64,000 nucleotides of DNA, taken from contig JAHHHW010000072.1 of NCBI GenBank assembly GCA_019359115.1, positions 1 to 64,000 on the forward strand, given 5' to 3'. Every line of letters begins with the position of its first letter. Within the stretch, counting starts at the first letter, position 1. Source of the DNA: Pelatocladus maniniholoensis HA4357-MV3 (GTDB taxonomy: Bacteria; Cyanobacteriota; Cyanobacteriia; Cyanobacteriales; Nostocaceae). A program made the position numbers and the translations under genes. Under the pieces are notes generated by a model. The model did not search any database. It had not been told where the DNA came from and saw only the letters and a program-made list of their open reading frames with translations. Below, piece after piece: positions 1-64,000 of this stretch.

Positions 1-2
1 CC

Positions 3-131
3 CTGTATAGAATTAGTAACCAAGTTAATAAAATTAAATCGCAACAAGCAGAAGTATTATCAACGAGGATTGAGGGCTATGAGGCTTATTCTGTCTGCAT
101 CATAGCTACTTTTGTCGCCCCGTCAGGTTGA
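3..131 (+). CDS. C-terminal fragment of an unidentified protein, cut by the window edge
   Basis: An open frame enters from the left edge and stops at TGA 129-131, giving 42 residues that end in IIATFVAPSG. The composition looks protein-like, but I do not recognise a family. It overlaps the last 26 bases of the truncated haemagglutinin gene on the other strand, so it may mark the sequence that joined or replaced the missing 3' part of that gene. A chance open frame is possible. Confidence 0.25.
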   Translation: MYRISNQVNKIKSQQAEVLSTRIEGYEAYSVCIIATFVAPSG

Positions 132-489
132 GTAAAAATAAATTTGCGTTACCTAAAACACCCAGTTTACCAAGAATATTCGAGGGATTACCGCCTGTGA
201 CTCTGGTGAAAATATTGATGATATTAGCCGGATTAGAAAAATAGGCTCCTCTACCTTCACCAATATTAAATTCTTGAAAACTATGTAACAAACTTGAGCC
301 GCGAACTGCACCACCATCAATGCGATCGCTCGGTATACCTTTAATTACATCTGGATTCACAACAGAACTTTCAGCACCCAAACTGCTATCTGGTACGATT
401 TGCGCTGTTGCAGTGGTAATAGATGCAAGACTGATTACGGTAGATAAAGATAAGGTGGTGACAGGAGATAGGTAACGAAGCAGTTTCAT
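106..489 (-). pseudogene. Truncated duplicate of the filamentous haemagglutinin N-terminal domain
   Basis: This encodes about 127 residues nearly identical to the N-terminus of the large haemagglutinin-like gene at 757-4383. It has the same signal peptide region, the DRIDGGA.RGS block, LFHSFQEFNI-type motif and GNPSNILG. The similarity stops just after NANLFL: the large gene continues with INPKGIFFGP while this copy ends in LNLTGRQK. The ATG at 489 matches the start used by the intact copy, and the longer upstream open frame is not protein-like. The two-partner secretion (TPS) domain is therefore incomplete and should not be secretion-competent. I read it as a decayed tandem duplicate, although a short secreted peptide cannot be excluded. 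Confidence 0.75.
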
Positions 490-690
490 CAGTAATGTCT
501 TATAGAAATTATGGAGAAGAAGACAGCAAGCTTTAAAATTTGATACACATGATAACCATATAAGATAATATGACAATTTCGCTGGTCAGAACTAAATATT
601 GAGGTGCTTTTTTTGGCGCATCGCTCTTCATACTCCAAATTTCCTACTTCAAACAAGAAACTTCTCGCTTCAAACAGCGGATTTGAACAT
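490..690. repeat. Upstream region duplicated from the intact haemagglutinin gene
   Basis: Bases upstream of the truncated copy align with 4384-4560 upstream of the intact gene. Shared words include TTTGATACACAT, ATAAGATAATATGACAATTTC, a T-run followed by GCGC, and TCGCTCTTCA.ACTCCAAAT. Two diverged units of the 21-bp repeat seen at 4516-4740 follow. The duplication thus included promoter, leader and coding start. A second short direct repeat (CGGATTTGAACATTTGCGATGC) occurs twice at about 677-740. Confidence 0.7.
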
Positions 691-756
691 TTGCGATGCT
701 GCGATTTCAATCGCAGGCGGATTTGAACATTTGCGATGCTCCCCAAACAGGATTGC

Positions 757-3700
757 TTAAAATGCAGGACAAGCAGCAGTTGATTTAGAACTCCGTTGAG
801 CAGTGCTAGTCGCTGTGGGATCATAGGCTGTTAACACTACTTCACCTTTGCTGTTAAATATCCATCCTTGGGCTGGAATAATCGGTTTATTAGTATTAGT
901 TACTTTTACCGATTGGTTGGTTGTTGCAGCTTGGGTACTGTTACTAGCGACAGGTTCTACTAAATCCACACGAGTCTCGTTATTGCTAAAGCCATCATCA
1001 GGACTAGAGGGAAAACCGCCTCGTCCTGTGATTGTAAATGAGCTACCAGTACCTTTTTGACAAGGATTTTGAGCAATTTGATTACTCACATCTGCAAGAT
1101 TTTCTGGTAATTCCACTAATCCCTGACTGGGGTCAACATCTGCGGTATCAATTTGAACTGTACCACTAAACTCAGGACTTGCACCTGTGGCTGTGATGTC
1201 GCTTTCTGGGGTGGGTTGGTCTCGAAACTGAGTACCAAAAATGGCATCAGCCCTGATAAATACCTTTCCACCAAAGCTTTCTTGAGAATTGGCGCTGATG
1301 TCGCTATTTTCCAGAGCAACTAAATTACCAGTATCAATATTTATATTCCCACCTGTGGCTGTACCTGTGGCGTTAGTGGTGATATTGCTGTTGCGACGCA
1401 AGATTAAATCACGAGATCTGAGGAAAATATTGCCTTGACCACCTTTGGTTTCGGCGCTAATCAATGCACCATTATTTAGTCGAATATCCTTAGTAGTTGT
1501 GATATCTATATTACCTGCCTGACGATTCTCGATATCACTGTTGGTATTTAGTTGAGCAGCATCGAGCAAAAAGGAATTGGCATTAATTTTGATATAGCCA
1601 GCATTTCCCTGACCCGAAGTGCTGGAAATAATTTCTCCACCATTAGTGACAAACAGTGAGCCTGTAGCAATTTCAATATTTCCTGCATTTCCGATAGCCC
1701 CATCTCTAACTTCACTGAAGATTCCACTGCCGTTGAAGTTGCCAGTAAAGTTAGGTGTATCACTGATTCCTGCGATATTAATTGTATCAGTGATATTGAG
1801 CTTCACATTGCCAGCATCGCCAATTCCACCGGGTTGTGTATCAGAATTTCCACGAACAAAGGTTCTTAAACCACCTCCATTCGTAAGTGAAAGTGACCTA
1901 GCAGTAATGGTGATATCTCCACCTTTACCCTCTCCTCCTGCTTCCACAGTGCTGAAGAGACCACTGGGGAATCCTTGGTTATCTGTGCCGTCAAAAGAGA
2001 CAGTACCAGTAGGGGCATTAATTATGATATTACCTGCATTACCTTTTCCAAAGGTGCTGGAACTTAGTTGGCTTCCAGCAGCTATGAAAAGTGAACCTGT
2101 GGTAATTTCGATGTTACCAGCGTTACCTGTTGCTCCGCTTTCCACATCGCTGTTGATCCCACTTCTGGCAAAGATGTCGTTAGATTGAGGTATATTACTT
2201 TTCCCTATTATTTGCGTTGTATCACTTATATTGAGCTTGACATTTCCCGCATTACCGATACCACCGACTTCTGTATCGGAAGCTCCATTAACAAAGGTAT
2301 TCAGTTGACCCCCATTAGTTAATGAAAGTGATCTAGCGTTAATGCTAATGTCTCCACCTTTGCCCACAGCTCCTGAACGTACGGTAGTGAAAGCTGAACT
2401 AGCGAATCCTTCGTTATCTGTGCCATCAAAAAAGACTGTACCACTGGGAGCATTAATTGTGATGTTACCAGCATTTCCTTTGTTGAAGGTTTCGGCAAGT
2501 AATTGACCTCCATTGGTGACAGAAAGTGATCCCCCTGTAATATTGATGTCACCTGCATTACCTTCTCCAAAGGAGCGAGAAGCTAACACAGCATTATCTA
2601 TATTTACAAAATCAGAAGCATTGACTTCGATATTTCCAGCATTAGGTAGCCCATTCTCTCCTGTAAATCCAGAAGTGACAGTAGACAAGATCGCACCATT
2701 AGTCACAGAGAGCGATCGCGCCTTAATCTCAATATCACCACCTTGGCCAGTACCGACAACATCAACTCCAGAAATATTTGATTCACCATTAATAGATGTG
2801 TTTGCTGATGTTCCTACGCCATCAAAGGAGACAGTTGCATTGGGAGCGTTAATGATGATGTTACCCGCATTGCCATCAGAAAAAGTAGATGCTAGCAAAG
2901 ATGAAGCGCTATTTACTGAGACAGAATTCGCAGCGTTAATAATAATATTGCCTGCACTTCCTTGTCCAGATGTAGAGGTATTGATTCCAGCATCGTTAGA
3001 TATAGAAAACGATGGTGTATTGATAATAATATTGCCTGCATTTCCAGAGGACGAAGCAATAGCGGTAAAAAATGAGTTACTACCGCTTAACGAGACAGAA
3101 TCAGAAGCATTGATCTCGATATTACCTCCATTTCCTTGCCCAAGGGTGGAAGTACCCAGAACAACAGAATCTGATACAGAAAGCGATCGCGTGTTGATGA
3201 CAATATTACCAGCGTTTCCTGTCGCTGAATCTCCTGTGAGGCTATTAATTCCACCATTGAATCCTGTCAATCCCTGCAAGGATACTTTATCTGTAGCCGT
3301 AATCGTTACATTCCCGGCATTTCCTTGTCCAGAGGTAGCAGAACCAATTGAAAAATTACCAGTACCTTCCAAAATACTGGTGTTGATAACTACATCTCCC
3401 GCAATGCCAGTATCTGCTAGTGAACCATTAAGGATATTGCTTTGAGAGTTAGAATCTCCCTCAATTCTGACCTTATCTGTAGCATTAATGACGATATCAC
3501 CAGCCTGAGCATTAGGATTAGCATTTGATGGAATCACAGCAAATAGTCCCCCTCCAGCAGAAATATCTAGATTTCGCGCATTAACTGCGATACTACCTCC
3601 TTGTCCGATAGCACCAACGCGAACTCCATTACTGAGTCTGACATCGCCTCTAGTTATGCCATTGGGAAAACTCAAGCTACCATCAGGATTTATCCCAATT

Positions 3701-4383
3701 GTTCCAGCTTGTGCTAATCCCCCTAACTCAACTCGCACCCCTGGTACTGTTAATATCCCATCGTTGAAGCTAACGTCACCACCTACTAAAGCGAAAAATT
3801 TGCCAGATTGTACGTCCAGATTGGCGTTACTGTTAATACTGCCAGGATTTTCCCGAAATCGCAAACCTATAGGAATATTAATGGTTAATTGGGGTACTGG
3901 CTGGGGATTACTCGCACTAAATTCAAAATTGTTGTCAAATAAAATACTATCTGCCGTACTGCCAAAAAACGAGCCACCACGCAAATCCAGACTTGCACCT
4001 GGGCCAAAAAAAATCCCTTTCGGGTTAATTAAGAAGAGATTCGCATTACCTAAAACACCAAGCCTACCGAGGATATTCGAGGGATTACCACCTGTGACTC
4101 TAGTAAGAATATTAATGATATTAGCAGGATTAGAAAAATAAGCTCCTCTACCTGCATCAATATTAAATTCCTGAAAGCTGTGAAACAAGTTTGAGCCGCG
4201 AGTTGCACCACCATCAATGCGATCAACCCCATCAACAACATTAGGACTAACAACAGAACTTTCCGCACCCAGACTGTTATCTGGTATGATTTGCGCTGTT
4301 GCAGTGTTGATAGATGCAAGGCTGCTTACAGTGCATAAGCATAAGGTGGTGAGAGGAAATAGGGAACAAAGCAGTTTCATCAC
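757..4383 (-). CDS. Filamentous haemagglutinin N-terminal domain protein (TpsA-like exoprotein)
   Basis: The 1208-residue product looks like a two-partner-secretion exoprotein. A signal peptide (about residues 1-30, ending near ATA-QI) is followed by the TPS domain (about 35-280) with the family motifs FSNPANIINI, NPSNILG, NLFLINPKGI and GPGASLDLRG. Residues about 290-1090 are a long array of degenerate repeats of the type GNAGNI.I..., separated by S.S..N/D.G.L and typical of a secreted right-handed beta-helix. The C-terminus has four scattered cysteines and no visible adhesin or toxin domain. By family rule it is exported by a TpsB/Omp85 partner, which is not in this window. ATG codons at 4383 and 4380 are both possible. 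The gene is likely to mediate surface or adhesion functions; that is inference. Confidence 0.85.
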   Translation of the reverse strand: MMKLLCSLFPLTTLCLCTVSSLASINTATAQIIPDNSLGAESSVVSPNVVDGVDRIDGGATRGSNLFHSFQEFNIDAGRGAYFSNPANIINILTRVTGGNPSNILGRLGVLGNANLFLINPKGIFFGPGASLDLRGGSFFGSTADSILFDNNFEFSASNPQPVPQLTINIPIGLRFRENPGSINSNANLDVQSGKFFALVGGDVSFNDGILTVPGVRVELGGLAQAGTIGINPDGSLSFPNGITRGDVRLSNGVRVGAIGQGGSIAVNARNLDISAGGGLFAVIPSNANPNAQAGDIVINATDKVRIEGDSNSQSNILNGSLADTGIAGDVVINTSILEGTGNFSIGSATSGQGNAGNVTITATDKVSLQGLTGFNGGINSLTGDSATGNAGNIVINTRSLSVSDSVVLGTSTLGQGNGGNIEINASDSVSLSGSNSFFTAIASSSGNAGNIIINTPSFSISNDAGINTSTSGQGSAGNIIINAANSVSVNSASSLLASTFSDGNAGNIIINAPNATVSFDGVGTSANTSINGESNISGVDVVGTGQGGDIEIKARSLSVTNGAILSTVTSGFTGENGLPNAGNIEVNASDFVNIDNAVLASRSFGEGNAGDINITGGSLSVTNGGQLLAETFNKGNAGNITINAPSGTVFFDGTDNEGFASSAFTTVRSGAVGKGGDISINARSLSLTNGGQLNTFVNGASDTEVGGIGNAGNVKLNISDTTQIIGKSNIPQSNDIFARSGINSDVESGATGNAGNIEITTGSLFIAAGSQLSSSTFGKGNAGNIIINAPTGTVSFDGTDNQGFPSGLFSTVEAGGEGKGGDITITARSLSLTNGGGLRTFVRGNSDTQPGGIGDAGNVKLNITDTINIAGISDTPNFTGNFNGSGIFSEVRDGAIGNAGNIEIATGSLFVTNGGEIISSTSGQGNAGYIKINANSFLLDAAQLNTNSDIENRQAGNIDITTTKDIRLNNGALISAETKGGQGNIFLRSRDLILRRNSNITTNATGTATGGNINIDTGNLVALENSDISANSQESFGGKVFIRADAIFGTQFRDQPTPESDITATGASPEFSGTVQIDTADVDPSQGLVELPENLADVSNQIAQNPCQKGTGSSFTITGRGGFPSSPDDGFSNNETRVDLVEPVASNSTQAATTNQSVKVTNTNKPIIPAQGWIFNSKGEVVLTAYDPTATSTAQRSSKSTAACPAF

Positions 4384-4515
4384 TAGTACCTATAGAGATC
4401 GTGGTGAAGAACACAGCAATCCTTAAACTTTGATACACATAAGATAATATGACAATTTCACTGGTTAGAACTAAAGACACTCGGTTCTTTTTTTGCGCGA
4501 TCGCTCTTCAAACTC
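4384..4515 (-). promoter_or_regulatory. Leader and promoter region of the haemagglutinin gene
   Basis: This segment lies between the start codon and the 21-bp repeat array and is conserved in the duplicate at 490-640, which suggests it holds the promoter. I cannot assign -10 and -35 boxes with confidence. A HIP1-like GCGCGATCGC lies at about 4495-4504. Confidence 0.35.
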
Positions 4516-4740
4516 CAAATGTCTCACTTGAAACAGGAAACTTCTGACTTGAAGTAGGAAACTTCTCGCTTCAAACAGAAAATTTCTCACCTGAAACAGC
4601 AAACTTCTCACCTAAAACAGGAAACTTCTTGCTTCAAACAGAAAATTTCTCATCTAAAACAGCAAACTTCTCACCTGAAACAGCAAACTTCTCATCTAAA
4701 ACAGCAAATTTCTTGCTTCAAACAAGAAACTTCCCGTTTT
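4516..4740. repeat. 21-bp tandem repeat (about 11 units)
   Basis: Units of 21 bp begin at 4516, 4537, 4558 and so on, with the last partial unit at 4726. The consensus resembles GAAACTTCTCACCTGAAACAG. On the plus strand most units read through as a heptapeptide of the type Q-T-S-H-L-K-Q, interrupted by a TAG at 4555-4557, so a long protein is not encoded. Two diverged units sit in the duplicated region near 632-675. Unit variants alternate (CTTC, CCTG, TCTA inner words), which indicates old expansion with homogenisation. Confidence 0.9.
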
Positions 4741-4818
4741 AATCCTTAGCGGTATATTTTCAAAGCAGAAATCTAGAAAATGAAAATTTCTTGGTGTCTT
4801 AGTGTCTTAGTGTTTCAA

Positions 4819-4911
4819 TAGACCTCTTGCAAAAGTCGAATGAACCCCCCTCAATCCCCCCGTTCACGCTTAGGGTTAGGGTGGGGTAAAAATATTTTTG
4901 CAACAGGTCTA
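4819..4911. mobile_element. MITE-like element with 16-bp terminal inverted repeats
   Basis: TAGACCTCTTGCAAAA at 4819-4834 is the inverse of TTTTGCAACAGGTCTA at 4896-4911 with one mismatch. The 61-bp core is C-rich then G-rich and has no coding capacity. Size and termini fit a non-autonomous miniature element mobilised by a DDE transposase encoded elsewhere. Confidence 0.7.
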
Positions 4912-4915
4912 ATAA

Positions 4916-5779
4916 TTATCTTTGCAACCGTGCAATCATGCTGTTAGCTTGGGACTCATATCCACCACCAAACAAATTAAAATGATTGACAATGTGATAC
5001 AAATTATACAAAATTTTCCGTCGTTCATATCCTGGTTCCAGGGGAAACACCTGATCATAGCCCTGATAAAACGCCGCCGGAAAACCCCCAAAAACTTCAG
5101 TCATGGCGATGTCTACTTCTCTATCTCCAAAATAAGTTGCTGGATCAAAAATCACTGGTTCTCCAGTTACAGTAAATCCAGCATTACCCCCCCACAAATC
5201 ACCATGTACCAAAGAAGGTTGCGGATGATAATCTACTAATATTTCAGGAATAGATGTAAGTAACTCTTCTGCTTGCGGAAATCTACCACCCCCTCGCCTT
5301 GCTAATTGAAACTGATAACCCAGGCGATGCTTACCAAAAAATTCTACCCAGTTCGATGTCCAAGTATTAATTTGAGGTGTAGAACCAATCGTATTATTTG
5401 TATCCCAGCCAAAACCGTTCCGACTCGTGACTTTGTGCATCGCCGCTAACTTACGCCCCATCTCTTCCCAGGTTTTGGTATTACCTGAACCCATATCCAA
5501 CCACTCTAAAACCAAGTAACAAGAATTACCTGCTATTCCATAACAAATTGGTTTGGGAACGCGAATAGTACCTGTGTTATACATTTGTTCCAAACCCAGC
5601 GCTTCCGCTTCAAACATGGAAACTTGGGATGCTTGATTCAGCTTCACAAAATAGGTAAGCTTGCCATCAGATATGGCATAACCTTGATTTATGCACCCGC
5701 CACTAACAGAACGTCGTTGTGCAGAATGGAATTTTTCACCAGTGATTTGAGTAATATTAGCGTCGATATCAGTCCACAT
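4916..5779 (-). CDS. Fructosamine kinase family protein
   Basis: The 287-residue protein has the aminoglycoside-phosphotransferase fold signature. There is a GGCINQGY-type nucleotide loop near residue 30, a hinge YLVLEWLDMG near 100, a catalytic loop VHGDLWGGNAGF near 195 and metal-binding FDPATYFGDREVDIAM near 215. Length and order match fructosamine-3-kinase/ketosamine-3-kinase proteins, which phosphorylate sugar adducts on lysines so that the adduct decomposes. The likely role is repair of glycated proteins. It is monocistronic, with heptanucleotide repeats (GTTAACA) directly upstream at 5785-5808. The family is secure; the exact substrate is inferred. Confidence 0.9.
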   Translation of the reverse strand: MWTDIDANITQITGEKFHSAQRRSVSGGCINQGYAISDGKLTYFVKLNQASQVSMFEAEALGLEQMYNTGTIRVPKPICYGIAGNSCYLVLEWLDMGSGNTKTWEEMGRKLAAMHKVTSRNGFGWDTNNTIGSTPQINTWTSNWVEFFGKHRLGYQFQLARRGGGRFPQAEELLTSIPEILVDYHPQPSLVHGDLWGGNAGFTVTGEPVIFDPATYFGDREVDIAMTEVFGGFPAAFYQGYDQVFPLEPGYERRKILYNLYHIVNHFNLFGGGYESQANSMIARLQR

Positions 5780-5854
5780 GATTCAGTTAACAGTTAACAG
5801 TTAACATTATCTCTTGAATAACTGATAACTGATAAGATCAAGTTCGGATAATTA

Positions 5855-7135
5855 CTAAATTGGTTTCATTATTACTACACCGTACGCATCGGGGTTAAGA
5901 TACTTTTGGGCAGCTTGGATTAAGTTTGTTGCATCCTGGGCTTGGATATGGCTGGGATAGTCAAAAGCTGGCTCTAAATCACCTATTAGTGTTTGATAAT
6001 AACCATATAAACGTGCGCGAGCGCTCGGTGTCTCGTTGCTAAAAATAAATTTATTGGCTACTCGTTTGTGTATGCGGTTAACTTCTGATTCTTGCACTAA
6101 CTCGGTTTGTAGGGTTCTGATGTGTTGGGCGATCGCTTGTTCTACTAACTTGACATTTTCGACTGGACAGTGGGCGGAAATATAAAATGTCCCCTGCAAC
6201 TTATGACTCATGTTACTCACAGAAATGTGAGAAGCCAGTCCCTGTTCTTCGCGTAAATCTCGGACTAATCTTGATGTACGTCCATGTCCTAAAATTGCTG
6301 CTAAAACATCCAAAGCGTAAGTTTCATCAAGTTTATCTAACCCTGGAACTCGCCAAACCATCACTATTCGTGCTTGCTGCAAGCTTTGATCGCTAAATTC
6401 GTTTCGGATAATTTCAGTAAATGGTGCTTCGGGAGCAAATGTTGATAGTTGTTTGTTGGTAGTTAATTGTTGATTATTAGTTTTTGTAAAGCCTTCTGCA
6501 ATGGTTGCAATTAATTCTTCTACTGGTAAATTACCCACAGCTACAGCAGTGATTGACTGGGGTTGATACCAAGTAGTGTGAAAATCTCGCATTTGTTGGG
6601 CTTTGAGTTGAGAGATTACTGCTTCTGGCCCCAATACTGGTCGCCGATAGGGTAGTTGTGCAAAAGCTAGTTCCATCGCTCTCCTAAAGGTGCGACGACG
6701 AGGATTATCTTCGGAACGCCTAATTTCTTCTAAGACTACCAATCTTTCTCGTTCAAAGGCATCATCAGGGATACTTGCGTTAGTGACTACATCTATTTGC
6801 AGAGGTGCCAGAGCGGCAAAATCTTGGGGAGCAGTAGTTATATAGTAATGAGTATAATCCTGGCTAGTGGCAGCATTGGTAACAGCACCCCGCTCTTCAA
6901 TTCTACGTTCAAATTCACCACTTATGAGTCGCTCAGTTCCCTTAAATATCATATGCTCTAAAAAGTGAGCCATGCCGTTAATTGCATCTGTTTCTATGGC
7001 TGAACCAACCTTAATCCACAAATTCAGGTTCACCACATCTATCGGCATTTGCTCTGCGATGATTGTTAAACCATTAGACAAATGATGTAATGTGGGGGCA
7101 TTTAAACGAGGAAATGTTAGCAGGGTTGAGGTCAT
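5855..7135 (-). CDS. M16 family zinc metallopeptidase
   Basis: This is a processing-peptidase-like protein of about 426 residues. The inverted zinc motif HFLEHMIFKGT (HxxEH) lies near residue 60 and the distal zinc-ligand region EE-RRSEDNPRR near 140, with the second M16 domain (peptidase M16_C) after about 190. The frame is open to 7201, but the first 22 codons are not conserved-looking and run into a degenerate repeat; I prefer ATG 7135 (MTSTLLTFPRLN). Neither start has a strong ribosome site. Cyanobacteria usually carry two M16 paralogues in tandem; only one is here. It is divergent from the carotenoid gene at 7265. Confidence 0.88.
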   Translation of the reverse strand: MTSTLLTFPRLNAPTLHHLSNGLTIIAEQMPIDVVNLNLWIKVGSAIETDAINGMAHFLEHMIFKGTERLISGEFERRIEERGAVTNAATSQDYTHYYITTAPQDFAALAPLQIDVVTNASIPDDAFERERLVVLEEIRRSEDNPRRRTFRRAMELAFAQLPYRRPVLGPEAVISQLKAQQMRDFHTTWYQPQSITAVAVGNLPVEELIATIAEGFTKTNNQQLTTNKQLSTFAPEAPFTEIIRNEFSDQSLQQARIVMVWRVPGLDKLDETYALDVLAAILGHGRTSRLVRDLREEQGLASHISVSNMSHKLQGTFYISAHCPVENVKLVEQAIAQHIRTLQTELVQESEVNRIHKRVANKFIFSNETPSARARLYGYYQTLIGDLEPAFDYPSHIQAQDATNLIQAAQKYLNPDAYGVVIMKPI

Positions 7136-7264
7136 GGGTTGTTGTAGGTGAGCGATTACCTCTATCTTACGTAGAGACGCAAAATTACGCGTCTGGTACA
7201 AAGAATTGTGGACTTATGTTTGTAAAGTATAATTAAGAAACATAAGTATAATTTTGTAACATCA

Positions 7265-8773
7265 ATGCCAAGTCATCGTGTTGGCAAAATCAAATCCCGT
7301 GTCATCGTCATTGGTGCAGGAATTGGCGGACTCACTGCTGGGGCTTTACTCGCACGTCGAGGTTATAGTGTCCTCATCTTAGATCAAGCTTTAGTGCCTG
7401 GTGGTTGTGCTTCTACATTTAAACGCAAAGGCTTTACCTTTGATGTGGGTGCAACTCAAGTTGCGGGTTTGGAACCTGGAGGAATTCATCATCGGATTTT
7501 CTCAGAGTTAGATCTTGATCTCCCGCCAGCAATACCTTGTGATCCTGCTTGCGCGGTGTTTTTACCTGGAGAAAATACACCTATAAATGTTTGGCGCGAT
7601 CCTCAAAAATGGCAAGAAGAACGCCAGCGCCAGTTTCCTGGTAGTGAACCTTTTTGGCAGTTAATCGCAGCATTATTTAAAGCTAGTTGGAAATTTCAAG
7701 GGCGTGATCCAGTACTTCCACCGCGTAACTTTTGGGATTTGTTGCAGCTAACGAAAGCAGTCCGTCCTGGTACTTTAATTACAGTACCTTATACGTTATT
7801 TACGGTTGGGGATGCGTTACGTGCTTATAAATTGGCAGATGATCACCGCTTGCGGACATTTCTGGATTTGCAACTGAAGCTATATTCTCAGGTAGATGCA
7901 GAGGAAACAGCATTACTTTACGCAGCAACGGCTTTGAGTGTATCTCAGGAACCACAAGGATTGTTTCATCTTGAAGGTAGTATGCAGGTGTTGAGCGATC
8001 GCTTAGTTTCTGCTTTAGAAAGAGATGGTGGTCAATTATTAATGCGCCACACCGTTGAACACATTAAAATAGCCCAAGGTAAAGCTAAGGCTGTAGTGAT
8101 TTGCAACCAAAAAACTGGGGAAACTTGGACAGAATCGGCTGATCATATAGTGGCGAATGTGACAGTCCAAAATTTAGTAAAATTGCTGGGTGAAAAAGCT
8201 CCATCTGGGTATAAAAAACGTGTAGAAAAATTGCCTCCTGCATCAGGTGCATTTGTGGTGTATCTAGGCGTGGATGCAAGTGCTATTCCCCTTAATTGTC
8301 CACCCCACTTACAATTTATGTATGATGCCAATGGTCCGATTGGCGAAAATAATTCCCTATTTGTATCTGTAAGTCATCCTGGTGATGGTCGTGCTACTAC
8401 AGGTCAAGCTACAATTATTGCTTCTTCGTTTGTAGATCCCCAAATTTGGTGGAATACAGATGATTACGAAGGATTAAAACAAAAATTCACTGAAGATGCG
8501 ATCGCTCATCTGGCACAATACTTTTACTTAAAACCAGAAACTATCATTCATATAGAAGCCGCCACTCCCCGTACTTTTGCTTATTACACAGCACGCGATC
8601 GCGGTATTGTTGGTGGTATTGGTCAAAGGATACCGACATTCGGCCCCTTTGGATTTGCCAATCGTACACCCATAGATCATCTCTGGTTAGTTGGTGACTC
8701 CACCCATCCCGGCGAAGGTACAGCAGGTGTGAGTTATTCAGCACTAACAGTAGTTAGGCAAATAGATGGTTAA
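7265..8773 (+). CDS. crtD: CrtD-like C-3',4' carotenoid desaturase (CrtI/CrtISO family)
   Basis: The 502-residue FAD protein has an N-terminal dinucleotide-binding motif VIVIGAGIGGLTAGALLARRG (about 12-33), followed by PGGCASTFKRKGFTFDVGAT. A C-terminal FAD motif LWLVGDSTHPGEGTAGVSYSAL is typical of phytoene desaturase relatives. The ATQVAGLEPGGIHHRIF stretch and an acidic Cys-containing segment separate it from CrtISO isomerases (usually DVGASMIFG) and suggest CrtD, which acts in myxoxanthophyll-type carotenoid glycoside synthesis. The assignment to CrtD rather than CrtISO is from recalled family patterns and is moderately certain. The promoter lies in the 63-130 bp divergent spacer, which contains the repeated word AAGTATAATT. 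Confidence 0.75.
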   Translation: MPSHRVGKIKSRVIVIGAGIGGLTAGALLARRGYSVLILDQALVPGGCASTFKRKGFTFDVGATQVAGLEPGGIHHRIFSELDLDLPPAIPCDPACAVFLPGENTPINVWRDPQKWQEERQRQFPGSEPFWQLIAALFKASWKFQGRDPVLPPRNFWDLLQLTKAVRPGTLITVPYTLFTVGDALRAYKLADDHRLRTFLDLQLKLYSQVDAEETALLYAATALSVSQEPQGLFHLEGSMQVLSDRLVSALERDGGQLLMRHTVEHIKIAQGKAKAVVICNQKTGETWTESADHIVANVTVQNLVKLLGEKAPSGYKKRVEKLPPASGAFVVYLGVDASAIPLNCPPHLQFMYDANGPIGENNSLFVSVSHPGDGRATTGQATIIASSFVDPQIWWNTDDYEGLKQKFTEDAIAHLAQYFYLKPETIIHIEAATPRTFAYYTARDRGIVGGIGQRIPTFGPFGFANRTPIDHLWLVGDSTHPGEGTAGVSYSALTVVRQIDG

Positions 8774-8815
8774 TTGGGGATTGGGAAAACCCTACCTTCC
8801 CCAATCCCCGATCTC

Positions 8816-9223
8816 TCAAGGTAAAAACCGATCTAAAGCAGCTTTGAGTTGTTCAATTTCTACATCAATATTGCCTTCTTCTGCGGCTCTAGCAATACAC
8901 TCAGTTAAGTGTTCATCCAAAACTATTCGTGCTACTTTATCCAGCGCACCTCTAACTGCGGCGATTTGCAATAACACATCAGGACAAGGGCTATTTTGCT
9001 GTACCATAGTTTTAATCCCGCGAATATGTCCTTCTATGCGCGACAGTCGGTTTACTAATCTTCGCAAAGACTCTTCACTGTGAACGTGAGGATGAGGTGA
9101 TTGTCCATGGTTATGAGTCTTGTCTGTAGGTTCGTGGTCTGTATTTTCCAAAAGTACATCGTCATCTTGCTCAAAACTAGGCAAAGATGATTTAGGCGAT
9201 CGCTTTGATCCATTCATTGGCAA
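8816..9223 (-). CDS. CsoR/RcnR family metal-sensing repressor, InrS-like
   Basis: A 135-residue DUF156 regulator. The four-helix core starts near residue 50. Cys80, His105 and Cys109 reproduce the spacing of the Cys53-His78-Cys82 metal site of cyanobacterial InrS (differences of 25 and 4). An extended histidine-rich N-terminus (HNHG..PHPHVH, about 37-48) could supply the fourth ligand or buffer metal. Such proteins repress an efflux gene until Ni(II) or Cu(I) binds. No exporter gene is adjacent, so the target must lie elsewhere or the protein regulates itself. It converges on crtD with 42 bp between stop codons. Confidence 0.85.
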   Translation of the reverse strand: MPMNGSKRSPKSSLPSFEQDDDVLLENTDHEPTDKTHNHGQSPHPHVHSEESLRRLVNRLSRIEGHIRGIKTMVQQNSPCPDVLLQIAAVRGALDKVARIVLDEHLTECIARAAEEGNIDVEIEQLKAALDRFLP

Positions 9224-9395
9224 CTATTTGGCAACTATTGGCATTCTGGTCATACATTAGATCCTAGCTTAGTTGGGGATAGTAGTGGGGAGTGTGAAGT
9301 GTCAGGTATTTTTGAATTGTGATGCTCCCTCATGATGGCAAATCGCTAAAGTAAAGAAAAGCACTAAAAATTTATACTAAAGTTGCAAAGCAGTA

Positions 9396-10424
9396 ATGCT
9401 TGTTAGTCATATTATTCATAACCATAAAAAAGCTCTCCTGGACTTTGGTCGTACTCTTAAAATTAATCCCAACCACATTTTTACACTGGTGCGTCGGGGT
9501 CAAATTTATCACTCCATGCAGCGCTATGAAGATGCTCTCCAGGATTTTGATCGCGCTATTGAACTTGACCCCAATTTTATTGAAGCATTAGCAATTCGGG
9601 GTGAAACTTATCGCTTAATGCAGCGTTATGACGACGCACTCCAAGACTTTGACCGTGCGATCGCACTTAAACCTAATTTTGAGTGGGCGATCGCAAGTCG
9701 GGGTCAAATTTATCACTCAATGCAGCGCTACGACGAAGCACTCCAAGACTTTAACTGTGCAATTAAAATTAACTCTAACTTGGATTGGGTGTTGGCAAGT
9801 CGAGGTCAAACTTATCAATTAATGCAAAGTTACAAACAAGCCCTCAAAGACTTTGACCGTGCGATTAAACTTAATCCTGGTAATGCTTGGGCGTTAACAG
9901 GACGGGGTGAAACTTATCGCTTGATGCAGCGCTATAAACAAGCACTCAAAGATTTTGACTGTGCGATTCAACTTAACCCTAATTACGCTTGGGTGTTGGT
10001 AACTAGGGGCGAAGTTTACTTAATGCTCAAAAGATACAAAGATGCTCTTGCAGATTTTAACAATGCTATGAAGTTGGAATCTAATAATGATTGGTGTTTG
10101 TATGTTCGAGCTTTAGCTTACCAAGCCCTGAAACAACCAGACGAAGCACGTTCAGACCTTGCTAATGCGGTTCAACTTGCCAAAGAGAATTATAAACAAG
10201 ATTCTCAAGACTGGCACAATACGTTTAACTTAGCCCTTTACTATCTGGCTGTTGATTATACTCCCACAGCAGAGCAAATATATCGATATGCTTTATCTCA
10301 GGGTGCTTCTTTGCAGTGTATCCATGAAGCCATTCGTGATTTGGATGATTTTTTAACTATCTTTCCAAATCATATATATGCTCAATCTCTGCGCCAGTTG
10401 TTACAGTCAGCTTTAATGCAATAG
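9396..10424 (+). CDS. Tetratricopeptide repeat protein
   Basis: The 342-residue protein is almost entirely TPR. Six near-perfect 34-residue units (RGQIYHSMQRYEDALQDFDR / AIELDPNF type) span about residues 12-225, then a helical tail has two weaker repeats. There is no signal peptide and no catalytic domain. Unit-to-unit DNA identity is high (for example GACTTTGACCGTGCGAT), so repeat number may change by recombination. It probably acts as a scaffold for protein contacts; the partner is unknown. Stand-alone gene. Confidence 0.9.
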   Translation: MLVSHIIHNHKKALLDFGRTLKINPNHIFTLVRRGQIYHSMQRYEDALQDFDRAIELDPNFIEALAIRGETYRLMQRYDDALQDFDRAIALKPNFEWAIASRGQIYHSMQRYDEALQDFNCAIKINSNLDWVLASRGQTYQLMQSYKQALKDFDRAIKLNPGNAWALTGRGETYRLMQRYKQALKDFDCAIQLNPNYAWVLVTRGEVYLMLKRYKDALADFNNAMKLESNNDWCLYVRALAYQALKQPDEARSDLANAVQLAKENYKQDSQDWHNTFNLALYYLAVDYTPTAEQIYRYALSQGASLQCIHEAIRDLDDFLTIFPNHIYAQSLRQLLQSALMQ

Positions 10425-10492
10425 ACTGCATCCTCGCAGACATTTGTGCAATTACCTCAAAGTCACGTGATTGCAACATTCCTCACTCTCTC

Positions 10493-11374
10493 CTAAAAGC
10501 TACCCAAAATCATACCAGCCAGTAAGATGAAACCAATCCAAACATTTTGTCGGAACATTTCACCATATGCAGAATTAGGTAAATCTTGTTGATTTAAGCG
10601 AACAGACTGCCAAATCCAACTAGCAGTAGCAACTACAAGACTAAACCAAAAAGCTAGGTGAAGATGAATAGCTATTCCTAACCAAGCAAGACAAAATATA
10701 GTACCAGCAAAGAAAATTACAATGGCGATCGCTGCATAATCACCAAAAAATAAAGCACTGGAGTTTACACCAATACGCTTGTCATCAGAGCGATCGCTCA
10801 TGGCATAAACAGTATCAAATCCCAGTGTCCAAAATACAGTCGCGCCCCAAAGTAGCCAAGTCGGTTGAGAAATATTTTGTGTGACTGCACTCCAGCTAAT
10901 CAACACCGCAAAACCCCAAGCAATTGACAGCACTAACTGGGGAACAGGAAACACTCGTTTTGCGGCTGGATATAGCAAAATTACTGGAACTGCTGCCACA
11001 GATAACCAAAAAGAGATGGGGTTAAGATAGAAAGCAAGAACCGCAGCACATCCTAAAGCCACGATCACAATCGCAATACCAACTTTTACAGAAAGCACAC
11101 GGGATGCAAGGGGGCGATCGCGCGTTCTTTCCACTTCTGGATCTATATCTCTATCCCATAAATCATTGACAACACAGCCAGCAGCGCTTGTAGCTAGCGT
11201 TCCTAAAATGATCACGCCAACCAATGGTAGAGGCGGTTTACCAGCAGCTGCCAAAAATACAGCCCATAAAGCAGGAATCATCAGAATTAAACGCCCTTCC
11301 GGTTTGTGCCACCGTAATAATCGGATAATCACAAGCCAAGTAGGTTCCTGGTTACGTTCTGGCGTACTGAGCAT
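10493..11374 (-). CDS. UbiA-family 4-hydroxybenzoate solanesyltransferase
   Basis: A 293-residue integral membrane prenyltransferase with about eight hydrophobic segments. The first Asp-rich motif is NDLWDRDID (about 66-74) followed by ERTRDRPLAS, and the second is DTVYAMSDRSDD (about 187-198). These motifs bind the prenyl diphosphate through Mg2+. In cyanobacteria this clade attaches the solanesyl chain to 4-hydroxybenzoate for plastoquinone synthesis. The start ATG 11374 is followed by MLSTPERNQEP. It is divergent from the ppx gene, with a GGGGATT-type repeat between them. Confidence 0.87.
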   Translation of the reverse strand: MLSTPERNQEPTWLVIIRLLRWHKPEGRLILMIPALWAVFLAAAGKPPLPLVGVIILGTLATSAAGCVVNDLWDRDIDPEVERTRDRPLASRVLSVKVGIAIVIVALGCAAVLAFYLNPISFWLSVAAVPVILLYPAAKRVFPVPQLVLSIAWGFAVLISWSAVTQNISQPTWLLWGATVFWTLGFDTVYAMSDRSDDKRIGVNSSALFFGDYAAIAIVIFFAGTIFCLAWLGIAIHLHLAFWFSLVVATASWIWQSVRLNQQDLPNSAYGEMFRQNVWIGFILLAGMILGSF

Positions 11375-11772
11375 AGGAGATAAGGGATTGGGGATTGGGG
11401 ATTGGGGAAGGTAGGAGTCCCCTGGAGGGGATAAGGGGTAATGGGGATCGGGGACAAGGGAGACTTATCAGTTAACTGTTAACTGATATTTATGCCCAAT
11501 CCCCTTTCCCTGATCCTCTTTCCCTAATTAATTCACACATCTTCACATATATAGAATAACTTTTTTTGATATTTATAGAAGCAACAGCAAAAGTGGCAAC
11601 TTTTACTCAAAATAAGTAGTCACTTTGCTTGACCTCACAGAGAGAGTCAAAAACTCAGGCACAGTCAAAAACAGAGTCAATTTGACAATCTATATTGTGA
11701 ACAGACAAACTTTGTTATCGTCCGCAAGTCAGCTTTTGCCTTTTTTTACTTCATTTACTGAGAGAACAATAA
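11375..11772. other. Intergenic region with G-rich heptanucleotide repeats and the ppx promoter
   Basis: Bases 11378-11460 are a degenerate short tandemly repeated sequence of the GGGGATT type, followed by a small inverted GTTAACTG motif (11470-11485). From about 11530 the sequence is AT-rich and plausible as promoter for the downstream phosphatase gene, with AGAGAGTCAAAAACTCAGG/CAGTCAAAAACAGAG words at 11640-11672. No small gene is seen. Confidence 0.6.
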
Positions 11773-13422
11773 ATGGTCAATTTGGTTTCTGCTAGCTGGG
11801 GGAGTACACTAACTCAAACAGACAAGCAACAGCGAATCATCGCTGCGATTGATTTGGGAACCAATTCTCTGCACATGGTGATTGTGCGGATTGAAACAAC
11901 ACTACCAGCATTCAGCATTATTGGTAGAGAAAAGGAAACCGTGAGATTGGGCGATCGCGATCTAGTCACAGGATGCTTAAAAGCAGAAGTGATTGAAAGG
12001 GCGATCGCTTGCTTGCGACGTTTCCAAGAAGTTGCTAAAACTCTCAACGCCGAAACAATCATTGCTGTCGCTACTAGCGCCGTCCGAGAAGCACCCAATG
12101 GTAAAGAGTTTCTACAAAAGGTAGAAGTTGAGTTGGGTTTGAGCATTGATTTGATTTCCGGCCCAGAAGAAGCACGGAGGATCTACCTAGGTGTACTGTC
12201 GGGGATGGAATTTAATAACCAACCCCACATGATTGTTGATATTGGTGGCGGTTCCACAGAACTTATTTTGGGTGACACTCACCAAGCGCGAACTCTCACC
12301 AGTACCAAAATTGGCGCAGTTCGCCTGACAAATGAATTAATTAACAGTGATCCTATTAGTAATGCTGAGTTTCAGTACCTACAAGCCTATGCACGGGGAA
12401 TGTTAGAACGTTCTATAGAAGAGGTACTGGCAAATCTAAAATATGGTGAACAACCCCGCTTAGTAGGAACATCCGGTACGATTGAAACTCTGGCGATGAT
12501 CAACGCCCGTGAAAAATTGGGTTTTGTTCCCTCTACGCTGAATGGTTATCAGTTTAGCCTTAAAGACTTGCGGGAGTGGGTAAATCGCTTGCGGAAAATG
12601 ACTAACGTCGAACGGGCGACTATTCCTGGAATGCCAGAGAAACGGTCAGAAGTGATACTGGCAGGGGCAGTAATATTACAGGAAGCAATGAATTTGTTAG
12701 GGCTAGAGGCGATCGCAGTTTGTGAACGCGCCCTCCGTGAAGGCGTGATTGTAGACTGGATGCTCGCCCACGGCTTAATTGAAGACCGCCTACGCTATCA
12801 AAGTTCGGTACGTGAGCGCAGTGTTCTTAAAACTGCTAAGAAATACCATGTCAACTTAGAACATAGCGATCGCGTTGCCGTCTTTGCCCTGAGTATCTTT
12901 GACCAAACTCAAGGCATACTCCATAATTGGGGAAGCGAACAGAGACAGCTACTGTGGGCTGCGGCAATACTGCACAATTGTGGTCATTTTGTCAACCATG
13001 ATTCTCATCACAAACATTCATACTACTTAATTCGCAATGGTGAATTGCTGGGTTATACCGAAACCGAGATGGAAATCATCGCCAATATTGCCCGTTATCA
13101 TCGCAAATCTCCGCCCAAGAAAAAACATGAGAATTTTCGCAATTTGTTGCATAAAGAACACCGACAAATTGTTAGTCAGTTGAGTGCAATTCTCAGATTA
13201 GCTGTTGCTCTGGATCGGCGACAAATCGGAGCTATTCATAAATTACAATGTGAATTTATTCCAGATAAACGAGAATTGAAAATACGAATTTTCCCATCTC
13301 GTCCTGATGATGAATGCTCTTTAGAACTCTGGAGCTTGGATTATAAAAAAGGAGTATTTGAGTCAGAGTTTGATGTGAAATTAGTACCAAGTTTGGAAGA
13401 ATCTGCTGTGATACTTAATTAA
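11773..13422 (+). CDS. ppx: Ppx/GppA family exopolyphosphatase
   Basis: The 549-residue enzyme carries the actin-like ATPase fold signatures AAIDLGTNSLHMVIV (about 24-38), the EEARRIYLGV region (about 131), MIVDIGGGSTELILG (about 151-165) and LVGTSGTIETLA (about 233). A C-terminal HD-like helical domain (about 330-549) includes AAILHNCGH and HHKHSYYLI. It should hydrolyse terminal phosphates of polyphosphate or (p)ppGpp, linking phosphate storage and stringent control. The full two-part architecture is present. Upstream is an AT-rich promoter region; downstream is a structured repeat. Confidence 0.92.
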   Translation: MVNLVSASWGSTLTQTDKQQRIIAAIDLGTNSLHMVIVRIETTLPAFSIIGREKETVRLGDRDLVTGCLKAEVIERAIACLRRFQEVAKTLNAETIIAVATSAVREAPNGKEFLQKVEVELGLSIDLISGPEEARRIYLGVLSGMEFNNQPHMIVDIGGGSTELILGDTHQARTLTSTKIGAVRLTNELINSDPISNAEFQYLQAYARGMLERSIEEVLANLKYGEQPRLVGTSGTIETLAMINAREKLGFVPSTLNGYQFSLKDLREWVNRLRKMTNVERATIPGMPEKRSEVILAGAVILQEAMNLLGLEAIAVCERALREGVIVDWMLAHGLIEDRLRYQSSVRERSVLKTAKKYHVNLEHSDRVAVFALSIFDQTQGILHNWGSEQRQLLWAAAILHNCGHFVNHDSHHKHSYYLIRNGELLGYTETEMEIIANIARYHRKSPPKKKHENFRNLLHKEHRQIVSQLSAILRLAVALDRRQIGAIHKLQCEFIPDKRELKIRIFPSRPDDECSLELWSLDYKKGVFESEFDVKLVPSLEESAVILN

Positions 13423-13430
13423 GCACCAAG

Positions 13431-13564
13431 CCCATATCCCGCCTCATAATTAAGGAATGAGGCTAATAGCATAAGTCCGTTTTAACGGACTCAAACACCG
13501 TCCTAGTCAGATTTATCTGACTTTCGCTATTAGCCAATAAATTTATTTATTGGCGGGATATGGG
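13431..13564. repeat. Nested multi-hairpin repeat element, variant 1
   Basis: A perfect 13-bp outer stem pairs 13431-13443 with 13552-13564. Inside are a weak hairpin (13444-13460), a perfect 10-bp middle stem (GGCTAATAGC 13461-13470 with GCTATTAGCC 13526-13535), two hairpins inside that stem (AGTCCGTT/AACGGACT at 13474-13491 and AGTCAGAT/ATCTGACT at 13505-13522) separated by a 13-base linker, and a final hairpin CAATAAAT/ATTTATTG at 13535-13552. The same layout with different stem sequences occurs at 22425-22550 and 61856-61981. It may act as a transcription end for ppx. Confidence 0.85.
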
Positions 13565-13582
13565 GTTGATGCAAGATATGAT

Positions 13583-13726
13583 TTATAGCAGTTCTCGGTT
13601 GTGTCCAATACGTACCCCAACCCCACCCCTTAATCCCCTCCCCGCTTGCGGGGAGGGGAGGTTTTGCGTCAGCAAAGCCAGGGTGGGGTTCCGACTGTAT
13701 TGCAATCGAGTGAGAAGTGCTATAGG
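13583..13726. mobile_element. MITE-like element with imperfect terminal inverted repeats
   Basis: The left end TTATAGCAGTTCTC...CCAATACGTACCCCAACCC is inversely related to the right end GGGTGGGGTTCCGACTGTATTG...GAGAAGTGCTATA. The core holds a GC-rich hairpin (CCTCCCCGC...GCGGGGAGG near 13636-13660). No coding capacity. Short open frames through it are artefacts. Confidence 0.55.
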
Positions 13727-13799
13727 CTGAAGCCAACGCAACGGCAATAAAGCGGGAGGAACATCCACGCCGCTTTTTGCCTCCCCTAGTTAAGATTTA

Positions 13800-14095
13800 C
13801 TTTATAAATAGTCTTTTATCCTCGTCGTCGAGTCTTTGATCTCCGTCATCGAGTCTTTGATCTCCGTCGTCGAGTCTTTGATACTCATTAATGAGTCTTT
13901 TATCCTCGTCGTCGAGTCTTTGATCTCCGTCATCGAGTCTTTGATACTCATTAACGAGTCTTTGATCTCCGTCATCGAGTCTTTGATCTCCGTCGTCGAG
14001 TCTTTGATACTCATTAACGAGTCTTTGATCTCCGTCGTCGAGTCTTTGATACTCATTAATGAGTCTTTGATCTCCGTCATCGAGTCTTTTATTTC
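13800..14095. repeat. 21-bp tandem repeat array (about 14 units)
   Basis: Units of 21 bp of three kinds alternate: GAGTCTTTGATCTCCGTCATC, GAGTCTTTGATACTCATTAAC and GAGTCTTTTATCCTCGTCGTC. All three of the following frames stay open: two on the minus strand (13797-14159 with L-D-D-G-D-Q-R heptads and 13802-14155 with K-D-S-M-T-E-I heptads) and one on the plus strand (13836-14189, S-L-I-S-V-V-E). Because 21 is a multiple of 3, open frames are expected from any stop-free unit, so I do not call a gene. A small coiled-coil protein from the K-D-S-x-x-x-I frame is the best alternative. Confidence 0.9.
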
Positions 14096-14207
14096 GACGA
14101 TAGGGAAAAATGATGAAAAATATTCTCTGTGTCCTCCCCTTGTCCTCCTGATCAAGCAACTTCTTGGTGATCTACGCAGTCATAGGTGATCATTAGTTGA
14201 AGCCTAT

Positions 14208-15488
14208 GTGAAATTTGCTATCCAGTCAATGATGAAAAAGTTTGTTCAATCGTGTAAGAAATTGTTTGTGTGGAATGCTCGTCAAAGTAGTCAACGCAAC
14301 TTAGCTTTTTTTGCTGTGGTGGTAACTTTGTCTATGGTTGCTACGATGATGTTATCTTTTCCCTTACCAGCTCAAAATTTACCTACCCGTTCGCAAACAG
14401 CAGAGTTACGGGGAGTGTGGTTAACCAATATTGATAGTAATGTGCTGTTTGAGAGCGATCGCCTCAAGAGTGGATTGCAAAATCTTCAACAGCTAAATTT
14501 TAACGTTGTCTATCCGACTGTATGGAACTGGGGTTGGACGCTGTATCCTAGCAAAGTGGCTCAAACGGTGATTGGGCGATCGCTAGATCCAGAACCCGGT
14601 CTGCAAGGACGAGATATGCTTAAAGAAATAGTCAACGTTGGTCATCAACAAGGTTTAAAAGTTATTCCCTGGTTTGAATTTGGCTTTATGGCCCCCGCAG
14701 ACTCGCAATTAGCAAAACGTCGTCCTCAATGGCTAACTAGTCGCAGAGATGGTAGCAAAATTTGGAAAGAAGGTACTCACGACCGAGTTTGGCTAAATCC
14801 CTTTCGACCGGAAGTGCAACAATTCATCCAAAATTTAATAGTAGAAATAGTTAGAAATTACGATATTGATGGTATCCAATTTGATGATCATTTTGGCTTG
14901 CCATCGGAGTTAGGATACGACGCTTATACAGTCGCATTATACAAAAAAGAACACGGTGGCAAAGCACCTCCGAGCAACTCTAAAGATCCAGAATGGGTGA
15001 GGTGGCGAGCAAACAAAATTACTAATTATATGAAACGGGTGTTTACTGCGATCAAAGCCACGAAAAAGAATTGTATTGTTTCCGTAGCACCTAATCCTCA
15101 ACGCTTCTCCTACGAATTCTTTCTGGCAGACTGGGAAAAATGGGAAAGAATGGGAATTGTGGAAGACTTAGTGATCCAAGTGTATCGAGATGATCCCAAT
15201 GTCTTTAAGAGTGAATTACAGTATCCAGAAGTCAAAGCTGCTAAAAATCACATCCCTGTAAGTATCGGGATTATGACAGGATTGAAAGCCAAACATGTAC
15301 CGATGACACGAATTGCTCAACAAGTTCAACAAGTACGCGATCGCAATTTTGCTGGTGTCTCTTTCTTTTTCTACGAAAGTTTGTGGAACATGACCAAAGA
15401 AGCACCGCAACTACGTCAAACAGGTTTGAAAAATCTTTTCCCCACACCAAGTTCTTACCCAAATTTAATCGCAGGGTGGAAACCGTAA
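14208..15488 (+). CDS. Glycoside hydrolase family 10-like (GHL10) secreted protein
   Basis: A 426-residue protein. A basic N-terminus and a hydrophobic segment (about 28-52, ending FPLPAQ) serve as signal peptide or anchor. The GHL10/DUF187 domain follows from about 62: ELRGVWLTNIDS, FNVVYPTVWNWG, PWFEFGF, WLNPFRPEV and YDIDGIQFDDHFG, the last with the acidic residues expected at the active site. The family acts on cell-wall or extracellular polysaccharides. The frame opens with GTG 14208; an in-frame ATG pair at 14229 is an alternative. No clear ribosome site decides between them. The substrate is unknown. Confidence 0.85.
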   Translation: MKFAIQSMMKKFVQSCKKLFVWNARQSSQRNLAFFAVVVTLSMVATMMLSFPLPAQNLPTRSQTAELRGVWLTNIDSNVLFESDRLKSGLQNLQQLNFNVVYPTVWNWGWTLYPSKVAQTVIGRSLDPEPGLQGRDMLKEIVNVGHQQGLKVIPWFEFGFMAPADSQLAKRRPQWLTSRRDGSKIWKEGTHDRVWLNPFRPEVQQFIQNLIVEIVRNYDIDGIQFDDHFGLPSELGYDAYTVALYKKEHGGKAPPSNSKDPEWVRWRANKITNYMKRVFTAIKATKKNCIVSVAPNPQRFSYEFFLADWEKWERMGIVEDLVIQVYRDDPNVFKSELQYPEVKAAKNHIPVSIGIMTGLKAKHVPMTRIAQQVQQVRDRNFAGVSFFFYESLWNMTKEAPQLRQTGLKNLFPTPSSYPNLIAGWKP

Positions 15489-15578
15489 GTAAGTATGAAG
15501 TATGAAGTCGGAAGTCGGAAGTATAAAATTTTTATTTTCACCCTTCACTCTTCAGGCTTCATGCTTCATCATTTTTTT

Positions 15579-17072
15579 CTATCCAATTCCCAAACGCCCA
15601 GCTAAACCGGGAGTCAGGGGTAACAGAGTCGCAATCATTAAGAATAAAGCCAATAAACCCAAAGCGGCGCGGGCGTCGTCTGGTTCGCTGATTTCATTCA
15701 AACTGGGGCGTTCTAAATCACGTTGTAAAAACAAAATCACGATCGCCCAGTACATCGCTAAAGGATTACCCAAAGCTACTAATCCCAACAAAATTAAAGT
15801 TGCAAAGGTCGCCCGACCAGCAGTTTTGCGTCCGTAGATGGCTTGGACAATCCGACCACCATCAAGTTGTCCAGCAGGCATTAAATTTAAAGCTGTGATT
15901 ACCAAACCCAACCAACCAATCACCACCAAGGGATGCACATCTACCAATGGTGACTGCAAAGCCGAACCAAGCACAACTTTTGCCAAGCTACCTACCAAAA
16001 TCGAACCTTGGAAAAACTCATTGGGTAATTGAAACATACTACCTTGATGAGAAAGCAGCAATCCCGTAATCACCATCACTACAGACACAATCCCCCCAGC
16101 AGCTGGCCCAGCCAAAGCGATATCAAATAATACCTTACGGTTGGGTAACAAAGACTCAAACCGAGTAATTGCTCCAAAAGATCCAATTTGCACAGCTGGG
16201 AGAAAATAGGGCCAGCTGAGGCGGATATTGTGACGACGGGCAAGTAACCAATGACCGATTTCATGCGCCAGTAAAACGATTAAAAGCCCCAGACCAATAG
16301 GCAAAGTTTCTTGTAACCGTCCAAAATCGGCAAATAAATCAAAACCTTGTAAAATGCCCGACGCTTCTAAACTTGTGACTACGGTTGCTACCAGCAGAAT
16401 AATTCCAAAGACTTTTTGCGATAAGGTCATCGGGCGCGGATCATTACGGCTGGGTAGGACAATCACCACTGGTTTACCATCTGTGTTTTCCACCAGATAA
16501 AGGCGATATTTATCACCAATAGTTTCCTGTAACTTAGTAGTCAGACGATTGTGAACCATTTCTGGTTCTCCCCGCAGATTACCTTTAAAAATAGCTCCTT
16601 CTTGATACGCAATGGTTTCTGTGGCAAAAAATGTATCCAGACCAAAAATACCTTTGATAGCGTTCAAATCTGCTTCTGGAATTGGCGGAACTTCCAGTTT
16701 TATTTCTACAGATTCAACCATCGGTGTTGTTTGTGATGTCGAAGTAGATTCTTGTTCAGATAGCTTTTGTGTCGCCCGTTGTCTGAGAATTACATCTTGT
16801 CCAGCTGCTCTTAACTGTCTGCCCAGATAGATGTAAATTGCGGTAGAAACCACAAGTAACAAGAGGATGGCTACAATATTGATGTAAATCCCGGCAGCAA
16901 ATAAGCCAAAAAACACTAGCCAGGGAGCCATTAAAACCACTGACTGTAACCAGGCGAAGATTCCTAGCTTGCCATAGGGTCTGGCACGATAAAAGCCCCA
17001 ACCCAAGATTCCGAAAGCGACTAATAGGATTGTCGCAATAATAGGAGTCTCTGATGCAGTAAACATTTCCAA
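15579..17072 (-). CDS. Site-2 protease (M50), EGY-like
   Basis: A 497-residue membrane metalloprotease. The zinc motif HEIGHW (H270-E271-H274) lies in a membrane helix, and the third ligand region is NLMPAGQLDGGR near residue 400. The conserved GNLRGEP (about 164-170) of plant chloroplast EGY proteins precedes it. About eight further hydrophobic segments, two of them at the N-terminus (about 10-25, 45-80), complete the EGY layout. It should perform intramembrane proteolysis of an unknown substrate in the thylakoid or plasma membrane. Stand-alone gene convergent with the GHL10 gene; a short repeat (AGTATGAAGTCGGAAGTCGG) lies between. Confidence 0.92.
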   Translation of the reverse strand: MEMFTASETPIIATILLVAFGILGWGFYRARPYGKLGIFAWLQSVVLMAPWLVFFGLFAAGIYINIVAILLLLVVSTAIYIYLGRQLRAAGQDVILRQRATQKLSEQESTSTSQTTPMVESVEIKLEVPPIPEADLNAIKGIFGLDTFFATETIAYQEGAIFKGNLRGEPEMVHNRLTTKLQETIGDKYRLYLVENTDGKPVVIVLPSRNDPRPMTLSQKVFGIILLVATVVTSLEASGILQGFDLFADFGRLQETLPIGLGLLIVLLAHEIGHWLLARRHNIRLSWPYFLPAVQIGSFGAITRFESLLPNRKVLFDIALAGPAAGGIVSVVMVITGLLLSHQGSMFQLPNEFFQGSILVGSLAKVVLGSALQSPLVDVHPLVVIGWLGLVITALNLMPAGQLDGGRIVQAIYGRKTAGRATFATLILLGLVALGNPLAMYWAIVILFLQRDLERPSLNEISEPDDARAALGLLALFLMIATLLPLTPGLAGRLGIG

Positions 17073-17236
17073 ACCCTTCGCCTCGTAAAATCAAGCCTGA
17101 ATTTAGTCAGGTTTTACAGATATTAATAATTTATCAATATATGTAGATGGGATGGATGTGAGGAGTTGCGATCGCAAAACTTAGATAAACATCATTAAAA
17201 CCTTGACCAATGACCAATGACAACTCTCGCCAATAG

Positions 17237-18913
17237 TTAATTATTATCCTGTGGTATTACCTCGCTTGTTTGTTCTTTGGTTCGTTTTTGGAGTTTTTGT
17301 TGTAACTGACTCTCCAGATTAAGATTTTGCTTAAGTTCCTGTGTTGGAACTACTACTTCTGGTGGATTTGACTGTTTTGAACCCCTATTTGGCAAGATTG
17401 GTACAACCACTGAACTAGAATCTTTGGTTGGTGATGGTTGTGGGGCAAGTTTCAATTTTATTGGAGATGGTGATTGAGTTTGTGAACGTGTAGAAGAAGT
17501 TTGACGAGAGTTCCGGTATTCTCGCAGTTTTTCCACTAGAGACGGTGATGAAGAATTATCAGGCGTAGTGGGTGATAGTGTTTGTGTTGGGGATTGTTTC
17601 TGTTGTGATTCTTGTGATTCTTCTGTGGTGGAATTATTTTTGCTTGATTCTTCTATAGTGTTGGTGTTGCGAGTCGAGGTTTCTGATTCGGAAGAACGCC
17701 GATTGCGCCTGCGTCGCCGAGAAGAAGTAGAGACGGATGCAGAGTTGATTTTTGATTGGGAAGTCTCAGAAGGTGTGGGAGAAGGTGAATTCGTGGATTG
17801 TATTTCTGCTGAAGTACTTTGATTAGGCTGTTCAAAAACTGGTTTGGGGGATGGTGGCTGAGGCTTGTTCAACATACTAGTTATACCAAAACCTGCGGTT
17901 GCAGCAACAACAGCTACACCAGTACCCAGAAGTACTTTTGGCGATCGCAGTTTTTTTCTAAAAGGAGTAATCTTTGCAAACAGTGATGAAATTCTTTTTT
18001 GATTTGTTATTTTTTCTTGAGGTAATTTTTCCTCGTGCAACTGGGCAGATAAATCAATAGTTGGTACTGCGTATGTCACCATTGGCATTGGTATGTGATT
18101 TGTTACGTCTCCTGGTAGCAGTTTCAACCACTCTACCACTGTTTGGGGACGAAACTTGGCTTCAATTGCCATACCACGCATCACAGCTTGATTGACTGCT
18201 GCACTTAAATGAGGTTGCAATTCACGGGGTGTAGGCATTTGTTCGCGATCGCGCAACAATGCAGGCATGGGTACTTGTCCCGTCAAAAATGAGTACAATG
18301 TTGCTGCTAAACCGTAAACATCTGTTGCAGGTGTGCGCGTTGCTTGTGACAAGTATTGTTCAATTGGCGAATAGCCTTCAGATACCATACCTGTGTGAGT
18401 TTGTCTCACCCCACTATTAAATTCACGGGCAATACCAAAATCAATCAGTACTACTTCCTGAGTTCCTTGGCGGAGAATAATATTATCCGGTTTGACATCT
18501 CGGTGCAACAAACCATTTTGATGCACCACTTGCAAAGCAGCCCCAATTTGACGAATGTAATGAATTGCTGTCGCCTCTGGTAGAGGAATTCCAGGTAAAA
18601 TGTAAGCCTCACCTAAAGTATCACCGGGAATGTATTCCATCACCATATATGGCAACCCAGTCTCGACAAAAAAATCACTGACCCGGACAATATTGGGGTG
18701 GACACATGTAGCCAAACGTCTAGCCTCATCCTGAAACTGACGCTCAAACTTGGCAAAATCAGGATGTTGTCTGAGCTTTTCATTCAGGGTTTTAATCACC
18801 ACTACATGGTTTAAAAAGTCATGCGTAGCTTTGAAAGTAATACCAAAGCCACCTCGACCAATTTCCTGGTCTAAGGTATATTTACCACCCTGCAATTTTG
18901 TACCAGCTTGCAT
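17237..18913 (-). CDS. Membrane-anchored serine/threonine protein kinase
   Basis: The kinase domain occupies about residues 10-265 (from Met at 18913): glycine loop [17 protein letters not shown] lysine, [11 protein letters not shown] catalytic loop, DFGIAREF metal loop and GYSPIEQY activation/P+1 region. A membrane segment (about 325-345, [21 protein letters not shown]) follows a basic stretch. The C-terminal part is low-complexity, rich in Ser, Thr, Pro and Gln, with no sensor domain. The frame is open to 18952, but those 13 codons fall in a CAAATCC-type heptanucleotide repeat; homologues usually begin MQAGT-L-GG-Y, so 18913 is preferred. The substrate is unknown. Confidence 0.9.
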
Positions 18914-19409
18914 AGTATTTTGATTTGGGATTTGAGATTTAGATCTGGACATCCACTTTTAGATTTTAGATTAGCGTCAAATATTATCCTAATAATCTAA
19001 AATCCAAAATCCAAAATCTTGATGGAGATCGGGGATTGGGGATTGGGGAAGGTAGGGGTCCCTGGAGGGGATAAGGGGTTATGGGGATTGGGAAGAGACT
19101 TGTTAAATTAAGTCTCCCCACACTCTCCCTTGTCCCCAATCCCCGCTCTCCGATTTTTTCTACCTAAAGTCACCCATTCAGGTGAAGTGAAGAATACTTG
19201 GGAAAGGTTAACATCAAATAAAGTTAAGAAACTATAAGTTCACTATTTATACTCATACTCTTTCCTACGCAAGATGAATGTTAACAGAACTTAAGTTCTA
19301 TAGAAAGTTAATGATCTTGCCTACAACAGATAAATATTTTTAATCAATATTTCTTCCTTACTCCCCCTTTATCATCCTGAAATCGAAGTTATTTCTCAAG
19401 GCTGCTGTA
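18914..19409. other. Intergenic region with two heptanucleotide repeat tracts
   Basis: AAATCCC/AAAATCC-type repeats (18920-19020) are followed by a GGGGATT tract (19019-19155) whose two arms are partly inverted (GGGATTGGGG and CCCCAATCCCC). From 19160 to 19409 the sequence is AT-rich and must contain the promoter of the exporter operon; I see no confident boxes. Confidence 0.6.
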
Positions 19410-20918
19410 ATGAATACCCATATAGAAATTCCCGTTATTGGCAAAATAAAGCATCCCCAACGTTGGCTAATTGGGCTAGTTACAGCTGGTATTTTGGTTG
19501 TTGGTGGCACCACAACTTATACTCTGGTGAATCGGGGAGCAAGTAAAGAAGATATTGCAGCACTTACTATTCCTGTAGAAGCAAAAGATGTGACTTTGCG
19601 GATTACTGCCAGTGGTAAGGTAGTGCCAGATCAAAGTGTGAATATTAGCCCGAAACAACCAGGAATTGTTGCAGAGTTAAAGGTTGAACAAGGCGATCGC
19701 GTCCAGAAAGGACAAATTCTTGCTGTCATGGATAGTGCAAATGTCAAAACCCAAATTCTGCAATACCAAGCCAGCTTACAACAAGCCAAAGCACAACTTG
19801 ACGAAGCTATAGCTGGGAGTCGCCCCCAAGAAATTGTCCAAGCTAAAGCGCGTTTAGCACAAGCCGAAGCCCAACTTGACGAAGCTATAGCTGGAACTCG
19901 TGTAGAAGAAATTGCTCAAGCAGAAGCGGACGTTAATAAATTTGAAGCACAGTTGCAGCAAGCTCGTTCTCGTTTGGAATTAGCATCTCTACGAGTCAAG
20001 CGCCGAGAATATCCAGTCTCCCAAGGAGCGATATCTCGTGATTCTTTGGATGAAGCATTGGCTGAAGAACGAAATGCTAAAGATAACCTCGAACAAGTTC
20101 AAGCTAGTCTCCAAGCTGCCAAACAAGAACTCATAAAGCTACGCAATGGCTCTCGTTCTGAAGAAATTGATCGTCAAAAAGCTGCTGTTGCGGAAGCCAA
20201 AGCCGCGTTAAAGTTGCTAGAAAACGGTACACGCCCAGAGGTGATTGCTCAACGTCAAGCAGCAGTAGCTGTTGCTGAAGCACAATTAAAGTCGGCTCAG
20301 GTGAATTTACAAGATACCGTCATCCGCGCTCCCTTTGCAGGAATTGTCACCCAAAAATATGCTAACGACGGTGCTTATGTAGCACCGACTACTTCTGCTT
20401 CTTCGAGCGCTTCGGCTACTTCCAGCTCCATCGTGGCTCTAGCTAAGGGTTTAGAGGTATTAGCACAAGTTCCGGAAGCCGATATTGGCAGAATTAAACA
20501 AGGACAACAGGTAGAAATTGTTACCGATGCTTACCCCGATCAAGTCTTTAAAGGTCGTGTACGCCTGATTGCTCCCGAAGCCGTCAAGGAAGAAGGTGTG
20601 ACGTTATTCCAAGTACGAGTAGCGATTAATACGGGTCAAGAAAAATTACGTTCCGGCTTAAATGTTGATTTGACGTTTTTAGGGGATCAAGTAGACGATG
20701 CCTTAGTAGTACCAACTGTAGCCATTGTGACTGAGAAAGGTGAAACTGGAGTACTTGTCCCAGATGCTCAAAATAAACCCCTGTTCCGTTCAGTGACAGT
20801 AGGAGCGCAGGTCAAAGATCAGACTCAGATTATGTCTGGTGTTAAAGAAGGCGATCGCGTATTTCTCAACCCACCCAAAGACTATAAACGCGAACAGCAA
20901 GCAAAAGAACAAAAATGA
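19410..20918 (+). CDS. HlyD/MacA-like periplasmic adaptor of an ABC exporter
   Basis: The 502-residue protein has one N-terminal membrane anchor (about 19-38, LIGLVTAGILVVGGTTTYTLV), a lipoyl/barrel-sandwich half (about 55-105, GKVVPDQSVNISPKQPGIV), and a very long alpha-helical hairpin (about 110-300) containing near-duplicate AQLDEAIAG blocks. It returns through VNLQDTVIRAPFAGIVTQ to the second lipoyl half, then a beta-barrel domain. This is the membrane-fusion component joining an inner-membrane exporter to an outer-membrane channel. It is translationally coupled to the permease through an overlapping ATGA. The operon has no ATPase gene. Confidence 0.9.
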   Translation: MNTHIEIPVIGKIKHPQRWLIGLVTAGILVVGGTTTYTLVNRGASKEDIAALTIPVEAKDVTLRITASGKVVPDQSVNISPKQPGIVAELKVEQGDRVQKGQILAVMDSANVKTQILQYQASLQQAKAQLDEAIAGSRPQEIVQAKARLAQAEAQLDEAIAGTRVEEIAQAEADVNKFEAQLQQARSRLELASLRVKRREYPVSQGAISRDSLDEALAEERNAKDNLEQVQASLQAAKQELIKLRNGSRSEEIDRQKAAVAEAKAALKLLENGTRPEVIAQRQAAVAVAEAQLKSAQVNLQDTVIRAPFAGIVTQKYANDGAYVAPTTSASSSASATSSSIVALAKGLEVLAQVPEADIGRIKQGQQVEIVTDAYPDQVFKGRVRLIAPEAVKEEGVTLFQVRVAINTGQEKLRSGLNVDLTFLGDQVDDALVVPTVAIVTEKGETGVLVPDAQNKPLFRSVTVGAQVKDQTQIMSGVKEGDRVFLNPPKDYKREQQAKEQK

Positions 20919-22132
20919 ACCTAGCAGAAAGCATCAAAATGGCAGGAAAAACCCTGCTGTCTAATAAATTACGTAGCACTCTCACCATGTTGGGTATCGT
21001 CATTGGTAATGCTTCGGTAATTGCCATGATTGGTATTGGTGAAGCTGGACAAAAGTACGTTAATAAGCAGTTAGAATCTTTGGGGCCAAATGTGCTGTTT
21101 GTGCTTCCTGGAAATCAGGAAACTCAGCGTATTTCTTTTGAAGTACCGAAAACTCTCGTTTTGGCTGATGCAGATGCGATCGCAACTCAAGTGCCAACTA
21201 TAGCAGGAGTTGCACCAGAATTGAACAGAAGACAAGTGGTGATTTACCGTAACCGCAACACCAACGTCAATATTATTGGTACAACTCCTGGATTTCCTGA
21301 AGTACGAGATTTTGAAACTGCTAAAGGACGCTTTTTTACTGAAGTAGACATGAAGCGCAACAACCTAGTTACTGTGTTGGGTGCTGATTTAGCAGAAAAA
21401 CTATTTGGTAGTAGTAACCCCGTTGGCGCTCAACTGCGAATAAAAAATACTAGTTTTCAAGTCATTGGTGTTTTAGAAGCAAAAGGTTCCAGCGTCGGTG
21501 CTGATTATGATGAAGCAGCCTTGATACCCTTGACAACAGCTGCAAACCGACTGATAGGACGAAATTCTCCCTATGGTATTGGCTTAGATTATATTGTTGC
21601 TTCGGCTACTGATGGTCAGAGTGTAGACGCAGCAGAATTTCAAATGACAAATTTGCTTCGCCTACGACACAAAATTACCAGCGAAGACGATTTTACAATC
21701 CGCACTCAAAAAGATGCTTTGCAGACTGTTGGACAGATCACAGGTGCATTGACAATCATGCTCGCCGCGATCGCAGCTATTTCCCTGATTGTCGGCGGTA
21801 TCGGTATCATGAATATTATGCTTGTCTCCGTCACCGAACGCACTCAAGAAATCGGACTGCGAAAAGCAATTGGTGCAACCCAGCAAGATATCTTATTACA
21901 ATTCATCATTGAAGCCGTGATTCTCTCAGCAGCAGGTGGTTTAATTGGGACTGCGATCGGTATCGGTGGTATTTTGTTAGTAGCAGCTTTAACACCATTA
22001 GATGCAGGCATTTCCGTTGTTGCAATTAGTCTTACAGTCGGCGTTTCTGGTGGTATAGGTTTATTCTTTGGCGTTGTTCCTGCTCGTCGTGCTGCTAAAC
22101 TCGACCCCATTGTAGCGTTAAGAAGCGCTTAA
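20915..22132 (+). CDS. MacB/FtsX-type ABC exporter permease
   Basis: A 405-residue permease: one membrane helix at about 22-42 (LTMLGIVIGNASVIAMIGIG), a large periplasmic MacB_PCD domain (about 45-265), then three helices in the C-terminal FtsX domain with GGIGIMNIMLVSVTERTQEIGLRKAIGA. True MacB carries an N-terminal ABC ATPase; here it is absent, as in DevC/LolC-like systems, so a separate ATPase must be recruited. It starts inside the stop codon of the adaptor gene (ATGA overlap). Substrate unknown; lipids, glycolipids, peptides or drugs are possible for the family. Confidence 0.9.
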   Translation: MNLAESIKMAGKTLLSNKLRSTLTMLGIVIGNASVIAMIGIGEAGQKYVNKQLESLGPNVLFVLPGNQETQRISFEVPKTLVLADADAIATQVPTIAGVAPELNRRQVVIYRNRNTNVNIIGTTPGFPEVRDFETAKGRFFTEVDMKRNNLVTVLGADLAEKLFGSSNPVGAQLRIKNTSFQVIGVLEAKGSSVGADYDEAALIPLTTAANRLIGRNSPYGIGLDYIVASATDGQSVDAAEFQMTNLLRLRHKITSEDDFTIRTQKDALQTVGQITGALTIMLAAIAAISLIVGGIGIMNIMLVSVTERTQEIGLRKAIGATQQDILLQFIIEAVILSAAGGLIGTAIGIGGILLVAALTPLDAGISVVAISLTVGVSGGIGLFFGVVPARRAAKLDPIVALRSA

Positions 22133-22380
22133 TTTTGCGAAAAATTTCTTATAAGTGCTGTCTTCGCTGAAGCCTTATTCAAGCGATGCTCCGTTCGCGC
22201 AAGCGTTCCGGAGGCTTTCATGGGTAGGGTTTTTAGCAGAGCGAAAATAGTTGAGAAAATTCTCAAATTCAACGTGGTTTGGTCGTTTCCGGATTCTTAA
22301 ATCGGCTGAAATAGTCAAAAAATGACCAAATACAAAATCCCTACCCTTGAAAGGGGATGAAAGGGGGGTGGGAGGTTGAG
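22133..22380. repeat. Composite repeat region downstream of the exporter operon
   Basis: GGGTAGGG at 22222-22229 is the inverse of CCCTACCC at 22339-22346. The enclosed 110 bases contain TTGAGAA/TTCTCAA (22251-22266) and TGGTC.TTT/AAA.GACCA arms, so this block could fold as one structure or be a MITE. The 5' part (22155-22215) has the words TTCGCTGAAG and CGTTCGCGCAAGCGTTCCGGAG-like arms, common in dispersed cyanobacterial repeats. Confidence 0.5.
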
Positions 22381-22587
22381 CTACGGTGTACACACAAGTC
22401 AAAATTTTTCATGTTGAAACTGTATCCCGCCTAGAACTAAAGTTCCAGGCTCATAGCGAAAGTCCACTCAAGTGGACTGGAACAAACTTTTTTTTGAGTC
22501 CTCTGAAGAGGACTTGCGCTATGAGACTCGGAATTTATTCCGAGGCGGTACAGATGCGCTCAACCTAGATTTGTGTGTACACCGTAG
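22381..22587. repeat. Nested multi-hairpin repeat element, variant 2, copy a
   Basis: Perfect 17-bp inverted boxes (22381-22397 CTACGGTGTACACACAA, 22571-22587 its inverse) enclose a nested fold. The outer pair is CCGCC 22427-22431 with GGCGG 22544-22548. A hairpin GAACT/AGTTC lies near 22433-22445. The middle stem is CTCATAGCG with CGCTATGAG (22450-22458, 22517-22525). Inner hairpins are AGTCCACT/AGTGGACT (22461-22478) and AGTCCTCT/AGAGGACT (22497-22514), and the last hairpin is CTCGGAAT/ATTCCGAG (22528-22545). A third copy of the 17-base box lies at 22649-22665. Bases 22381-22550 reappear inverted at 61856-62025. Confidence 0.9.
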
Positions 22588-22670
22588 CCTTGCAAAGGGG
22601 AGGGAACAGTTTCCCCTCTTTGCAAGGGGGGATTAAGGGGGGTAATTCTTGTGTGTACACCGTAGAGATG

Positions 22671-23024
22671 TCAATCTCCTACATCAACCAAGATACTTCC
22701 ATCTTCCACACGTACAGGATAAACTGGTAACTGTTTTTCTTGTGACACCATACCCATGGCCTTATTCACTACAGGTGGCCATGTGATCCATTCTTTGACT
22801 TCACCGTTGGAGAGATTAAAAGCGCTACGATGCCAAGGACAAACGATCGCACCATCTACAATTTTGCCTTTTTTGAGAGATAATTTCAGATGGGGACAAG
22901 CATTATCTACTGCATAAAATTGACCTTCGTGATTAACCAACAAAATTTTCCGGCTACCAACTGTTACCACTTGTCGCGCACCAGGTGAAAGTGCATCAGT
23001 TCCAAGAACTTTCGTCCAACTCAT
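22671..23024 (-). CDS. Rieske 2Fe-2S domain protein
   Basis: From ATG 23024 this is a 117-residue soluble ferredoxin-like protein. The cluster motifs are CPH (C43, H45) and CPWH (C62, H65), the NirD/dioxygenase-ferredoxin type. The longer frame to 23078 is less likely, because a purine-rich ribosome site (AAGAGAGAAG) lies just upstream of 23024. No oxygenase or reductase partner is adjacent, so it probably serves as an electron-transfer subunit for an enzyme encoded elsewhere. It has no Tat or membrane segment, so it is not a cytochrome b6f Rieske protein. Confidence 0.9.
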   Translation of the reverse strand: MSWTKVLGTDALSPGARQVVTVGSRKILLVNHEGQFYAVDNACPHLKLSLKKGKIVDGAIVCPWHRSAFNLSNGEVKEWITWPPVVNKAMGMVSQEKQLPVYPVRVEDGSILVDVGD

Positions 23025-23183
23025 AAATTCTTCTCTCTTAAGTATTCTGCTTCTATAGTTTCCCGCAATTGTGACCAAAATTTATTGGTTGTTGGAATTA
23101 AGCATTCTTCCTTGTCCCCCATCCTCAATCCCTCAAATGAACATAATATAAAATTTGGTTGGTATTAACTCACACCTTAACAA

Positions 23184-24086
23184 ATGGCACAGGGAAAAAT
23201 ATTATTGCAAGCTGATACATTCTGGACAAGGATTAAACAGCAGACTGAACATGCTCTTGCTACCAATGCTATGGTTTCAATACCGACACACTCGGAATTT
23301 GTTGAACAAGATGGTGTTTGCTTTTTGGTGCGGATTGTGTCTAACCTTGCTCGTAAGGATGAAGTCAAGCAGAAACCAAAAACACAAAACGGTTTTGCTG
23401 CAAAAGATTTTAATCCTTTTCTTCCCTACGAGCAGGATTTATTTGTTGTAGATATTTCTGATACCCATGTGTGTATTTTGAACAAATATAACGTTGCAAA
23501 ATATCATCTTCTACTAATTACCCGTGCCTTTGAAGAACAAGAAAGTTTACTGACATTAGCAGATTTTGCCGCGATGTGGGCATGTATGGCTCAATTTGAT
23601 GGGTTGACATTCTACAATTCTAGTAAAATTGCTGGTGCTAGTCAGCGACACAAGCATTTGCAACTTGTGCCATTACCACTGACAACTACTGGGGTACGAA
23701 TACCTATTGAATCTCTCCTCAAGTCAGCTCAATTTCACAATTCCATCGCAATCATCCCAGGATTTGATTTTTTACATGCTTTTGTCCCCCTAGATTTTCT
23801 GTGGAAGCGATCGCCATTTACAGCTGCTGAGGCAACGTTAGAGTGTTATCATTCTCTGCTACAGGCAGTTGGTTTAGAAAATACACAATCTAGAGATTAC
23901 AATCTTTTGGTAACACGAGAATGGATGCTGCTCGTAGCGCGATCGCAAGAATGTTTTGCGTCTATACCAGTCAACTCATTAGGGTTTGCTGGGACTTTGT
24001 TTGTACGAAACGAGCAACAAATGCAGACTCTCAAACAATATGGGCCGATGAGTGTGTTGAAAAATGTTGCTATACCAAGAAATTAG
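23184..24086 (+). CDS. ATP adenylyltransferase (Ap4A phosphorylase) family protein
   Basis: A 300-residue member of the HIT superfamily. The histidine motif RHKHLQLVPLPL (about 153-164, H-x-H-x-Q) is preceded by the substrate loop KYHLLLITRAFEEQ (about 107-120), and the C-terminal LLVTREWMLLVARS is typical of the Ap4A phosphorylase C domain. It should split diadenosine tetraphosphate with phosphate into ATP and ADP, controlling an alarmone made under stress. Complete length for the bacterial family. Monocistronic and divergent from the Rieske gene. Confidence 0.88.
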   Translation: MAQGKILLQADTFWTRIKQQTEHALATNAMVSIPTHSEFVEQDGVCFLVRIVSNLARKDEVKQKPKTQNGFAAKDFNPFLPYEQDLFVVDISDTHVCILNKYNVAKYHLLLITRAFEEQESLLTLADFAAMWACMAQFDGLTFYNSSKIAGASQRHKHLQLVPLPLTTTGVRIPIESLLKSAQFHNSIAIIPGFDFLHAFVPLDFLWKRSPFTAAEATLECYHSLLQAVGLENTQSRDYNLLVTREWMLLVARSQECFASIPVNSLGFAGTLFVRNEQQMQTLKQYGPMSVLKNVAIPRN

Positions 24087-24113
24087 CGATCGCTAATTCT
24101 GGGAAATTTAACT

Positions 24114-24425
24114 TCACTGTTTCAGCTTTCCTCCGGTAATCTGAGTTAGCGGTTCATTAACATCAAATTTCTTGGCGCTGATATTCTCAATTCCAAAAGA
24201 GTTTAAACGCGCTAAATGTTCTGTGAGGAATGTATCTAATGATGATTCATCCTCAAACAAATAAATTCCTCCTGTTTCTCCATAATTTGAATTTTCTATC
24301 CATATTTTCCACAACAAACCTGGAGTTTCGGAAAGTTTGTGCGCCAGTTCTGAATATGCTTGTGCCATCTCATTTTTCCAAGGGCCATGAAAAGGGAAAT
24401 TAATCTGTAAAAGCTTTAAAGCCAT
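24114..24425 (-). CDS. YdhR-family putative monooxygenase
   Basis: A 103-residue single-domain ferredoxin-like-fold protein. MALKLLQINFPFHGPW at the start, GLLWKIWIEN (about 36-45) and GGIYLFEDESSLDTFLTEH (about 51-69) match the YdhR/antibiotic-biosynthesis-monooxygenase-like family. E. coli YdhR is a dimer proposed to act on aromatic substrates, but no reaction is proven. Convergent with the Ap4A phosphorylase gene, with 27 bases between stop codons. Confidence 0.85.
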   Translation of the reverse strand: MALKLLQINFPFHGPWKNEMAQAYSELAHKLSETPGLLWKIWIENSNYGETGGIYLFEDESSLDTFLTEHLARLNSFGIENISAKKFDVNEPLTQITGGKLKQ

Positions 24426-24778
24426 TGTTAATTACCTCTTTCGCTCAATTAAAAATAACTATTAAAAAACATTCAATTGCAGAATACAAGGCAATGATAG
24501 TTTGGACTGTTATTTTCACCTATAACTATAGGATTTACAGCAAGTAGTATTCCAAAACCAATTCCTGCTCCTAATTTTTTAAACATAATTTAACTTAAGA
24601 AAGTATTACTAGTTAAAAAATTTTACCAAACCATGTTCACGCAGAATTTTTAAGTTCAAAAAATTCTCTTCATCTACAATCCGATAGTGATACCAATTCT
24701 CTGTAAAGCTGCACATTATTTTAACCCTTCCCAACCTCCCCTTGGTAAGGGGAGGTGCCGAAGGCGGTGGGGTTCTTT
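24426..24778. other. Gene-poor region with a short C-terminal-like reading frame and an inserted repeat
   Basis: A minus-strand frame 24609-24716 encodes 35 residues (starts MCSFTENWYHY, ends REHGLVKFFN) that look like a protein tail, but I cannot place it. Bases 24721-24778 hold a GC-rich repeat (CCTCCCCTTGGTAAGGGGAGG hairpin followed by GGCGGTGGGG), which separates this frame from the truncated FAD oxidase. The rest (24426-24600) shows nothing. Confidence 0.4.
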
Positions 24779-25600
24779 CTATGCATCTTCATAGTTGAAC
24801 CTTTGATCACTGATGAGTAAACGTTGATCACGAGTAAAAGTAGCCAGATCGTCGTAAAACAAAAGAAACACACGAGTATTAGTAGCTGCGGCGATAAGCT
24901 TAATTGTTGCCTGAACGATGATTCCACATTGACCCAACCCACCCAGTACTGCTTCAAATAAGTCGCGATTTTGAAATTTTGAACAGGTTTCAAGCTTACC
25001 TTCACCAGTTACTACTTGAACTTCCAAGACATTATCAATCTGTACGCCATAACGATGAGTTGCGCCGCCAATACCTCCTACTGATAAAGTACCGCCAATG
25101 GAAAGTTCAATGTAATCAGTCAGAACAGGTGGTGTCAACGAATGCGGCAATGTTTGTTGTAATAGCTTACTCCACACCACCCCAGCATCAACAATAGCTC
25201 GGTCTGCAACAATAGAGTGAATCTTGTTCAGCGTACTTATATTAATGACTACGCCTGCTTCTACTTGTGACTGACCGTAGGTAGAGTGACCTTGACCGCG
25301 TGCAGCAATCTTTATTTTGTAAGTGCGAACAAATTGGATGATGCGAATAATATCAGATATTGAACCTGGTTCTAGTACGGCAATTGGTTGACGATGCACA
25401 ATATGACCAAAGTCATCACTGACAGCAGCAAGTTTTGTATTATCGGTATAAAGTACTCCATCTAGAGGTGGCAAACTTTCAAACCTAGATGTGGCACTGG
25501 CGGATGTCACCCAAATACGATTGCTTACATCAAACCCAATAATAATTGCACTGGCAATCAAACTTTGTAAAACTGCACGACGTGAAGTATTGTTTTTCAT
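24779..25600 (-). pseudogene. FAD-linked oxidoreductase, truncated (cytokinin-dehydrogenase-like)
   Basis: From ATG 25600 it encodes about 273 residues. A twin-arginine-like signal (SRRAVLQSLIASAIIIGF) is followed by a PCMH-type FAD_binding_4 domain with ARGQGHSTYGQSQVEAGVVI, SIGGTLSVGGIGGATHRYG and LGGLGQCGIIVQATIKL. The substrate domain of about 200 residues, expected after LARDQR-L-S-RF-Y, is missing: the frame runs into a G/C-rich dispersed repeat at 24778 and stops. It is therefore probably inactive. The mature product would have been a periplasmic oxidase of the cytokinin dehydrogenase/BBE type. Confidence 0.7.
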
Positions 25601-25874
25601 TGTCCATCCATGCTGTAGCTGGTTGTCATGGGTATAACTTCCCAGGCGTGTCATGGATTCAAATATACAGTTATTAGGGAAACAACTGCGATTAAGTACT
25701 GTTAAAACTATTGGATGTCTGGATTTGCAATATATCATCCTCCCCAATATGCGATCGCAACTTCATCGTTTCCATGTTCGTATCCAGTAACGGTTCTGTG
25801 TCCTTCGATAGGAACATGACAAGAAAAGTGATATAAATCAAAATAATAATAAGCTGCAATCAGGAGGCGCTGCC

Positions 25875-26183
25875 ATGTCTGGTTTAACGCAAATAATTAG
25901 AAACTTCTTTATTCGTCTAGAAGCCCTTTTATATCAGTTTTTCGGTTTGATCAAAAACATCTTTTCCCAGGTATTTAGTTTTTTAGGTAGGATCTTTGGG
26001 TTCTCCAAGTCTGGTTATTTCTTAGAAACCAATGATGCAACCAGCATCAAATCATCTCAAAGCAAGCAAATAACCGAGCTGGAGCCAAAGAATGCTCCAG
26101 AACCTTCCATCACTGCTCGTCGCCGTCCCGATCCCAAAATGGACTATTTCCGCAAGATGGCTGAAGAAGTTAATAAAAACTAG
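25875..26183 (+). CDS. Conserved small cyanobacterial protein of unknown function
   Basis: The 102-residue product follows a near-perfect ribosome site (AGGAGGCGCTGCCATG), so it is translated efficiently. The first 50 residues are amphipathic to hydrophobic and rich in Phe and Ile, with periodic FF, FG and IFG pairs suited to peripheral membrane binding. The second half is polar with ITARRRPDPKMDYFRKMAEEVNK. I recognise the type as recurrent in cyanobacteria (sometimes mislabelled threonine dehydratase) but not its function. Confidence 0.75.
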   Translation: MSGLTQIIRNFFIRLEALLYQFFGLIKNIFSQVFSFLGRIFGFSKSGYFLETNDATSIKSSQSKQITELEPKNAPEPSITARRRPDPKMDYFRKMAEEVNKN

Positions 26184-26213
26184 TAGTTCATCGCATTAAT
26201 TCTGAGAGGTTAT

Positions 26214-26289
26214 AGATCCCCAACTTCGCAAAAGTTGTCGGGGATCTTAACACCCGCAACTCATCAAAATTAATGAAACAGACCACTAA
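26214..26289. repeat. Dispersed repeat with GATCCCC..GGGGATC hairpin, copy 1
   Basis: AGATCCCCAACTT...AAGTTGTCGGGGATCT forms a hairpin just downstream of the small protein gene and can end its transcription. The following CACCCGCAACTCATCAAAATTAATG is shared almost unchanged with 62146-62220. Shorter relatives of the hairpin lie at 38085-38115 and 39588-39625. Confidence 0.65.
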
Positions 26290-26540
26290 CTAGTACACTG
26301 TCAAAACAAGTAAAAAGTAAAAAGTAAAAAGAAAGATTCCCACAGATTTATCAGTGGGCTTGAAAAAAGGACACCTTTTACCTTGCACTACGTGTCTCGG
26401 TAAAATTATGAGTGTTTAAGTGGGCTTGATACCCACAACTGAAGTTTTTTATGAGTGCCTTTTAACTTTTTACTTTTTACTTTTTACTTGGAGCGAAGCG
26501 ACTGTCATCATCCCTCAAATCAAAATTGACACTCTACTAG
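26290..26540. mobile_element. MITE-like element with nested inverted repeats built on a heptanucleotide repeat
   Basis: Outer arms are CTAGTACACTGTCAA (26290-26304) and TTGACACTCTACTAG (26526-26540), with two mismatches. Inner arms are a perfect 25-bp inverted repeat, 26307-26331 with 26466-26490, each made of three GTAAAAA-type heptamers. The 134-base centre contains two copies of GTGGGCTTGA. No coding capacity. Confidence 0.65.
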
Positions 26541-26870
26541 TTTTAACGGTTTATAGTAAGTAGCCCTAACTGAACTTTTACAAATGCTGCGGGATATAGG
26601 TGATTTTATTTTGTAATTGATGTTATTAATATTTTGTTAAAAAAAATGCCGTAGGGGCGTACGGCTGTAAACCCCTACAACGTATCGTGATCCAAAGTGA
26701 TGACATTAATTGCAGCTATTAACTATTTTGCTACTAGTAAACTAGACTCTAATTACTTAACTTCAGTTCGGGTTAAGGACTCAATTTTGATCGCTTGAAC
26801 GAGAAAATAAGGGTTTCAGGCTTTCAAAACCAACGACAGAATCAAGGTTTCAGCTTATCCCGAACTCAGG
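26541..26870. other. Intergenic remainder with a GTAGGGG hairpin repeat
   Basis: CCGTAGGGGCGTACGGCTG...CCCCTACAACG at 26649-26683 is a hairpin repeat of a common cyanobacterial type. Otherwise AT-rich, nothing coding seen. Confidence 0.4.
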
Positions 26871-27905
26871 TTACTTAGCTGCTTTCTCTTGGATTCTTTG
26901 TTTAGCAGCTTTGAATTGGGTAGCTAATTGCTCAGTTTCAGTGCTACTCAAGTTATTACGAATTGCAGCAAACATTGTACTTTCTTCTTGACGTATATGA
27001 TCGCCAACAGCATCCATTAGCTGTCTAATTTTATCTTTAAATTGAGAAGAAGAAGGATCAATAGCCTTGATTTCTTCTAACATCTGCTTCATTTCGGCTT
27101 GCTCATCATACAATTCTTGAGTATCGTTTGCACCGTAGAATGAACGTACTCTTGGGTAGACTACTTCTTCTTCGGCTTCAGCATGAGCGCTCAAATCTTT
27201 GTAAATTTGACCAAAGTATTCTTGAATCTTATAGGAATTGTTGCTTGCCAACAATTCAGTGAATAAAGTATTTACTTTGTTGTGATCCAAGCGAATGACA
27301 TCTTGAATGTTCATATCGCTTTTATCACTACTTTGGGTGACAGCACTACCAACAACACCGCTTAATGCTGCCATAGCATCTTGTACACGTCCCCAAATAC
27401 CTTGATCTGCATCTTGTCCGGTGAGTTCACGAACACCCAAGATTTCTAAAATACCTTTAAGCTGTTCTTGGTGAGCGCGGTTTTCAAAGTTAACAGTGTT
27501 TAAAGGTCCAATAGCCATCATCACATCTGCACCAACTTTTTGTGCTGCTTTGTGAATTGTCAAACCAGACATTACTTGTTGATGCTTTAATAATTCATGC
27601 TGGAATACTTTTTCATACAGGCTTAATTCAGACCCTTGCATCAATTGCCGAACCTTATTAACCATTTCTGTAATAGTTTTTTCTGGTTCGGCTTGAATGC
27701 CATATTGGACATTAACTGTTTCCAAAACACCCTTGTTTTTACGATCATCTTCGAGCATTTTTTGAATGCGATCATGCATTTCGCTATCAACAATTTCTCT
27801 TACAAACTGTTCTTCATTTTGGATGATCAATTCTTGAATTGCTTTCATATCTGCCAATTTCATGGCAATAGCAGAACGCTTAGTGTCATCTAAAGTGACA
27901 ACCAT
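26871..27905 (-). CDS. Hemerythrin-domain protein with an N-terminal ferritin-like helical domain
   Basis: The 344-residue protein has two helical parts. Residues about 10-160 form a ferritin/DUF892-like bundle (KAIQELIIQNEEQFVREIV, HELLKHQQVMSGLTIHKAA). Residues about 198-335 are a hemerythrin HHE domain with DVIRLDHNKV, LSAHAEAEEEVVYPRV, YDEQAEMKQML and VGDHIRQEESTMF. The third helix has Glu or Gln where many HHE proteins have the EHxxL His, so the di-iron site may be altered. Expected role: O2, NO or iron sensing or storage. Stand-alone gene; upstream 27906-27950 has a purine-rich ribosome site. Confidence 0.85.
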   Translation of the reverse strand: MVVTLDDTKRSAIAMKLADMKAIQELIIQNEEQFVREIVDSEMHDRIQKMLEDDRKNKGVLETVNVQYGIQAEPEKTITEMVNKVRQLMQGSELSLYEKVFQHELLKHQQVMSGLTIHKAAQKVGADVMMAIGPLNTVNFENRAHQEQLKGILEILGVRELTGQDADQGIWGRVQDAMAALSGVVGSAVTQSSDKSDMNIQDVIRLDHNKVNTLFTELLASNNSYKIQEYFGQIYKDLSAHAEAEEEVVYPRVRSFYGANDTQELYDEQAEMKQMLEEIKAIDPSSSQFKDKIRQLMDAVGDHIRQEESTMFAAIRNNLSSTETEQLATQFKAAKQRIQEKAAK

Positions 27906-28296
27906 GTTGTATTCTCCTCTAAAAATTTTGTTCTCTTTACTTTTCTCAGGTTACATAACAGATTTAGAGACTACCATCTTTCTTTTGAACGATAACCCCA
28001 AAACTAAGGAAGTAAAAATTTAATTCTTAGGATAATTTTAAAATTTAAGACACATTTATACTTTCAGATAGATTACTACTAAAACTACACTTCCACCGCC
28101 AGATAGATAAATTTTCCTTACCACTTTTCTAGATTAACTCAAGGGTAATGGAAGTGGAGATTGATACATAATGTCTGAAAATCCTGAACTAGGGAGAACA
28201 GGCGATCGATAAAACTGTAGAAATGAGTTTATCTAGCCAGTTAGTTGAACAAATCCCTTCAGTATAAAGTTACTTCAATTCTTAAAAGGTGAAACT
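27906..28296. other. Divergent intergenic region between the hemerythrin and DUF2231 genes
   Basis: AT-rich, presumably containing both promoters. I see no repeat, RNA gene or clear regulator site. Confidence 0.4.
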
Positions 28297-28839
28297 ATGG
28301 ATACTCAAGAAAGAAACTCTACACCCTATCCCAATATTCCAGCTTTTTTAGAAAGTGATGATAGAGAGTTTCGTGATACTGGTATACCTAGTACCGTGTC
28401 AGTTGCAGGTCATCCCATCCATCCGATTCTTGTGCAATTCCCGATTGCATTTCTTGTAGGGGCTTTGTTAACTGATGCGGTTTTCTGGTTTACAAATGAT
28501 AGTTTTTGGGCGAGGGGTTCTTTTTGGTTAATCACTGCTGGCTTGGCGGGTGGTGTTGTAGCAGCCCTAACGGGACTTTTAGACTTTTTGAGAATAGGAC
28601 GAGTCCGCAAGCGTACTGCTGGTTGGGCGCACTTAATTTTGAATGTGAGTGCTTTGGTGCTGACAATTATCAACCTAGTATTACGTTGGAATCATCCAAT
28701 ATCGGCTGTATTACCTTGGGGACTTGTAATCTCAGTAGTTGTAGCAACACTTCTTGGTATTTCCGGCTGGTACGGTGGAGAATTAGTCTACCGACACAAA
28801 ATTTCTGTAATTGGTAACGGTAATCCAGATCAACCATAA
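28297..28839 (+). CDS. DUF2231 membrane protein
   Basis: A 180-residue protein with a polar N-terminus (1-30) and four membrane helices. The family signature GHPIHPILVQFPIAFLVGALLTDAVFW is at about 38-64, with GGVVAALTGLLDFLRI near 90. The paired His residues of GHPIHP are conserved in DUF2231 and suggest metal or haem contact; no function is proven. An AAAGGTG ribosome site precedes the start. The G-rich repeat at 28845 follows directly. Confidence 0.85.
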   Translation: MDTQERNSTPYPNIPAFLESDDREFRDTGIPSTVSVAGHPIHPILVQFPIAFLVGALLTDAVFWFTNDSFWARGSFWLITAGLAGGVVAALTGLLDFLRIGRVRKRTAGWAHLILNVSALVLTIINLVLRWNHPISAVLPWGLVISVVVATLLGISGWYGGELVYRHKISVIGNGNPDQP

Positions 28840-28844
28840 TGAAA

Positions 28845-29060
28845 GGGATCGGGGATTAGGGATTGGGGACAAGGAGGGCGTATCAATTCAAAATTCAAAA
28901 TTTAAAATTAAGAACTTGTTCCCCAATCCCCATTACCCCTTCGCCCCTAATCCCCACTCCCTTGGGGGGAGTGGGGGCCCCGAGTTCCCCAGAGGAAACC
29001 CCTACCTTCCCCTTATCCCCAGAGGGGACCCCACCTTCCCCAATCCCCGTTCCCTAATAT
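28845..29060. repeat. GGGGATT/CCCCAAT heptanucleotide repeat tract
   Basis: A long degenerate tract with opposed arms (GGGGATTAGGGATTGGGG, then CCCCAATCCCCATTACCCC and more). It keeps an upstream frame of the next gene open by chance, which lengthens that frame artificially to 28811. Confidence 0.8.
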
Positions 29061-29071
29061 CAGAGAAAATC

Positions 29072-29485
29072 GTGTCAAAAAAAACACAAAGCTTTTATAT
29101 AACAATTTCTTTGCTCATCGTTACAGTGATGGGCTTTTTATTTAAATACTATACTGGTTTTGCTCATAAATGGTTCAATTATTATGGGGCTGCTGTTTTT
29201 TACGAAATTTTTTGGTGCTTGTTCGTATTTATATTTTTCCGTAGCTCAAAAGCTATTATCCAAATTCCTCTATGGGTCTTTATCATTACCTGTATATTAG
29301 AATTTCTACAACTATGGCATCCTCCCTTATTAGAGCAAATTCGTGCTACTTTAATAGGTAAATTATTGCTTGGTACAACTTTTGTTTGGTGGGATTTTCC
29401 TCATTATGTAATCGGCTGTATTCTTGGTTGGTGGTGGCTGCGACTATTACAAAGAAAAGGTTATGCAAATAAAAGTCAAAGTTAA
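29072..29485 (+). CDS. DUF2809 membrane protein
   Basis: From GTG 29072 ([15 protein letters not shown]) the product is about 137 residues with four membrane helices. [50 protein letters not shown] and [17 protein letters not shown] match the DUF2809 family. The open frame reaches back to 28811, but residues before the GTG are encoded by the heptanucleotide repeat and are proline/asparagine rubbish. AGAGAAAA precedes the GTG as a weak ribosome site. Function unknown. Its 3' end overlaps the next gene by 23 bases. Confidence 0.8.
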
Positions 29486-29690
29486 ACCAAACTCAAAAGT
29501 TCAAAAAATTGAAGAAACTAGCGATCGCAGTCTCAATATACATTTAAAATCGCCTCCTGTTGATGGTAAAGCAAATGAAGAATTAATAAAAATTTTATCT
29601 GAAAAATTTGATGTTCCTAAATCTAGAATTAGAATTAAATCTGGTGTCTCATCAAGACAAAATCTCATTGAAATAGACACAGATTTGTAG
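29463..29690 (+). CDS. DUF167 (YggU) family protein
   Basis: A 75-residue protein from ATG 29463 ([16 protein letters not shown]). The family pattern V.PNS....[27 protein letters not shown] and [15 protein letters not shown] is complete. The structure in relatives is a small alpha/beta domain of unknown function. An upstream extension to 29424 lies wholly within the DUF2809 coding end. The overlap of 23 bases implies translational coupling. Confidence 0.88.
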
Positions 29691-29875
29691 AGCAGAAAAC
29701 TATTAAAAGAGGATTAAGCCAGAATAGCAATTATTGAAAAAAATGGAGGGTCAGGCAGGTATGATTCACGAATTCACTTATAAGTCGGTAATGCCTAGCC
29801 TACTTAAGATATGGTAGATATGACAGGGCGATCGCATTACAGCAACAACTATTGAAATACTCTTCATAAAAAATT

Positions 29876-29910
29876 AACTCGTTTTCAAGCATGAGCTTAT
29901 AAAACGAGTT
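29876..29910. terminator. Hairpin between convergent genes
   Basis: AACTCGTTTT (29876-29885) pairs with AAAACGAGTT (29901-29910), and AAGC/GCTT extend the stem inward around an ATGA loop. It lies between the convergent yggU-like and GST genes, where the arms provide T-runs for either direction. Confidence 0.6.
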
Positions 29911-29935
29911 GGTAGATGCAAATAATTAAGAAAAA

Positions 29936-30556
29936 TCAATGCTGTACTTCTTCTTTTATTGAAATATATCTTGGTTGGGTTTTTACTCTTTCAATCCATG
30001 CTTGGATAGCAGGAAATTGTTTCAAATCAAATTTGCCTTCATCAGCAACATGAGTGTAAGCAAATAAGGCAATATCTGCAATAGTATAACGTTCGTCAAC
30101 AAAAAAATTATGAGTCTGTAAATGATTTTCCATCACTTTCAAGGCTGTATAACCAGATTCACGTCTTTGTTCTATGGCTTCCTTGTATTCTTCTGGTTTA
30201 TTTAGTACAGAAATCCAAAATCTCAATGGCGCAATAAAAGGCTTAAGGCTGAACTCTTCAAAAAACAACCATTGCATTACTCGCGCTCGTAAAAAGCGGT
30301 CATAAGGTAAAAATTCTGTGCCTTCGCTCAAATAAACTAATATGGCATTTGATTCTGCCAAATATTTACCTGGTTTAATCTCCAATACTGGAATTTTCCC
30401 ATTCGGATTTTTGCTTAAGAACTCTGGTGTTCGAGTCTCATCTTTCAAGATATTCACCTCTACCCTCTCAAATGGCATACCAATTTGTGATAATAAAAGA
30501 CGTATCTTGTAGCCATTACCTGAAGGTAAAAAATCGTACAATCTTAGCGTTTCCAT
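29936..30556 (-). CDS. Glutathione S-transferase family protein
   Basis: A 206-residue two-domain GST. The thioredoxin-like N-terminal domain has LRLYDFLPSGNGYKIRLLLSQIG with Ser at the expected catalytic position, PNGKIPVLEI (cis-Pro) and ESNAILVYLSEGT (glutathione gamma-Glu contact). The helical C-terminal domain includes YTIADIALFAYTH. It is expected to conjugate or reduce electrophiles with glutathione. The start METLRLY agrees with the family. Stand-alone. Confidence 0.9.
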   Translation of the reverse strand: METLRLYDFLPSGNGYKIRLLLSQIGMPFERVEVNILKDETRTPEFLSKNPNGKIPVLEIKPGKYLAESNAILVYLSEGTEFLPYDRFLRARVMQWLFFEEFSLKPFIAPLRFWISVLNKPEEYKEAIEQRRESGYTALKVMENHLQTHNFFVDERYTIADIALFAYTHVADEGKFDLKQFPAIQAWIERVKTQPRYISIKEEVQH

Positions 30557-30758
30557 GCCAATATATTGCGAGATGAAGGTTTTGATTAATTATGATGCAG
30601 TAAAATACAATCATATTTCAAAAACACTTATAAACAGAAGAATTTTTTGATAAATGTCGCAATTCCAGACAAAATAAATTCTCTGGAAAATAAATTTTAT
30701 CAAGGTATTATTTTTATCATTAAAATATTTAATTCGATTTATTTGCAAGGATCAAACA

Positions 30759-31433
30759 ATGTGTGGAAGATTTACTTTAAGCGTATTTCCAGAAGTTTTA
30801 ACCCCAATTTTTGAAGTCGAAAAAATTCCCGATTTCAAGCCGCAATATAACATTGCACCTACGCAAATGGTCTTGGTGGTTTTGTATAATTGTGAAGCTC
30901 ACAAACGTGAAATTCAGCAATTACGTTGGGGTTTAATACCTTCATGGGCTAAAGATCAAAGCATGGGAGCAAAGCTCATTAATGCTAGATCTGAAACCGT
31001 AGCCGAAAAACCAGCATTTCGTCGCGCTTTCAAGCGCCAACGGTGTTTAGTAGTAGCAGATGGCTTTTACGAATGGCAAAAACAAGAAGGTAAAAAGCAG
31101 CCATATTATTTTCGTCTGTTGAACGGAAAACCCTTTGCTTTTGCAGGGCTGTGGGAGGAATGGCAATCACCAGAACAAGAACAGATAAAATCTTGTACAA
31201 TTTTGACAACCCAAGCTAACGAATTACTGCAACAGATTCATGATCGTATGCCAGTAATTCTCCAACAGGAAAATTATGATTTATGGCTAGATCCTCAAGT
31301 TCATGATGGGGAATTACTACAGCCACTACTGCACCCCTATCCTTCAGAGACGATGACTAGCTATCCTGTCACAACCTTGGTAAATAGCCCCAAAAATAAT
31401 AGCCGTGAGTGCATTAACCCACTCAAAACTTAA
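30759..31433 (+). CDS. SOS-response-associated peptidase YedK/HMCES family
   Basis: A 224-residue SRAP-domain protein. Cys2 of MCGRFTL is the catalytic nucleophile after removal of Met1. NIAPTQMV (Asn), RWGLIPSWAKD, INARSETVAEKPAFR, ADGFYEWQK (Glu) and the distal HDRMPVIL (His) are all present, so the active site is complete. The family forms a thiazolidine crosslink to abasic sites in single-stranded DNA, protecting replication forks. The upstream 30557-30758 is AT-rich with an AAGGA ribosome site; I see no LexA box. Confidence 0.93.
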   Translation: MCGRFTLSVFPEVLTPIFEVEKIPDFKPQYNIAPTQMVLVVLYNCEAHKREIQQLRWGLIPSWAKDQSMGAKLINARSETVAEKPAFRRAFKRQRCLVVADGFYEWQKQEGKKQPYYFRLLNGKPFAFAGLWEEWQSPEQEQIKSCTILTTQANELLQQIHDRMPVILQQENYDLWLDPQVHDGELLQPLLHPYPSETMTSYPVTTLVNSPKNNSRECINPLKT

Positions 31434-31538
31434 ATCAGGTGAAAGTTATAAAACTGATAACTGACAACTGATAACTGTTAAATTAGCTAATAGTTAAAAA
31501 ACCCCTGCCAGTAGCCCAACATCAATGAGAGGCGTTAT

Positions 31539-32060
31539 ATGCCAAGAACTCAAAAAAACGATAATTTTATTGATAAATCCTTTACAGTTATGGCAGACCT
31601 AATCCTGAAGGTTCTGCCAGCGAACAAAAGAGCAAAAGAAGCGTTTGTTTATTACCGAGACGGAATGTCGGCGCAATCAGAAGGAGAATACGCCGAAGCT
31701 TTAGACAACTATAAGCAAGCTTTAGAACTAGAAGATGATTCCCTCGATCGCGGTTACATACTCTACAACATGGGATTAATTTATGCTAGTAACGGCGAAC
31801 ACCAAACAGCTTTAGAGTTATATCATCAAGCACTAGAGTACAATCCTCGCTTACCTCAAGCCTTAAATAACATCGCCGTCATTTATCACTATTTAGGCGA
31901 AAAAGCCAAAGAAGCAGGAGATGAAGACGCTGGCGAAGCACTGTTTGACAAAGCTGCTGACTATTGGGTGAGAGCCATTCGCCTTGCTCCCAACAACTAC
32001 ATCGAAGCCCAAAACTGGCTGAAAACTACAGGTAGAATGCAAATTGATGTATTCTTTTAA
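31539..32060 (+). CDS. ycf3: Photosystem I assembly protein Ycf3
   Basis: A 173-residue TPR protein, the length of cyanobacterial and plastid Ycf3. [24 protein letters not shown] at the start, three TPR units (about 35-67, 72-105, 122-155) and the conserved [18 protein letters not shown] and [19 protein letters not shown] are diagnostic. It chaperones PsaA/PsaB during photosystem I assembly at the thylakoid membrane. A GAGAGGCG element upstream of ATG 31539 may serve as ribosome site. gatC follows 102 bases downstream after a repeat. Confidence 0.97.
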
Positions 32061-32160
32061 GTCATTAGTCATTTGTCATTTGTCATTTGTAAAAAATTAA
32101 TGACCAATGACCAATGACCAATGACCAATGACTATTGACTATTGACCATTGACTAAAATT
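32060..32160. repeat. Heptanucleotide repeats TCATTTG and TGACCAA
   Basis: GTCATTTGTCATTTGTCATT is followed by about eight degenerate TGACCAA/TGACTAT units. The two halves are near-inverses (TTGTCAT against ATGACCAA), so a long imperfect hairpin can form between ycf3 and gatC. Confidence 0.8.
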
Positions 32161-32162
32161 TT

Positions 32163-32453
32163 ATGCTCGATCGCGAACAAGTCCATAAAGTAGCCCATCT
32201 TGCTCGTTTAGAATTGACACCAGAAGAGGAAGAACAATTCACTACTCAACTGGCTAGTATTCTGGACTATTTTGAGCAGCTCAGTGAATTAGATGTTAGC
32301 GACGTACCACCCACAACACGGGCTATCGATGTCAGCAATGTGACACGCGCCGACGATCTTCAACCATATAGCGATCGCGAAGCAATTCTTCAAAGTGCGC
32401 CAGAACAAGAAGGCGAATTTTTCAAAGTGCCAAAAATTCTTAACGAGGAATAG
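32163..32453 (+). CDS. gatC: Asp-tRNA(Asn)/Glu-tRNA(Gln) amidotransferase subunit C
   Basis: The 96-residue GatC has the full family pattern: [50 protein letters not shown] and [11 protein letters not shown]. With GatA and GatB (elsewhere) it makes Gln-tRNA(Gln) by transamidation, which is essential in cyanobacteria because they lack GlnRS. It forms the belt stabilising GatA. The start follows the repeat closely, without a strong ribosome site. Confidence 0.96.
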
Positions 32454-32569
32454 TTAGTGGTTAGTGGATAGTAGATAGTGGTTAGTAGTTGATTTATTAC
32501 CATGATCCCCGATCCCCGCTCCGTGATCCCCTATCCCCTTTCCCTTAACATCATCAAAGGAGAAAAACA

Positions 32570-33538
32570 ATGAGTTTGGGAATTCTCAAGGATGGTAAGT
32601 GGCTATCCCAACGGGAACAGGAAGACTCAGCAGGTAAATTTATCCGTCCTTCTACCACTTTCCGCAACAAAGTTACCGCCGATGGTTCCAGTGGATTCCA
32701 GGCTGAAGCAGGGCGTTATCATTTGTATATTTCCTGGGCTTGTCCTTGGGCGTGTCGTACTGCTATTATGCGCCAACTCAAAGGACTGCAAGATATTGTT
32801 GGGATGTCTGTGGTTGCTCCCGAAATTCACGACAATGGCTGGGAGTTTGCAGATGAACCAGGTTGCATTCCTGATACTGTCAACAGTGCTGATTATCTCT
32901 GGCAAATTTATCTCAAAGCTGATCCCAGCTATAGCGGACGTGTCACAGTTCCTGTTTTGTGGGATACACAAAAGAATACGATTGTCAATAACGAATCCCG
33001 CGAAATTATCCGAATGTTTGACGCTGAGTTTAATCATCTTGCTCAGAATAATATAAACTTTTATCCAGAAAATTTACAAAAAGTTATTGACGAAACAATA
33101 GATGCTATTTACCAACCGATTAATAATGGTGTGTATCGGGCGGGATTTGCAACTAAGCAAGCAGCCTATGATGAAGCGGTAACAGAATTATTTGATGCTC
33201 TTGATCATTGGGAAAAAGTTTTAGGAGAGCAACGTTATCTATGTGGGGATCAAGTTACTGAAGCAGATTGGTGTATGTTCACAACTTTGTTTCGCTTTGA
33301 CCCGGTTTATTATGTGCATTTCAAATGCAACTTACGTCAGATCGTAGATTATCCTCACTTGTGGAATTATCTCAAAGACTTGTACCAACAGCCAGGGGTA
33401 AAACAAACTTGTAATTTAGACCACATCAAGCGACATTATTACCGGAGTCATCCCAAAGTCAACCCGACTCGCATTGTTCCGAAAGGGCCACTGATTGATT
33501 TTGATGCTCCCCATAATCGCGATCGCATGTTTGGGTGA
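32570..33538 (+). CDS. Glutathionyl-hydroquinone reductase (Xi-class GST)
   Basis: A 322-residue protein. The active-site Cys is in SWACPWACRTAIMRQLKGL (about 50-68), the Xi-class CPWA motif. VPVLWDTQKNTIVNNESREIIRMF supplies the glutathione pocket and CGDQVTEADWCMFTTLFRFDPVYYVHFKCN with IVDYPHLWNYLKDLYQ the family-specific C-terminal helices. It reduces glutathionyl-hydroquinones to hydroquinones, recycling quinone adducts. An AAAGGAG ribosome site precedes ATG 32570. It corresponds to the YqjG/EcmB type. Confidence 0.93.
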   Translation: MSLGILKDGKWLSQREQEDSAGKFIRPSTTFRNKVTADGSSGFQAEAGRYHLYISWACPWACRTAIMRQLKGLQDIVGMSVVAPEIHDNGWEFADEPGCIPDTVNSADYLWQIYLKADPSYSGRVTVPVLWDTQKNTIVNNESREIIRMFDAEFNHLAQNNINFYPENLQKVIDETIDAIYQPINNGVYRAGFATKQAAYDEAVTELFDALDHWEKVLGEQRYLCGDQVTEADWCMFTTLFRFDPVYYVHFKCNLRQIVDYPHLWNYLKDLYQQPGVKQTCNLDHIKRHYYRSHPKVNPTRIVPKGPLIDFDAPHNRDRMFG

Positions 33539-33753
33539 TGACTAGGATGAAAATGGGGATCGGGGATCGGGAATCAGGGAGCGGGAATTCTTCTGACGGA
33601 GACGCACTCGCGTTCGGGGAAGAGATTTTCATGTTTGCTTGTGTTGTAGGATTTTCCCCTGATTAGCTGACTTGTAACTGACTTATTAATGAGTAAGCAG
33701 TACCACTGGAAACAAACGGTATGATCTGAGCATCTTGCTGAGAAAACCCAGTT

Positions 33754-35016
33754 ATGTCACGCTCAGTAAAAATTCGTAAAGAATGTATTGACAAAGTTAA
33801 GACAACTGTCCAACTTCAGGGTTATCCCCGTCAAAAAGATTTGGCTGAAGATGTAGGAGTTTGTCTGGATACAGTCAGAAAATTTCTTAACGGTAAGCCT
33901 ATTGATTGTCTAAATTTTCAAGAAATTTGCCAGAAATTGGGACTGGATTGGCAAGCGATAGCAGATTTTAACCCCAACATTAACAATATTACATTGCCAG
34001 AGTTTGCAGACGAGCCAGATACAGAGAACTTCATTTATGTAAAGCGTCCTTATACTGAATCTATTTGTGAGCAAACACTACGCCAAGCTGGTGCGCTACT
34101 GTTGATTAAAGCACCTGGATTGATGGGTAAAACCTCACTGATGGCAAAGATTTTATTGCAGTTAGCATCTGAAGGATATCGGACTGTATTCTTGAACTTA
34201 CATTATGCAGAAATAGATCACTTTACCAATTTAGATAAATTTTTACAGTGGTTCAGTGTCAGTGTTGGTAAAAGATTGAAAATGTCGAACCAACTCGCTA
34301 ATTACTGGGATGATGAGTCTAGCAGTAAATTAAACTGCACTGCCTATTTTGAAGAGTATTTATTACCACAATCGCTTAGTCCATTGGTATTATGCTTGGA
34401 TGAAGTAGAGCGGATTTTTCCTTATCAGCAAGTAGCCTCTGAATTCTTTGGACTGCTACGAGTTTGGCACGAACTGGCGAAAACTTGTAGTATTTGGCAA
34501 AAAATGCGGTTAATAGTCGTCCACTCAACAGAAGTATACGTGCCTTTGAATGTCAATGAGTCGCCTTTTAATGTCGGTAAACTAGTACAATTACCAGAAT
34601 TAACGCCGGAACAGGTAAATGATTTAGCTCAACAATATGGAATTTTTTGGGAACATGAGCAAATACAACAATTGATGTCTATGTTAAGAGGACATCCCTA
34701 TTTGCTCGGACAGGCTTTCTCTTATCTCAAGAATAATACCACAATCAGCCTTGAAGAATTTTTGCAATCTGCTCCTACAGAAGCAGGAATATATAGTAGC
34801 TTTCTGCGGCGATATTGGAAGATTATTCAACAGCATTTTGAATTGGCGGAAGCATTAAAAAAAGTAGTAATTACAAGAGATAAAATACAACTAGAACCAA
34901 TGTTGGCGTATAAATTATACAGCATGGGGTTAATACATTTAACCGGGAATGAAGTAGAAATTAGTTGCAATTTGTATCGGTTGTATTTTGGCGATCGCTT
35001 CGGAATTAATTCGTAG
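33754..35016 (+). CDS. HTH-like plus AAA-like ATPase protein
   Basis: A 420-residue protein. Residues about 1-72 form a Cro/C1-like helical domain (YPRQKDLAEDVGVCLDTVRKFLNG). From 92 follows an ATPase of the cyanobacterial AAA-like (AAA_35) family. Its Walker A is APGLMGKTS (120-128) with Ala in place of the first Gly, and Walker B is LVLCLDEVER (211-220, D216 E217). Then come the STAND-like RGHPYLLGQAFSYL region and a winged-helix-like end (LAYKLYSMGLIHLTGN). No effector domain is visible. It lies 14 bases before the receptor ATPase at 35031, so an operon is clear. It is probably a signalling or regulatory NTPase. Confidence 0.8.
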   Translation: MSRSVKIRKECIDKVKTTVQLQGYPRQKDLAEDVGVCLDTVRKFLNGKPIDCLNFQEICQKLGLDWQAIADFNPNINNITLPEFADEPDTENFIYVKRPYTESICEQTLRQAGALLLIKAPGLMGKTSLMAKILLQLASEGYRTVFLNLHYAEIDHFTNLDKFLQWFSVSVGKRLKMSNQLANYWDDESSSKLNCTAYFEEYLLPQSLSPLVLCLDEVERIFPYQQVASEFFGLLRVWHELAKTCSIWQKMRLIVVHSTEVYVPLNVNESPFNVGKLVQLPELTPEQVNDLAQQYGIFWEHEQIQQLMSMLRGHPYLLGQAFSYLKNNTTISLEEFLQSAPTEAGIYSSFLRRYWKIIQQHFELAEALKKVVITRDKIQLEPMLAYKLYSMGLIHLTGNEVEISCNLYRLYFGDRFGINS

Positions 35017-35030
35017 ATTTTAGGTGAACA

Positions 35031-37643
35031 ATGAATATTCAACCCAGTTTTATTTATCAAGTTGGGTCTAGTTTACCTGTTGATGCTCCTACTTATGTCA
35101 GGCGCAAGGCAGATCAAGAACTTTATCATGCATTGAAAGTAAGGAAGTTTTGTTATATATTGAACTCCCGACAGATGGGAAAATCTTCACTCAAAGTGCA
35201 AACTATGCATAGGCTGCAACAAGAAGGTATAGTCTGTGCAGCAATTGACACTACTTTAATTTTGGAAGAAGGAGTTACTGCTCAGAAATGGTATAAAGGT
35301 TTAATCAGAAGACTTGTTAGTAGTTTTAAGATATCAGAAGATTTTAACTGGCGAATTTGGTGGCAAGAACGCGAGCAGTTTTCTTGTGTTCAGTGTTGGA
35401 TAGAGTTTATTGAAGACGTACTTTTAAAGAAAATATTCGGCAATATAGTAATTTTTATTGATGAAATTGATAGACTCCTCAGCTTAAATTTTAAAGATGA
35501 TTTTTTTGCCGTGATTCGAGCATTAGATAATCTACGAACAGAAAAACCAGAATATAGACGTTTGACTTTTGCACTCTTGGGTGTTGCGACACCTTCAGAT
35601 TTGATTAGTGATAAAAATCGCACACCATTTAATATTGGTCAAGCAATTGAACTTACTGGCTTTGAGTTAGCAGAAACAGTACCTTTAGTAGCAGGATTAC
35701 AAAATCACGTAGAAAATCCGCAAGCTGTACTCAAAGAGGTTTTGTACTGGACAGGTGGACAACCTTTTCTGACTCAAAAGCTATGCAAATTAATTGTCGA
35801 TTGTCAATCACCTATTCCCGTTGGACATGAGGTGGAATGTGTAGAAAAAATTGTGCAATCCCAAATCATTAGTAACTGGGAAGGAAATGATGAACCACAA
35901 CATTTGCGAACGATACGCGATCGCATTCTCTGTAATGAGCAACCTGTTGTACAGCTATTGTGTTTGTATCAGCAAATTTTACAACAGGATGAAATAAAAG
36001 CGGATAAAAGTCAAGAACAATTAAAATTGCGGCTGTCGGGGTTAGTTGTTAAATGTGAGGGGAAATTAAGGATTTACAACCGTATTTATAAAGCTATTTT
36101 TGACAAATCTTGGGTTAATCAGATATTAGCACAGCAACGTCCTTACGCGATTAAACTTAATGCATGGTTAGATTCCAATTGTCAAGACAAGTCAAAACTT
36201 TTGCGTGGTAAAGCATTACAATATGCATGGCAATGGGCAAAAGATAAAAGTTTAAGCGATCGCGATTATCAATTCTTAAATGCTAGTCAAGAATTACAAA
36301 GACGATCTCAGCAGCGCTTTGCTTTAGGTTTGGTAGCTACCCTCATGTTTGTAGTTGGGACAGTTGTTGGATTACGAAAAGAAATTACTGATTTAATTTT
36401 TGATTATTATTCTTCATCTTTACAACTAGCAGAGCCAGAACGATTTAGTGAAGGAGAGCGGAATTTATTTGGTGATTTTTCTCAAAACTATAATCGAATA
36501 CTAGGTATAGAAGCTTTTGAACAAAAGAATTATGCAAAATCTATTGAATTATTCCAAAAAGCTCTAAAAGCTAATCCTGACGACCCGGTAGTGAAAATTT
36601 ACTATAACAATGCACGAGCAAATCAACAAGGTAATCCTCTAACTCTAGCAGTTGTGACATCAGGCTATACTCGCAAAATAACTTCTCTAGAACTTTTAAG
36701 AGGAGTAGCACAAGCACAAGAAAATTTTAATAAAAAACGTAATAAATCTAATGCTCGGCTCTTGAAAATTATTATTGCTAATGATGACACTGAGCCAATT
36801 CAAGCTGCAAAAATTGCCCGCAGGCTAGTGATAAATTCAAATGTTATGGGAGTGATTGGACATCAAAATAGCACAGCTAGTATGTCAGCACTACCAATTT
36901 ATGAAAAAGCTGGTCTAGCCATGATATCTCCCTCTAGTGCTAGCGATTTGCTCAAAGGTAAGTTTTTTCATAGAACAACTGCTACTGCTCAAAAGTTTGC
37001 TGAAAAGATGACTGAGTATCTCATATATAAGAAACTTAAGCGAGTTAATATTTTCTACAATCCCGATGATACCTATGGTAAAAATATAGCTTCCAATCTA
37101 GAAAAATTACTTTTTAATCATGGAATCAGCATTATCCGAAAAGTAAATTTGAATAATCCTATGTTGAATCCAGAAGCCGAAGTATTACGTAGTCAACAAG
37201 AGAGTGCTGATGCACTGATGTTGTTCCCAGATATCAATTTCACTTCTGTAGCAATTGAAATATATCGTGCTAGCAATAATCTGACTAATCAACCCAAAAA
37301 AATGCTAATATTAGGAGCAGGTTCTTTTAATTATCCAGATATTCTAGCAGAAAATGTATTCATAAAAGATTTGATTTTAGTTGTACCAAGTATAAATAAA
37401 TCGTACAAAGAATCTGAAAAAAAATGTAAACAGCCTGTTACTTGGTTGACTGGTACTAGTTATAATGCAACTCAAGCTTTTATTCAAGCTCTGTCTTCAT
37501 CCAAACAACCTTCTCGCTCAACTGTACTAGCAAAAATCAATTCTATGAGTCTTGAAGTCAAAGAACCAGTTATTGTCAAAGTGGTTAAAAATAATGGAAA
37601 TTGCCAAGAAAGTCAACTTCATTTAGAAGCAGTTATTTTTTAG
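35031..37643 (+). CDS. AAA-like ATPase fused to a periplasmic type-1 solute-binding receptor domain
   Basis: An 870-residue four-part protein. (1) AAA-like ATPase: variant Walker A NSRQMGKSS (45-53), Walker B IVIFIDEIDR (139-148), and the family GGQPFLTQKLC motif (about 242-252). (2) One membrane helix (about 430-448, ALGLVATLMFVVGTVVGL). (3) A single TPR (about 488-525, FEQKNYAKSIELFQKALKANPDD). (4) A periplasmic-binding-protein type-1 domain (about 537-870) like LivJ receptors, with AKIARRLVINSNVMGVIGHQNS and LAMISPSSAS. The predicted topology is ATPase inside and ligand domain outside, a transmembrane receptor rather than a transporter. It starts 14 bases after the previous stop. Confidence 0.85.
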   Translation: MNIQPSFIYQVGSSLPVDAPTYVRRKADQELYHALKVRKFCYILNSRQMGKSSLKVQTMHRLQQEGIVCAAIDTTLILEEGVTAQKWYKGLIRRLVSSFKISEDFNWRIWWQEREQFSCVQCWIEFIEDVLLKKIFGNIVIFIDEIDRLLSLNFKDDFFAVIRALDNLRTEKPEYRRLTFALLGVATPSDLISDKNRTPFNIGQAIELTGFELAETVPLVAGLQNHVENPQAVLKEVLYWTGGQPFLTQKLCKLIVDCQSPIPVGHEVECVEKIVQSQIISNWEGNDEPQHLRTIRDRILCNEQPVVQLLCLYQQILQQDEIKADKSQEQLKLRLSGLVVKCEGKLRIYNRIYKAIFDKSWVNQILAQQRPYAIKLNAWLDSNCQDKSKLLRGKALQYAWQWAKDKSLSDRDYQFLNASQELQRRSQQRFALGLVATLMFVVGTVVGLRKEITDLIFDYYSSSLQLAEPERFSEGERNLFGDFSQNYNRILGIEAFEQKNYAKSIELFQKALKANPDDPVVKIYYNNARANQQGNPLTLAVVTSGYTRKITSLELLRGVAQAQENFNKKRNKSNARLLKIIIANDDTEPIQAAKIARRLVINSNVMGVIGHQNSTASMSALPIYEKAGLAMISPSSASDLLKGKFFHRTTATAQKFAEKMTEYLIYKKLKRVNIFYNPDDTYGKNIASNLEKLLFNHGISIIRKVNLNNPMLNPEAEVLRSQQESADALMLFPDINFTSVAIEIYRASNNLTNQPKKMLILGAGSFNYPDILAENVFIKDLILVVPSINKSYKESEKKCKQPVTWLTGTSYNATQAFIQALSSSKQPSRSTVLAKINSMSLEVKEPVIVKVVKNNGNCQESQLHLEAVIF

Positions 37644-37893
37644 CTGGTGTCGGCGCTAAGAATCCCGCCAAACCACCTAATGATCCTGTACCCAAAGCAA
37701 TCAAAATTTCGGGAATATCTTTATCCTGAGATTTTAGCCAAACTGCACCACCAATAGAAGATATTAAAGTTAATGCTAATGCGCTTACTACAATCCGATA
37801 TATCCAGCAGTCTGTTTGTAGTGGTGTTCCAATATTTTCTTTACTATTTTCTGTCAATTCTGCATCTTGTTTGATCAGCATCTTCCTTTTCAT
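37633..37893 (-). CDS. Small two-helix membrane protein of unknown function
   Basis: The preferred start is ATG 37893 (MKRKMLIKQDAEL, AAAAGG ribosome site 7 bases upstream), giving 86 residues; the frame is open to 37974. Two hydrophobic helices (about 32-52 and 60-80) are joined by a short loop KSQDKDIPE, and the end is GLAGFLAPTPAKK. Its last 11 bases overlap the 3' end of the receptor ATPase on the other strand. I do not recognise a family. Confidence 0.6.
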   Translation of the reverse strand: MKRKMLIKQDAELTENSKENIGTPLQTDCWIYRIVVSALALTLISSIGGAVWLKSQDKDIPEILIALGTGSLGGLAGFLAPTPAKK

Positions 37894-38238
37894 AATCAAC
37901 CTTTTTCTCATCTTTGGATCAACGCCAAGTAGAATTAAACTTATCGATGTATTTGTCTGCTCGCTTCGTCTCATTCAACTTAATTACATTCAACCGTAGC
38001 CATTACTGAGATCAAGACTGAGATATTTGAAATAATTAAAGACTTGCAACTGAGTAATTACTTACTTATGATCACTACTCAAAATCTCCAACTTCTTTAA
38101 TGAAGTCGAGGATCTGTATCTTTATTTCAGGATTGCACAGAAACGGTATCACCAAATTTTGTGAAAACCACAGCAGAATCAATATTGATCGCATTCACTG
38201 ATCGAGTAGACTAATCTCAAAGTGTGAGGAATGCGAAC

Positions 38239-39393
38239 ATGGCTAATCCACGATCAGGGGTAAAATTGCTTTCTTTGGCTTTCATTGGTGTATGTTTTTG
38301 TGTAGGAATTGGTATTGGATTGGGTATTCGTTCTAAGCGATCGCAAGCTACAGATACAAACAACCTACCCAGTGAATATCTCCCAGAGCCAAATTCACCT
38401 CCACTGATCAAAGAGCCTAGCTATACAGACACTATTACCATTCAAGCAGTTGGCGATGTTATTCCTGGTACGAATTTTCCTAACTACAGATTGGCACGCG
38501 ATCGCAACCAATTAATCCCAAAGTCGGTAAGAGCAAACTTAAAAAAAGCTGATATCTTATTTGGTAACTTTGAAACCAGCTTAACTAACTATCCATACAC
38601 TACCAAAGACATCAGTCGTGGACAGATGTTCGCGTTTCGATCTCCACCTTCCTATGCTCAGTTGTTTGCTGATGTCGGCTTTGATGTATTCAATATCGCT
38701 AACAATCATGCTATGGATTTTGGTTTAGTGGGGTTTGCAGATACGATTAAGAATCTCTCTGCTGTTGGGATTGAAACACTAGGTCATAAAAATCAAATAC
38801 TTTTACTGCAAGCTAAAAATATTCCAGTTGCAATGATCGGGTTTGCACCCTATGAACGTTACAACTCCATTCACGATTTCCAAACAGCCAAAAATCTGGT
38901 ACAACAAGCGAAAAAACGTGCGGATATTGTAATTGTATCAATGCACGTCGGAGCAGAGGGAACAAAAGCATTACGAGTAAAAAATCAAACAGAAACCTTC
39001 TACGGAGAAAATAGAGGTAATGCGGTAAAGTTTGCTCACACAATGATTGATGCGGGAGCAAATTTAGTTCTTGGCCATGGTCCCCATGTTCCCAGAGCCA
39101 TGGAGATTTATAAAGGAAAATTGATTGCTTACTCTTTAGGAAACTTTTTAGGATACCGAACTTTATCTACTAGAAATGAGACTGGCTACTCAATGATTTT
39201 AGAAGTAAAGTTAAATTTCCAAGGGGATTTAGTGGGAGGTAAAATTATTCCTATACATATGAATCGCCAGGGAATTCCCTATATTGATAAGCAATTGCGA
39301 ACTGTAAAACTTGTCCGCTATTTGATTGCCAATGATTTTCCTAATACACCAGTTAAAATTAATAAAAAAGGTGAAATCACCGTTATAAATTAA
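38239..39393 (+). CDS. CapA-family (poly-gamma-glutamate capsule) phosphoesterase-like protein
   Basis: From ATG 38239, chosen because GAGGA lies 9 bases upstream, it encodes 384 residues. An N-terminal membrane anchor (about 8-30, LLSLAFIGVCFCVGIGIGLGI) is followed by a PGA_cap domain with calcineurin-like blocks: QAVGDVIPGTNFP, LFGNFETSLT, NIANNHAMDFG, VSMHVGAEG and LVLGHGPHVPRAM. All metal-binding Asp, Asn and His positions are present. CapA proteins assist export or attachment of anionic polymers; no capB or capC is nearby, so the role here is probably extracytoplasmic phosphoester hydrolysis. Confidence 0.87.
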   Translation: MANPRSGVKLLSLAFIGVCFCVGIGIGLGIRSKRSQATDTNNLPSEYLPEPNSPPLIKEPSYTDTITIQAVGDVIPGTNFPNYRLARDRNQLIPKSVRANLKKADILFGNFETSLTNYPYTTKDISRGQMFAFRSPPSYAQLFADVGFDVFNIANNHAMDFGLVGFADTIKNLSAVGIETLGHKNQILLLQAKNIPVAMIGFAPYERYNSIHDFQTAKNLVQQAKKRADIVIVSMHVGAEGTKALRVKNQTETFYGENRGNAVKFAHTMIDAGANLVLGHGPHVPRAMEIYKGKLIAYSLGNFLGYRTLSTRNETGYSMILEVKLNFQGDLVGGKIIPIHMNRQGIPYIDKQLRTVKLVRYLIANDFPNTPVKINKKGEITVIN

Positions 39394-39417
39394 TTAGCTC
39401 TTATTAATTAGAATTCA

Positions 39418-39563
39418 CTATATAGCACAATACGGTTGGTGTTAAGGATTTTTAGTACAGAAAATTGGTGTGTACCAGACGCGAAATTACCCTGTGGGAT
39501 CTTGCTACGCGTCTCTCCTCTACAAAAAATTGTGAGCTTAACACCAAGCGTATTGCTATATAG
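39418..39563. mobile_element. MITE-like element with about 26-bp terminal inverted repeats
   Basis: CTATATAGCA(C)AATACGG and TTGGTGTTAAG at the left (39418-39446) are inverted at the right as CTTAACACCAA and GCGTATTGCTATATAG (39537-39563), with one insertion and one mismatch. The 90-base core contains CAGACGCGAAATTA...ACGCGTCTCT, a degenerate form of the GAGACGCGA hairpin repeat. No coding capacity. Confidence 0.75.
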
Positions 39564-39646
39564 CATTCTAAAATTATTCGTGAGAGACAAGACCCCCGAC
39601 AAATTCTGCAAAGTCGAGGATCTCTCAATAGTCACCTGTGTATATA

Positions 39647-39856
39647 TCAAGTGCCTTGATTTTCATAAACCTGAGAGTCTGAATTTTCTATGACTAAGCC
39701 AGTAGCTTTTTGCCATTCTTCAACCGTAAAATTATAGCCGTGTTGATGCGCTATTTGTACAAAAGCTTCTAGGTTCAATGCCGAATTAAGGACTTTCCTC
39801 AGATTAGGATTAGTTTGAGCATTTCTAAATAGTCTAATCACTTCTTGTTTTGACAT
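39647..39856 (-). CDS. Nif11-domain small protein
   Basis: A 69-residue protein. MSKQEVIRLFRNAQTNPNLRKVLNSALNLEAFVQIAHQHGYNFTVEEWQKA follows the Nif11 pattern: amphipathic helix, NP.LR, then A...GY.FT..E. The family includes leader sequences of ribosomal peptide natural products and small proteins near nif genes. There is no Gly-Gly or Gly-Ala cleavage site and no Cys/Ser/Thr-rich core, so a lanthipeptide precursor is unlikely. TAGGA lies 12 bases upstream of the start. No maturation enzyme is adjacent. Confidence 0.75.
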   Translation of the reverse strand: MSKQEVIRLFRNAQTNPNLRKVLNSALNLEAFVQIAHQHGYNFTVEEWQKATGLVIENSDSQVYENQGT

Positions 39857-40584
39857 AGCTATTGTTCCTAAGATGACTTCATTTAGTCATTAGTGAGTTG
39901 CATCTGTAAGTGAGGATTATCCCATTTTGAATGAATACAAATTGGGATAGATACAGTAATCAAATTTAATTCCTGAAATTACTTGTTCAGAATCATATCT
40001 ATAGGAATCCAGTTTGGTTTATGAACTTATTAGTTGAGTCAGGGAACAGGGAACAAATATAATGATGACTTACTTAACCGTTATTTTACTGAATTAATTG
40101 AAAATATATGTCAGAAATATTACGGATAAAAATCTAAGAGTTTTACTTAATTTGTTTAAGTTACACCAGAATCCTTAGATAGGCTATAGTAGTACCACGT
40201 AACTATACTGAGAATAAAAAATCATAAAAAGACAACAAAGAAAACTAAGGTATCACCCAATTACTCAATATTTATCTAAGTCAGTAGGCGAAAATAAACA
40301 TCACTGTGTAGAGAAATATAAAATCGCTGAAACCCTTACCAATGAAAAATGACGACCCTCACGAGTTAGCTTTATTTGTGCCGACCTGACTTGAAAATAG
40401 ATCTAGGGGTGTAAGGGTGTAGGGGGTGTAAGAAGAGTCATATTTTTATTCACCCTGGTGTACGCAGTTCAGTCAGGGCTACTTAGCACAGATCAAAAAG
40501 CTAAATAAGATAACACTGCTTGCGATAGAAGCCAGGAATAATGTACAACTGTTACGCTTCAATCTGTAAATAAACTGAAAATTA
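39857..40584. other. Long intergenic region
   Basis: 728 bases between divergent genes. I see an AT-rich stretch, a short GGGTGTAAGGGTGTAGGGGGTGTAAG repeat (40409-40435) and no convincing reading frame or RNA fold. It could hold an unrecognised non-coding RNA. Confidence 0.4.
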
Positions 40585-41409
40585 GTGCAAAATTTGTTCT
40601 TCATCCTACATAAATTCGGGTTTTATTGGTTAGCATTTTTCGGAATTATTATAGTCCGATACTTCCTCATCGCTGGAGGAGCATATTGGTTCTTTTATTC
40701 GGTTATGGGTAAGCCTTTCGTGAAGCGGAGGTTACACCTCAAACCTATAGTATGGAAGTCAATTCGACAGGATATTGAACTGTCGGTTCTCTCCGCGGTA
40801 TTTTTTGGACTTTGCGCCGCATTCATTATGTCAGCATATGATTCGGGAGTAACGCTTTTGTACACTTCTGTAAATGAGTATGGACTGTGGTATTTGGCGG
40901 TCAGTTTTGTTGCAGTACTTATCATCCAAGATGCGTATTTTTACTTTATTCATCGAGGGTTTCACCACCCTTTATTCTTCAAGTGGCTACACTATGGTCA
41001 TCATCGATCAGGAGATCCAACACCTTGGACATCCTTCGCCTTCGACCTACCAGAAGCTGTCATACAAGGTCTTTTCTTTGTAGGGATAGTTTTCCTGATT
41101 CCACTTCACTTCATTACCTTAATTGCTGTCCTCATGACTATGACAGTATGGGCTGTGTTGACTCATGTGGGATTTGAACTGTTTACCTCACGATTTTGGT
41201 TTTTCCCCCAATGGCTTGGAAAGTGCTTCATTGGTTCGACACATCACGCGATACATCATCATAAGTACAGAGTACATTACGGGCTATATTTTACCTTCTG
41301 GGACAAGCTGCTAGGAACTCACGATCCCAGCTATGAGGGACTTTCAAATAAAAAAATAGCCAATCACTATGTAAGCAGGGGAGCAGGAAACTCTGAGCAA
41401 GGGGACTAA
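40585..41409 (+). CDS. Sterol desaturase/fatty acid hydroxylase superfamily protein
   Basis: A 274-residue membrane di-iron oxygenase. It has about six hydrophobic segments and three histidine boxes in order: HRGFHH (about 129-134), HYGHHRSGD (about 142-150) and HHAIHHHKYRVHYG (about 222-235). All eight expected histidines are present. The family hydroxylates or desaturates lipids, sterols or carotenoids using O2. The start is GTG 40585; no ATG is available before the first helix. The substrate is unknown. Confidence 0.87.
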   Translation: MQNLFFILHKFGFYWLAFFGIIIVRYFLIAGGAYWFFYSVMGKPFVKRRLHLKPIVWKSIRQDIELSVLSAVFFGLCAAFIMSAYDSGVTLLYTSVNEYGLWYLAVSFVAVLIIQDAYFYFIHRGFHHPLFFKWLHYGHHRSGDPTPWTSFAFDLPEAVIQGLFFVGIVFLIPLHFITLIAVLMTMTVWAVLTHVGFELFTSRFWFFPQWLGKCFIGSTHHAIHHHKYRVHYGLYFTFWDKLLGTHDPSYEGLSNKKIANHYVSRGAGNSEQGD

Positions 41410-41547
41410 AAAAAGAAGTGTAGAGGTGTAAGAAGGGTCATTTAGTTTAACTATTATTGCTAATGCTTTGCGAGTTGGCGATCGCATTATTCAATATATG
41501 AAATAAGCAAACCATGATCAAAACTCTCATCTTTTAAGAATAAAAAT

Positions 41548-42222
41548 ATGACAGCACACATCCTGTTAGTTGAAGATGAAGTTAAATTAGCCAGATTTGT
41601 TGAATTGGAACTAACTAGTGAAGGCTATCAGGTAAGTGTGGCACATGATGGTATAACTGGATTGACACTGGCGCGAGAGTCATCACCAGATTTAGCAATT
41701 CTCGATTGGATGCTACCAGGATTATCAGGTGTGGAAATCTGTCGGCGTTTGCGAGCAACAGGTAGTTCAATACCGATGATTTTGTTGACAGCAAAAGATG
41801 AAGTGAGCGATCGCGTAGCTGGTTTAGATGCGGGTGCTGATGACTATGTAGTTAAGCCTTTTAGTATTGAAGAATTACTAGCTAGAATTCGCGCTCATCT
41901 TCGTCGCACCCAAGAAACAGATGAAGATTTGTTGCAGTTTGAAGATTTGAAACTCAATCGTCGCACTCGTGAAGTTTTCCGAGATCAACGTACAATTGAT
42001 TTAACAGCGAAAGAATTTGATTTATTAGAATATCTCCTCAGTCATCCCCGTCAGGTTTTTACTAGAGACCAAATTTTAGAAAAAGTATGGGGTTATGACT
42101 TTATGGGTGATTCTAATATTATTGAAGTCTATGTGCGTTACTTGCGTCTGAAACTAGAAGAAAACAACGAAAAACGCTTAATTCATACAGTGCGTGGAGT
42201 AGGGTATGCATTAAGGGAGTGA
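41548..42222 (+). CDS. OmpR/PhoB-type response regulator
   Basis: The 224-residue regulator has a receiver domain with D11/E10 acidic pair, phospho-acceptor Asp53 in AILDWMLPG, T/S and Lys in LLTAK and VVKPFS, and a winged-helix domain (about 130-222) ending VYVRYLRLKLEE...IHTVRGVGYALRE. It is a complete, functional-looking transcription factor. No histidine kinase follows; the frame ends 4 bases into a GGGGATT repeat. In cyanobacteria this subgroup (RppA/NblR-like) is often orphaned. The target is unknown. Confidence 0.93.
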   Translation: MTAHILLVEDEVKLARFVELELTSEGYQVSVAHDGITGLTLARESSPDLAILDWMLPGLSGVEICRRLRATGSSIPMILLTAKDEVSDRVAGLDAGADDYVVKPFSIEELLARIRAHLRRTQETDEDLLQFEDLKLNRRTREVFRDQRTIDLTAKEFDLLEYLLSHPRQVFTRDQILEKVWGYDFMGDSNIIEVYVRYLRLKLEENNEKRLIHTVRGVGYALRE

Positions 42223-42355
42223 TCGGGGATTGGGGAACGGGGAACGGGAATTGCTGTTTATTCTCTCCCCAATCCCCAATCCCCAATCCCCAATCCCCAT
42301 TACCCCTTACCCCCAGAGGCAGAGGGGACCCCTACCTTCCCCAATCCCCGATCAC
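42223..42355. repeat. GGGGATT/CCCCAAT heptanucleotide repeat between convergent genes
   Basis: GGGGATTGGGGAACGGGG arms at 42225-42250 oppose CCCCAATCCCCAATCCCC at 42267-42296. Together they can form a strong hairpin between the regulator and the thiamine enzyme gene, which may end transcription of both. Confidence 0.75.
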
Positions 42356-44569
42356 TCAATGCACTAATTCAATTGCTCTTTTCGTCAACGCTTCTGCTGT
42401 CAAACCATTAAACGCCATCAACTCACCTGCACTTGCTGTTGTTTCTCCACGTCTCCATGCGAAGGTATCGCGCTTGCAGTTACTCCGCAGCATCACAGGT
42501 TCTAACATCGCCGCCGCACCTCCGGTAACACCAATTAACGCGTCACCAGCAAAGATTTCGGCAAATTTTTCATCATTGATAAAATCACCTTCGGGTTCGG
42601 TGCAGGTATCCCAACCTGTATCATGGGGACGATATAAACGACGGGGGTTAATAATAGAAACTATCTTCACCCCAATACCTTCTGTTTCTAAGAAAGCTGC
42701 TGCTTCAAACACGGGAATTAATGTCATATCGCCAATTACAGCAAACACTACTTGCTGATCTCCAGCGACATCTTGCAATACCACCGCACCATCTTGTAAC
42801 CCATGACGAGTCATATTAAAAGTAGTGCGAATTGGTAATGGTGATTTACTCGCAGTGATGACAACTCCCTTATTTTTGGTTCTCAAAGCCCAGTCATAAC
42901 AAACTTGAATACTGTTAGCATCGGGGGGAAACAAGGGGAAAACATTACCATTTCGCATCATCGCCGCAAAGTAAGCTTCAATTTCTGGACGTTGGTGAGT
43001 CCAACCATTGCGCCCTTGTTCTAAAGCACCGGCGGTGAATAATGTAATTGTCGAGGGAGTCGGACGTCGCAATTCTGCCATTGCTTGGATGACAGTTTGC
43101 CAAATTGGTAAACCGTTAATCGCAAAAGATTCGTAGGAACACCACAAACTTCTAGCACCCATCAACGACATACCCGCAGCTAAACCAGCACAAGCATCTT
43201 CACTCAAAGGTTCGTAAACTTGTCCACCTGGTGCTTGGTTGTATAAGTCATCTGTTGTGGGGTGAATAATTTTTAAGGCTTGGTTAATATTACCAATACC
43301 TGATGCTTCATTCCCGTCGGCGTTAGTAACCAAAAAGTTTTCATCGATTTGTCCAACTTTTGCGACCAAACGTCCCATGGCTGTTGTGGAAACTTTCGGA
43401 TCGCCACCCACAGCATACTCTTCTAAAGGCAATTCGCCTAAATCTGGCAAAGGATATTCAAATTCGGTAACTACTGTTTTTGCTGCTGGGCCTCCACCCG
43501 CGCGTTCGCAGTTTGTCCGTACGATTTGCCAAGCTTGAACAGGTAAGGCGCGTTCTTTGAGTGCGTTGATAATATGGGGTGCATCCAGCGTGTCTTTTGG
43601 ATACAGGTTATGAGATTTTGCACCCCGCGCATGGACGCCTGCGCCTTTGAGTTGCTTAATGATAAACACAGTTAACTTACCACTCAAAGCCGATCGCGCC
43701 GCTTCATCTATACCTAAAAGTACTGCTTTGGTAAAAGCTAGACGTTGGGCAAAAGAAAAGGCGGTACTATCTACGTAATTTCCTGGTTGTTCTTTGTCAT
43801 CAAAGTCTTTGGCATCTACTAACACGACTTCTTCAAAGCCATTACCATGCCAGTATGCCATCATTTGTTCATTGGTTTTAAGAGACACCATACTATGGTG
43901 TTCTTGGCTGTAACCGTTCCACACCAACACTGGCAAAAAGTTAGTTACACCAGGATAAGCGGTGTGGAAATGAGCCATAGAACTCATAATATAAGGCTCA
44001 CCCAGTCCTCCATCGCCAATGGTGAACGGAAACAGCTTGTCTTTATTTAATAATGCAGCCGCCATTGCAAAATGTTGCCCTTGTCCCAAAGGGCCTGCTG
44101 GTGCAAGAATGCCAGGAATATAACCAGACAGGTGTCCTAACAGTCCATGCTTTTCTCGGAAGCGATCGCGTAATTGTTGGACTGTATAAATGCCCATGTC
44201 TTCTAAAGAGCGATCCAAGAACATGGCACTATAAAATCCGGGGGCGTGGTGTCCCACTTCCGTAATAATATTTTTGTAACCGAGCATGACCAAAGCTGCA
44301 TAAGCTTCCGCTTGAGAAGCGAAACCACCAGGGTGTCCAGAAGCTTTACTTCCAGTAACTTGCAGTGTCAGATAACGCAAAGCATCCGCAGCTAGCAAGG
44401 TTTGGTATACTGCTGCTGGTTCTTCTGGATTGGCGATCGCTTCTTTGGCTGACTCTATGACTGGATTTGCACCATAAGTTTCAAATTCCGGTAACGTTTC
44501 CCCAAAATATTGAATTCCTTCGCAAAAATGGGGAAGCGCTGAAGTTGCTTTGGAAGTTGTTGCCGTCAT
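42356..44569 (-). CDS. Transketolase/phosphoketolase-like thiamine diphosphate enzyme
   Basis: A 737-residue protein. The thiamine-binding motif is GDGGLGEPY...FLPVLVWNGYSQE (GDG to N spacing of about 30), preceded by GHHAPGFYSAMFLD and GPLGQGQHFAMAAAL. The pyrimidine domain includes SYESFAINGLPIWQ, GWTHQRPEIEAYFAAMMRNGNVFPLFPPDANS and VVITASKSPLP. The NGY after GDG and the H-Q-P-E...PPDAN block resemble phosphoketolases more than transketolases, but the length and first domain do not match either exactly. It may cleave or transfer ketol groups from sugar phosphates. Stand-alone gene. Confidence 0.75.
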   Translation of the reverse strand: MTATTSKATSALPHFCEGIQYFGETLPEFETYGANPVIESAKEAIANPEEPAAVYQTLLAADALRYLTLQVTGSKASGHPGGFASQAEAYAALVMLGYKNIITEVGHHAPGFYSAMFLDRSLEDMGIYTVQQLRDRFREKHGLLGHLSGYIPGILAPAGPLGQGQHFAMAAALLNKDKLFPFTIGDGGLGEPYIMSSMAHFHTAYPGVTNFLPVLVWNGYSQEHHSMVSLKTNEQMMAYWHGNGFEEVVLVDAKDFDDKEQPGNYVDSTAFSFAQRLAFTKAVLLGIDEAARSALSGKLTVFIIKQLKGAGVHARGAKSHNLYPKDTLDAPHIINALKERALPVQAWQIVRTNCERAGGGPAAKTVVTEFEYPLPDLGELPLEEYAVGGDPKVSTTAMGRLVAKVGQIDENFLVTNADGNEASGIGNINQALKIIHPTTDDLYNQAPGGQVYEPLSEDACAGLAAGMSLMGARSLWCSYESFAINGLPIWQTVIQAMAELRRPTPSTITLFTAGALEQGRNGWTHQRPEIEAYFAAMMRNGNVFPLFPPDANSIQVCYDWALRTKNKGVVITASKSPLPIRTTFNMTRHGLQDGAVVLQDVAGDQQVVFAVIGDMTLIPVFEAAAFLETEGIGVKIVSIINPRRLYRPHDTGWDTCTEPEGDFINDEKFAEIFAGDALIGVTGGAAAMLEPVMLRSNCKRDTFAWRRGETTASAGELMAFNGLTAEALTKRAIELVH

Positions 44570-45438
44570 GCTAAGTACCTTGCTAAATCAAACGGAGACA
44601 CTATTTATTAATATAGATGTTCGCCAATTTAACAAAAATTTTACAACTTCACGGTTCTCACTATTGATTGCTATTCAGCATCGTCAAGATAAGTAGCTTC
44701 TATCTTGCAGCAATCTCAATTAGGTCGCAATATTGTTCTGATAATATAAATAGATTTACATTTAGGGAACTCCAAAAAATAAATTATCCAATTTCACCGA
44801 ATCAACGGAGACGGGTGCTACTAAATAAAGAATTTAATAGTTTGTTGAAACTACTTAAAGGCTCGGTGTTTTCTACCACAGGGGGTTTGACTACACTTGA
44901 CAGATATAAAACATCAGCATAAAGATTAAATGATTCTAAAGAAAAGGAGTAAAGTAACTAGATTTCAGTAAATATTTTTTGCTGCTCTTGTTTAGTTATC
45001 AAAAAGTTTGCTAAACCCCCTACTTTAATTATATTTGTTGATGTTTGATCTGGTGAAAAGTAAGCTGTACATCTAGAAAATATAAAATAAATATTACGTT
45101 TTCATGGCAAAATATCAGTATTAATGCGTAGGAAGCTTACTATATCTTTGTTGTAAGTCTAGGAAAAATACGGTTTATGTATACTGAGAAACAAGGTAGT
45201 CTAAGTAAATATTAGCAACAAAATAACTGTGTAAGAATCTGTAATTATATTTGCTTGTGTGACTAAACTAAATTTTTATGTATTTTATTACTCAAGGTTT
45301 TTGATATAAAGAGATTTCACCATCTCCAATATAAAAGGGCTATAACAGGTGAGAGAAAGTTTAGAAGACAATATTTTAAGATGAATCATTCAATCGCAGG
45401 GTGCAGCCTTACAAAGGAATCAGGAATATGGCAGGAGG
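44570..45438. other. Long AT-rich intergenic region upstream of the sensor kinase
   Basis: About 870 bases. An 84-codon plus-strand frame (44668-44922) has no recognisable similarity and no ribosome site, so I do not call it. No repeats, MITEs or RNA folds are obvious. Near 45426 a short frame MAGGWVQRKW... lies in another phase beside the AGGAGG. Confidence 0.4.
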
Positions 45439-47514
45439 TTGGGTACAAAGAAAATGGGTTCAATATCCAAAAGCGTACCAAAAATAAGCAAGCGTTTGTG
45501 TTCGTTGCCACAACGCCTAGATGAAATAGATAGACTCACACACTACCCGGTCAATCTAATGCAGCAAGAGGAAGAAGCAGCCCTCCAGTTAGCACAAAAA
45601 ATCAATTACATCATTGCCAATCGCTCAACACCAGCAATGATGCTACAAGACATTGCTCAATTACTAGGAGTGACATTTAAAGTAGATTGCTGCTGCTTAG
45701 TGACTGCACATAAAGAGGTGACTGGTAGTGAAGAATTTATTGCAAATTGGTGTCCCCAAGAGTATTTAAATTCATCTCCAGATGAAATATTCTCATTAGA
45801 GCAATTGGATTTACCAGTAGTGCAATGCGCTTCTGAACCAACGATAGAAGACATTGCCACAATTCAAAATAGTCTGAAAATAGGATGTCAACAATTGCCA
45901 ATACCAATTAAATCGGTTCTGGCAATTACTACCCGTTTCGTAAACAAAAAGAACGGTGTTATTAACTTAATTAAGTCCCAGGTACATGATTGGAGTGATT
46001 CGGAAAAATATTTGCTGCGATCGCTAGAGTCAGTCTGTGCGATCGCTCTAGAACAGGTAGCACAAGCACAGCAAATCGCTTCACAACAACAATATATAAA
46101 AACTTGTGGCAAGCATCAAAACCTGATCAAGCAATTGACAATCCTCGGTCGTAGCAACTTGGAGATTAATCAGATGCTTCAGGTAGCGATCGCTTCTACT
46201 GCTGAAGCTCTAGAAGCCGACCGGGGTTTGATTATATTACTGAAATATGCTGATCCCCTATTTAGAAATCTACGCAAAAAACAAATCCCGAAAGCAAAAG
46301 CTACAGTTATTGGTGAATGGTCTAGACAACCAGAAGATTTTTATATTGATCAAAAAGACAGCCCAGACTATTCATACTGGCTTTGCGATTGTGGTATTAG
46401 TCGGCGTGCTTTTACAGCAGAATCTGGCAAGCCTGTAATTATTAATGATACCGGAGATCGGCGCAAGGATACCTCCACAATCGCCCAAGCGTTTATTTTA
46501 GAAAAACTGCCTGCAATGCTCTTGATGCGATTGGAGAATCAAGGCAAAATTTTGGGATTTTTGGCACTACAGCAAACCCAACCCCGTTATTGGGAGACAG
46601 CAGAAATCAACATGGTAGAAATGGTCTGCGCTCAACTCAGCAATGCCATCATTCAAACACAAACACTACGGCAAGTACAAATGTTAGTGGATGAGCGTAC
46701 ATCCCAGTTACAGCGCAGTCTAGACGTTCAAGCTAAACTCTATGAAAGAACAAAGCAATATGTTGAGCAATTGCGAGAACTTAACCAACTCAAAGATGAG
46801 TTTTTAAGTAACATGAGCGATCGCTTGCGCTATCCTTTGACAAATATGCGTATGGCTTTACGGATGCTGCGTCAACCAGGAAGATCTCCCGAACAACAAA
46901 CTAGATATCTAGATATTCTGGAGGAAGAGTGTACCAAAGAAATAAACTTAATCAATGACCTATTGACACTCCAAAAACTAGACACTCATCAAGAACCTCC
47001 CCAATTTGCCACCCTAGACTTAAATCGCAGAATCCAAGAGATATCAGCATCTTTTGAGAAAAAACTGCTAGAAAAAGGATTAAATATTTCTTATGAGTTA
47101 CCGGAAGCATCCCTAGAACTGCAAACTGAACTAGAAAGTTTTGACCGCATTTTGCAAGAACTTGTAACTAATGCGGTTAAATTCTCACAACAAGATACCA
47201 TCATCCAACTAGAAGCCACACATCAAGTAATTCAACAGGTTGATCGGGTTATTATTAAAATAACCAACGTCGGACATGGCATCTCACAAGCAGAAGCCAC
47301 CTATATATTTGATGCATTCCGTCGCGGTAGAGGAAGATGGACTCCTGGCACTGGCTTAGGACTTGCTCTGGTAAAATCCTTAGTGCAGCATTTGAGTGGG
47401 GAAATCGCTGTGGAAAGTACTCCAATTGAGAATACAGATCTCAGCAAAATCTGTTTTACCTTGAATCTGCCCCAATTTTCTGACCAAGATCAAACCTACT
47501 CTGAAAGTGACTGA
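45439..47514 (+). CDS. GAF-domain sensor histidine kinase lacking the phospho-acceptor His
   Basis: A 691-residue protein with GAF-like domains at about 50-205 and 235-420, a coiled-coil linker (about 425-450), a HisKA-like helix pair (about 450-510) and a GHKL ATPase domain. The H-box should read S-H-E-L-R-x-P-L; here it is S-D461-R-L-R-Y-P-L, so no His is available. The N-box ELVTNAVKFS and the G2 box GTGLGLALVK are intact, and the G1 box is NVGHG (Asn for Asp). The start is uncertain: TTG 45439 directly abuts the AGGAGG, ATG 45454 is 15 bases after it. The stop overlaps the SRPBCC gene by 8 bases. Confidence 0.88.
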   Translation: MGTKKMGSISKSVPKISKRLCSLPQRLDEIDRLTHYPVNLMQQEEEAALQLAQKINYIIANRSTPAMMLQDIAQLLGVTFKVDCCCLVTAHKEVTGSEEFIANWCPQEYLNSSPDEIFSLEQLDLPVVQCASEPTIEDIATIQNSLKIGCQQLPIPIKSVLAITTRFVNKKNGVINLIKSQVHDWSDSEKYLLRSLESVCAIALEQVAQAQQIASQQQYIKTCGKHQNLIKQLTILGRSNLEINQMLQVAIASTAEALEADRGLIILLKYADPLFRNLRKKQIPKAKATVIGEWSRQPEDFYIDQKDSPDYSYWLCDCGISRRAFTAESGKPVIINDTGDRRKDTSTIAQAFILEKLPAMLLMRLENQGKILGFLALQQTQPRYWETAEINMVEMVCAQLSNAIIQTQTLRQVQMLVDERTSQLQRSLDVQAKLYERTKQYVEQLRELNQLKDEFLSNMSDRLRYPLTNMRMALRMLRQPGRSPEQQTRYLDILEEECTKEINLINDLLTLQKLDTHQEPPQFATLDLNRRIQEISASFEKKLLEKGLNISYELPEASLELQTELESFDRILQELVTNAVKFSQQDTIIQLEATHQVIQQVDRVIIKITNVGHGISQAEATYIFDAFRRGRGRWTPGTGLGLALVKSLVQHLSGEIAVESTPIENTDLSKICFTLNLPQFSDQDQTYSESD

Positions 47515-48073
47515 AGAAAAATACACACCAGAAGAACTCGACTTCATCGCCATTGAAGACGAAACCAACCTAGAGACGAATGATTTGCAGGCTGTGGCTA
47601 TTCAAATCGAGAATATCACTGAGCGACAGCGACAAATTACCGCGAAAATTCAAATCCCCCAACCAGTGAAACAAGTTTGGGAAGTACTCACCAATTATGA
47701 AGCTTTAGCCGACTTTATCCCTAACTTAGCCCAAAGTCGCTTGCTAAAACACCCCAACGGTGGTATACGCTTGGAACAAATAGGTTCTCAACGCTTTTTA
47801 CGCATGAATTTTTCTGCACGTGTAGTTCTCGATCTTGAGGAACGCTTTCCCAAAGAAATCACTTTCCGGATGGTAGAGGGTGATTTTAAAGATTTCTCTG
47901 GTAGCTGGTGCTTAGAACCATGTTCTCTGGGTCAACAAATAGGAACTAATCTCTGCTACACAGTCAAAGTTTGGCCTAAACTGACTATGCCAGTAGGAAT
48001 TATTGAGCGTCGCGTTGCCAAAGACCTACAACTCAATTTACTGGCAATCTATCAGCGTTTACAGGGAACTTAG
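47507..48073 (+). CDS. SRPBCC/START-like (cyclase/dehydrase) protein
   Basis: A 188-residue protein starting at GTG 47507 inside the kinase stop region. The lipid-binding START-like domain (about 40-188) has QIPQPVKQVWEVLTNYEALADFIPNL, LEQIGSQRFLRMNFSARVVLDL and FSGSWCLEP, with the final VAKDLQLNLLAIYQRLQ helix. An acidic N-terminal tail (about 1-35) precedes it. The family carries hydrophobic ligands or acts in quinone or polyketide handling. Overlap with the kinase gene suggests a coupled operon, so the ligand may be linked to its signal. Confidence 0.88.
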   Translation: MTEEKYTPEELDFIAIEDETNLETNDLQAVAIQIENITERQRQITAKIQIPQPVKQVWEVLTNYEALADFIPNLAQSRLLKHPNGGIRLEQIGSQRFLRMNFSARVVLDLEERFPKEITFRMVEGDFKDFSGSWCLEPCSLGQQIGTNLCYTVKVWPKLTMPVGIIERRVAKDLQLNLLAIYQRLQGT

Positions 48074-48344
48074 ACAACCGATTTGGGATTTTGGGTTTTA
48101 GATTTTGGATTGATCCCCAGGATTTATCCGCTTTTTGTACTCTGCTCAGAATTACTTAGCAATGGAAGTATAACTAGATAACTCAGCATATGCGATCGCA
48201 GTTTCTCTTGTGCAAGCGATGTCCCGCTAAGAAGCCACTGCGCGTCGGGAGCATCTCATCTCTACAACTCCATGGATGCAATGCTCAAGCATTGTTGGAT
48301 AATTTGCGACGCAGGTTATTGAAGAGGTAGGGAATATGTTAAAC

Positions 48345-48366
48345 TTGTCATACTTTAGTATGACAA
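48345..48366. promoter_or_regulatory. Palindromic operator of the toxin-antitoxin pair
   Basis: TTGTCATACT and AGTATGACAA form a perfect 10-bp inverted repeat around a TT centre, 6 bases before the antitoxin start. RHH antitoxins autoregulate by binding such palindromes, so this is the likely autoregulatory site. Confidence 0.65.
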
Positions 48367-48372
48367 ATAATC

Positions 48373-48642
48373 ATGACTATGCGAATTAATGCCCGATTAG
48401 ATGAGGAACATGCTAATAAATTAACCTACATCCAACAGCAAACTCATCAGGCAGTAACGGATGTGATTAAGTTTGCTATTGACTTGTATTACGAACAGCT
48501 TCAGCACCAACAGCAAAAGAACCCGCTAGAATTGCTCACACAAACTGGTTTTATTGGTTGTGGTGAGGCAGATGCGAATCTGTCTGTAAACTACAAGTCT
48601 ATTCTGAAAGATGGCTTGAAAGCTAAATATGGTGATAGTTGA
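48373..48642 (+). CDS. RHH-type antitoxin
   Basis: An 89-residue protein. Residues about 1-45 fit a ribbon-helix-helix fold: MTMRINARLDEEHANKLTYIQQQTHQAVTDVIKFAIDLYYEQL (a strand, then two helices). The tail (about 50-89) is polar with a conserved-looking GFIGCGEADANLS and would wrap around the toxin. Its last 14 bases overlap the PIN toxin gene, as usual for such pairs. The ATG follows the palindromic operator directly. Confidence 0.85.
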   Translation: MTMRINARLDEEHANKLTYIQQQTHQAVTDVIKFAIDLYYEQLQHQQQKNPLELLTQTGFIGCGEADANLSVNYKSILKDGLKAKYGDS

Positions 48643-49051
48643 TACGGGCTTTTGGTTAGCCCTGGCGAATCGAAACGACCCATACCACACTAAAGCCATA
48701 ACGGCACTTGCTAATCTCAAAGAACCTCTGATTACGACTTGGGCTGTTATTACTGAAACTTGCTATCTACTTTTAACAACGATGGGGAATCATGCTCAAG
48801 TAAGTTTTATTAACAACTTATCTCTAGGGGGATTTACAGTTTTCGATTTGCAACCCGATCATGGGAAACGCATTTGTGAACTTATGGAAAAATATGCGGA
48901 TTTGCCAATGGATTTTGCTGATGCGTCACTAGTGGTTTTGGCAGAACACTTGGGACATGGAAGAATTCTTTCGGTTGACCGTAGAGATTTTAATGCTTAC
49001 CGTTGGAAAAATCAGCATCCGTTTGAAAATCTCATGCTTTTGGATAGTTGA
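48629..49051 (+). CDS. PIN-domain ribonuclease toxin (VapC-like)
   Basis: A 140-residue PIN protein. The acidic active site is complete: D5 (VIVDTGFWLAL), E43 (VITETCYLL), D95 and D98 (PMDFADASL), with D117/D120 near the end (LSVDRRDF). VapC toxins cleave tRNA or rRNA in a metal-dependent manner and are neutralised by the cognate antitoxin. The 14-base overlap ensures antitoxin-first translation. Confidence 0.9.
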   Translation: MVIVDTGFWLALANRNDPYHTKAITALANLKEPLITTWAVITETCYLLLTTMGNHAQVSFINNLSLGGFTVFDLQPDHGKRICELMEKYADLPMDFADASLVVLAEHLGHGRILSVDRRDFNAYRWKNQHPFENLMLLDS

Positions 49052-49173
49052 GAGGGTTTTGTAGGAGCGATCGCGTTTAAAGAAGTCGGGAATCTCGTAG
49101 CCGGAGGTAGAGCGATCGCCTGTTTGGGAAGTTTATACCAATTTGAAAAAAGAATGCGACAAACAGACCATTT

Positions 49174-49201
49174 GTAGAGACGCGATTTATCGCGTCTCTA
49201 C
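49174..49201. repeat. GTAGAGACGCGA hairpin repeat
   Basis: GTAGAGACGCGA (49174-49185) and TCGCGTCTCTAC (49190-49201) form a perfect 12-bp stem with a TTTA loop. This is a common dispersed cyanobacterial hairpin; a degenerate copy overlaps 7168-7192. Confidence 0.8.
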
Positions 49202-49273
49202 CCATGATCGCGTCTTTACCCAAGGATGTGTTGCAATCATTAATTGAATTGGTATTAAGTGCGATCGCATCAA

Positions 49274-49350
49274 CTGACACTACGAATATATCGGCTTGCA
49301 TTACTAATGTATCGGGTCGCATTGCCAATGTATCGGGTCGCATTTACGAT
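49274..49350. repeat. Short 21-bp tandem repeat (about 3.5 units)
   Basis: Units of the type GCATTACTAATGTATCGGGTC repeat with a 21-bp period; the better two end at 49337, and a diverged unit (ACTACGAATATATCGGCTT) precedes them. Read on the minus strand they give M-R-P-D-T-L-A/V heptads. Same period as the arrays at 4516 and 13800, but unrelated sequence. Confidence 0.7.
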
Positions 49351-49368
49351 CATGCGTACGCTAAATGT

Positions 49369-49806
49369 TTACTCTGAACTAGCGATCGGTTTACCCGCTT
49401 CAATTTCTGGCAATGCTTCTAAAATCAACTCTGTCATCACCGGACGACGTGCTAAGTCCAACAGTTGAGAATTACCCATCACTTGTTCAACCGTGGTAGG
49501 TTCAGCATTCAAGGACAACACCTGGCGGATTTGCTCATCGTTAAATTTCTCCAGTTCCAGGACTTCAAACTGCGGTGTTTCACCCGTCAGATTGGCTGTT
49601 GAGGCTTGCAATTCGGCGTTGAGTAAAGCCCGTCCTTCTTTGGCTTCGGGCTCGACACTTATTTCCTACTGATGGTTCACCTGTTGGTAGTGCTAAATAA
49701 TTCTGTGCTGCCAACCGTGCTATCTCTGTTTTAATTCCTTCTAATGTCGGCAACCTGTCGAGTTGTTCAGTGATAATTGCAATTCTTTTGTGTAGAGAAC
49801 GTTTTG
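49369..49806 (-). pseudogene. Remnant of a STAND/NACHT-type NTPase gene
   Basis: Two minus-strand pieces in different frames. The upstream piece (about 49660-49806) reads ...LHKRIAIITEQLDRLPTLEG then EIARLAAQNYLALPTGEPS. The downstream piece (about 49369-49655) reads AKEGRALLNAEL..., FEVLELEKFNDEQIRQVL and GNSQLLDLARRPVMTELIL, typical of the helical region after the NACHT core of cyanobacterial NACHT/pentapeptide proteins. Walker motifs are missing and the ends are abrupt, so this is debris of a large gene. Confidence 0.6.
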
Positions 49807-50068
49807 TATAAAAGGTAAATGCAGAGTTTGCTTATCCTTGACACAAACTTTCAAGTTGCAAAAACTTATCTAATGACTATTTCTACTGCGTTCAATCGCA
49901 TTTTTTACGAACATTTGTACTAAAACTGGTCTGGAATAAGTATGGAGTAAATACGAAAGCAAAATTTCTAGAGTTATGAATTCCCAAATTTATCAGTTAA
50001 CAGCCAAAAGACAAGTTCCGCAAGGCTTTGAATTAGCTTTACTGGTCTAGCTTCGGTATCAAAAACAA

Positions 50069-50141
50069 TACCCCCAGGGGAATTCGAATCCCCGTTACCT
50101 CCGTGAAAGGGAGGTGTCCTAGGCCTCTAGACGATGGGGGC
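50069..50141 (-). tRNA. tRNA-Glu (anticodon TTC)
   Basis: The 73-base gene on the minus strand begins GCCCCCATCGTCTAGAGG. It has the anticodon arm CCTCC-CTTTCAC-GGAGG with TTC, and a T-arm GGGGATTCGAATCCCC. The 3' acceptor strand TGGGGG pairs with CCCCCA, and discriminator A is at 50069. CCA is not encoded. In cyanobacteria tRNA-Glu also feeds tetrapyrrole synthesis. Confidence 0.95.
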
Positions 50142-50503
50142 GTGGTTTACACTTTTATAAATTTAGCGGCTTTTACTTTTAATGTCAACAGATTAAACGA
50201 ATAATTTGATAGCAAAATTTTAAATTGCAGCAGGTTAAACTTAGTGGAAGCAAAAGTGATTCATAACCAATTGTTAAAAAATGCACTTTAGGAGGTAAAC
50301 ATGACACTCAAAAGCTGATGCAGCAAGCATTAACGCCGTCTCAATTTTACCAATATGAACAAATTACTGTATTGTAGGTAACTAAGTAGAAAATATTTTT
50401 CTACTGAACCAAAAAGAATTAAGTTGTGATGTTGCACCTGGTAAGTTAAGTCTTTACAATTCTTTACAAGAGATTTTGAAAAACATAGCTCAAAATCTAC
50501 AAC
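50142..50503. other. Intergenic region between tRNA-Glu and the antiporter
   Basis: A strong ribosome site followed by ATG (AGGAGGTAAACATG at 50290-50303) leads only to a 5-codon peptide. In another frame, residues LMQQALTPSQFYQYEQITVL follow and stop, perhaps a relic of a small gene. No other feature seen. Confidence 0.4.
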
Positions 50504-52432
50504 ATGGAAGCATCTTTTGAAATCACCTTGCAGATGGTTATAGCCGTCGTTGCGGGCATTAGCGCTCAGGTAATAGCTGCGTACCTCCGAGTACCCAGTA
50601 TCGTATTTTTATTACTGTTTGGTATTCTGCTTGGCTCTGACGGCTTTGGGCTATTGCATCCCCATTTGTTAGGCACTGGATTAGAAGTTATTGTCGCTTT
50701 GGGAACGGCAATAATTTTGTTTGAAGGCGGACTTAATCTAGAACTGCGAGAGTTAAACAAAGTTTCTACAAGTTTGCAATTACTCGTAACTTTGGGAACT
50801 TTAATCACGTTACTTGGTGGGAGCATGGCGGCCCACTGGCTGGGTGAATTTCCTTGGCCGATCGCTTTTCTGTTCGCCTCTCTAGTAGTTGTCACAGGTC
50901 CGACGGTGATCAGTCCTCTACTTAAGCAAATTAATGTGGAACGACCAGTTGCCACATTGCTAGAAGGTGAAGGAGTTTTAATTGACCCTGTTGGAGCCAT
51001 TCTAGCCGTAGTAGTGCTGAACACGATCTTAAATGATAACGCCGATGCTTTTGGTGCTATCAGCAGCTTGCTAATGCGACTGGGTATTGGTGGCATAATT
51101 GGTGCCGTAGGCGGATGGCTGATGGCGTTAATTTGCAAATATGCCAATTTTCTTTCCTTTGAGGTCAAAAACTTAGTCGTCTTAGCTGGTTCCTGGGGCT
51201 TATTTGCATTAGCGCAAATGCTCCGCAGTGAATCAGGATTGATGGCGACTGTAGTGGCTGGCGTGGTGTTTGGAACCGCTTCGGTGCCAGAAGAACGACT
51301 ACTGCGACACTTCAAAGGTCAGTTGACGATTTTCTTCGTTTCAGTCTTATTCATCTTACTGGCTGCGGATTTATCTATCGACAGTTTATTTGCACTTGGT
51401 TGGGGCAGTTTATTTACTGTTTTGGCGTTAATGTTTATTGTGCGTCCAATCAACATTCTGTGTTGTACCTGGAATAGTGACTTGAACTGGCGACAAAAAC
51501 TGTTTCTGAGCTGGGTTGGACCCAAAGGGATTGTTTCTGCTTCTGTAGCTTCTTTATTTGCTATTTTACTGACCCAACACGGCATTAACGGTGGTGATGC
51601 CATTAAAGCTCTTGTCTTCTTGACAATTATCATGACAGTTTTCTGTCAGGGGCTAACTGCTGGCTGGATTGCTAGGTGGCTGGAAATTACCTCCAAAGAA
51701 GCCACAGGGGCGGTAATTGTTGGTTGCAATCCTTTGAGTATTTTCATTGGTCGCCTGCTACAAGAGAGAGGAGAAGCAGTTGTCATGATTGACACTGATC
51801 CTGAAGCAAGTCAACAAGCCCAAGCCGAAAACCTGCGAGTGTTAACTAGTAGTGCTTTAGATGCTGATGTTTTAGAAGAAGCAGGATTGGCTGCTATGGG
51901 GACTTTTTTGGCAATGACCAAAAATGGTGAAGTAAATTTTGTGTTAGCACAACGAGCCGCAGAAGAGTTTAATCCACCCCGTGTCTTAGCAATTTTCCCC
52001 CGTGACCCCCAAGCCAATAACGGTAAAAACAATACTAAAGTTAACCAGGCTTTTATCTCAGACTTTCAAATTAAAACCTGGAATCAATATCTCAAAGATG
52101 GGCAAGTCAAGTTAGGGATGACGACACTCAAAGAACCTGGTTTTTCATTGCAAAAGGTTCAGTTGCAAGCATTAATCCGGACTGGGGAGTTAGTACCACT
52201 ATTTTTAGAACGGGACGAGAAATTGCAAATCATACCTGCGGGTGAAGCTTGGCAAAATGGCGATCGCATTATCTACCTCTTGCACGATCCCAGACCGAAT
52301 CTTTTGAAACGCCTATCGGGTGGTAGAGATGCAAATCGCCTCTCTTTAGAAAAACTACCAGAAGTTGAAGAAATTCCGATCACTAAATTATCTCAATCTC
52401 AACTTTCTGCCAGTGATGTTCCTGCACCCTGA
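50504..52432 (+). CDS. CPA1-type Na+(K+)/H+ antiporter with TrkA-N domain
   Basis: A 642-residue protein. Residues about 1-400 form a 12- to 13-helix exchanger with LFEGGLNLELREL, TGPTVISPLLKQ and EGVLIDPVGAILAVVVLNTIL, the last holding the ND/DP-type ion-binding Asp. Residues about 405-530 are a Rossmann-like TrkA-N domain (AVIVGCNPLSIFIGRLLQERGEAVVMIDTDPE) that probably senses nucleotide, followed by a TrkA-C-like end (about 535-610). The role is pH, Na+ or K+ homeostasis. Its 3' end overlaps the convergent cytochrome b gene by 34 bases. Confidence 0.92.
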   Translation: MEASFEITLQMVIAVVAGISAQVIAAYLRVPSIVFLLLFGILLGSDGFGLLHPHLLGTGLEVIVALGTAIILFEGGLNLELRELNKVSTSLQLLVTLGTLITLLGGSMAAHWLGEFPWPIAFLFASLVVVTGPTVISPLLKQINVERPVATLLEGEGVLIDPVGAILAVVVLNTILNDNADAFGAISSLLMRLGIGGIIGAVGGWLMALICKYANFLSFEVKNLVVLAGSWGLFALAQMLRSESGLMATVVAGVVFGTASVPEERLLRHFKGQLTIFFVSVLFILLAADLSIDSLFALGWGSLFTVLALMFIVRPINILCCTWNSDLNWRQKLFLSWVGPKGIVSASVASLFAILLTQHGINGGDAIKALVFLTIIMTVFCQGLTAGWIARWLEITSKEATGAVIVGCNPLSIFIGRLLQERGEAVVMIDTDPEASQQAQAENLRVLTSSALDADVLEEAGLAAMGTFLAMTKNGEVNFVLAQRAAEEFNPPRVLAIFPRDPQANNGKNNTKVNQAFISDFQIKTWNQYLKDGQVKLGMTTLKEPGFSLQKVQLQALIRTGELVPLFLERDEKLQIIPAGEAWQNGDRIIYLLHDPRPNLLKRLSGGRDANRLSLEKLPEVEEIPITKLSQSQLSASDVPAP

Positions 52433-53067
52433 ACATTACTCTGTGCTAAGTTATCACCTTTAGAGTTGGCGAGTTGAGCTTTCATTTGTTTTTCTTGCCA
52501 CAATACACTCAATAAATGCACCACAGAAATGATAATGGCAGCAATGGAAAGAATATAGCTGTGGATGGTGTAAAGTCTTTGGATAGTGAGCGTACTAATT
52601 GCGCCACCACCAGTCAGGATTTCGCGTAGCTGCGAACCAATCAAAGGAATTGCTTCAACGGTTCCCAATTCAATACTAAAACGCCAGAATCCTTCTTGAT
52701 CCCAGCTTAAAATCATTGCTGTCCAACTTAAGCCAATTACAGTTAGGGTGAACAATATCGCACTAACCCACGCTGAGAACCAACTCTTGCGAAACTGTCT
52801 ACCCAAAAATAACACCACAATTTGCACAAGTGCGATCGCAATTACTCCATTACCAGCAATATTGTGGGCTTTGCGGAATAACCAACCATATTGCACCTGA
52901 TCTGTAATTAGTTTTAACGACTGATAAGCCCTACCTGCTGCTGGTTCGTAGTAAAAAGACAACAAAATGCCAGTAGAAGCTGCAACCAAAGATAGGGTAA
53001 TAATGACAACAGATAATACCGTAGCTATACGCTGCATAACCCTATTAAACTCGGTGCTTTCCATCAC
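52399..53067 (-). CDS. Cytochrome b6-like membrane protein with an altered haem site
   Basis: A 222-residue four-helix cytochrome b/b6 N-terminal-domain protein, aligned to PetB from memory. SFYYEPAAGRAYQSL, GWLFRKAHNIAG (H68), SWDQEGFWRF with AIPLIGSQLREIL, and RLYTIHSYIL (H169)...VVHLL (H184) correspond to PetB motifs. H68 and H169 match the ligands of one b haem. The second His of helix B is Gln82 (spacing 14 kept), so the other haem has lost a ligand, and the Cys for the covalent haem is Leu. It lies downstream of flv1 on the same strand with a 227-base gap. Confidence 0.85.
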   Translation of the reverse strand: MMESTEFNRVMQRIATVLSVVIITLSLVAASTGILLSFYYEPAAGRAYQSLKLITDQVQYGWLFRKAHNIAGNGVIAIALVQIVVLFLGRQFRKSWFSAWVSAILFTLTVIGLSWTAMILSWDQEGFWRFSIELGTVEAIPLIGSQLREILTGGGAISTLTIQRLYTIHSYILSIAAIIISVVHLLSVLWQEKQMKAQLANSKGDNLAQSNVQGAGTSLAES

Positions 53068-53159
53068 TCACCGCTCCTTTTCTTAGCTAGGAATGTACTT
53101 TTATAACAATTTTAACTAAGAAATATTAAGAAAATATAATTGCTAATTAACGTGACACG

Positions 53160-53199
53160 GAAGTACCCACTCTATGAGTACTCATAGAGTGGGTACTTC
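53160..53199. repeat. 40-bp perfect palindrome
   Basis: Bases 53160-53179 (GAAGTACCCACTCTATGAGT) are followed immediately by their exact inverse (53180-53199). Flanking TGACAC (53153-53158) and GTGTCA (53208-53213) can extend the hairpin. It lies between the flv1 stop and the cytochrome b start, with no poly-T tract typical of an intrinsic terminator. Confidence 0.9.
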
Positions 53200-53294
53200 T
53201 ACGTAATGTGTCAATTTAGCGATCGCATAAAAAACCACAATGAAAAGGTAGTTAATATTTGCTCATTCCAAACAACCACCAACTACCAACCAAA

Positions 53295-55010
53295 TTAATA
53301 ATGACTACCCGCCTTACGGTGATGCATAGCTGTCACAGTATCCGGTTGCAATAACTTACCATTATCAACGATCGCATACACCACCCAATGGTCGCCGCAT
53401 TCCATGCGTTTGTTAACTGAACATTCCAAATAAGCTATTGAGTCAGTGATGATTGCACAACCGTTATCTGCAACTGCTGTGGAAAAGTCCTTAAATCTAT
53501 CTTCTCCGGGAGCAAAGTTTTTGCGGAAGTGTTTCATATAATCTTGGTAATTTTCTTCACCCAAGATATTCAAAACAAACTTACCGCCTGTATGCATAAT
53601 CGATTCAACCGCTCTTTCTTTGGCTATAGCTACAGTAATTCCCGGTGGGTTAAAAGTTGCTTGTGATACCCATGCTCCCAACATCCCCGTAGAAACTTCA
53701 CCTTGCTTGGCTGTGACGACGCAAACAGAACCAACAATCCGCCCAACAGCTTGTTCCATTTGTGTTGCAGCAGCTTGAGTCAAACGTGGTTTTTTTGCTT
53801 TTCTCAGGCTTTGGGCAAAATCTGTTGCCATTTCTTCACATTCTTTGAGCATGACATCTGTGGGTTTAAATCTGGCCTTTAAAGTTTCAAAGCCAAATCG
53901 ATAACCAGCATCTTTGAGCTTACCTTCAATTAAATCAAAAGCTTCGCCACTCCAGCCATAGGAACCAAAGACACCAGCTAATTTGCTGTTGTCACCAACG
54001 GCGAGAACAATACCCAAAGCAGTGTGAATTGGTGTCGGTGCATTCCCACCAATAGTGGGAGAACCCATAATAAAGCCATCACATTTTTCAATTGCATTAC
54101 GAACTTCATCGGGTTCAGCAAATTCACAGTTAATTGATTCGACAGCAACTCCACCTTTAGTCAATCCCAAAGCAAAAGCTTGTGCCAAAGTTGCAGTGTT
54201 ACCATAAGCTGAAGCATAAAGCAAGGCAACGGTAATCTCACGTTCAGTTTGTGACTTGCTCCAAATTTCGTAGGCTTTGGCTAGTTCCAACAAGCCGTAG
54301 CGAATCAATGGCCCGTGAATAGTAGCATACATTCGCACTTGCAACTCTGATAATTTTTCCAAAGCAGCTTGCACGTGAGTAGCATGGGGAGCCATCAAAC
54401 AGTCAAAATAGTAGTGCTGGTCTTCTTTAAGGAGATCCCAATCTTCATCAAAAACTTCATCACCGCACAAATGCGTCCCAAATAGCTTATTCGAGTAAAG
54501 AATTTGGGTTTGTTCGTCGTAAGTACAAAGTCCTGTTGGCCAGCGTGGACTGGGGATCGGAAAGAATCTTAAAATATGACCCTTACCCAAATCCAGAGTT
54601 TCTTTCCCTCGCATAGAAATAATTTTCAGTTCGCGATTGGGGAAAGCTGCGCGTAAATTCGCAGCACAAGGAAGGGAACAAACAAAAGTCAGTTTGGGAA
54701 CTAAATCTAAAAGTGCTTTGAGTGTGGCAACCCGGTTAGGATTAAAATGACCAAGAATCACATAATCCAACCGTTCCCAATCATTTAAACACTGCCTAAG
54801 TGGATCTAAATAAATTAAGCTAAAAGTTTCCGGTGGTGGATCAATGACTGCGACTTTATCACCACTAATTACATAAGAATTAGAGGTTGTACCTCTAGCT
54901 AAGGCGTATTCAATTTCAAACCGCAGGCGTGTCCAACTGCGCGCGCGCAGCACAGTTGTATTTGTCGCAATTGGTAAAACCTGCACATCGCGAGGATTAG
55001 GATTGGTCAT
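53295..55010 (-). CDS. flv1: Flavodiiron protein, Flv1 type
   Basis: The 571-residue protein has a beta-lactamase-like domain (about 1-255), a flavodoxin domain (about 260-410, LLYASAYGNTATLAQA) and a C-terminal flavin-reductase domain (about 425-571), the cyanobacterial class C layout. The diiron ligands are degenerate: HxExDH is H88-x-N-x-N-R, the next His is Arg156 and the Asp is Lys175; only H232 remains. That pattern is the Flv1 subtype, which functions as a heterodimer with Flv3 in NAD(P)H-driven O2 photoreduction. It lies downstream of flv3 in one operon. Confidence 0.9.
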   Translation of the reverse strand: MTNPNPRDVQVLPIATNTTVLRARSWTRLRFEIEYALARGTTSNSYVISGDKVAVIDPPPETFSLIYLDPLRQCLNDWERLDYVILGHFNPNRVATLKALLDLVPKLTFVCSLPCAANLRAAFPNRELKIISMRGKETLDLGKGHILRFFPIPSPRWPTGLCTYDEQTQILYSNKLFGTHLCGDEVFDEDWDLLKEDQHYYFDCLMAPHATHVQAALEKLSELQVRMYATIHGPLIRYGLLELAKAYEIWSKSQTEREITVALLYASAYGNTATLAQAFALGLTKGGVAVESINCEFAEPDEVRNAIEKCDGFIMGSPTIGGNAPTPIHTALGIVLAVGDNSKLAGVFGSYGWSGEAFDLIEGKLKDAGYRFGFETLKARFKPTDVMLKECEEMATDFAQSLRKAKKPRLTQAAATQMEQAVGRIVGSVCVVTAKQGEVSTGMLGAWVSQATFNPPGITVAIAKERAVESIMHTGGKFVLNILGEENYQDYMKHFRKNFAPGEDRFKDFSTAVADNGCAIITDSIAYLECSVNKRMECGDHWVVYAIVDNGKLLQPDTVTAMHHRKAGSHY

Positions 55011-55029
55011 AGGTATTTACGTGAGGGGA

Positions 55030-55220
55030 GGGAATTTGTGGAGATAGGGGATCGGGGATTCTCCAGAGGAGACGCTACGCGTAGAGGCGCAAGCGGCTTC
55101 TCACAGAGTACGGGGATCGGGGATTGGGGATCAGGGATTGGGGATTGATTATTCTCCTTTGTCCCCACGTCTGCGTGCAAAGAGTTCCCTTGTCTTCCTT
55201 GTCTCCCCACTCTCCCGTGT
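55030..55220. repeat. GGGGATT-type heptanucleotide repeat and short dispersed repeat between flv3 and flv1
   Basis: A degenerate tract of GGGGATCGGGGATTGGGGATC type is flanked by CTCCAGAGGAGACGCTACGCG, a common cyanobacterial repeat word. It may lower or alter co-transcription of the pair. Confidence 0.7.
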
Positions 55221-55234
55221 CCCCATTTGCCTTA

Positions 55235-56956
55235 TTAGTAATAATTGCCTACCTTACGATGGCGAACTGCTGTTAATCCGTCGGATTTGGAAACTCGACC
55301 ATCGGTGACGGTGCAGTACAATAGCCAGTGGTCGCTGCATTCCATGCTGCTCTTAACTTCGCATTCCATGTAAGCCAGAGCGTCTGTGAGAATTGGAGAA
55401 CCGTTTTTAGCTGTTTGGGTTCTGACTCCCGCAAATCTATCTGCACCAGGAAGCAGACGTTTGAGGAAATGTTTCTTCAGTTCTTGATAATTTCCTTCTT
55501 CCAGCACATTCAGGACAAACTTATCGCCGACTTGCAACAACGAATCAATTGCTCGGTCTTTAGCGACAGAAACTGTAAATCCTAAAGGTTGTAAACTAGC
55601 TTGTGCTACCCAAGAAGCCAGCATTGCTCCTTGTACATTGTTCTTTTTAGCGGTGATAATGTAAAGTCCGCTACTAACCCGACCTAGTGCTTTTTCTAAA
55701 TTAACGTCGATGGACTTAATTTGTTTAATGTTGCGTTCGCGGACTAACATTTGTCCCAAATCAGTACCCGCTTCTTCGCACAGTTGGAAGGTGATTGGGG
55801 AAGGAGTTTCTTTAATCCGAATTGCTGGGAAAGCTTCTTTGACGCCAAAGTCAACAAATCTTCTACGTAAGGGATCGATGGGTTCATCGTCACCGCCGTA
55901 ACATTCAAAAAATCCAATGACTTGTTTGTCTTTGACTACACCCAAAAGCGCACTAATCGCAGCTTGCGCCGCAGCGTTAGCAGTTGGCGGCATACCAACA
56001 ATAATGCCAGATGAACGACCTGCTAATTCTTGAATTTCTTGGATCTCAGCATTTGTCAGATCCATGATTTCAATCCCGACGCCAGTTTTTTGGACTCCAT
56101 GAGCGATCGCCTGAGCAATGCGATCGCCATAACCATAATCAGCGACATAAAACATGCCGACAATTGTCTCTGTTTTGGCTTGTCTTTGACTCCAACCTTG
56201 GTAGCACTCTCTGAGTATTCCCAAATGATGGTAGAGTAGAGGACCATGACCATTAGCAATAATTTTGATGTTGCCCAACTCGTTCATTTTCTTCATCGCA
56301 TTCAGCAGCGAACGAGCATTTGGCCCCATCAAACAATCATAGTAAAATCTAAAGTCCGGTTCGATTGCCTCTAAGTTGACATCAAAAGTGTCATCGCTGC
56401 AATAGTGCATCCCAAAAGCGTCACATGTGAACAGAGTTTGGGTTTTGTGATCAAAGCTGAAAATAGTATCTGGCCAGTGCAAGTTAGGCGCACTCACAAA
56501 TTCAATTTCGTGGCCTTGACCTAAATCTACGCGATCGCCACTCTTGACAATCCGCTTAGAGAAGGGGTCGTGAACCAAATTTTCCAGAAACTGAAGTGCA
56601 ACTTTCGACGCTAAGACAGTTGCTCTGGGTGCTAATTGCAGAACGTCTTCAACCAAGCCACTATGATCTGGCTCTGTATGGCTGACAATGATGTAATCAA
56701 TTGCTTTTGGATTAACCAGTTTCTTAAGAGTCTCTAAATATAGGTGGCGAAACTTGGTGTGAGAAGTATCCACCAAGGCGATGCGATCGCCCTTAATTAG
56801 ATATGAATTGTAAGTTGTACCATTTTGTAGACCGAATTCAATATCAAAGCGATCGCGATCCCAATCAAGCGAACGAATCGCCGTTGTGTTAGGAGCGATT
56901 TCGACAGTTTGTATAGTAAGTCGTTTGTTTTGAGGGTTCTCTGTAAGAGCTACCAT
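55235..56956 (-). CDS. flv3: Flavodiiron protein, Flv3 type
   Basis: From ATG 56956 (GGAG ribosome site 8 bases upstream; the frame is open to 56980) it encodes 573 residues of the same three-domain class C type. The diiron site is complete: H93-x-E95-x-D97-H98, H160, D179 and H237. It reduces O2 to water without releasing superoxide. The adjacent flv3-flv1 order on one strand resembles the heterocyst-specific Flv3B/Flv1B pair of Nostoc/Anabaena, which protects nitrogenase; this is inferred from gene order. A GGGGATT repeat (55030-55220) separates the two genes. Confidence 0.92.
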   Translation of the reverse strand: MVALTENPQNKRLTIQTVEIAPNTTAIRSLDWDRDRFDIEFGLQNGTTYNSYLIKGDRIALVDTSHTKFRHLYLETLKKLVNPKAIDYIIVSHTEPDHSGLVEDVLQLAPRATVLASKVALQFLENLVHDPFSKRIVKSGDRVDLGQGHEIEFVSAPNLHWPDTIFSFDHKTQTLFTCDAFGMHYCSDDTFDVNLEAIEPDFRFYYDCLMGPNARSLLNAMKKMNELGNIKIIANGHGPLLYHHLGILRECYQGWSQRQAKTETIVGMFYVADYGYGDRIAQAIAHGVQKTGVGIEIMDLTNAEIQEIQELAGRSSGIIVGMPPTANAAAQAAISALLGVVKDKQVIGFFECYGGDDEPIDPLRRRFVDFGVKEAFPAIRIKETPSPITFQLCEEAGTDLGQMLVRERNIKQIKSIDVNLEKALGRVSSGLYIITAKKNNVQGAMLASWVAQASLQPLGFTVSVAKDRAIDSLLQVGDKFVLNVLEEGNYQELKKHFLKRLLPGADRFAGVRTQTAKNGSPILTDALAYMECEVKSSMECSDHWLLYCTVTDGRVSKSDGLTAVRHRKVGNYY

Positions 56957-57667
56957 TAGTCGTCTCCAAGCACAAATCATCAGTCTGCTTTTCTGACTCT
57001 ATTTTGCTCATAATTCTTTTTGTAAAGTTGTTCAAAATAGTCTTTTTTGAAAAACTCCATTTGTAGCCAAAGTGTCTGTTTTTTGGCATACTTGATAACC
57101 GAAAAACTATAGTTAATTTTCTGTTTTTTGAGCGTGAATTATAGCAAAAAATTAGTGATTTGTTCTATAAGTTTTCCCTACATAAAAGTAATCAAAATAA
57201 TGTCGCTGCTCCAAATTTTGTAACGAAAATCATCATTTTGGCAACCGTTGTATCTAATTTAAAATGTTGATGGTTGATGAAGACAGGAAACAGGGAACGC
57301 TTACTAGAGAACAGCGAATAGAAAACAATGTGTTTCAAAGGGGTGTAGTGAACTCAAGCGCCATATCATGGGAATAAGGACGGTGTTCCCATCGATGTTG
57401 CAGCCTCACTCAAAGCCCACTTACTTGGATTGTATAGAGGTAAGGACGAAGGTGTTCCCCTAATTGCAGTTGAAAAAATGCGACAAGCTTATAGAATATT
57501 ATTACTTTTGGGATAAACCAAACGCGCCCCTCACTGGTATAATGCTGACTGCTCAATCAATAATTATTTTCGCAAGTTGGAAAATCTTAAAATTACCAAA
57601 AGTTTTGGCTCAACAACAAAACGTTTACGTTACTTACATGGGAATGCGTGATCAAAGGATTTAAGAA
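56957..57667. other. Intergenic region upstream of flv3, with a possible coding relic
   Basis: AT-rich region (56990-57260) with the flv3 promoter; I cannot identify an NtcA or DIF motif with confidence. On the plus strand, frame 57352-57513 encodes GNKDGVPIDVAASLKAHLLG and then GKDEGVPLIAVEKMRQAYRI without a start codon, ending at TAA 57514. It looks like protein but is unassigned. A second 66-codon frame (57464-57664) overlaps it. Confidence 0.4.
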
Positions 57668-58564
57668 ATGGGATATGTAATCGCAACTGCAAATATGAAG
57701 GGTGGGGTTGGTAAAACAACTCTCAGCGTCAATATAGCAACTTGTTTAGCGAAAGAACATGGCAAGCGAGTACTTGTGCTGGACTTAGATAGCCAAATTA
57801 GTGCAACACTTAGTCTAATGTCGCCTATGGAGTTTGCAAAGCGCCGGAAACACAGAAAGACATTTAGATATCTGATAGATCAAATTATAAATCCAGAACC
57901 AGAACAGAAACATACAATTCAAGACATAATTCAATCCCAGGTTTGTAATCTCCCAGGATTAGATTTATTACCAGGAGATATTGATTTATATGATGAATTT
58001 GTTGTCTCTGAAATGTTGCACTACCAGGCGATTAATTTAGGTGTAAATGATTTTGAAACTATTTGGAATCGTTTTGAAAGAGTCTTGCTGAGTAAAGTTT
58101 TAGAACCAGTGCGAGAAGAATATGATTTTATCATTTTAGACTGCGCTCCAGGATATAATCTTTTGACTCGTAGTGCTTTGGCTACTAGCAATTTTTATAT
58201 TCTTCCTGCTAAACCTGAACCTTTATCTGTAGTAGGTATTCAGTTATTAGAAAGACGCGTAGCCCAGTTAAAAGAAAGTCACGAACATGAAGCCAAAATA
58301 AATATTCAAATGCTGGGAATTGTCTTTACAATGTCGAATGCTAATTTGTTAACTGGTAGATACTACAAACAAGTGATGCAACGTGTTCATCAAGACTTTG
58401 GTGCAGAAAAAATATGTCAAACCCAAATTCCAGTTGATGTGAATGTTGCAAAAGCTGTTGATAGTTTTATGCCTGTGATTTTAAATGCTCCTCAATCATC
58501 AGGTTCTAAATCATTTTCTCAGTTAACCCAAGAATTGTTACAAAAACTCAAAATGTATACATAG
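57668..58564 (+). CDS. ParA-family ATPase (orphan)
   Basis: A 298-residue deviant-Walker ATPase. The motif KGGVGKTT (11-18) has the signature Lys, Walker A' is VLDLDSQISATLS and Walker B is FIILDCAPG, followed by PAKPEPLSVVGIQLLERRV. No ParB or parS-like gene is adjacent, so the cargo is unknown: plasmid, carboxysome-like body or signalling cluster. The start ATG 57668 has GGATTTAAGA upstream. It is followed by a bidirectional hairpin before the convergent orthocaspase gene. Confidence 0.9.
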   Translation: MGYVIATANMKGGVGKTTLSVNIATCLAKEHGKRVLVLDLDSQISATLSLMSPMEFAKRRKHRKTFRYLIDQIINPEPEQKHTIQDIIQSQVCNLPGLDLLPGDIDLYDEFVVSEMLHYQAINLGVNDFETIWNRFERVLLSKVLEPVREEYDFIILDCAPGYNLLTRSALATSNFYILPAKPEPLSVVGIQLLERRVAQLKESHEHEAKINIQMLGIVFTMSNANLLTGRYYKQVMQRVHQDFGAEKICQTQIPVDVNVAKAVDSFMPVILNAPQSSGSKSFSQLTQELLQKLKMYT

Positions 58565-58583
58565 TTTGAGTTAGAAAAGTTAG

Positions 58584-58629
58584 TTTGTAGTAAGCACTTT
58601 AGTGCTTAAATTTAAGAGCTTACTACAAA
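58584..58629. terminator. Nested hairpin between convergent parA-like and orthocaspase genes
   Basis: TTTGTAGTAAGC (58584-58595) pairs with GCTTACTACAAA (58618-58629), and AAGCACT/AGTGCTT (58592-58607) is an alternative inner hairpin sharing four bases, so two folds compete. It lies between convergent genes. Confidence 0.65.
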
Positions 58630-58695
58630 TTGCTTGCAATCGGAGAAATCTTCCGATTCAACGATGTTGATACTGGACAAAAGATGTTACCTCAA

Positions 58696-60702
58696 CTATT
58701 GACGCACGGTTGTAATCATAATTTGACTTGCAATCCAATCATCATAAACTTCTTCTTCTGGCATAGCTACAAGATTGCGAGATAAAACTCTGTTCATCAA
58801 ACTATTAAGGGTTCCTTTACCTCGACTTGCTTGTTTAACTAAACGAGAAGGCAAATCCAGTTCTTCTTGTTCAAGTAAGGTAGCATCAAATTCGGCGGTG
58901 CTGACAATCAGTTTGAGAATATCTTTCATCTGTGTCATTCCCTGTCTCCACAGTTTTTCTGGTAATATGGCATAGATTTCTCTACCGCCTAATGCCCAAG
59001 CTTCTTGTTTTGGCTGTAACCAAATACCTCCACCATCAAATAAACCTGTACTGACTGTATAGCGTTCTGTCAAATCCAATAAGGCGCAGTACAGAGGTTC
59101 TTTGCTGGTATTTTTGAGCTTGATTTTAAAAGTGGGACTCTTCAATTTGCCATTTTCTTGTCGGTACTCAAGCCGAATTTGAGTATCTTGCAGTTCTTGT
59201 CCCTCTTGATAAATGAATATTTGCACCGCATCCGGTTGAATACGACTGGTAGCAGGACTGGAGAGTTCAACTATATTTGTCCAACGGGTGATATGTTCTA
59301 AGCGTTGAATTACTTGCAAGGCTGTAGCATTTGTGTAACCTTGGATAGAAGCGAGTAAGGGACGATCATCGGCTGGGCGGGTGATTAAATATTTACCATC
59401 ACGAGCAAGTAACTTAAACTCAGCAGTTTCTGGTGTAGCGACTTCACGAATATACAAAGAAGGATGGTTTGCGGAACTTGCACTCAGCAGTTGAGTACGG
59501 ACAAGTTCTAATCCTACTGCTTCTCCTGACATTAACACACCTTTGGGCGGTAGAGGTAAACTGATGACTACTGCTTTAAAAGTTATTTCTGGTGCTAAGT
59601 TGTCAATACCGCTAATTTGGATTTTACTGAGTTGCGGCATGATTTCTAATACTTGAGCTTCACCGATAGCTGCTGACAATTGCCGTAATTGTTCACTATG
59701 TGTGTCAAAAGGAAACAATGCTAACAAGGTTGTCTCATTCCCAACAGATTGAGGAATTCCGTGTACAGCACCACCATCAATTACCCAGTCATACTGTGGA
59801 TGATAATACACACTAAAGTAGGGATTGTGTCGAGCGATCGCTCCTCCTAGAAATGGTTGATCTAATTCACTTAAAATAGTTGCTTCTATTTGCGGAGATT
59901 GATCTGTGACTTTACTACGAACTAGAGCATGAGTGCGTTTAAATAAATCTCGATAAGTCAAATTACCATTGGCTTTTTTTAAAGTATCAAGTAAAAAGTA
60001 AGAAAATACGCCCCTTGGTTGCCCATCTCCGTTATACTCTTTTGCTAACTCACTATCCAGACACGCTGCTAAGAAAATATGTTTTCCTCTAGGGAAATTC
60101 CAGCCAGTGGAATTTGCTTCTAAACTGCGCGAAGCAGAAAGTTGACTAACTTCTGCTAGGGAAAAAATAAAGCTGTTTAAAGGCCGCTTGCGCCTGTCGA
60201 TGGGGGCTTTACGAACTGCTGTTTCTGTTTCTAAATCACCACGAGTCCCAGAACCAGAGTGGCAACAGTCCATAATCATGGCAATATGGGGATTGTTTAC
60301 AGCTACTTCTGCAATCAGTTTTGCTAATTCTTTATCAGCCAAGTCCCAACCCCCCGAACTGCGGCTGTCGTAACAAACCAAAGTTTCATTTAATCTGTCT
60401 GGTTCCAAACTCCAAAACTCTTCTGGGGCCTCCTCTTGACTACCATGTCCTGCAAAGTAAAAAAATGCCACATCTTTACTATTAGCTTGGCATAGATGCT
60501 GACGAAAACCGTCAATCATAGCCTGACGGGTAGCATTCTGATTTAAGATTGTGCGTAAATGTAGCTGATATCCATCTTCACTTACACGCTTTTGCAAATA
60601 CTCTTTGACAGCCATGATGTCATTAACACAGCCTTTAAGTGGAGGGACAGGACTGATGTACTCGTCAATGCCAACTAATAAGGCGTAGATATTACGAGTC
60701 AT
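58696..60702 (-). CDS. Orthocaspase (caspase-family C14 protease)
   Basis: From ATG 60702 (the frame is open to 60741; neither start has a clear ribosome site) it encodes 668 residues. The p20-like domain (about 1-250) has the catalytic dyad His86 in FAGHGSQ and Cys147 in MIMDCCHSGSG. The rest (about 260-668) is a long beta-rich region with repeated YxxxxLL...PP.G segments and an end domain (about 510-600, QEWALGGREIYAILP-like). Family members cleave after Arg/Lys and are linked to stress responses. No regulator is adjacent. Confidence 0.9.
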   Translation of the reverse strand: MTRNIYALLVGIDEYISPVPPLKGCVNDIMAVKEYLQKRVSEDGYQLHLRTILNQNATRQAMIDGFRQHLCQANSKDVAFFYFAGHGSQEEAPEEFWSLEPDRLNETLVCYDSRSSGGWDLADKELAKLIAEVAVNNPHIAMIMDCCHSGSGTRGDLETETAVRKAPIDRRKRPLNSFIFSLAEVSQLSASRSLEANSTGWNFPRGKHIFLAACLDSELAKEYNGDGQPRGVFSYFLLDTLKKANGNLTYRDLFKRTHALVRSKVTDQSPQIEATILSELDQPFLGGAIARHNPYFSVYYHPQYDWVIDGGAVHGIPQSVGNETTLLALFPFDTHSEQLRQLSAAIGEAQVLEIMPQLSKIQISGIDNLAPEITFKAVVISLPLPPKGVLMSGEAVGLELVRTQLLSASSANHPSLYIREVATPETAEFKLLARDGKYLITRPADDRPLLASIQGYTNATALQVIQRLEHITRWTNIVELSSPATSRIQPDAVQIFIYQEGQELQDTQIRLEYRQENGKLKSPTFKIKLKNTSKEPLYCALLDLTERYTVSTGLFDGGGIWLQPKQEAWALGGREIYAILPEKLWRQGMTQMKDILKLIVSTAEFDATLLEQEELDLPSRLVKQASRGKGTLNSLMNRVLSRNLVAMPEEEVYDDWIASQIMITTVRQ

Positions 60703-60882
60703 GATTATTATACTTTTAAGTACAGATGCTACGATACTCAACTACAACAGAAAATCGCCTGGTTCCAATTTTTTTTGTAAAAATAATATTACTTATTTTT
60801 TATCTATACTTGCATCCCTGTCAGATAGTTTTCTGAAGCAGTAGACTGTAGCTGGAAGCAGAAAATTTGCAAAGGTAAATCA

Positions 60883-61818
60883 ATGCTCTGGCTCATACTT
60901 ATGATACCCCTGTTGGGGACTTTGATAGTAGTTGCGATCGCTTGCCAGTGGTACACTAACCAAGCGATTCGACAGGCGGAAGCACATTTTCCTCCCCAAG
61001 GAAAATATGTAAAAGTAGCTGGAGTGAGATTACACTATGTTTGCCAAGGTTCGGGTCAAGCGGTAATTTTATTGCATGGTAATCCTGGTTTTTTGCAAGA
61101 TTACTCACCCGAAACTATTGATCGCATTGCTCAAAGATATAGTGTTTATGCTTTTGATCTACCTGGACATGGTTATAGCGATCGCCCAGACTTAGTTACA
61201 CCACAAGTACAGGCGCAATTACTGCGTAGCGCCTTGCAAAAACTTGGAATTGAAAGACCGATATTAGTTGCTTATTCTTGGAGTAGTGCGATCGCTCTTG
61301 CCTATGCACTGCGATATCCTGACGAAGTTGCAGGTATTGTTTTGTTTTCTGCTATTGCCTATAAAGTTGATCAAGCACTTTTACCATTAGCAAGATTTGC
61401 TCAGTCGTCATTTTTGGAAACCCTGCTCAAATTTATTCCACCCGTCTTGGTTGGGTATATTCTGTTTACGTACTTAAAGAAAGCATTTTTACCAAAATCT
61501 GCAAATGTTGATTATTTAAAAGCAGCACAAGCATTGTGGACAAGACCGATTCCAATTCAAGCTTCCTTAGAAGACAGTAAAAACCTGCAACTAGCCTTAG
61601 ACGAAATGAAAAAACGCTACAGTGAAATTAACGTCCCAGTTTTAATTGTTGTAGGTGATGCTGATAACTTTGTCTCTGCCAAAGAAAATTCTTACAGATT
61701 GCGCGATCGCCTTGCTCACTCCCAACTAATTATTGTATCCAACACAGGTCATGCCATCCCCCAAAGCCGACCACAAGAAGTTATCAAAGCGATTTATATT
61801 ATTGGTCAACAGATTTAA
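60883..61818 (+). CDS. Alpha/beta hydrolase with N-terminal membrane anchor
   Basis: A 311-residue protein. A membrane helix (about 2-24, WLILMIPLLGTLIVVAIAC) is followed by the hydrolase fold: oxyanion-region LLHGNPGFLQD, nucleophile elbow VAYSWSSAIAL (S-W-S-S-A, deviating from G-x-S-x-G), acid GDADNFV and catalytic His GHAIPQ. Complete triad. Substrate unknown: ester, epoxide or haloalkane hydrolysis is possible for the fold. The gene stands alone. Confidence 0.87.
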   Translation: MLWLILMIPLLGTLIVVAIACQWYTNQAIRQAEAHFPPQGKYVKVAGVRLHYVCQGSGQAVILLHGNPGFLQDYSPETIDRIAQRYSVYAFDLPGHGYSDRPDLVTPQVQAQLLRSALQKLGIERPILVAYSWSSAIALAYALRYPDEVAGIVLFSAIAYKVDQALLPLARFAQSSFLETLLKFIPPVLVGYILFTYLKKAFLPKSANVDYLKAAQALWTRPIPIQASLEDSKNLQLALDEMKKRYSEINVPVLIVVGDADNFVSAKENSYRLRDRLAHSQLIIVSNTGHAIPQSRPQEVIKAIYIIGQQI

Positions 61819-62145
61819 TTTTGTTCAACTACATTTATTTGCGATCGCTTAATAGTACCGCCTCGGAATAAATTCCGAGTCTCATAGCGCAAGTCCTCTG
61901 AAGAGGACTCAAAAAAAAGTTTGTTCCAGTCCACTTGAGTGGACTTTCGCTATGAGCCTGGAACTTTAGTTCTAGGCGGGATACAGTTTCAACATGAAAA
62001 ATTTCAACTTGTGTGTACACCGTAGCCGCTTGCGGGGAGGGGCGGTTTTGGCGTTAGACAAAACCGGGGTGGAGTTCAAAGGGAATATAAGTAATCAAGC
62101 GAACCTGATACGATATAGCATCCCAAAATCATTCGTGAACATTAA
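61819..62145. other. Intergenic repeat-rich region upstream of the transporter operon, left part
   Basis: It contains the variant 2 structured repeat (61856-62025), a following G-rich word CCGCTTGCGGGGAGGG (62024-62039), and ATATAGCATCCCAAAATCATTCGTGA (62114-62139), which recurs in similar form at 39555-39585. Confidence 0.6.
61856..62025. repeat. Nested multi-hairpin repeat element, variant 2, copy b (inverted)
   Basis: Exact-length (170 base) inverted copy of 22381-22550, with about four differences counted by eye. Two of them are the loop bases of the AGTCCTCT hairpin (GA in one copy, TC in the other, as if that hairpin had flipped). The outer CCGCC/GGCGG, the middle CTCATAGCG/CGCTATGAG and all inner stems are kept, with TTGTGTGTACACCGTAG at 62009-62025. 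Confidence 0.9.
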
Positions 62146-62222
62146 AGATCCCCGACTTCTTAAACAAGTCGGTGATCTGAACACCCACGACTCATCAAAA
62201 TTAATGCGATAGACCATTAGTT
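62146..62222. repeat. Dispersed repeat with GATCCCC..GGTGATC hairpin, copy 2
   Basis: AGATCCCCGACTTCTTAAACAAGTCGGTGATCTGAACACCC and ACTCATCAAAATTAATG match 26214-26289 closely. The hairpin may end transcription from upstream. Confidence 0.65.
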
Positions 62223-62327
62223 AACTTAATATTTATTGAACTAAACATAGATGCTCATTTATAGACATCATAAGAACTAAAATATTCAATATGTCTCAAA
62301 TTATGTTTTGACTGCATATATAAACTT

Positions 62328-62340
62328 TTACTTATCTTAA
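62328..62340. promoter_or_regulatory. Candidate CmpR-type site (TTA-N7-TAA)
   Basis: TTA CTTATCT TAA fits the TTA-N7/8-TAA core recognised by the LysR-type regulator CmpR. In AT-rich DNA such a match is common, so this is a weak call supported only by the CmpA identity of the next gene. Confidence 0.3.
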
Positions 62341-62463
62341 TAATCCAATATTTATTTAATAAAAATGCTTTCAAAACTAACTACTTTGGCTCGAAAAGCT
62401 GTAATCTATTTTCATCAGGTTTAATTATTGTTTAATGATTGCTTCAGTAAGATACACACGGCT

Positions 62464-62477
62464 GTATTTGCAAGTAC
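62464..62477. promoter_or_regulatory. Candidate NtcA box (GTA-N8-TAC)
   Basis: GTA TTTGCAAG TAC matches the global nitrogen regulator NtcA consensus. I could not find a TAN3T -10 box at the standard 22-23 base spacing, so its function is uncertain. NtcA or a chance match are both possible. Confidence 0.4.
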
Positions 62478-62639
62478 AAACTTTTTACAAGGAGTTTCCG
62501 TCGCCTTTCTTTGAAAGATAAGGGCTGATGCAAACACCATGCACAGTTTTAAACGGGTTTTTCTTGTGCAAGAAACATCAACTGTTTCCTGTACCAATTT
62601 TTCATACATAAAAAATACAATTCACTCAAAGGAGATGTT

Positions 62640-64000
62640 ATGTCAGACTTTTTGAATCAAATCTCTCGTCGCAAGTTTATAGTTACAGCAACTGCTTCTG
62701 CGGGTGCTGTATTGCTCAAAGGTTGCTTGGGAAATCCACCAGAACCAGGTGGGGGTAATGCTCAGACCCAGTCAGCAGCACAGCCAGTTGCTAATATTAG
62801 TCCTGAATTAGCACCAGAGACAAAAGCAATCAAACTGGGATATATCCCAATTGTAGAATCAGCACCTTTAATTATTGCCAAAGAAAAAGGCTTTTTTGCT
62901 AAATATGGCATGACTGACGTTGAACTTTCCAAACAAGCTTCTTGGGGTTCAGCACGCGATAACGTCGAAATTGGATCTGCTGGTGGTGGAATTGATGGTG
63001 GTCAATGGCAAATGCCTATGCCACATTTAATTAGTGAAGGTGTAATTACCAAAGGGAATCAAAAGCTTCCCATGTATGTGTTGTGTCAGTTAATTACACA
63101 TGGGAATGGAATTGCGATCGCATCCAAATGGCAAGGACAAGGAATTGATCTCAAACTAGCCCAAGCCAAAGGAATTGTTACTCAACTCAAATCAAAAGGT
63201 TCTCGCTTTAAAGCAGCACACACCTTTCCCCACGTTAACCAAGATTTTTGGATTCGCTATTGGTTAGGTGCTGGTGGTATTGATCCTGACCAAGATATTG
63301 ATTTATTACCAGTACCATCAGCCCAAACTGTTGCCAACATGAAGACAGGAACAATGGATGCTTTTAGTACTGGTGATCCTTGGCCCTATCGAATTGTCAA
63401 AGACAAAATAGGCTACATGGCAGCTTTAACCGCAGATATTTGGAAAAATCATCCAGAAGAATATTTAGCCATCAGAGCTGATTGGGTTGATAAAAATCCC
63501 AAAGCAACTAAAGCAATTTTAAAAGGCATTATGGAAGCCCAGCAATGGTGCGACAACTTCGACAACCGCCAAGAAATGACTAAAATATTGGCACAACGAC
63601 AATATTTTAATGTGCCAGAAGAAGTTCTCTTCGACCCATTTATGGGTAAATATGATATGGGCGAGGGTCGCATAGTAGATGATAAATCAATGGCTGCTTT
63701 GTATTGGAAAGATGAAAAAGGTAGTGTATCTTATCCTTATAAAAGCCATGATTTGTGGTTTATCACCGAAAGCGTGCGTTGGGGTTTCTTGCCTAAAGAT
63801 TATATTGTTAATAATGCCACTAAAGCTAAGGCAATTATTGATAAAGTCAACCGCGAAGATATTTGGAAAGAAGCTGCTAAAGAAGCAGGAATTCCTGCGA
63901 CTGACATTCCCACAAATACATCTCGTGGCGTAGAAGAATTTTTTGATGGTGTCAAATTTGATCCAGAAAAACCAGAAGAATATTTGAAGAGTCTCAAAGT
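62640..64000 (+). CDS. cmpA: CmpA/NrtA-family bicarbonate or nitrate ABC transporter binding lipoprotein, 3' end beyond window
   Basis: ATG 62640 follows AAAGGAG. About 453 residues are present before the window edge, nearly the full family length. A Tat-like signal ([21 protein letters not shown]) with lipobox Cys29 leads to the mature domain from about 64 ([22 protein letters not shown]). Where NrtA has the nitrate contacts GGTHDMW (His196) and HPEKA (Lys269), this protein has HVNQDFW and HPEEY. It also has [11 protein letters not shown] and GDPWPYRIV. These fit CmpA (bicarbonate) better than NrtA. cmpBCD or nrtBCD would follow. Confidence 0.82.

Follow-up and report, generated by a model that had tools for sequence, protein, structure and literature searches.

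A nested palindromic module of filamentous cyanobacteria resembles REPIN- and PATE-like mobile DNA and is carried by several kinds of miniature transposon

TnpA-Y1 proteins recognise hairpins in single-stranded DNA and cleave near the hairpin foot. In the REP and REPIN systems with their RAYT protein (TnpA-REP, class 2 TnpA-Y1) a high-copy inverted pair of palindromic units adjoins the Y1 gene, and in-frame insertions are reported in section 12 of PMC6006769. Subclass 1.2 of TnpA-Y1 (Quentin et al. 2018) has the motifs DH[IV]H, WQ and Y---Q--HH, and in the passages of PMC6006769 devoted to it the subclass is low in copy number, occurs in Cyanobacteria and Bacteroidetes, and is credited with no REP and generally no terminal structures. 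According to the corresponding passages of PMC3119063 the PATEs of Haloquadratum are fused palindromic ends of Y1-type elements from which the gene is absent, and the Rickettsia palindromic elements (RPE) are described in part of PMC10969869 as palindromes of about 150 bp lying in frame in genes.

In the module described here, as in a REPIN, palindromic units form a high-copy inverted pair, present in at least 95 loci of the genome and adjoining a Y1 gene. It differs from REPINs in being a six-stem nested unit of about 120 bp, and in that none of 116 flanks has GT[AG]G within 10 nt of the foot; 26 of 58 copies contain the motif at some place inside the module. With the PATEs it appears to share the joined palindromic ends of Y1 elements without a gene, whereas PATEs, as presented in those passages of PMC3119063, are of the IS605 type without terminal inverted repeats and the present module also travels in DDE-type MITEs. 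Its carriers resemble MITEs of IS4-family and ISAs1-like transposons in their outer ends and target duplications, but the module itself is independent of the ends and common to several end types. Nezha, reportedly a cyanobacterial MITE, can be likened to it by description and not by sequence. The same is true of the likewise cyanobacterial MITEs of Anabaena sp. 90, one group of which is drawn with three inverted-repeat sets in a figure of PMC3542288. The reading we favour, with a probability of roughly 0.57, is that the module is a REPIN/PATE-like mobile DNA element of a Y1 transposase whose motif resembles that of TnpA-Y1 subclass 1.2, and that it is also carried by DDE transposons.

The first-pass annotation of the window (the whole stretch of 64,000 nucleotides that was analysed) had described nested structures of the same order at three places, and all three were found there with their stems correctly described. 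The module, which measures about 118-130 bp and comprises six stems in two inverted halves, runs from CCGCC (P1) through the P2 hairpin, the mid-stem arm GGCTAATAGC (P3), an AGTC-initial hairpin (P4), a linker, a second AGTC-initial hairpin (P5), the mid-stem arm GCTATTAGCC (P3) and the P6 hairpin to GGCGG (P1). All three copies are real and lie outside the listed open reading frames of the window. The copies at 22425 and 61856 belong to a single subfamily (A) read in opposite directions, 98% alike over 172 nt, which the annotation had missed and which makes them nearly one sequence for the purpose of covariation. The copy at 13431 belongs to another subfamily (B) and aligns with the minus strand of the copy at 22425. 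The fold energies of the three are -61.8, -58.6 and -59.4 kcal/mol, with z values of -9.98, -8.16 and -6.95 against 200 shuffles each. Folding a single A copy gives a minimum that is partly rod-like instead of nested, and wholly so at 22425; the nested fold of these copies is established through comparison between copies.

Table 1 Features of the window, the Y1 gene with its flanking module and half-module, and the end types of the carriers. Direct repeats are counted per end pairing or copy against controls.
Feature	Position or sequence	Strand	Basis or remarks
Core module, subfamily B	13439..13556	+	Sequence, fold, alignments A3/A5, covariance-model match 133.3 bits (copy itself part of model)
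Subfamily-B core, stem P1	13439-13443/13552-13556	+	
Subfamily-B core, hairpin P2	about 13444-13460	+	
Subfamily-B core, mid-stem P3	13461-13470/13526-13535	+	
Subfamily-B core, hairpin P4	13474-13491	+	
Subfamily-B core, linker	13492-13504	+	
Subfamily-B core, hairpin P5	13505-13522	+	
Subfamily-B core, hairpin P6	13536-13551	+	
Left extension of outer stem, CCCATATC	13431..13438	+	Sequence; pairs with 13557-13564; not general in the family beyond the first base
Left type-B terminal repeat, remnant (GCACCAA; TATCTT part altered)	13423..13429	+	By-eye comparison with intact copies
Right type-B terminal inverted repeat, TTGATGCAAGATATGA	13566..13581	-	Sequence and type-B copies
Full-length subfamily-A element, 207 bp, core inside	22381..22587	-	17-bp terminal inverted repeats 22381-22397 and 22571-22587
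Core module, subfamily A	22427..22548	-	Covariance model 119.9 bits on -, 96.4 on +
Extra solitary type-A end, downstream of the 22381-22587 element	22649..22665	-	Terminal-end search
Core module, subfamily A, inverted relative to 22427-22548	61858..61979	+	Covariance model 119.8 bits; window self-comparison
Right type-A terminal repeat of the 61858 copy; left end gone	62009..62025	-	Terminal-end search, sequence
tRNA, only Rfam match of the window at gathering	50069-50141	-	Rfam
Y1 gene (L284)	G000:C68, frame about 39952-40416		PF01797; bracketed by module and half-module
End type A	CTACGGTGTACACACAA		Direct repeats in 7/17 end pairings, six of 10-12 bp; control mean 1.2, maximum 5
End type B	CTGATATCTTGCACC		4-bp duplication in 12/28; control maximum 4
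End type C	CATTGGTGTCAACTTAAG		Direct repeats >=7 bp (8-9 bp) in 14/31; control mean 2.4, maximum 7
End type D	CAGGGCTATTTCATTCT		8-9-bp direct repeats in 7/7; control mean 1.1, maximum 5
Possible end type E			2 copies, no duplication

The extent given in the annotation was in one sense too small, since the transposable unit can be larger (the 207-bp element with its 17-bp ends in Table 1), yet the conserved module does end at the outer stem. Beyond it, the adjoining base is paired in 38 of 57 copies and the next nine positions in 11-19 of 57, near the chance quarter. A target duplication was looked for at the 207-bp element and none was seen. Of the other two copies, 13439-13556 is left with one good end, and 61858-62025 lacks its left one. 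The window also contains arrays of a 21-nt tandem repeat, unrelated to the module, at 13777-14112 and 4485-4754.

The pairing was quantified in an alignment (A5) of divergent copies, taken from 73 representatives at no more than 85% identity, without copies longer than 140 nt or containing N; 15 truncated or degenerate copies were removed before alignment, a step that favours the fold, and 58 were kept. Thirty-four of these came from loci fetched with a pattern that fixed AGTC, GACT, the T-NN-A tips of P4 and P5 and most of the mid-stem, and 24 did not. Over 45 pairs, 95.0% of 2605 pair cells were paired, compared with 30.1-46.8% when the partners were slid; 32 of the 45 pairs were changed on both sides, and there were 443 doubly changed cells against a mean of 124.6 in shuffles, none of 500 shuffles being as high. 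The compensatory change that the annotation had read from three copies is thus borne out on a far broader basis. In the smaller alignment A3 (17 copies) 93.5% of cells were paired and 13 pairs had double changes (53 cells against 17.1), and further pair types did not rise above the shuffles (194 of 500 as high).

It is clear from the same alignment that wobble is rare. Only 1 of 348 cells was G-T in the six freely varying pairs of P4 and P5, the only ones quoted for these stems because the fetch pattern fixed the others, and the counts were 26 of 809 in P2 and P6, 14 of 288 in P1 and 6 of 580 in P3. Because of this rarity the constraint looks like one on DNA and not on RNA. The T-A pair enclosing two bases at the hairpin tip is found in 58 of 58 copies for both P4 and P5 (24 of 24 for both in the rows fetched otherwise than with the tip-fixing pattern), in 55 of 58 for P2 and in 50 of 58 for P6, and the loops are mostly NA in the left half and TN in the right half. 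The triplets of P4 and P5 agree by dyad in 3 of 58 copies, where 5.4 are expected, while the two arms of P4 match each other in 53 of 58, so the two halves behave as independent units. P2 and P6 agree by dyad in 163 of 348 letters, against 162.0 by chance. With neither P4/P5 nor P2/P6 showing dyad likeness and the P4 arms matching, it is therefore local hairpins that are kept, and not one long rod.

A GA/TC exchange in one loop had also been noted in the annotation. It is real, and it proved to be an inversion of the whole palindromic hairpin: the first hairpin has TC in 8 of 27 subfamily-A cores, and the second shows an AA/TT flip in 5 of 27, all four combinations being present (15, 7, 4 and 1 copies; 27 of the 28 subfamily-A loci were counted, and one did not fit the expression). 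In three loci (L022, L024 and L027) a hairpin arm now carries the reverse complement of the outer flank in place of its own sequence, perhaps through one event because the change is the same in all three. Such loop flips and flank-derived arm copies are what make the hairpins seem to form in DNA, and module loci would in that case be a natural record of hairpin formation in DNA. They also mean that part of the covariation may stem from arm copying and not from selection. Taken to its end, this argument would have template switching at hairpins copy arm to arm and keep the pairing by mutation bias, without any selection on the fold, and both the flips and the flank-derived arms speak for it. 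Yet the single-base stem changes in subfamily A are few and uncompensated, many families have the stems in the same order, and the constant tips and motifs, which argue for selection on sequence too, are left unexplained. We regard mutation bias as a rather unlikely explanation of the whole.

The search with a covariance model that the annotation had proposed, for the genome and its relatives, gave many more than three copies, and the outcome that it had named as a refutation, three copies alone and no covariation, did not arise. With the model from the 17 copies of A3, at least 95 distinct loci were found in the own genome, a lower bound based on 145 strand matches at E<=0.1 among 150 scored candidates, and the module was matched in 45 of the 59 genomes of the relatives search, the own genome included. 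A broader model (R2) applied to 386 cyanobacterial genomes with strict filters and nine scored candidates per genome gave matches at E<=1e-6 in 63, again including the own genome; these tallies describe the genomes searched and not all cyanobacteria, and the sampling was partly by structure-bearing patterns. Among the matches listed for a long exact pattern in named genomes are Fischerella, Westiellopsis, Nostoc, Symploca, Scytonema, Calothrix, Microseira, Argonema, Microcoleus and Rivularia; 80 of the 98 stretches fetched by exact pattern entered one follow-up search. Two records of named plasmids match the type-D element, while in viral contigs neither the long module pattern nor any relative of the Y1 protein described below was found. 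What is described is an abundant repeat of filamentous cyanobacteria. Our literature search found no earlier description of it, and when its motifs were sought as literature text none of the matches listed had a title on cyanobacteria; Elhai 2008 and Wolk 2010, either of which may contain a prior description, lay outside the search, as did Nezha (Zhou 2008) and the Anabaena 90 MITE supplement.

The own genome has three matches to Y1_Tnp (PF01797), one of them with a stop codon. At the Y1 gene on contig C68 (Table 1) a full, diverged module ends about 130 bp upstream of the frame and is followed by two tandem P2-like hairpins, and on the 3' side an AGTC hairpin overlaps the stop codon, with a linker and then a right half-module behind it. 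Of 115 nt, 113 are the same in the upstream module and in the stretch downstream. This is the arrangement expected if modules are the joined flanks of a gene-less Y1 unit. Mojavia (L185) and an uncultured cyanobacterium (L192) yielded two further members of the clade, at 67% identity. In Mojavia a right half lies directly 3' of the stop codon and modules lie on both sides, the left half being missing; in L192 the Y1 gene lies about 200 bp downstream of a module and the downstream half is missing. All three clade members thus lie within 300 bp of a module (366 partly overlapping sequences, 2.3 Mb), and for the other Y1 matches an AGTC hairpin occurs within 1.5 kb in 0 of 3, one of which is at a locus edge. 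The loci of L185 and L192 were fetched by module pattern, which biases their closeness to modules, and hence we give as a baseline that 9.3% of locus bases lie no more than 300 bp from a module, a low value because the strict expression behind it counts well-kept modules only. Among 72 unpaired halves from a regular expression none was recognised around a gene; the expression missed the halves flanking the Y1 genes because they are too diverged.

The annotation had suggested a single-stranded DNA substrate for a Y1/RAYT-type transposase and a search for a RAYT or IS200/IS605 enzyme. The first part gains real support from the Y1 gene standing between a module and a half-module and from its two relatives beside modules in other genera, but the 154-aa protein is not a classical RAYT: in contrast to REPIN/RAYT systems it scores 23.9 bits against the cut-off of 80 of the NCBIfam RAYT model NF047646, and it is nearer to IS200/IS605, with 90.7 bits against the cut-off of 55 of NF033573 and matches to solved TnpA chains such as that of ISHp608 at 1.7e-9. 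The motifs NHIH/DHIH, WQ (WQRGY) and YVKNQK[AEQ]HH are present in L284, L185 and L192, so that, going by the motifs given in PMC6006769, the Y---Q--HH and WQ motifs of subclass 1.2 occur in all three. As far as that account of the subclass goes, the present proteins differ from it in their multi-copy nested palindromic flanks and in the NHIH found in two of three (L284 and L185; L192 has DHIH). Two Bacteroidetes plasmid Y1 proteins found by tblastn, in Persicobacter and Bernardetia, also have inverted palindromic flanks. The Persicobacter protein is a distant member (33% identity, YIQNQKFHH) with hairpin arrays on both sides, and its downstream flank has 12 matches in its own plasmid, itself included, and 13 in the plasmid of a second species; the Bernardetia flank has only 2 matches in its own plasmid, itself included, and its inverted repeats were judged by eye.

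According to the reading as a Y1-mobilised element, the module would consist of two half-units in inverted order, each made up of two hairpins and one arm of the central stem, and these would answer to the stretches on either side of a small Y1 (HuH) transposase gene, the gene itself being absent. The Y1 protein would bind the folded single strand, on the lagging-strand template or as a displaced strand, with the T-NN-A tips that are constant in the hairpins, together with AGTC and CTAATAGC, as putative recognition marks, and by cutting near the module foot it would multiply the module in trans. Modules may then have landed in IS4-type, ISAs1-like and two further miniature transposons, and these DDE carriers would amplify them further by double-strand transposition. 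Against this reading stand the many copies with DDE-type ends and target duplications, which were moved by other enzymes, and the published table in which subclass 1.2 is listed as 'no' for REP and as generally without terminal structures, unless nested forms were missed there. The composition of the flanks at the module foot is not strict, and no bare module was found together with an empty site free of DDE ends, so that the boundaries and the target of a Y1-moved module are undefined. A more specific version, which we advance tentatively and at slightly under even odds, is that the orphan HuH subclass 1.2 has this nested palindrome as its cognate DNA, hitherto unrecognised: a six-stem two-half substrate with T-NN-A tips that is multiplied as a single strand, then becomes cargo of at least four unrelated DDE systems and so reaches in-frame positions in genes. 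If this is true, a published orphan family of single-strand transposases gains a substrate that can be tested at the bench, and with it a new type of transposase/repeat pair.

The same module is found inside elements with at least four kinds of ends (Table 1), and copies without recognised ends also exist. Type-A elements often lie inside CCCC...GGGG palindromes. The type-C ends are identical to those of a 1.45-kb IS in another genome with an IS4 family product, and the type-D ends nearly equal CAGGGCTGTTTCATTC, the ends of an IS whose visible protein part matches DDE_Tnp_1_assoc and which we take to be ISAs1-like, so that for carriers C and D both the ends of a known transposon and a target duplication are at hand. 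In counting duplications, offsets of up to 2 nt were allowed, as was one mismatch from 9 bp on, and some type-A cores were counted with alternative end pairs. No parent transposon was found for type A by exact-end searches of G002, G003 and G028 and, in the own genome, among 100 of 127 ends; a 1.4-kb candidate at L224 was a 145-bp type palindrome split by an ISAs1-like IS, and two further candidate regions had no open reading frames of 90 aa. A type-B parent was not found in G000 and G003, locus L228 included.

These carriers could mean that the module is mere cargo of ordinary MITEs moved by DDE transposases, with the fold retained because small transposons are well served by palindromic interiors, and that its Y1 neighbours are accidental. 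The known parent ends of types C and D and the direct repeats, which exceed the control maximum for types A to D, are in keeping with such an origin. However, ends A, B and C are also found around quite different interiors, so module and ends are separable and the module is dispensable for DDE transposition, and yet a single module recurs within four end types; nor would cargo status account for a Y1 gene that stands between a module and a half-module. We consider cargo status alone unlikely, and on the preferred reading, that of a Y1-mobilised element, one DNA module would be used as cargo by several unrelated transposon systems. Among the other interiors, the own genome has type-A ends around a tandem array of units of about 21 bp (TTGAATTCGGGTAGTCGTTTA-like) at L003:1773-2118 and L018:1799-2041, with perfect target duplications of 10 and 11 bp, and, at L014:1718-1862 and L049:2592-2736, 145-bp elements that have 11-bp direct repeats and enclose a long GATCCCCC/GGGGGATC palindrome between type-A-like ends. 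Type-B elements are inserted into other members of the module family at L140:5811-5971, in the loop of an AGTC hairpin, and at L037:1489-1657.

Open frames cross the module in 9 of 149 scanned loci (11 strand-frames; copies of the own genome were outside the scan). Of 6 module-crossed proteins, 5 have Pfam domains: three carry DUF4347, which matches two stretches in each of them, one is a restriction-modification methylase and one a family-2 glycosyltransferase. A shared peptide, xRxGINSLANSESPLKxT, is seen among the in-frame copies. In G035, 5 of 18 examined loci are module-crossed genes, two of them with two modules each. As with RPE, then, in-frame insertions are found in unrelated genes, of three protein kinds by Pfam, but here they occur in other bacteria, with a Y1 gene nearby, and in a minority of loci. 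Homologs of the glycosyltransferase were matched in 5 of 16 genomes: in G038 and G040 the matches on the two sides of the module position abut or are separated by 12 nt, in G199 and G300 the loop is filled by a different insertion, and in G293 there is a gap of similar size. A selfish coding palindrome of the Rickettsia type, kept for the peptide it inserts, would account for the frames, the domains and the common peptide, but 140 of 149 loci have no such frame and homologous glycosyltransferases hold other insertions in the same loop, so tolerance of insertion is enough and we hold this explanation to be very unlikely. Besides a possible transcription signal, an RNA had been suggested at first. 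A structured non-coding RNA, or an RNA-level signal such as a terminator or mRNA stabiliser, fits the stable fold, the strong covariation and the position of the window copies outside listed frames, but is highly improbable given the rare G-T pairs, the nearly equal scores of both strands in many copies of the 386-genome search, the copies in frame in genes, and Rfam searches, which at gathering gave only the tRNA for the window, and for one relative only matches far below the gathering scores.

A sister nested-hairpin repeat, with a mid-stem like GGCTACACAAACAAAG in place of GGCTAATAGC, is present at L124:6374-6496 and at about 560-760 of L221, where it is bounded by type-B-like ends. At L191:1822-2060 a left half-module is duplicated in tandem together with its flank.
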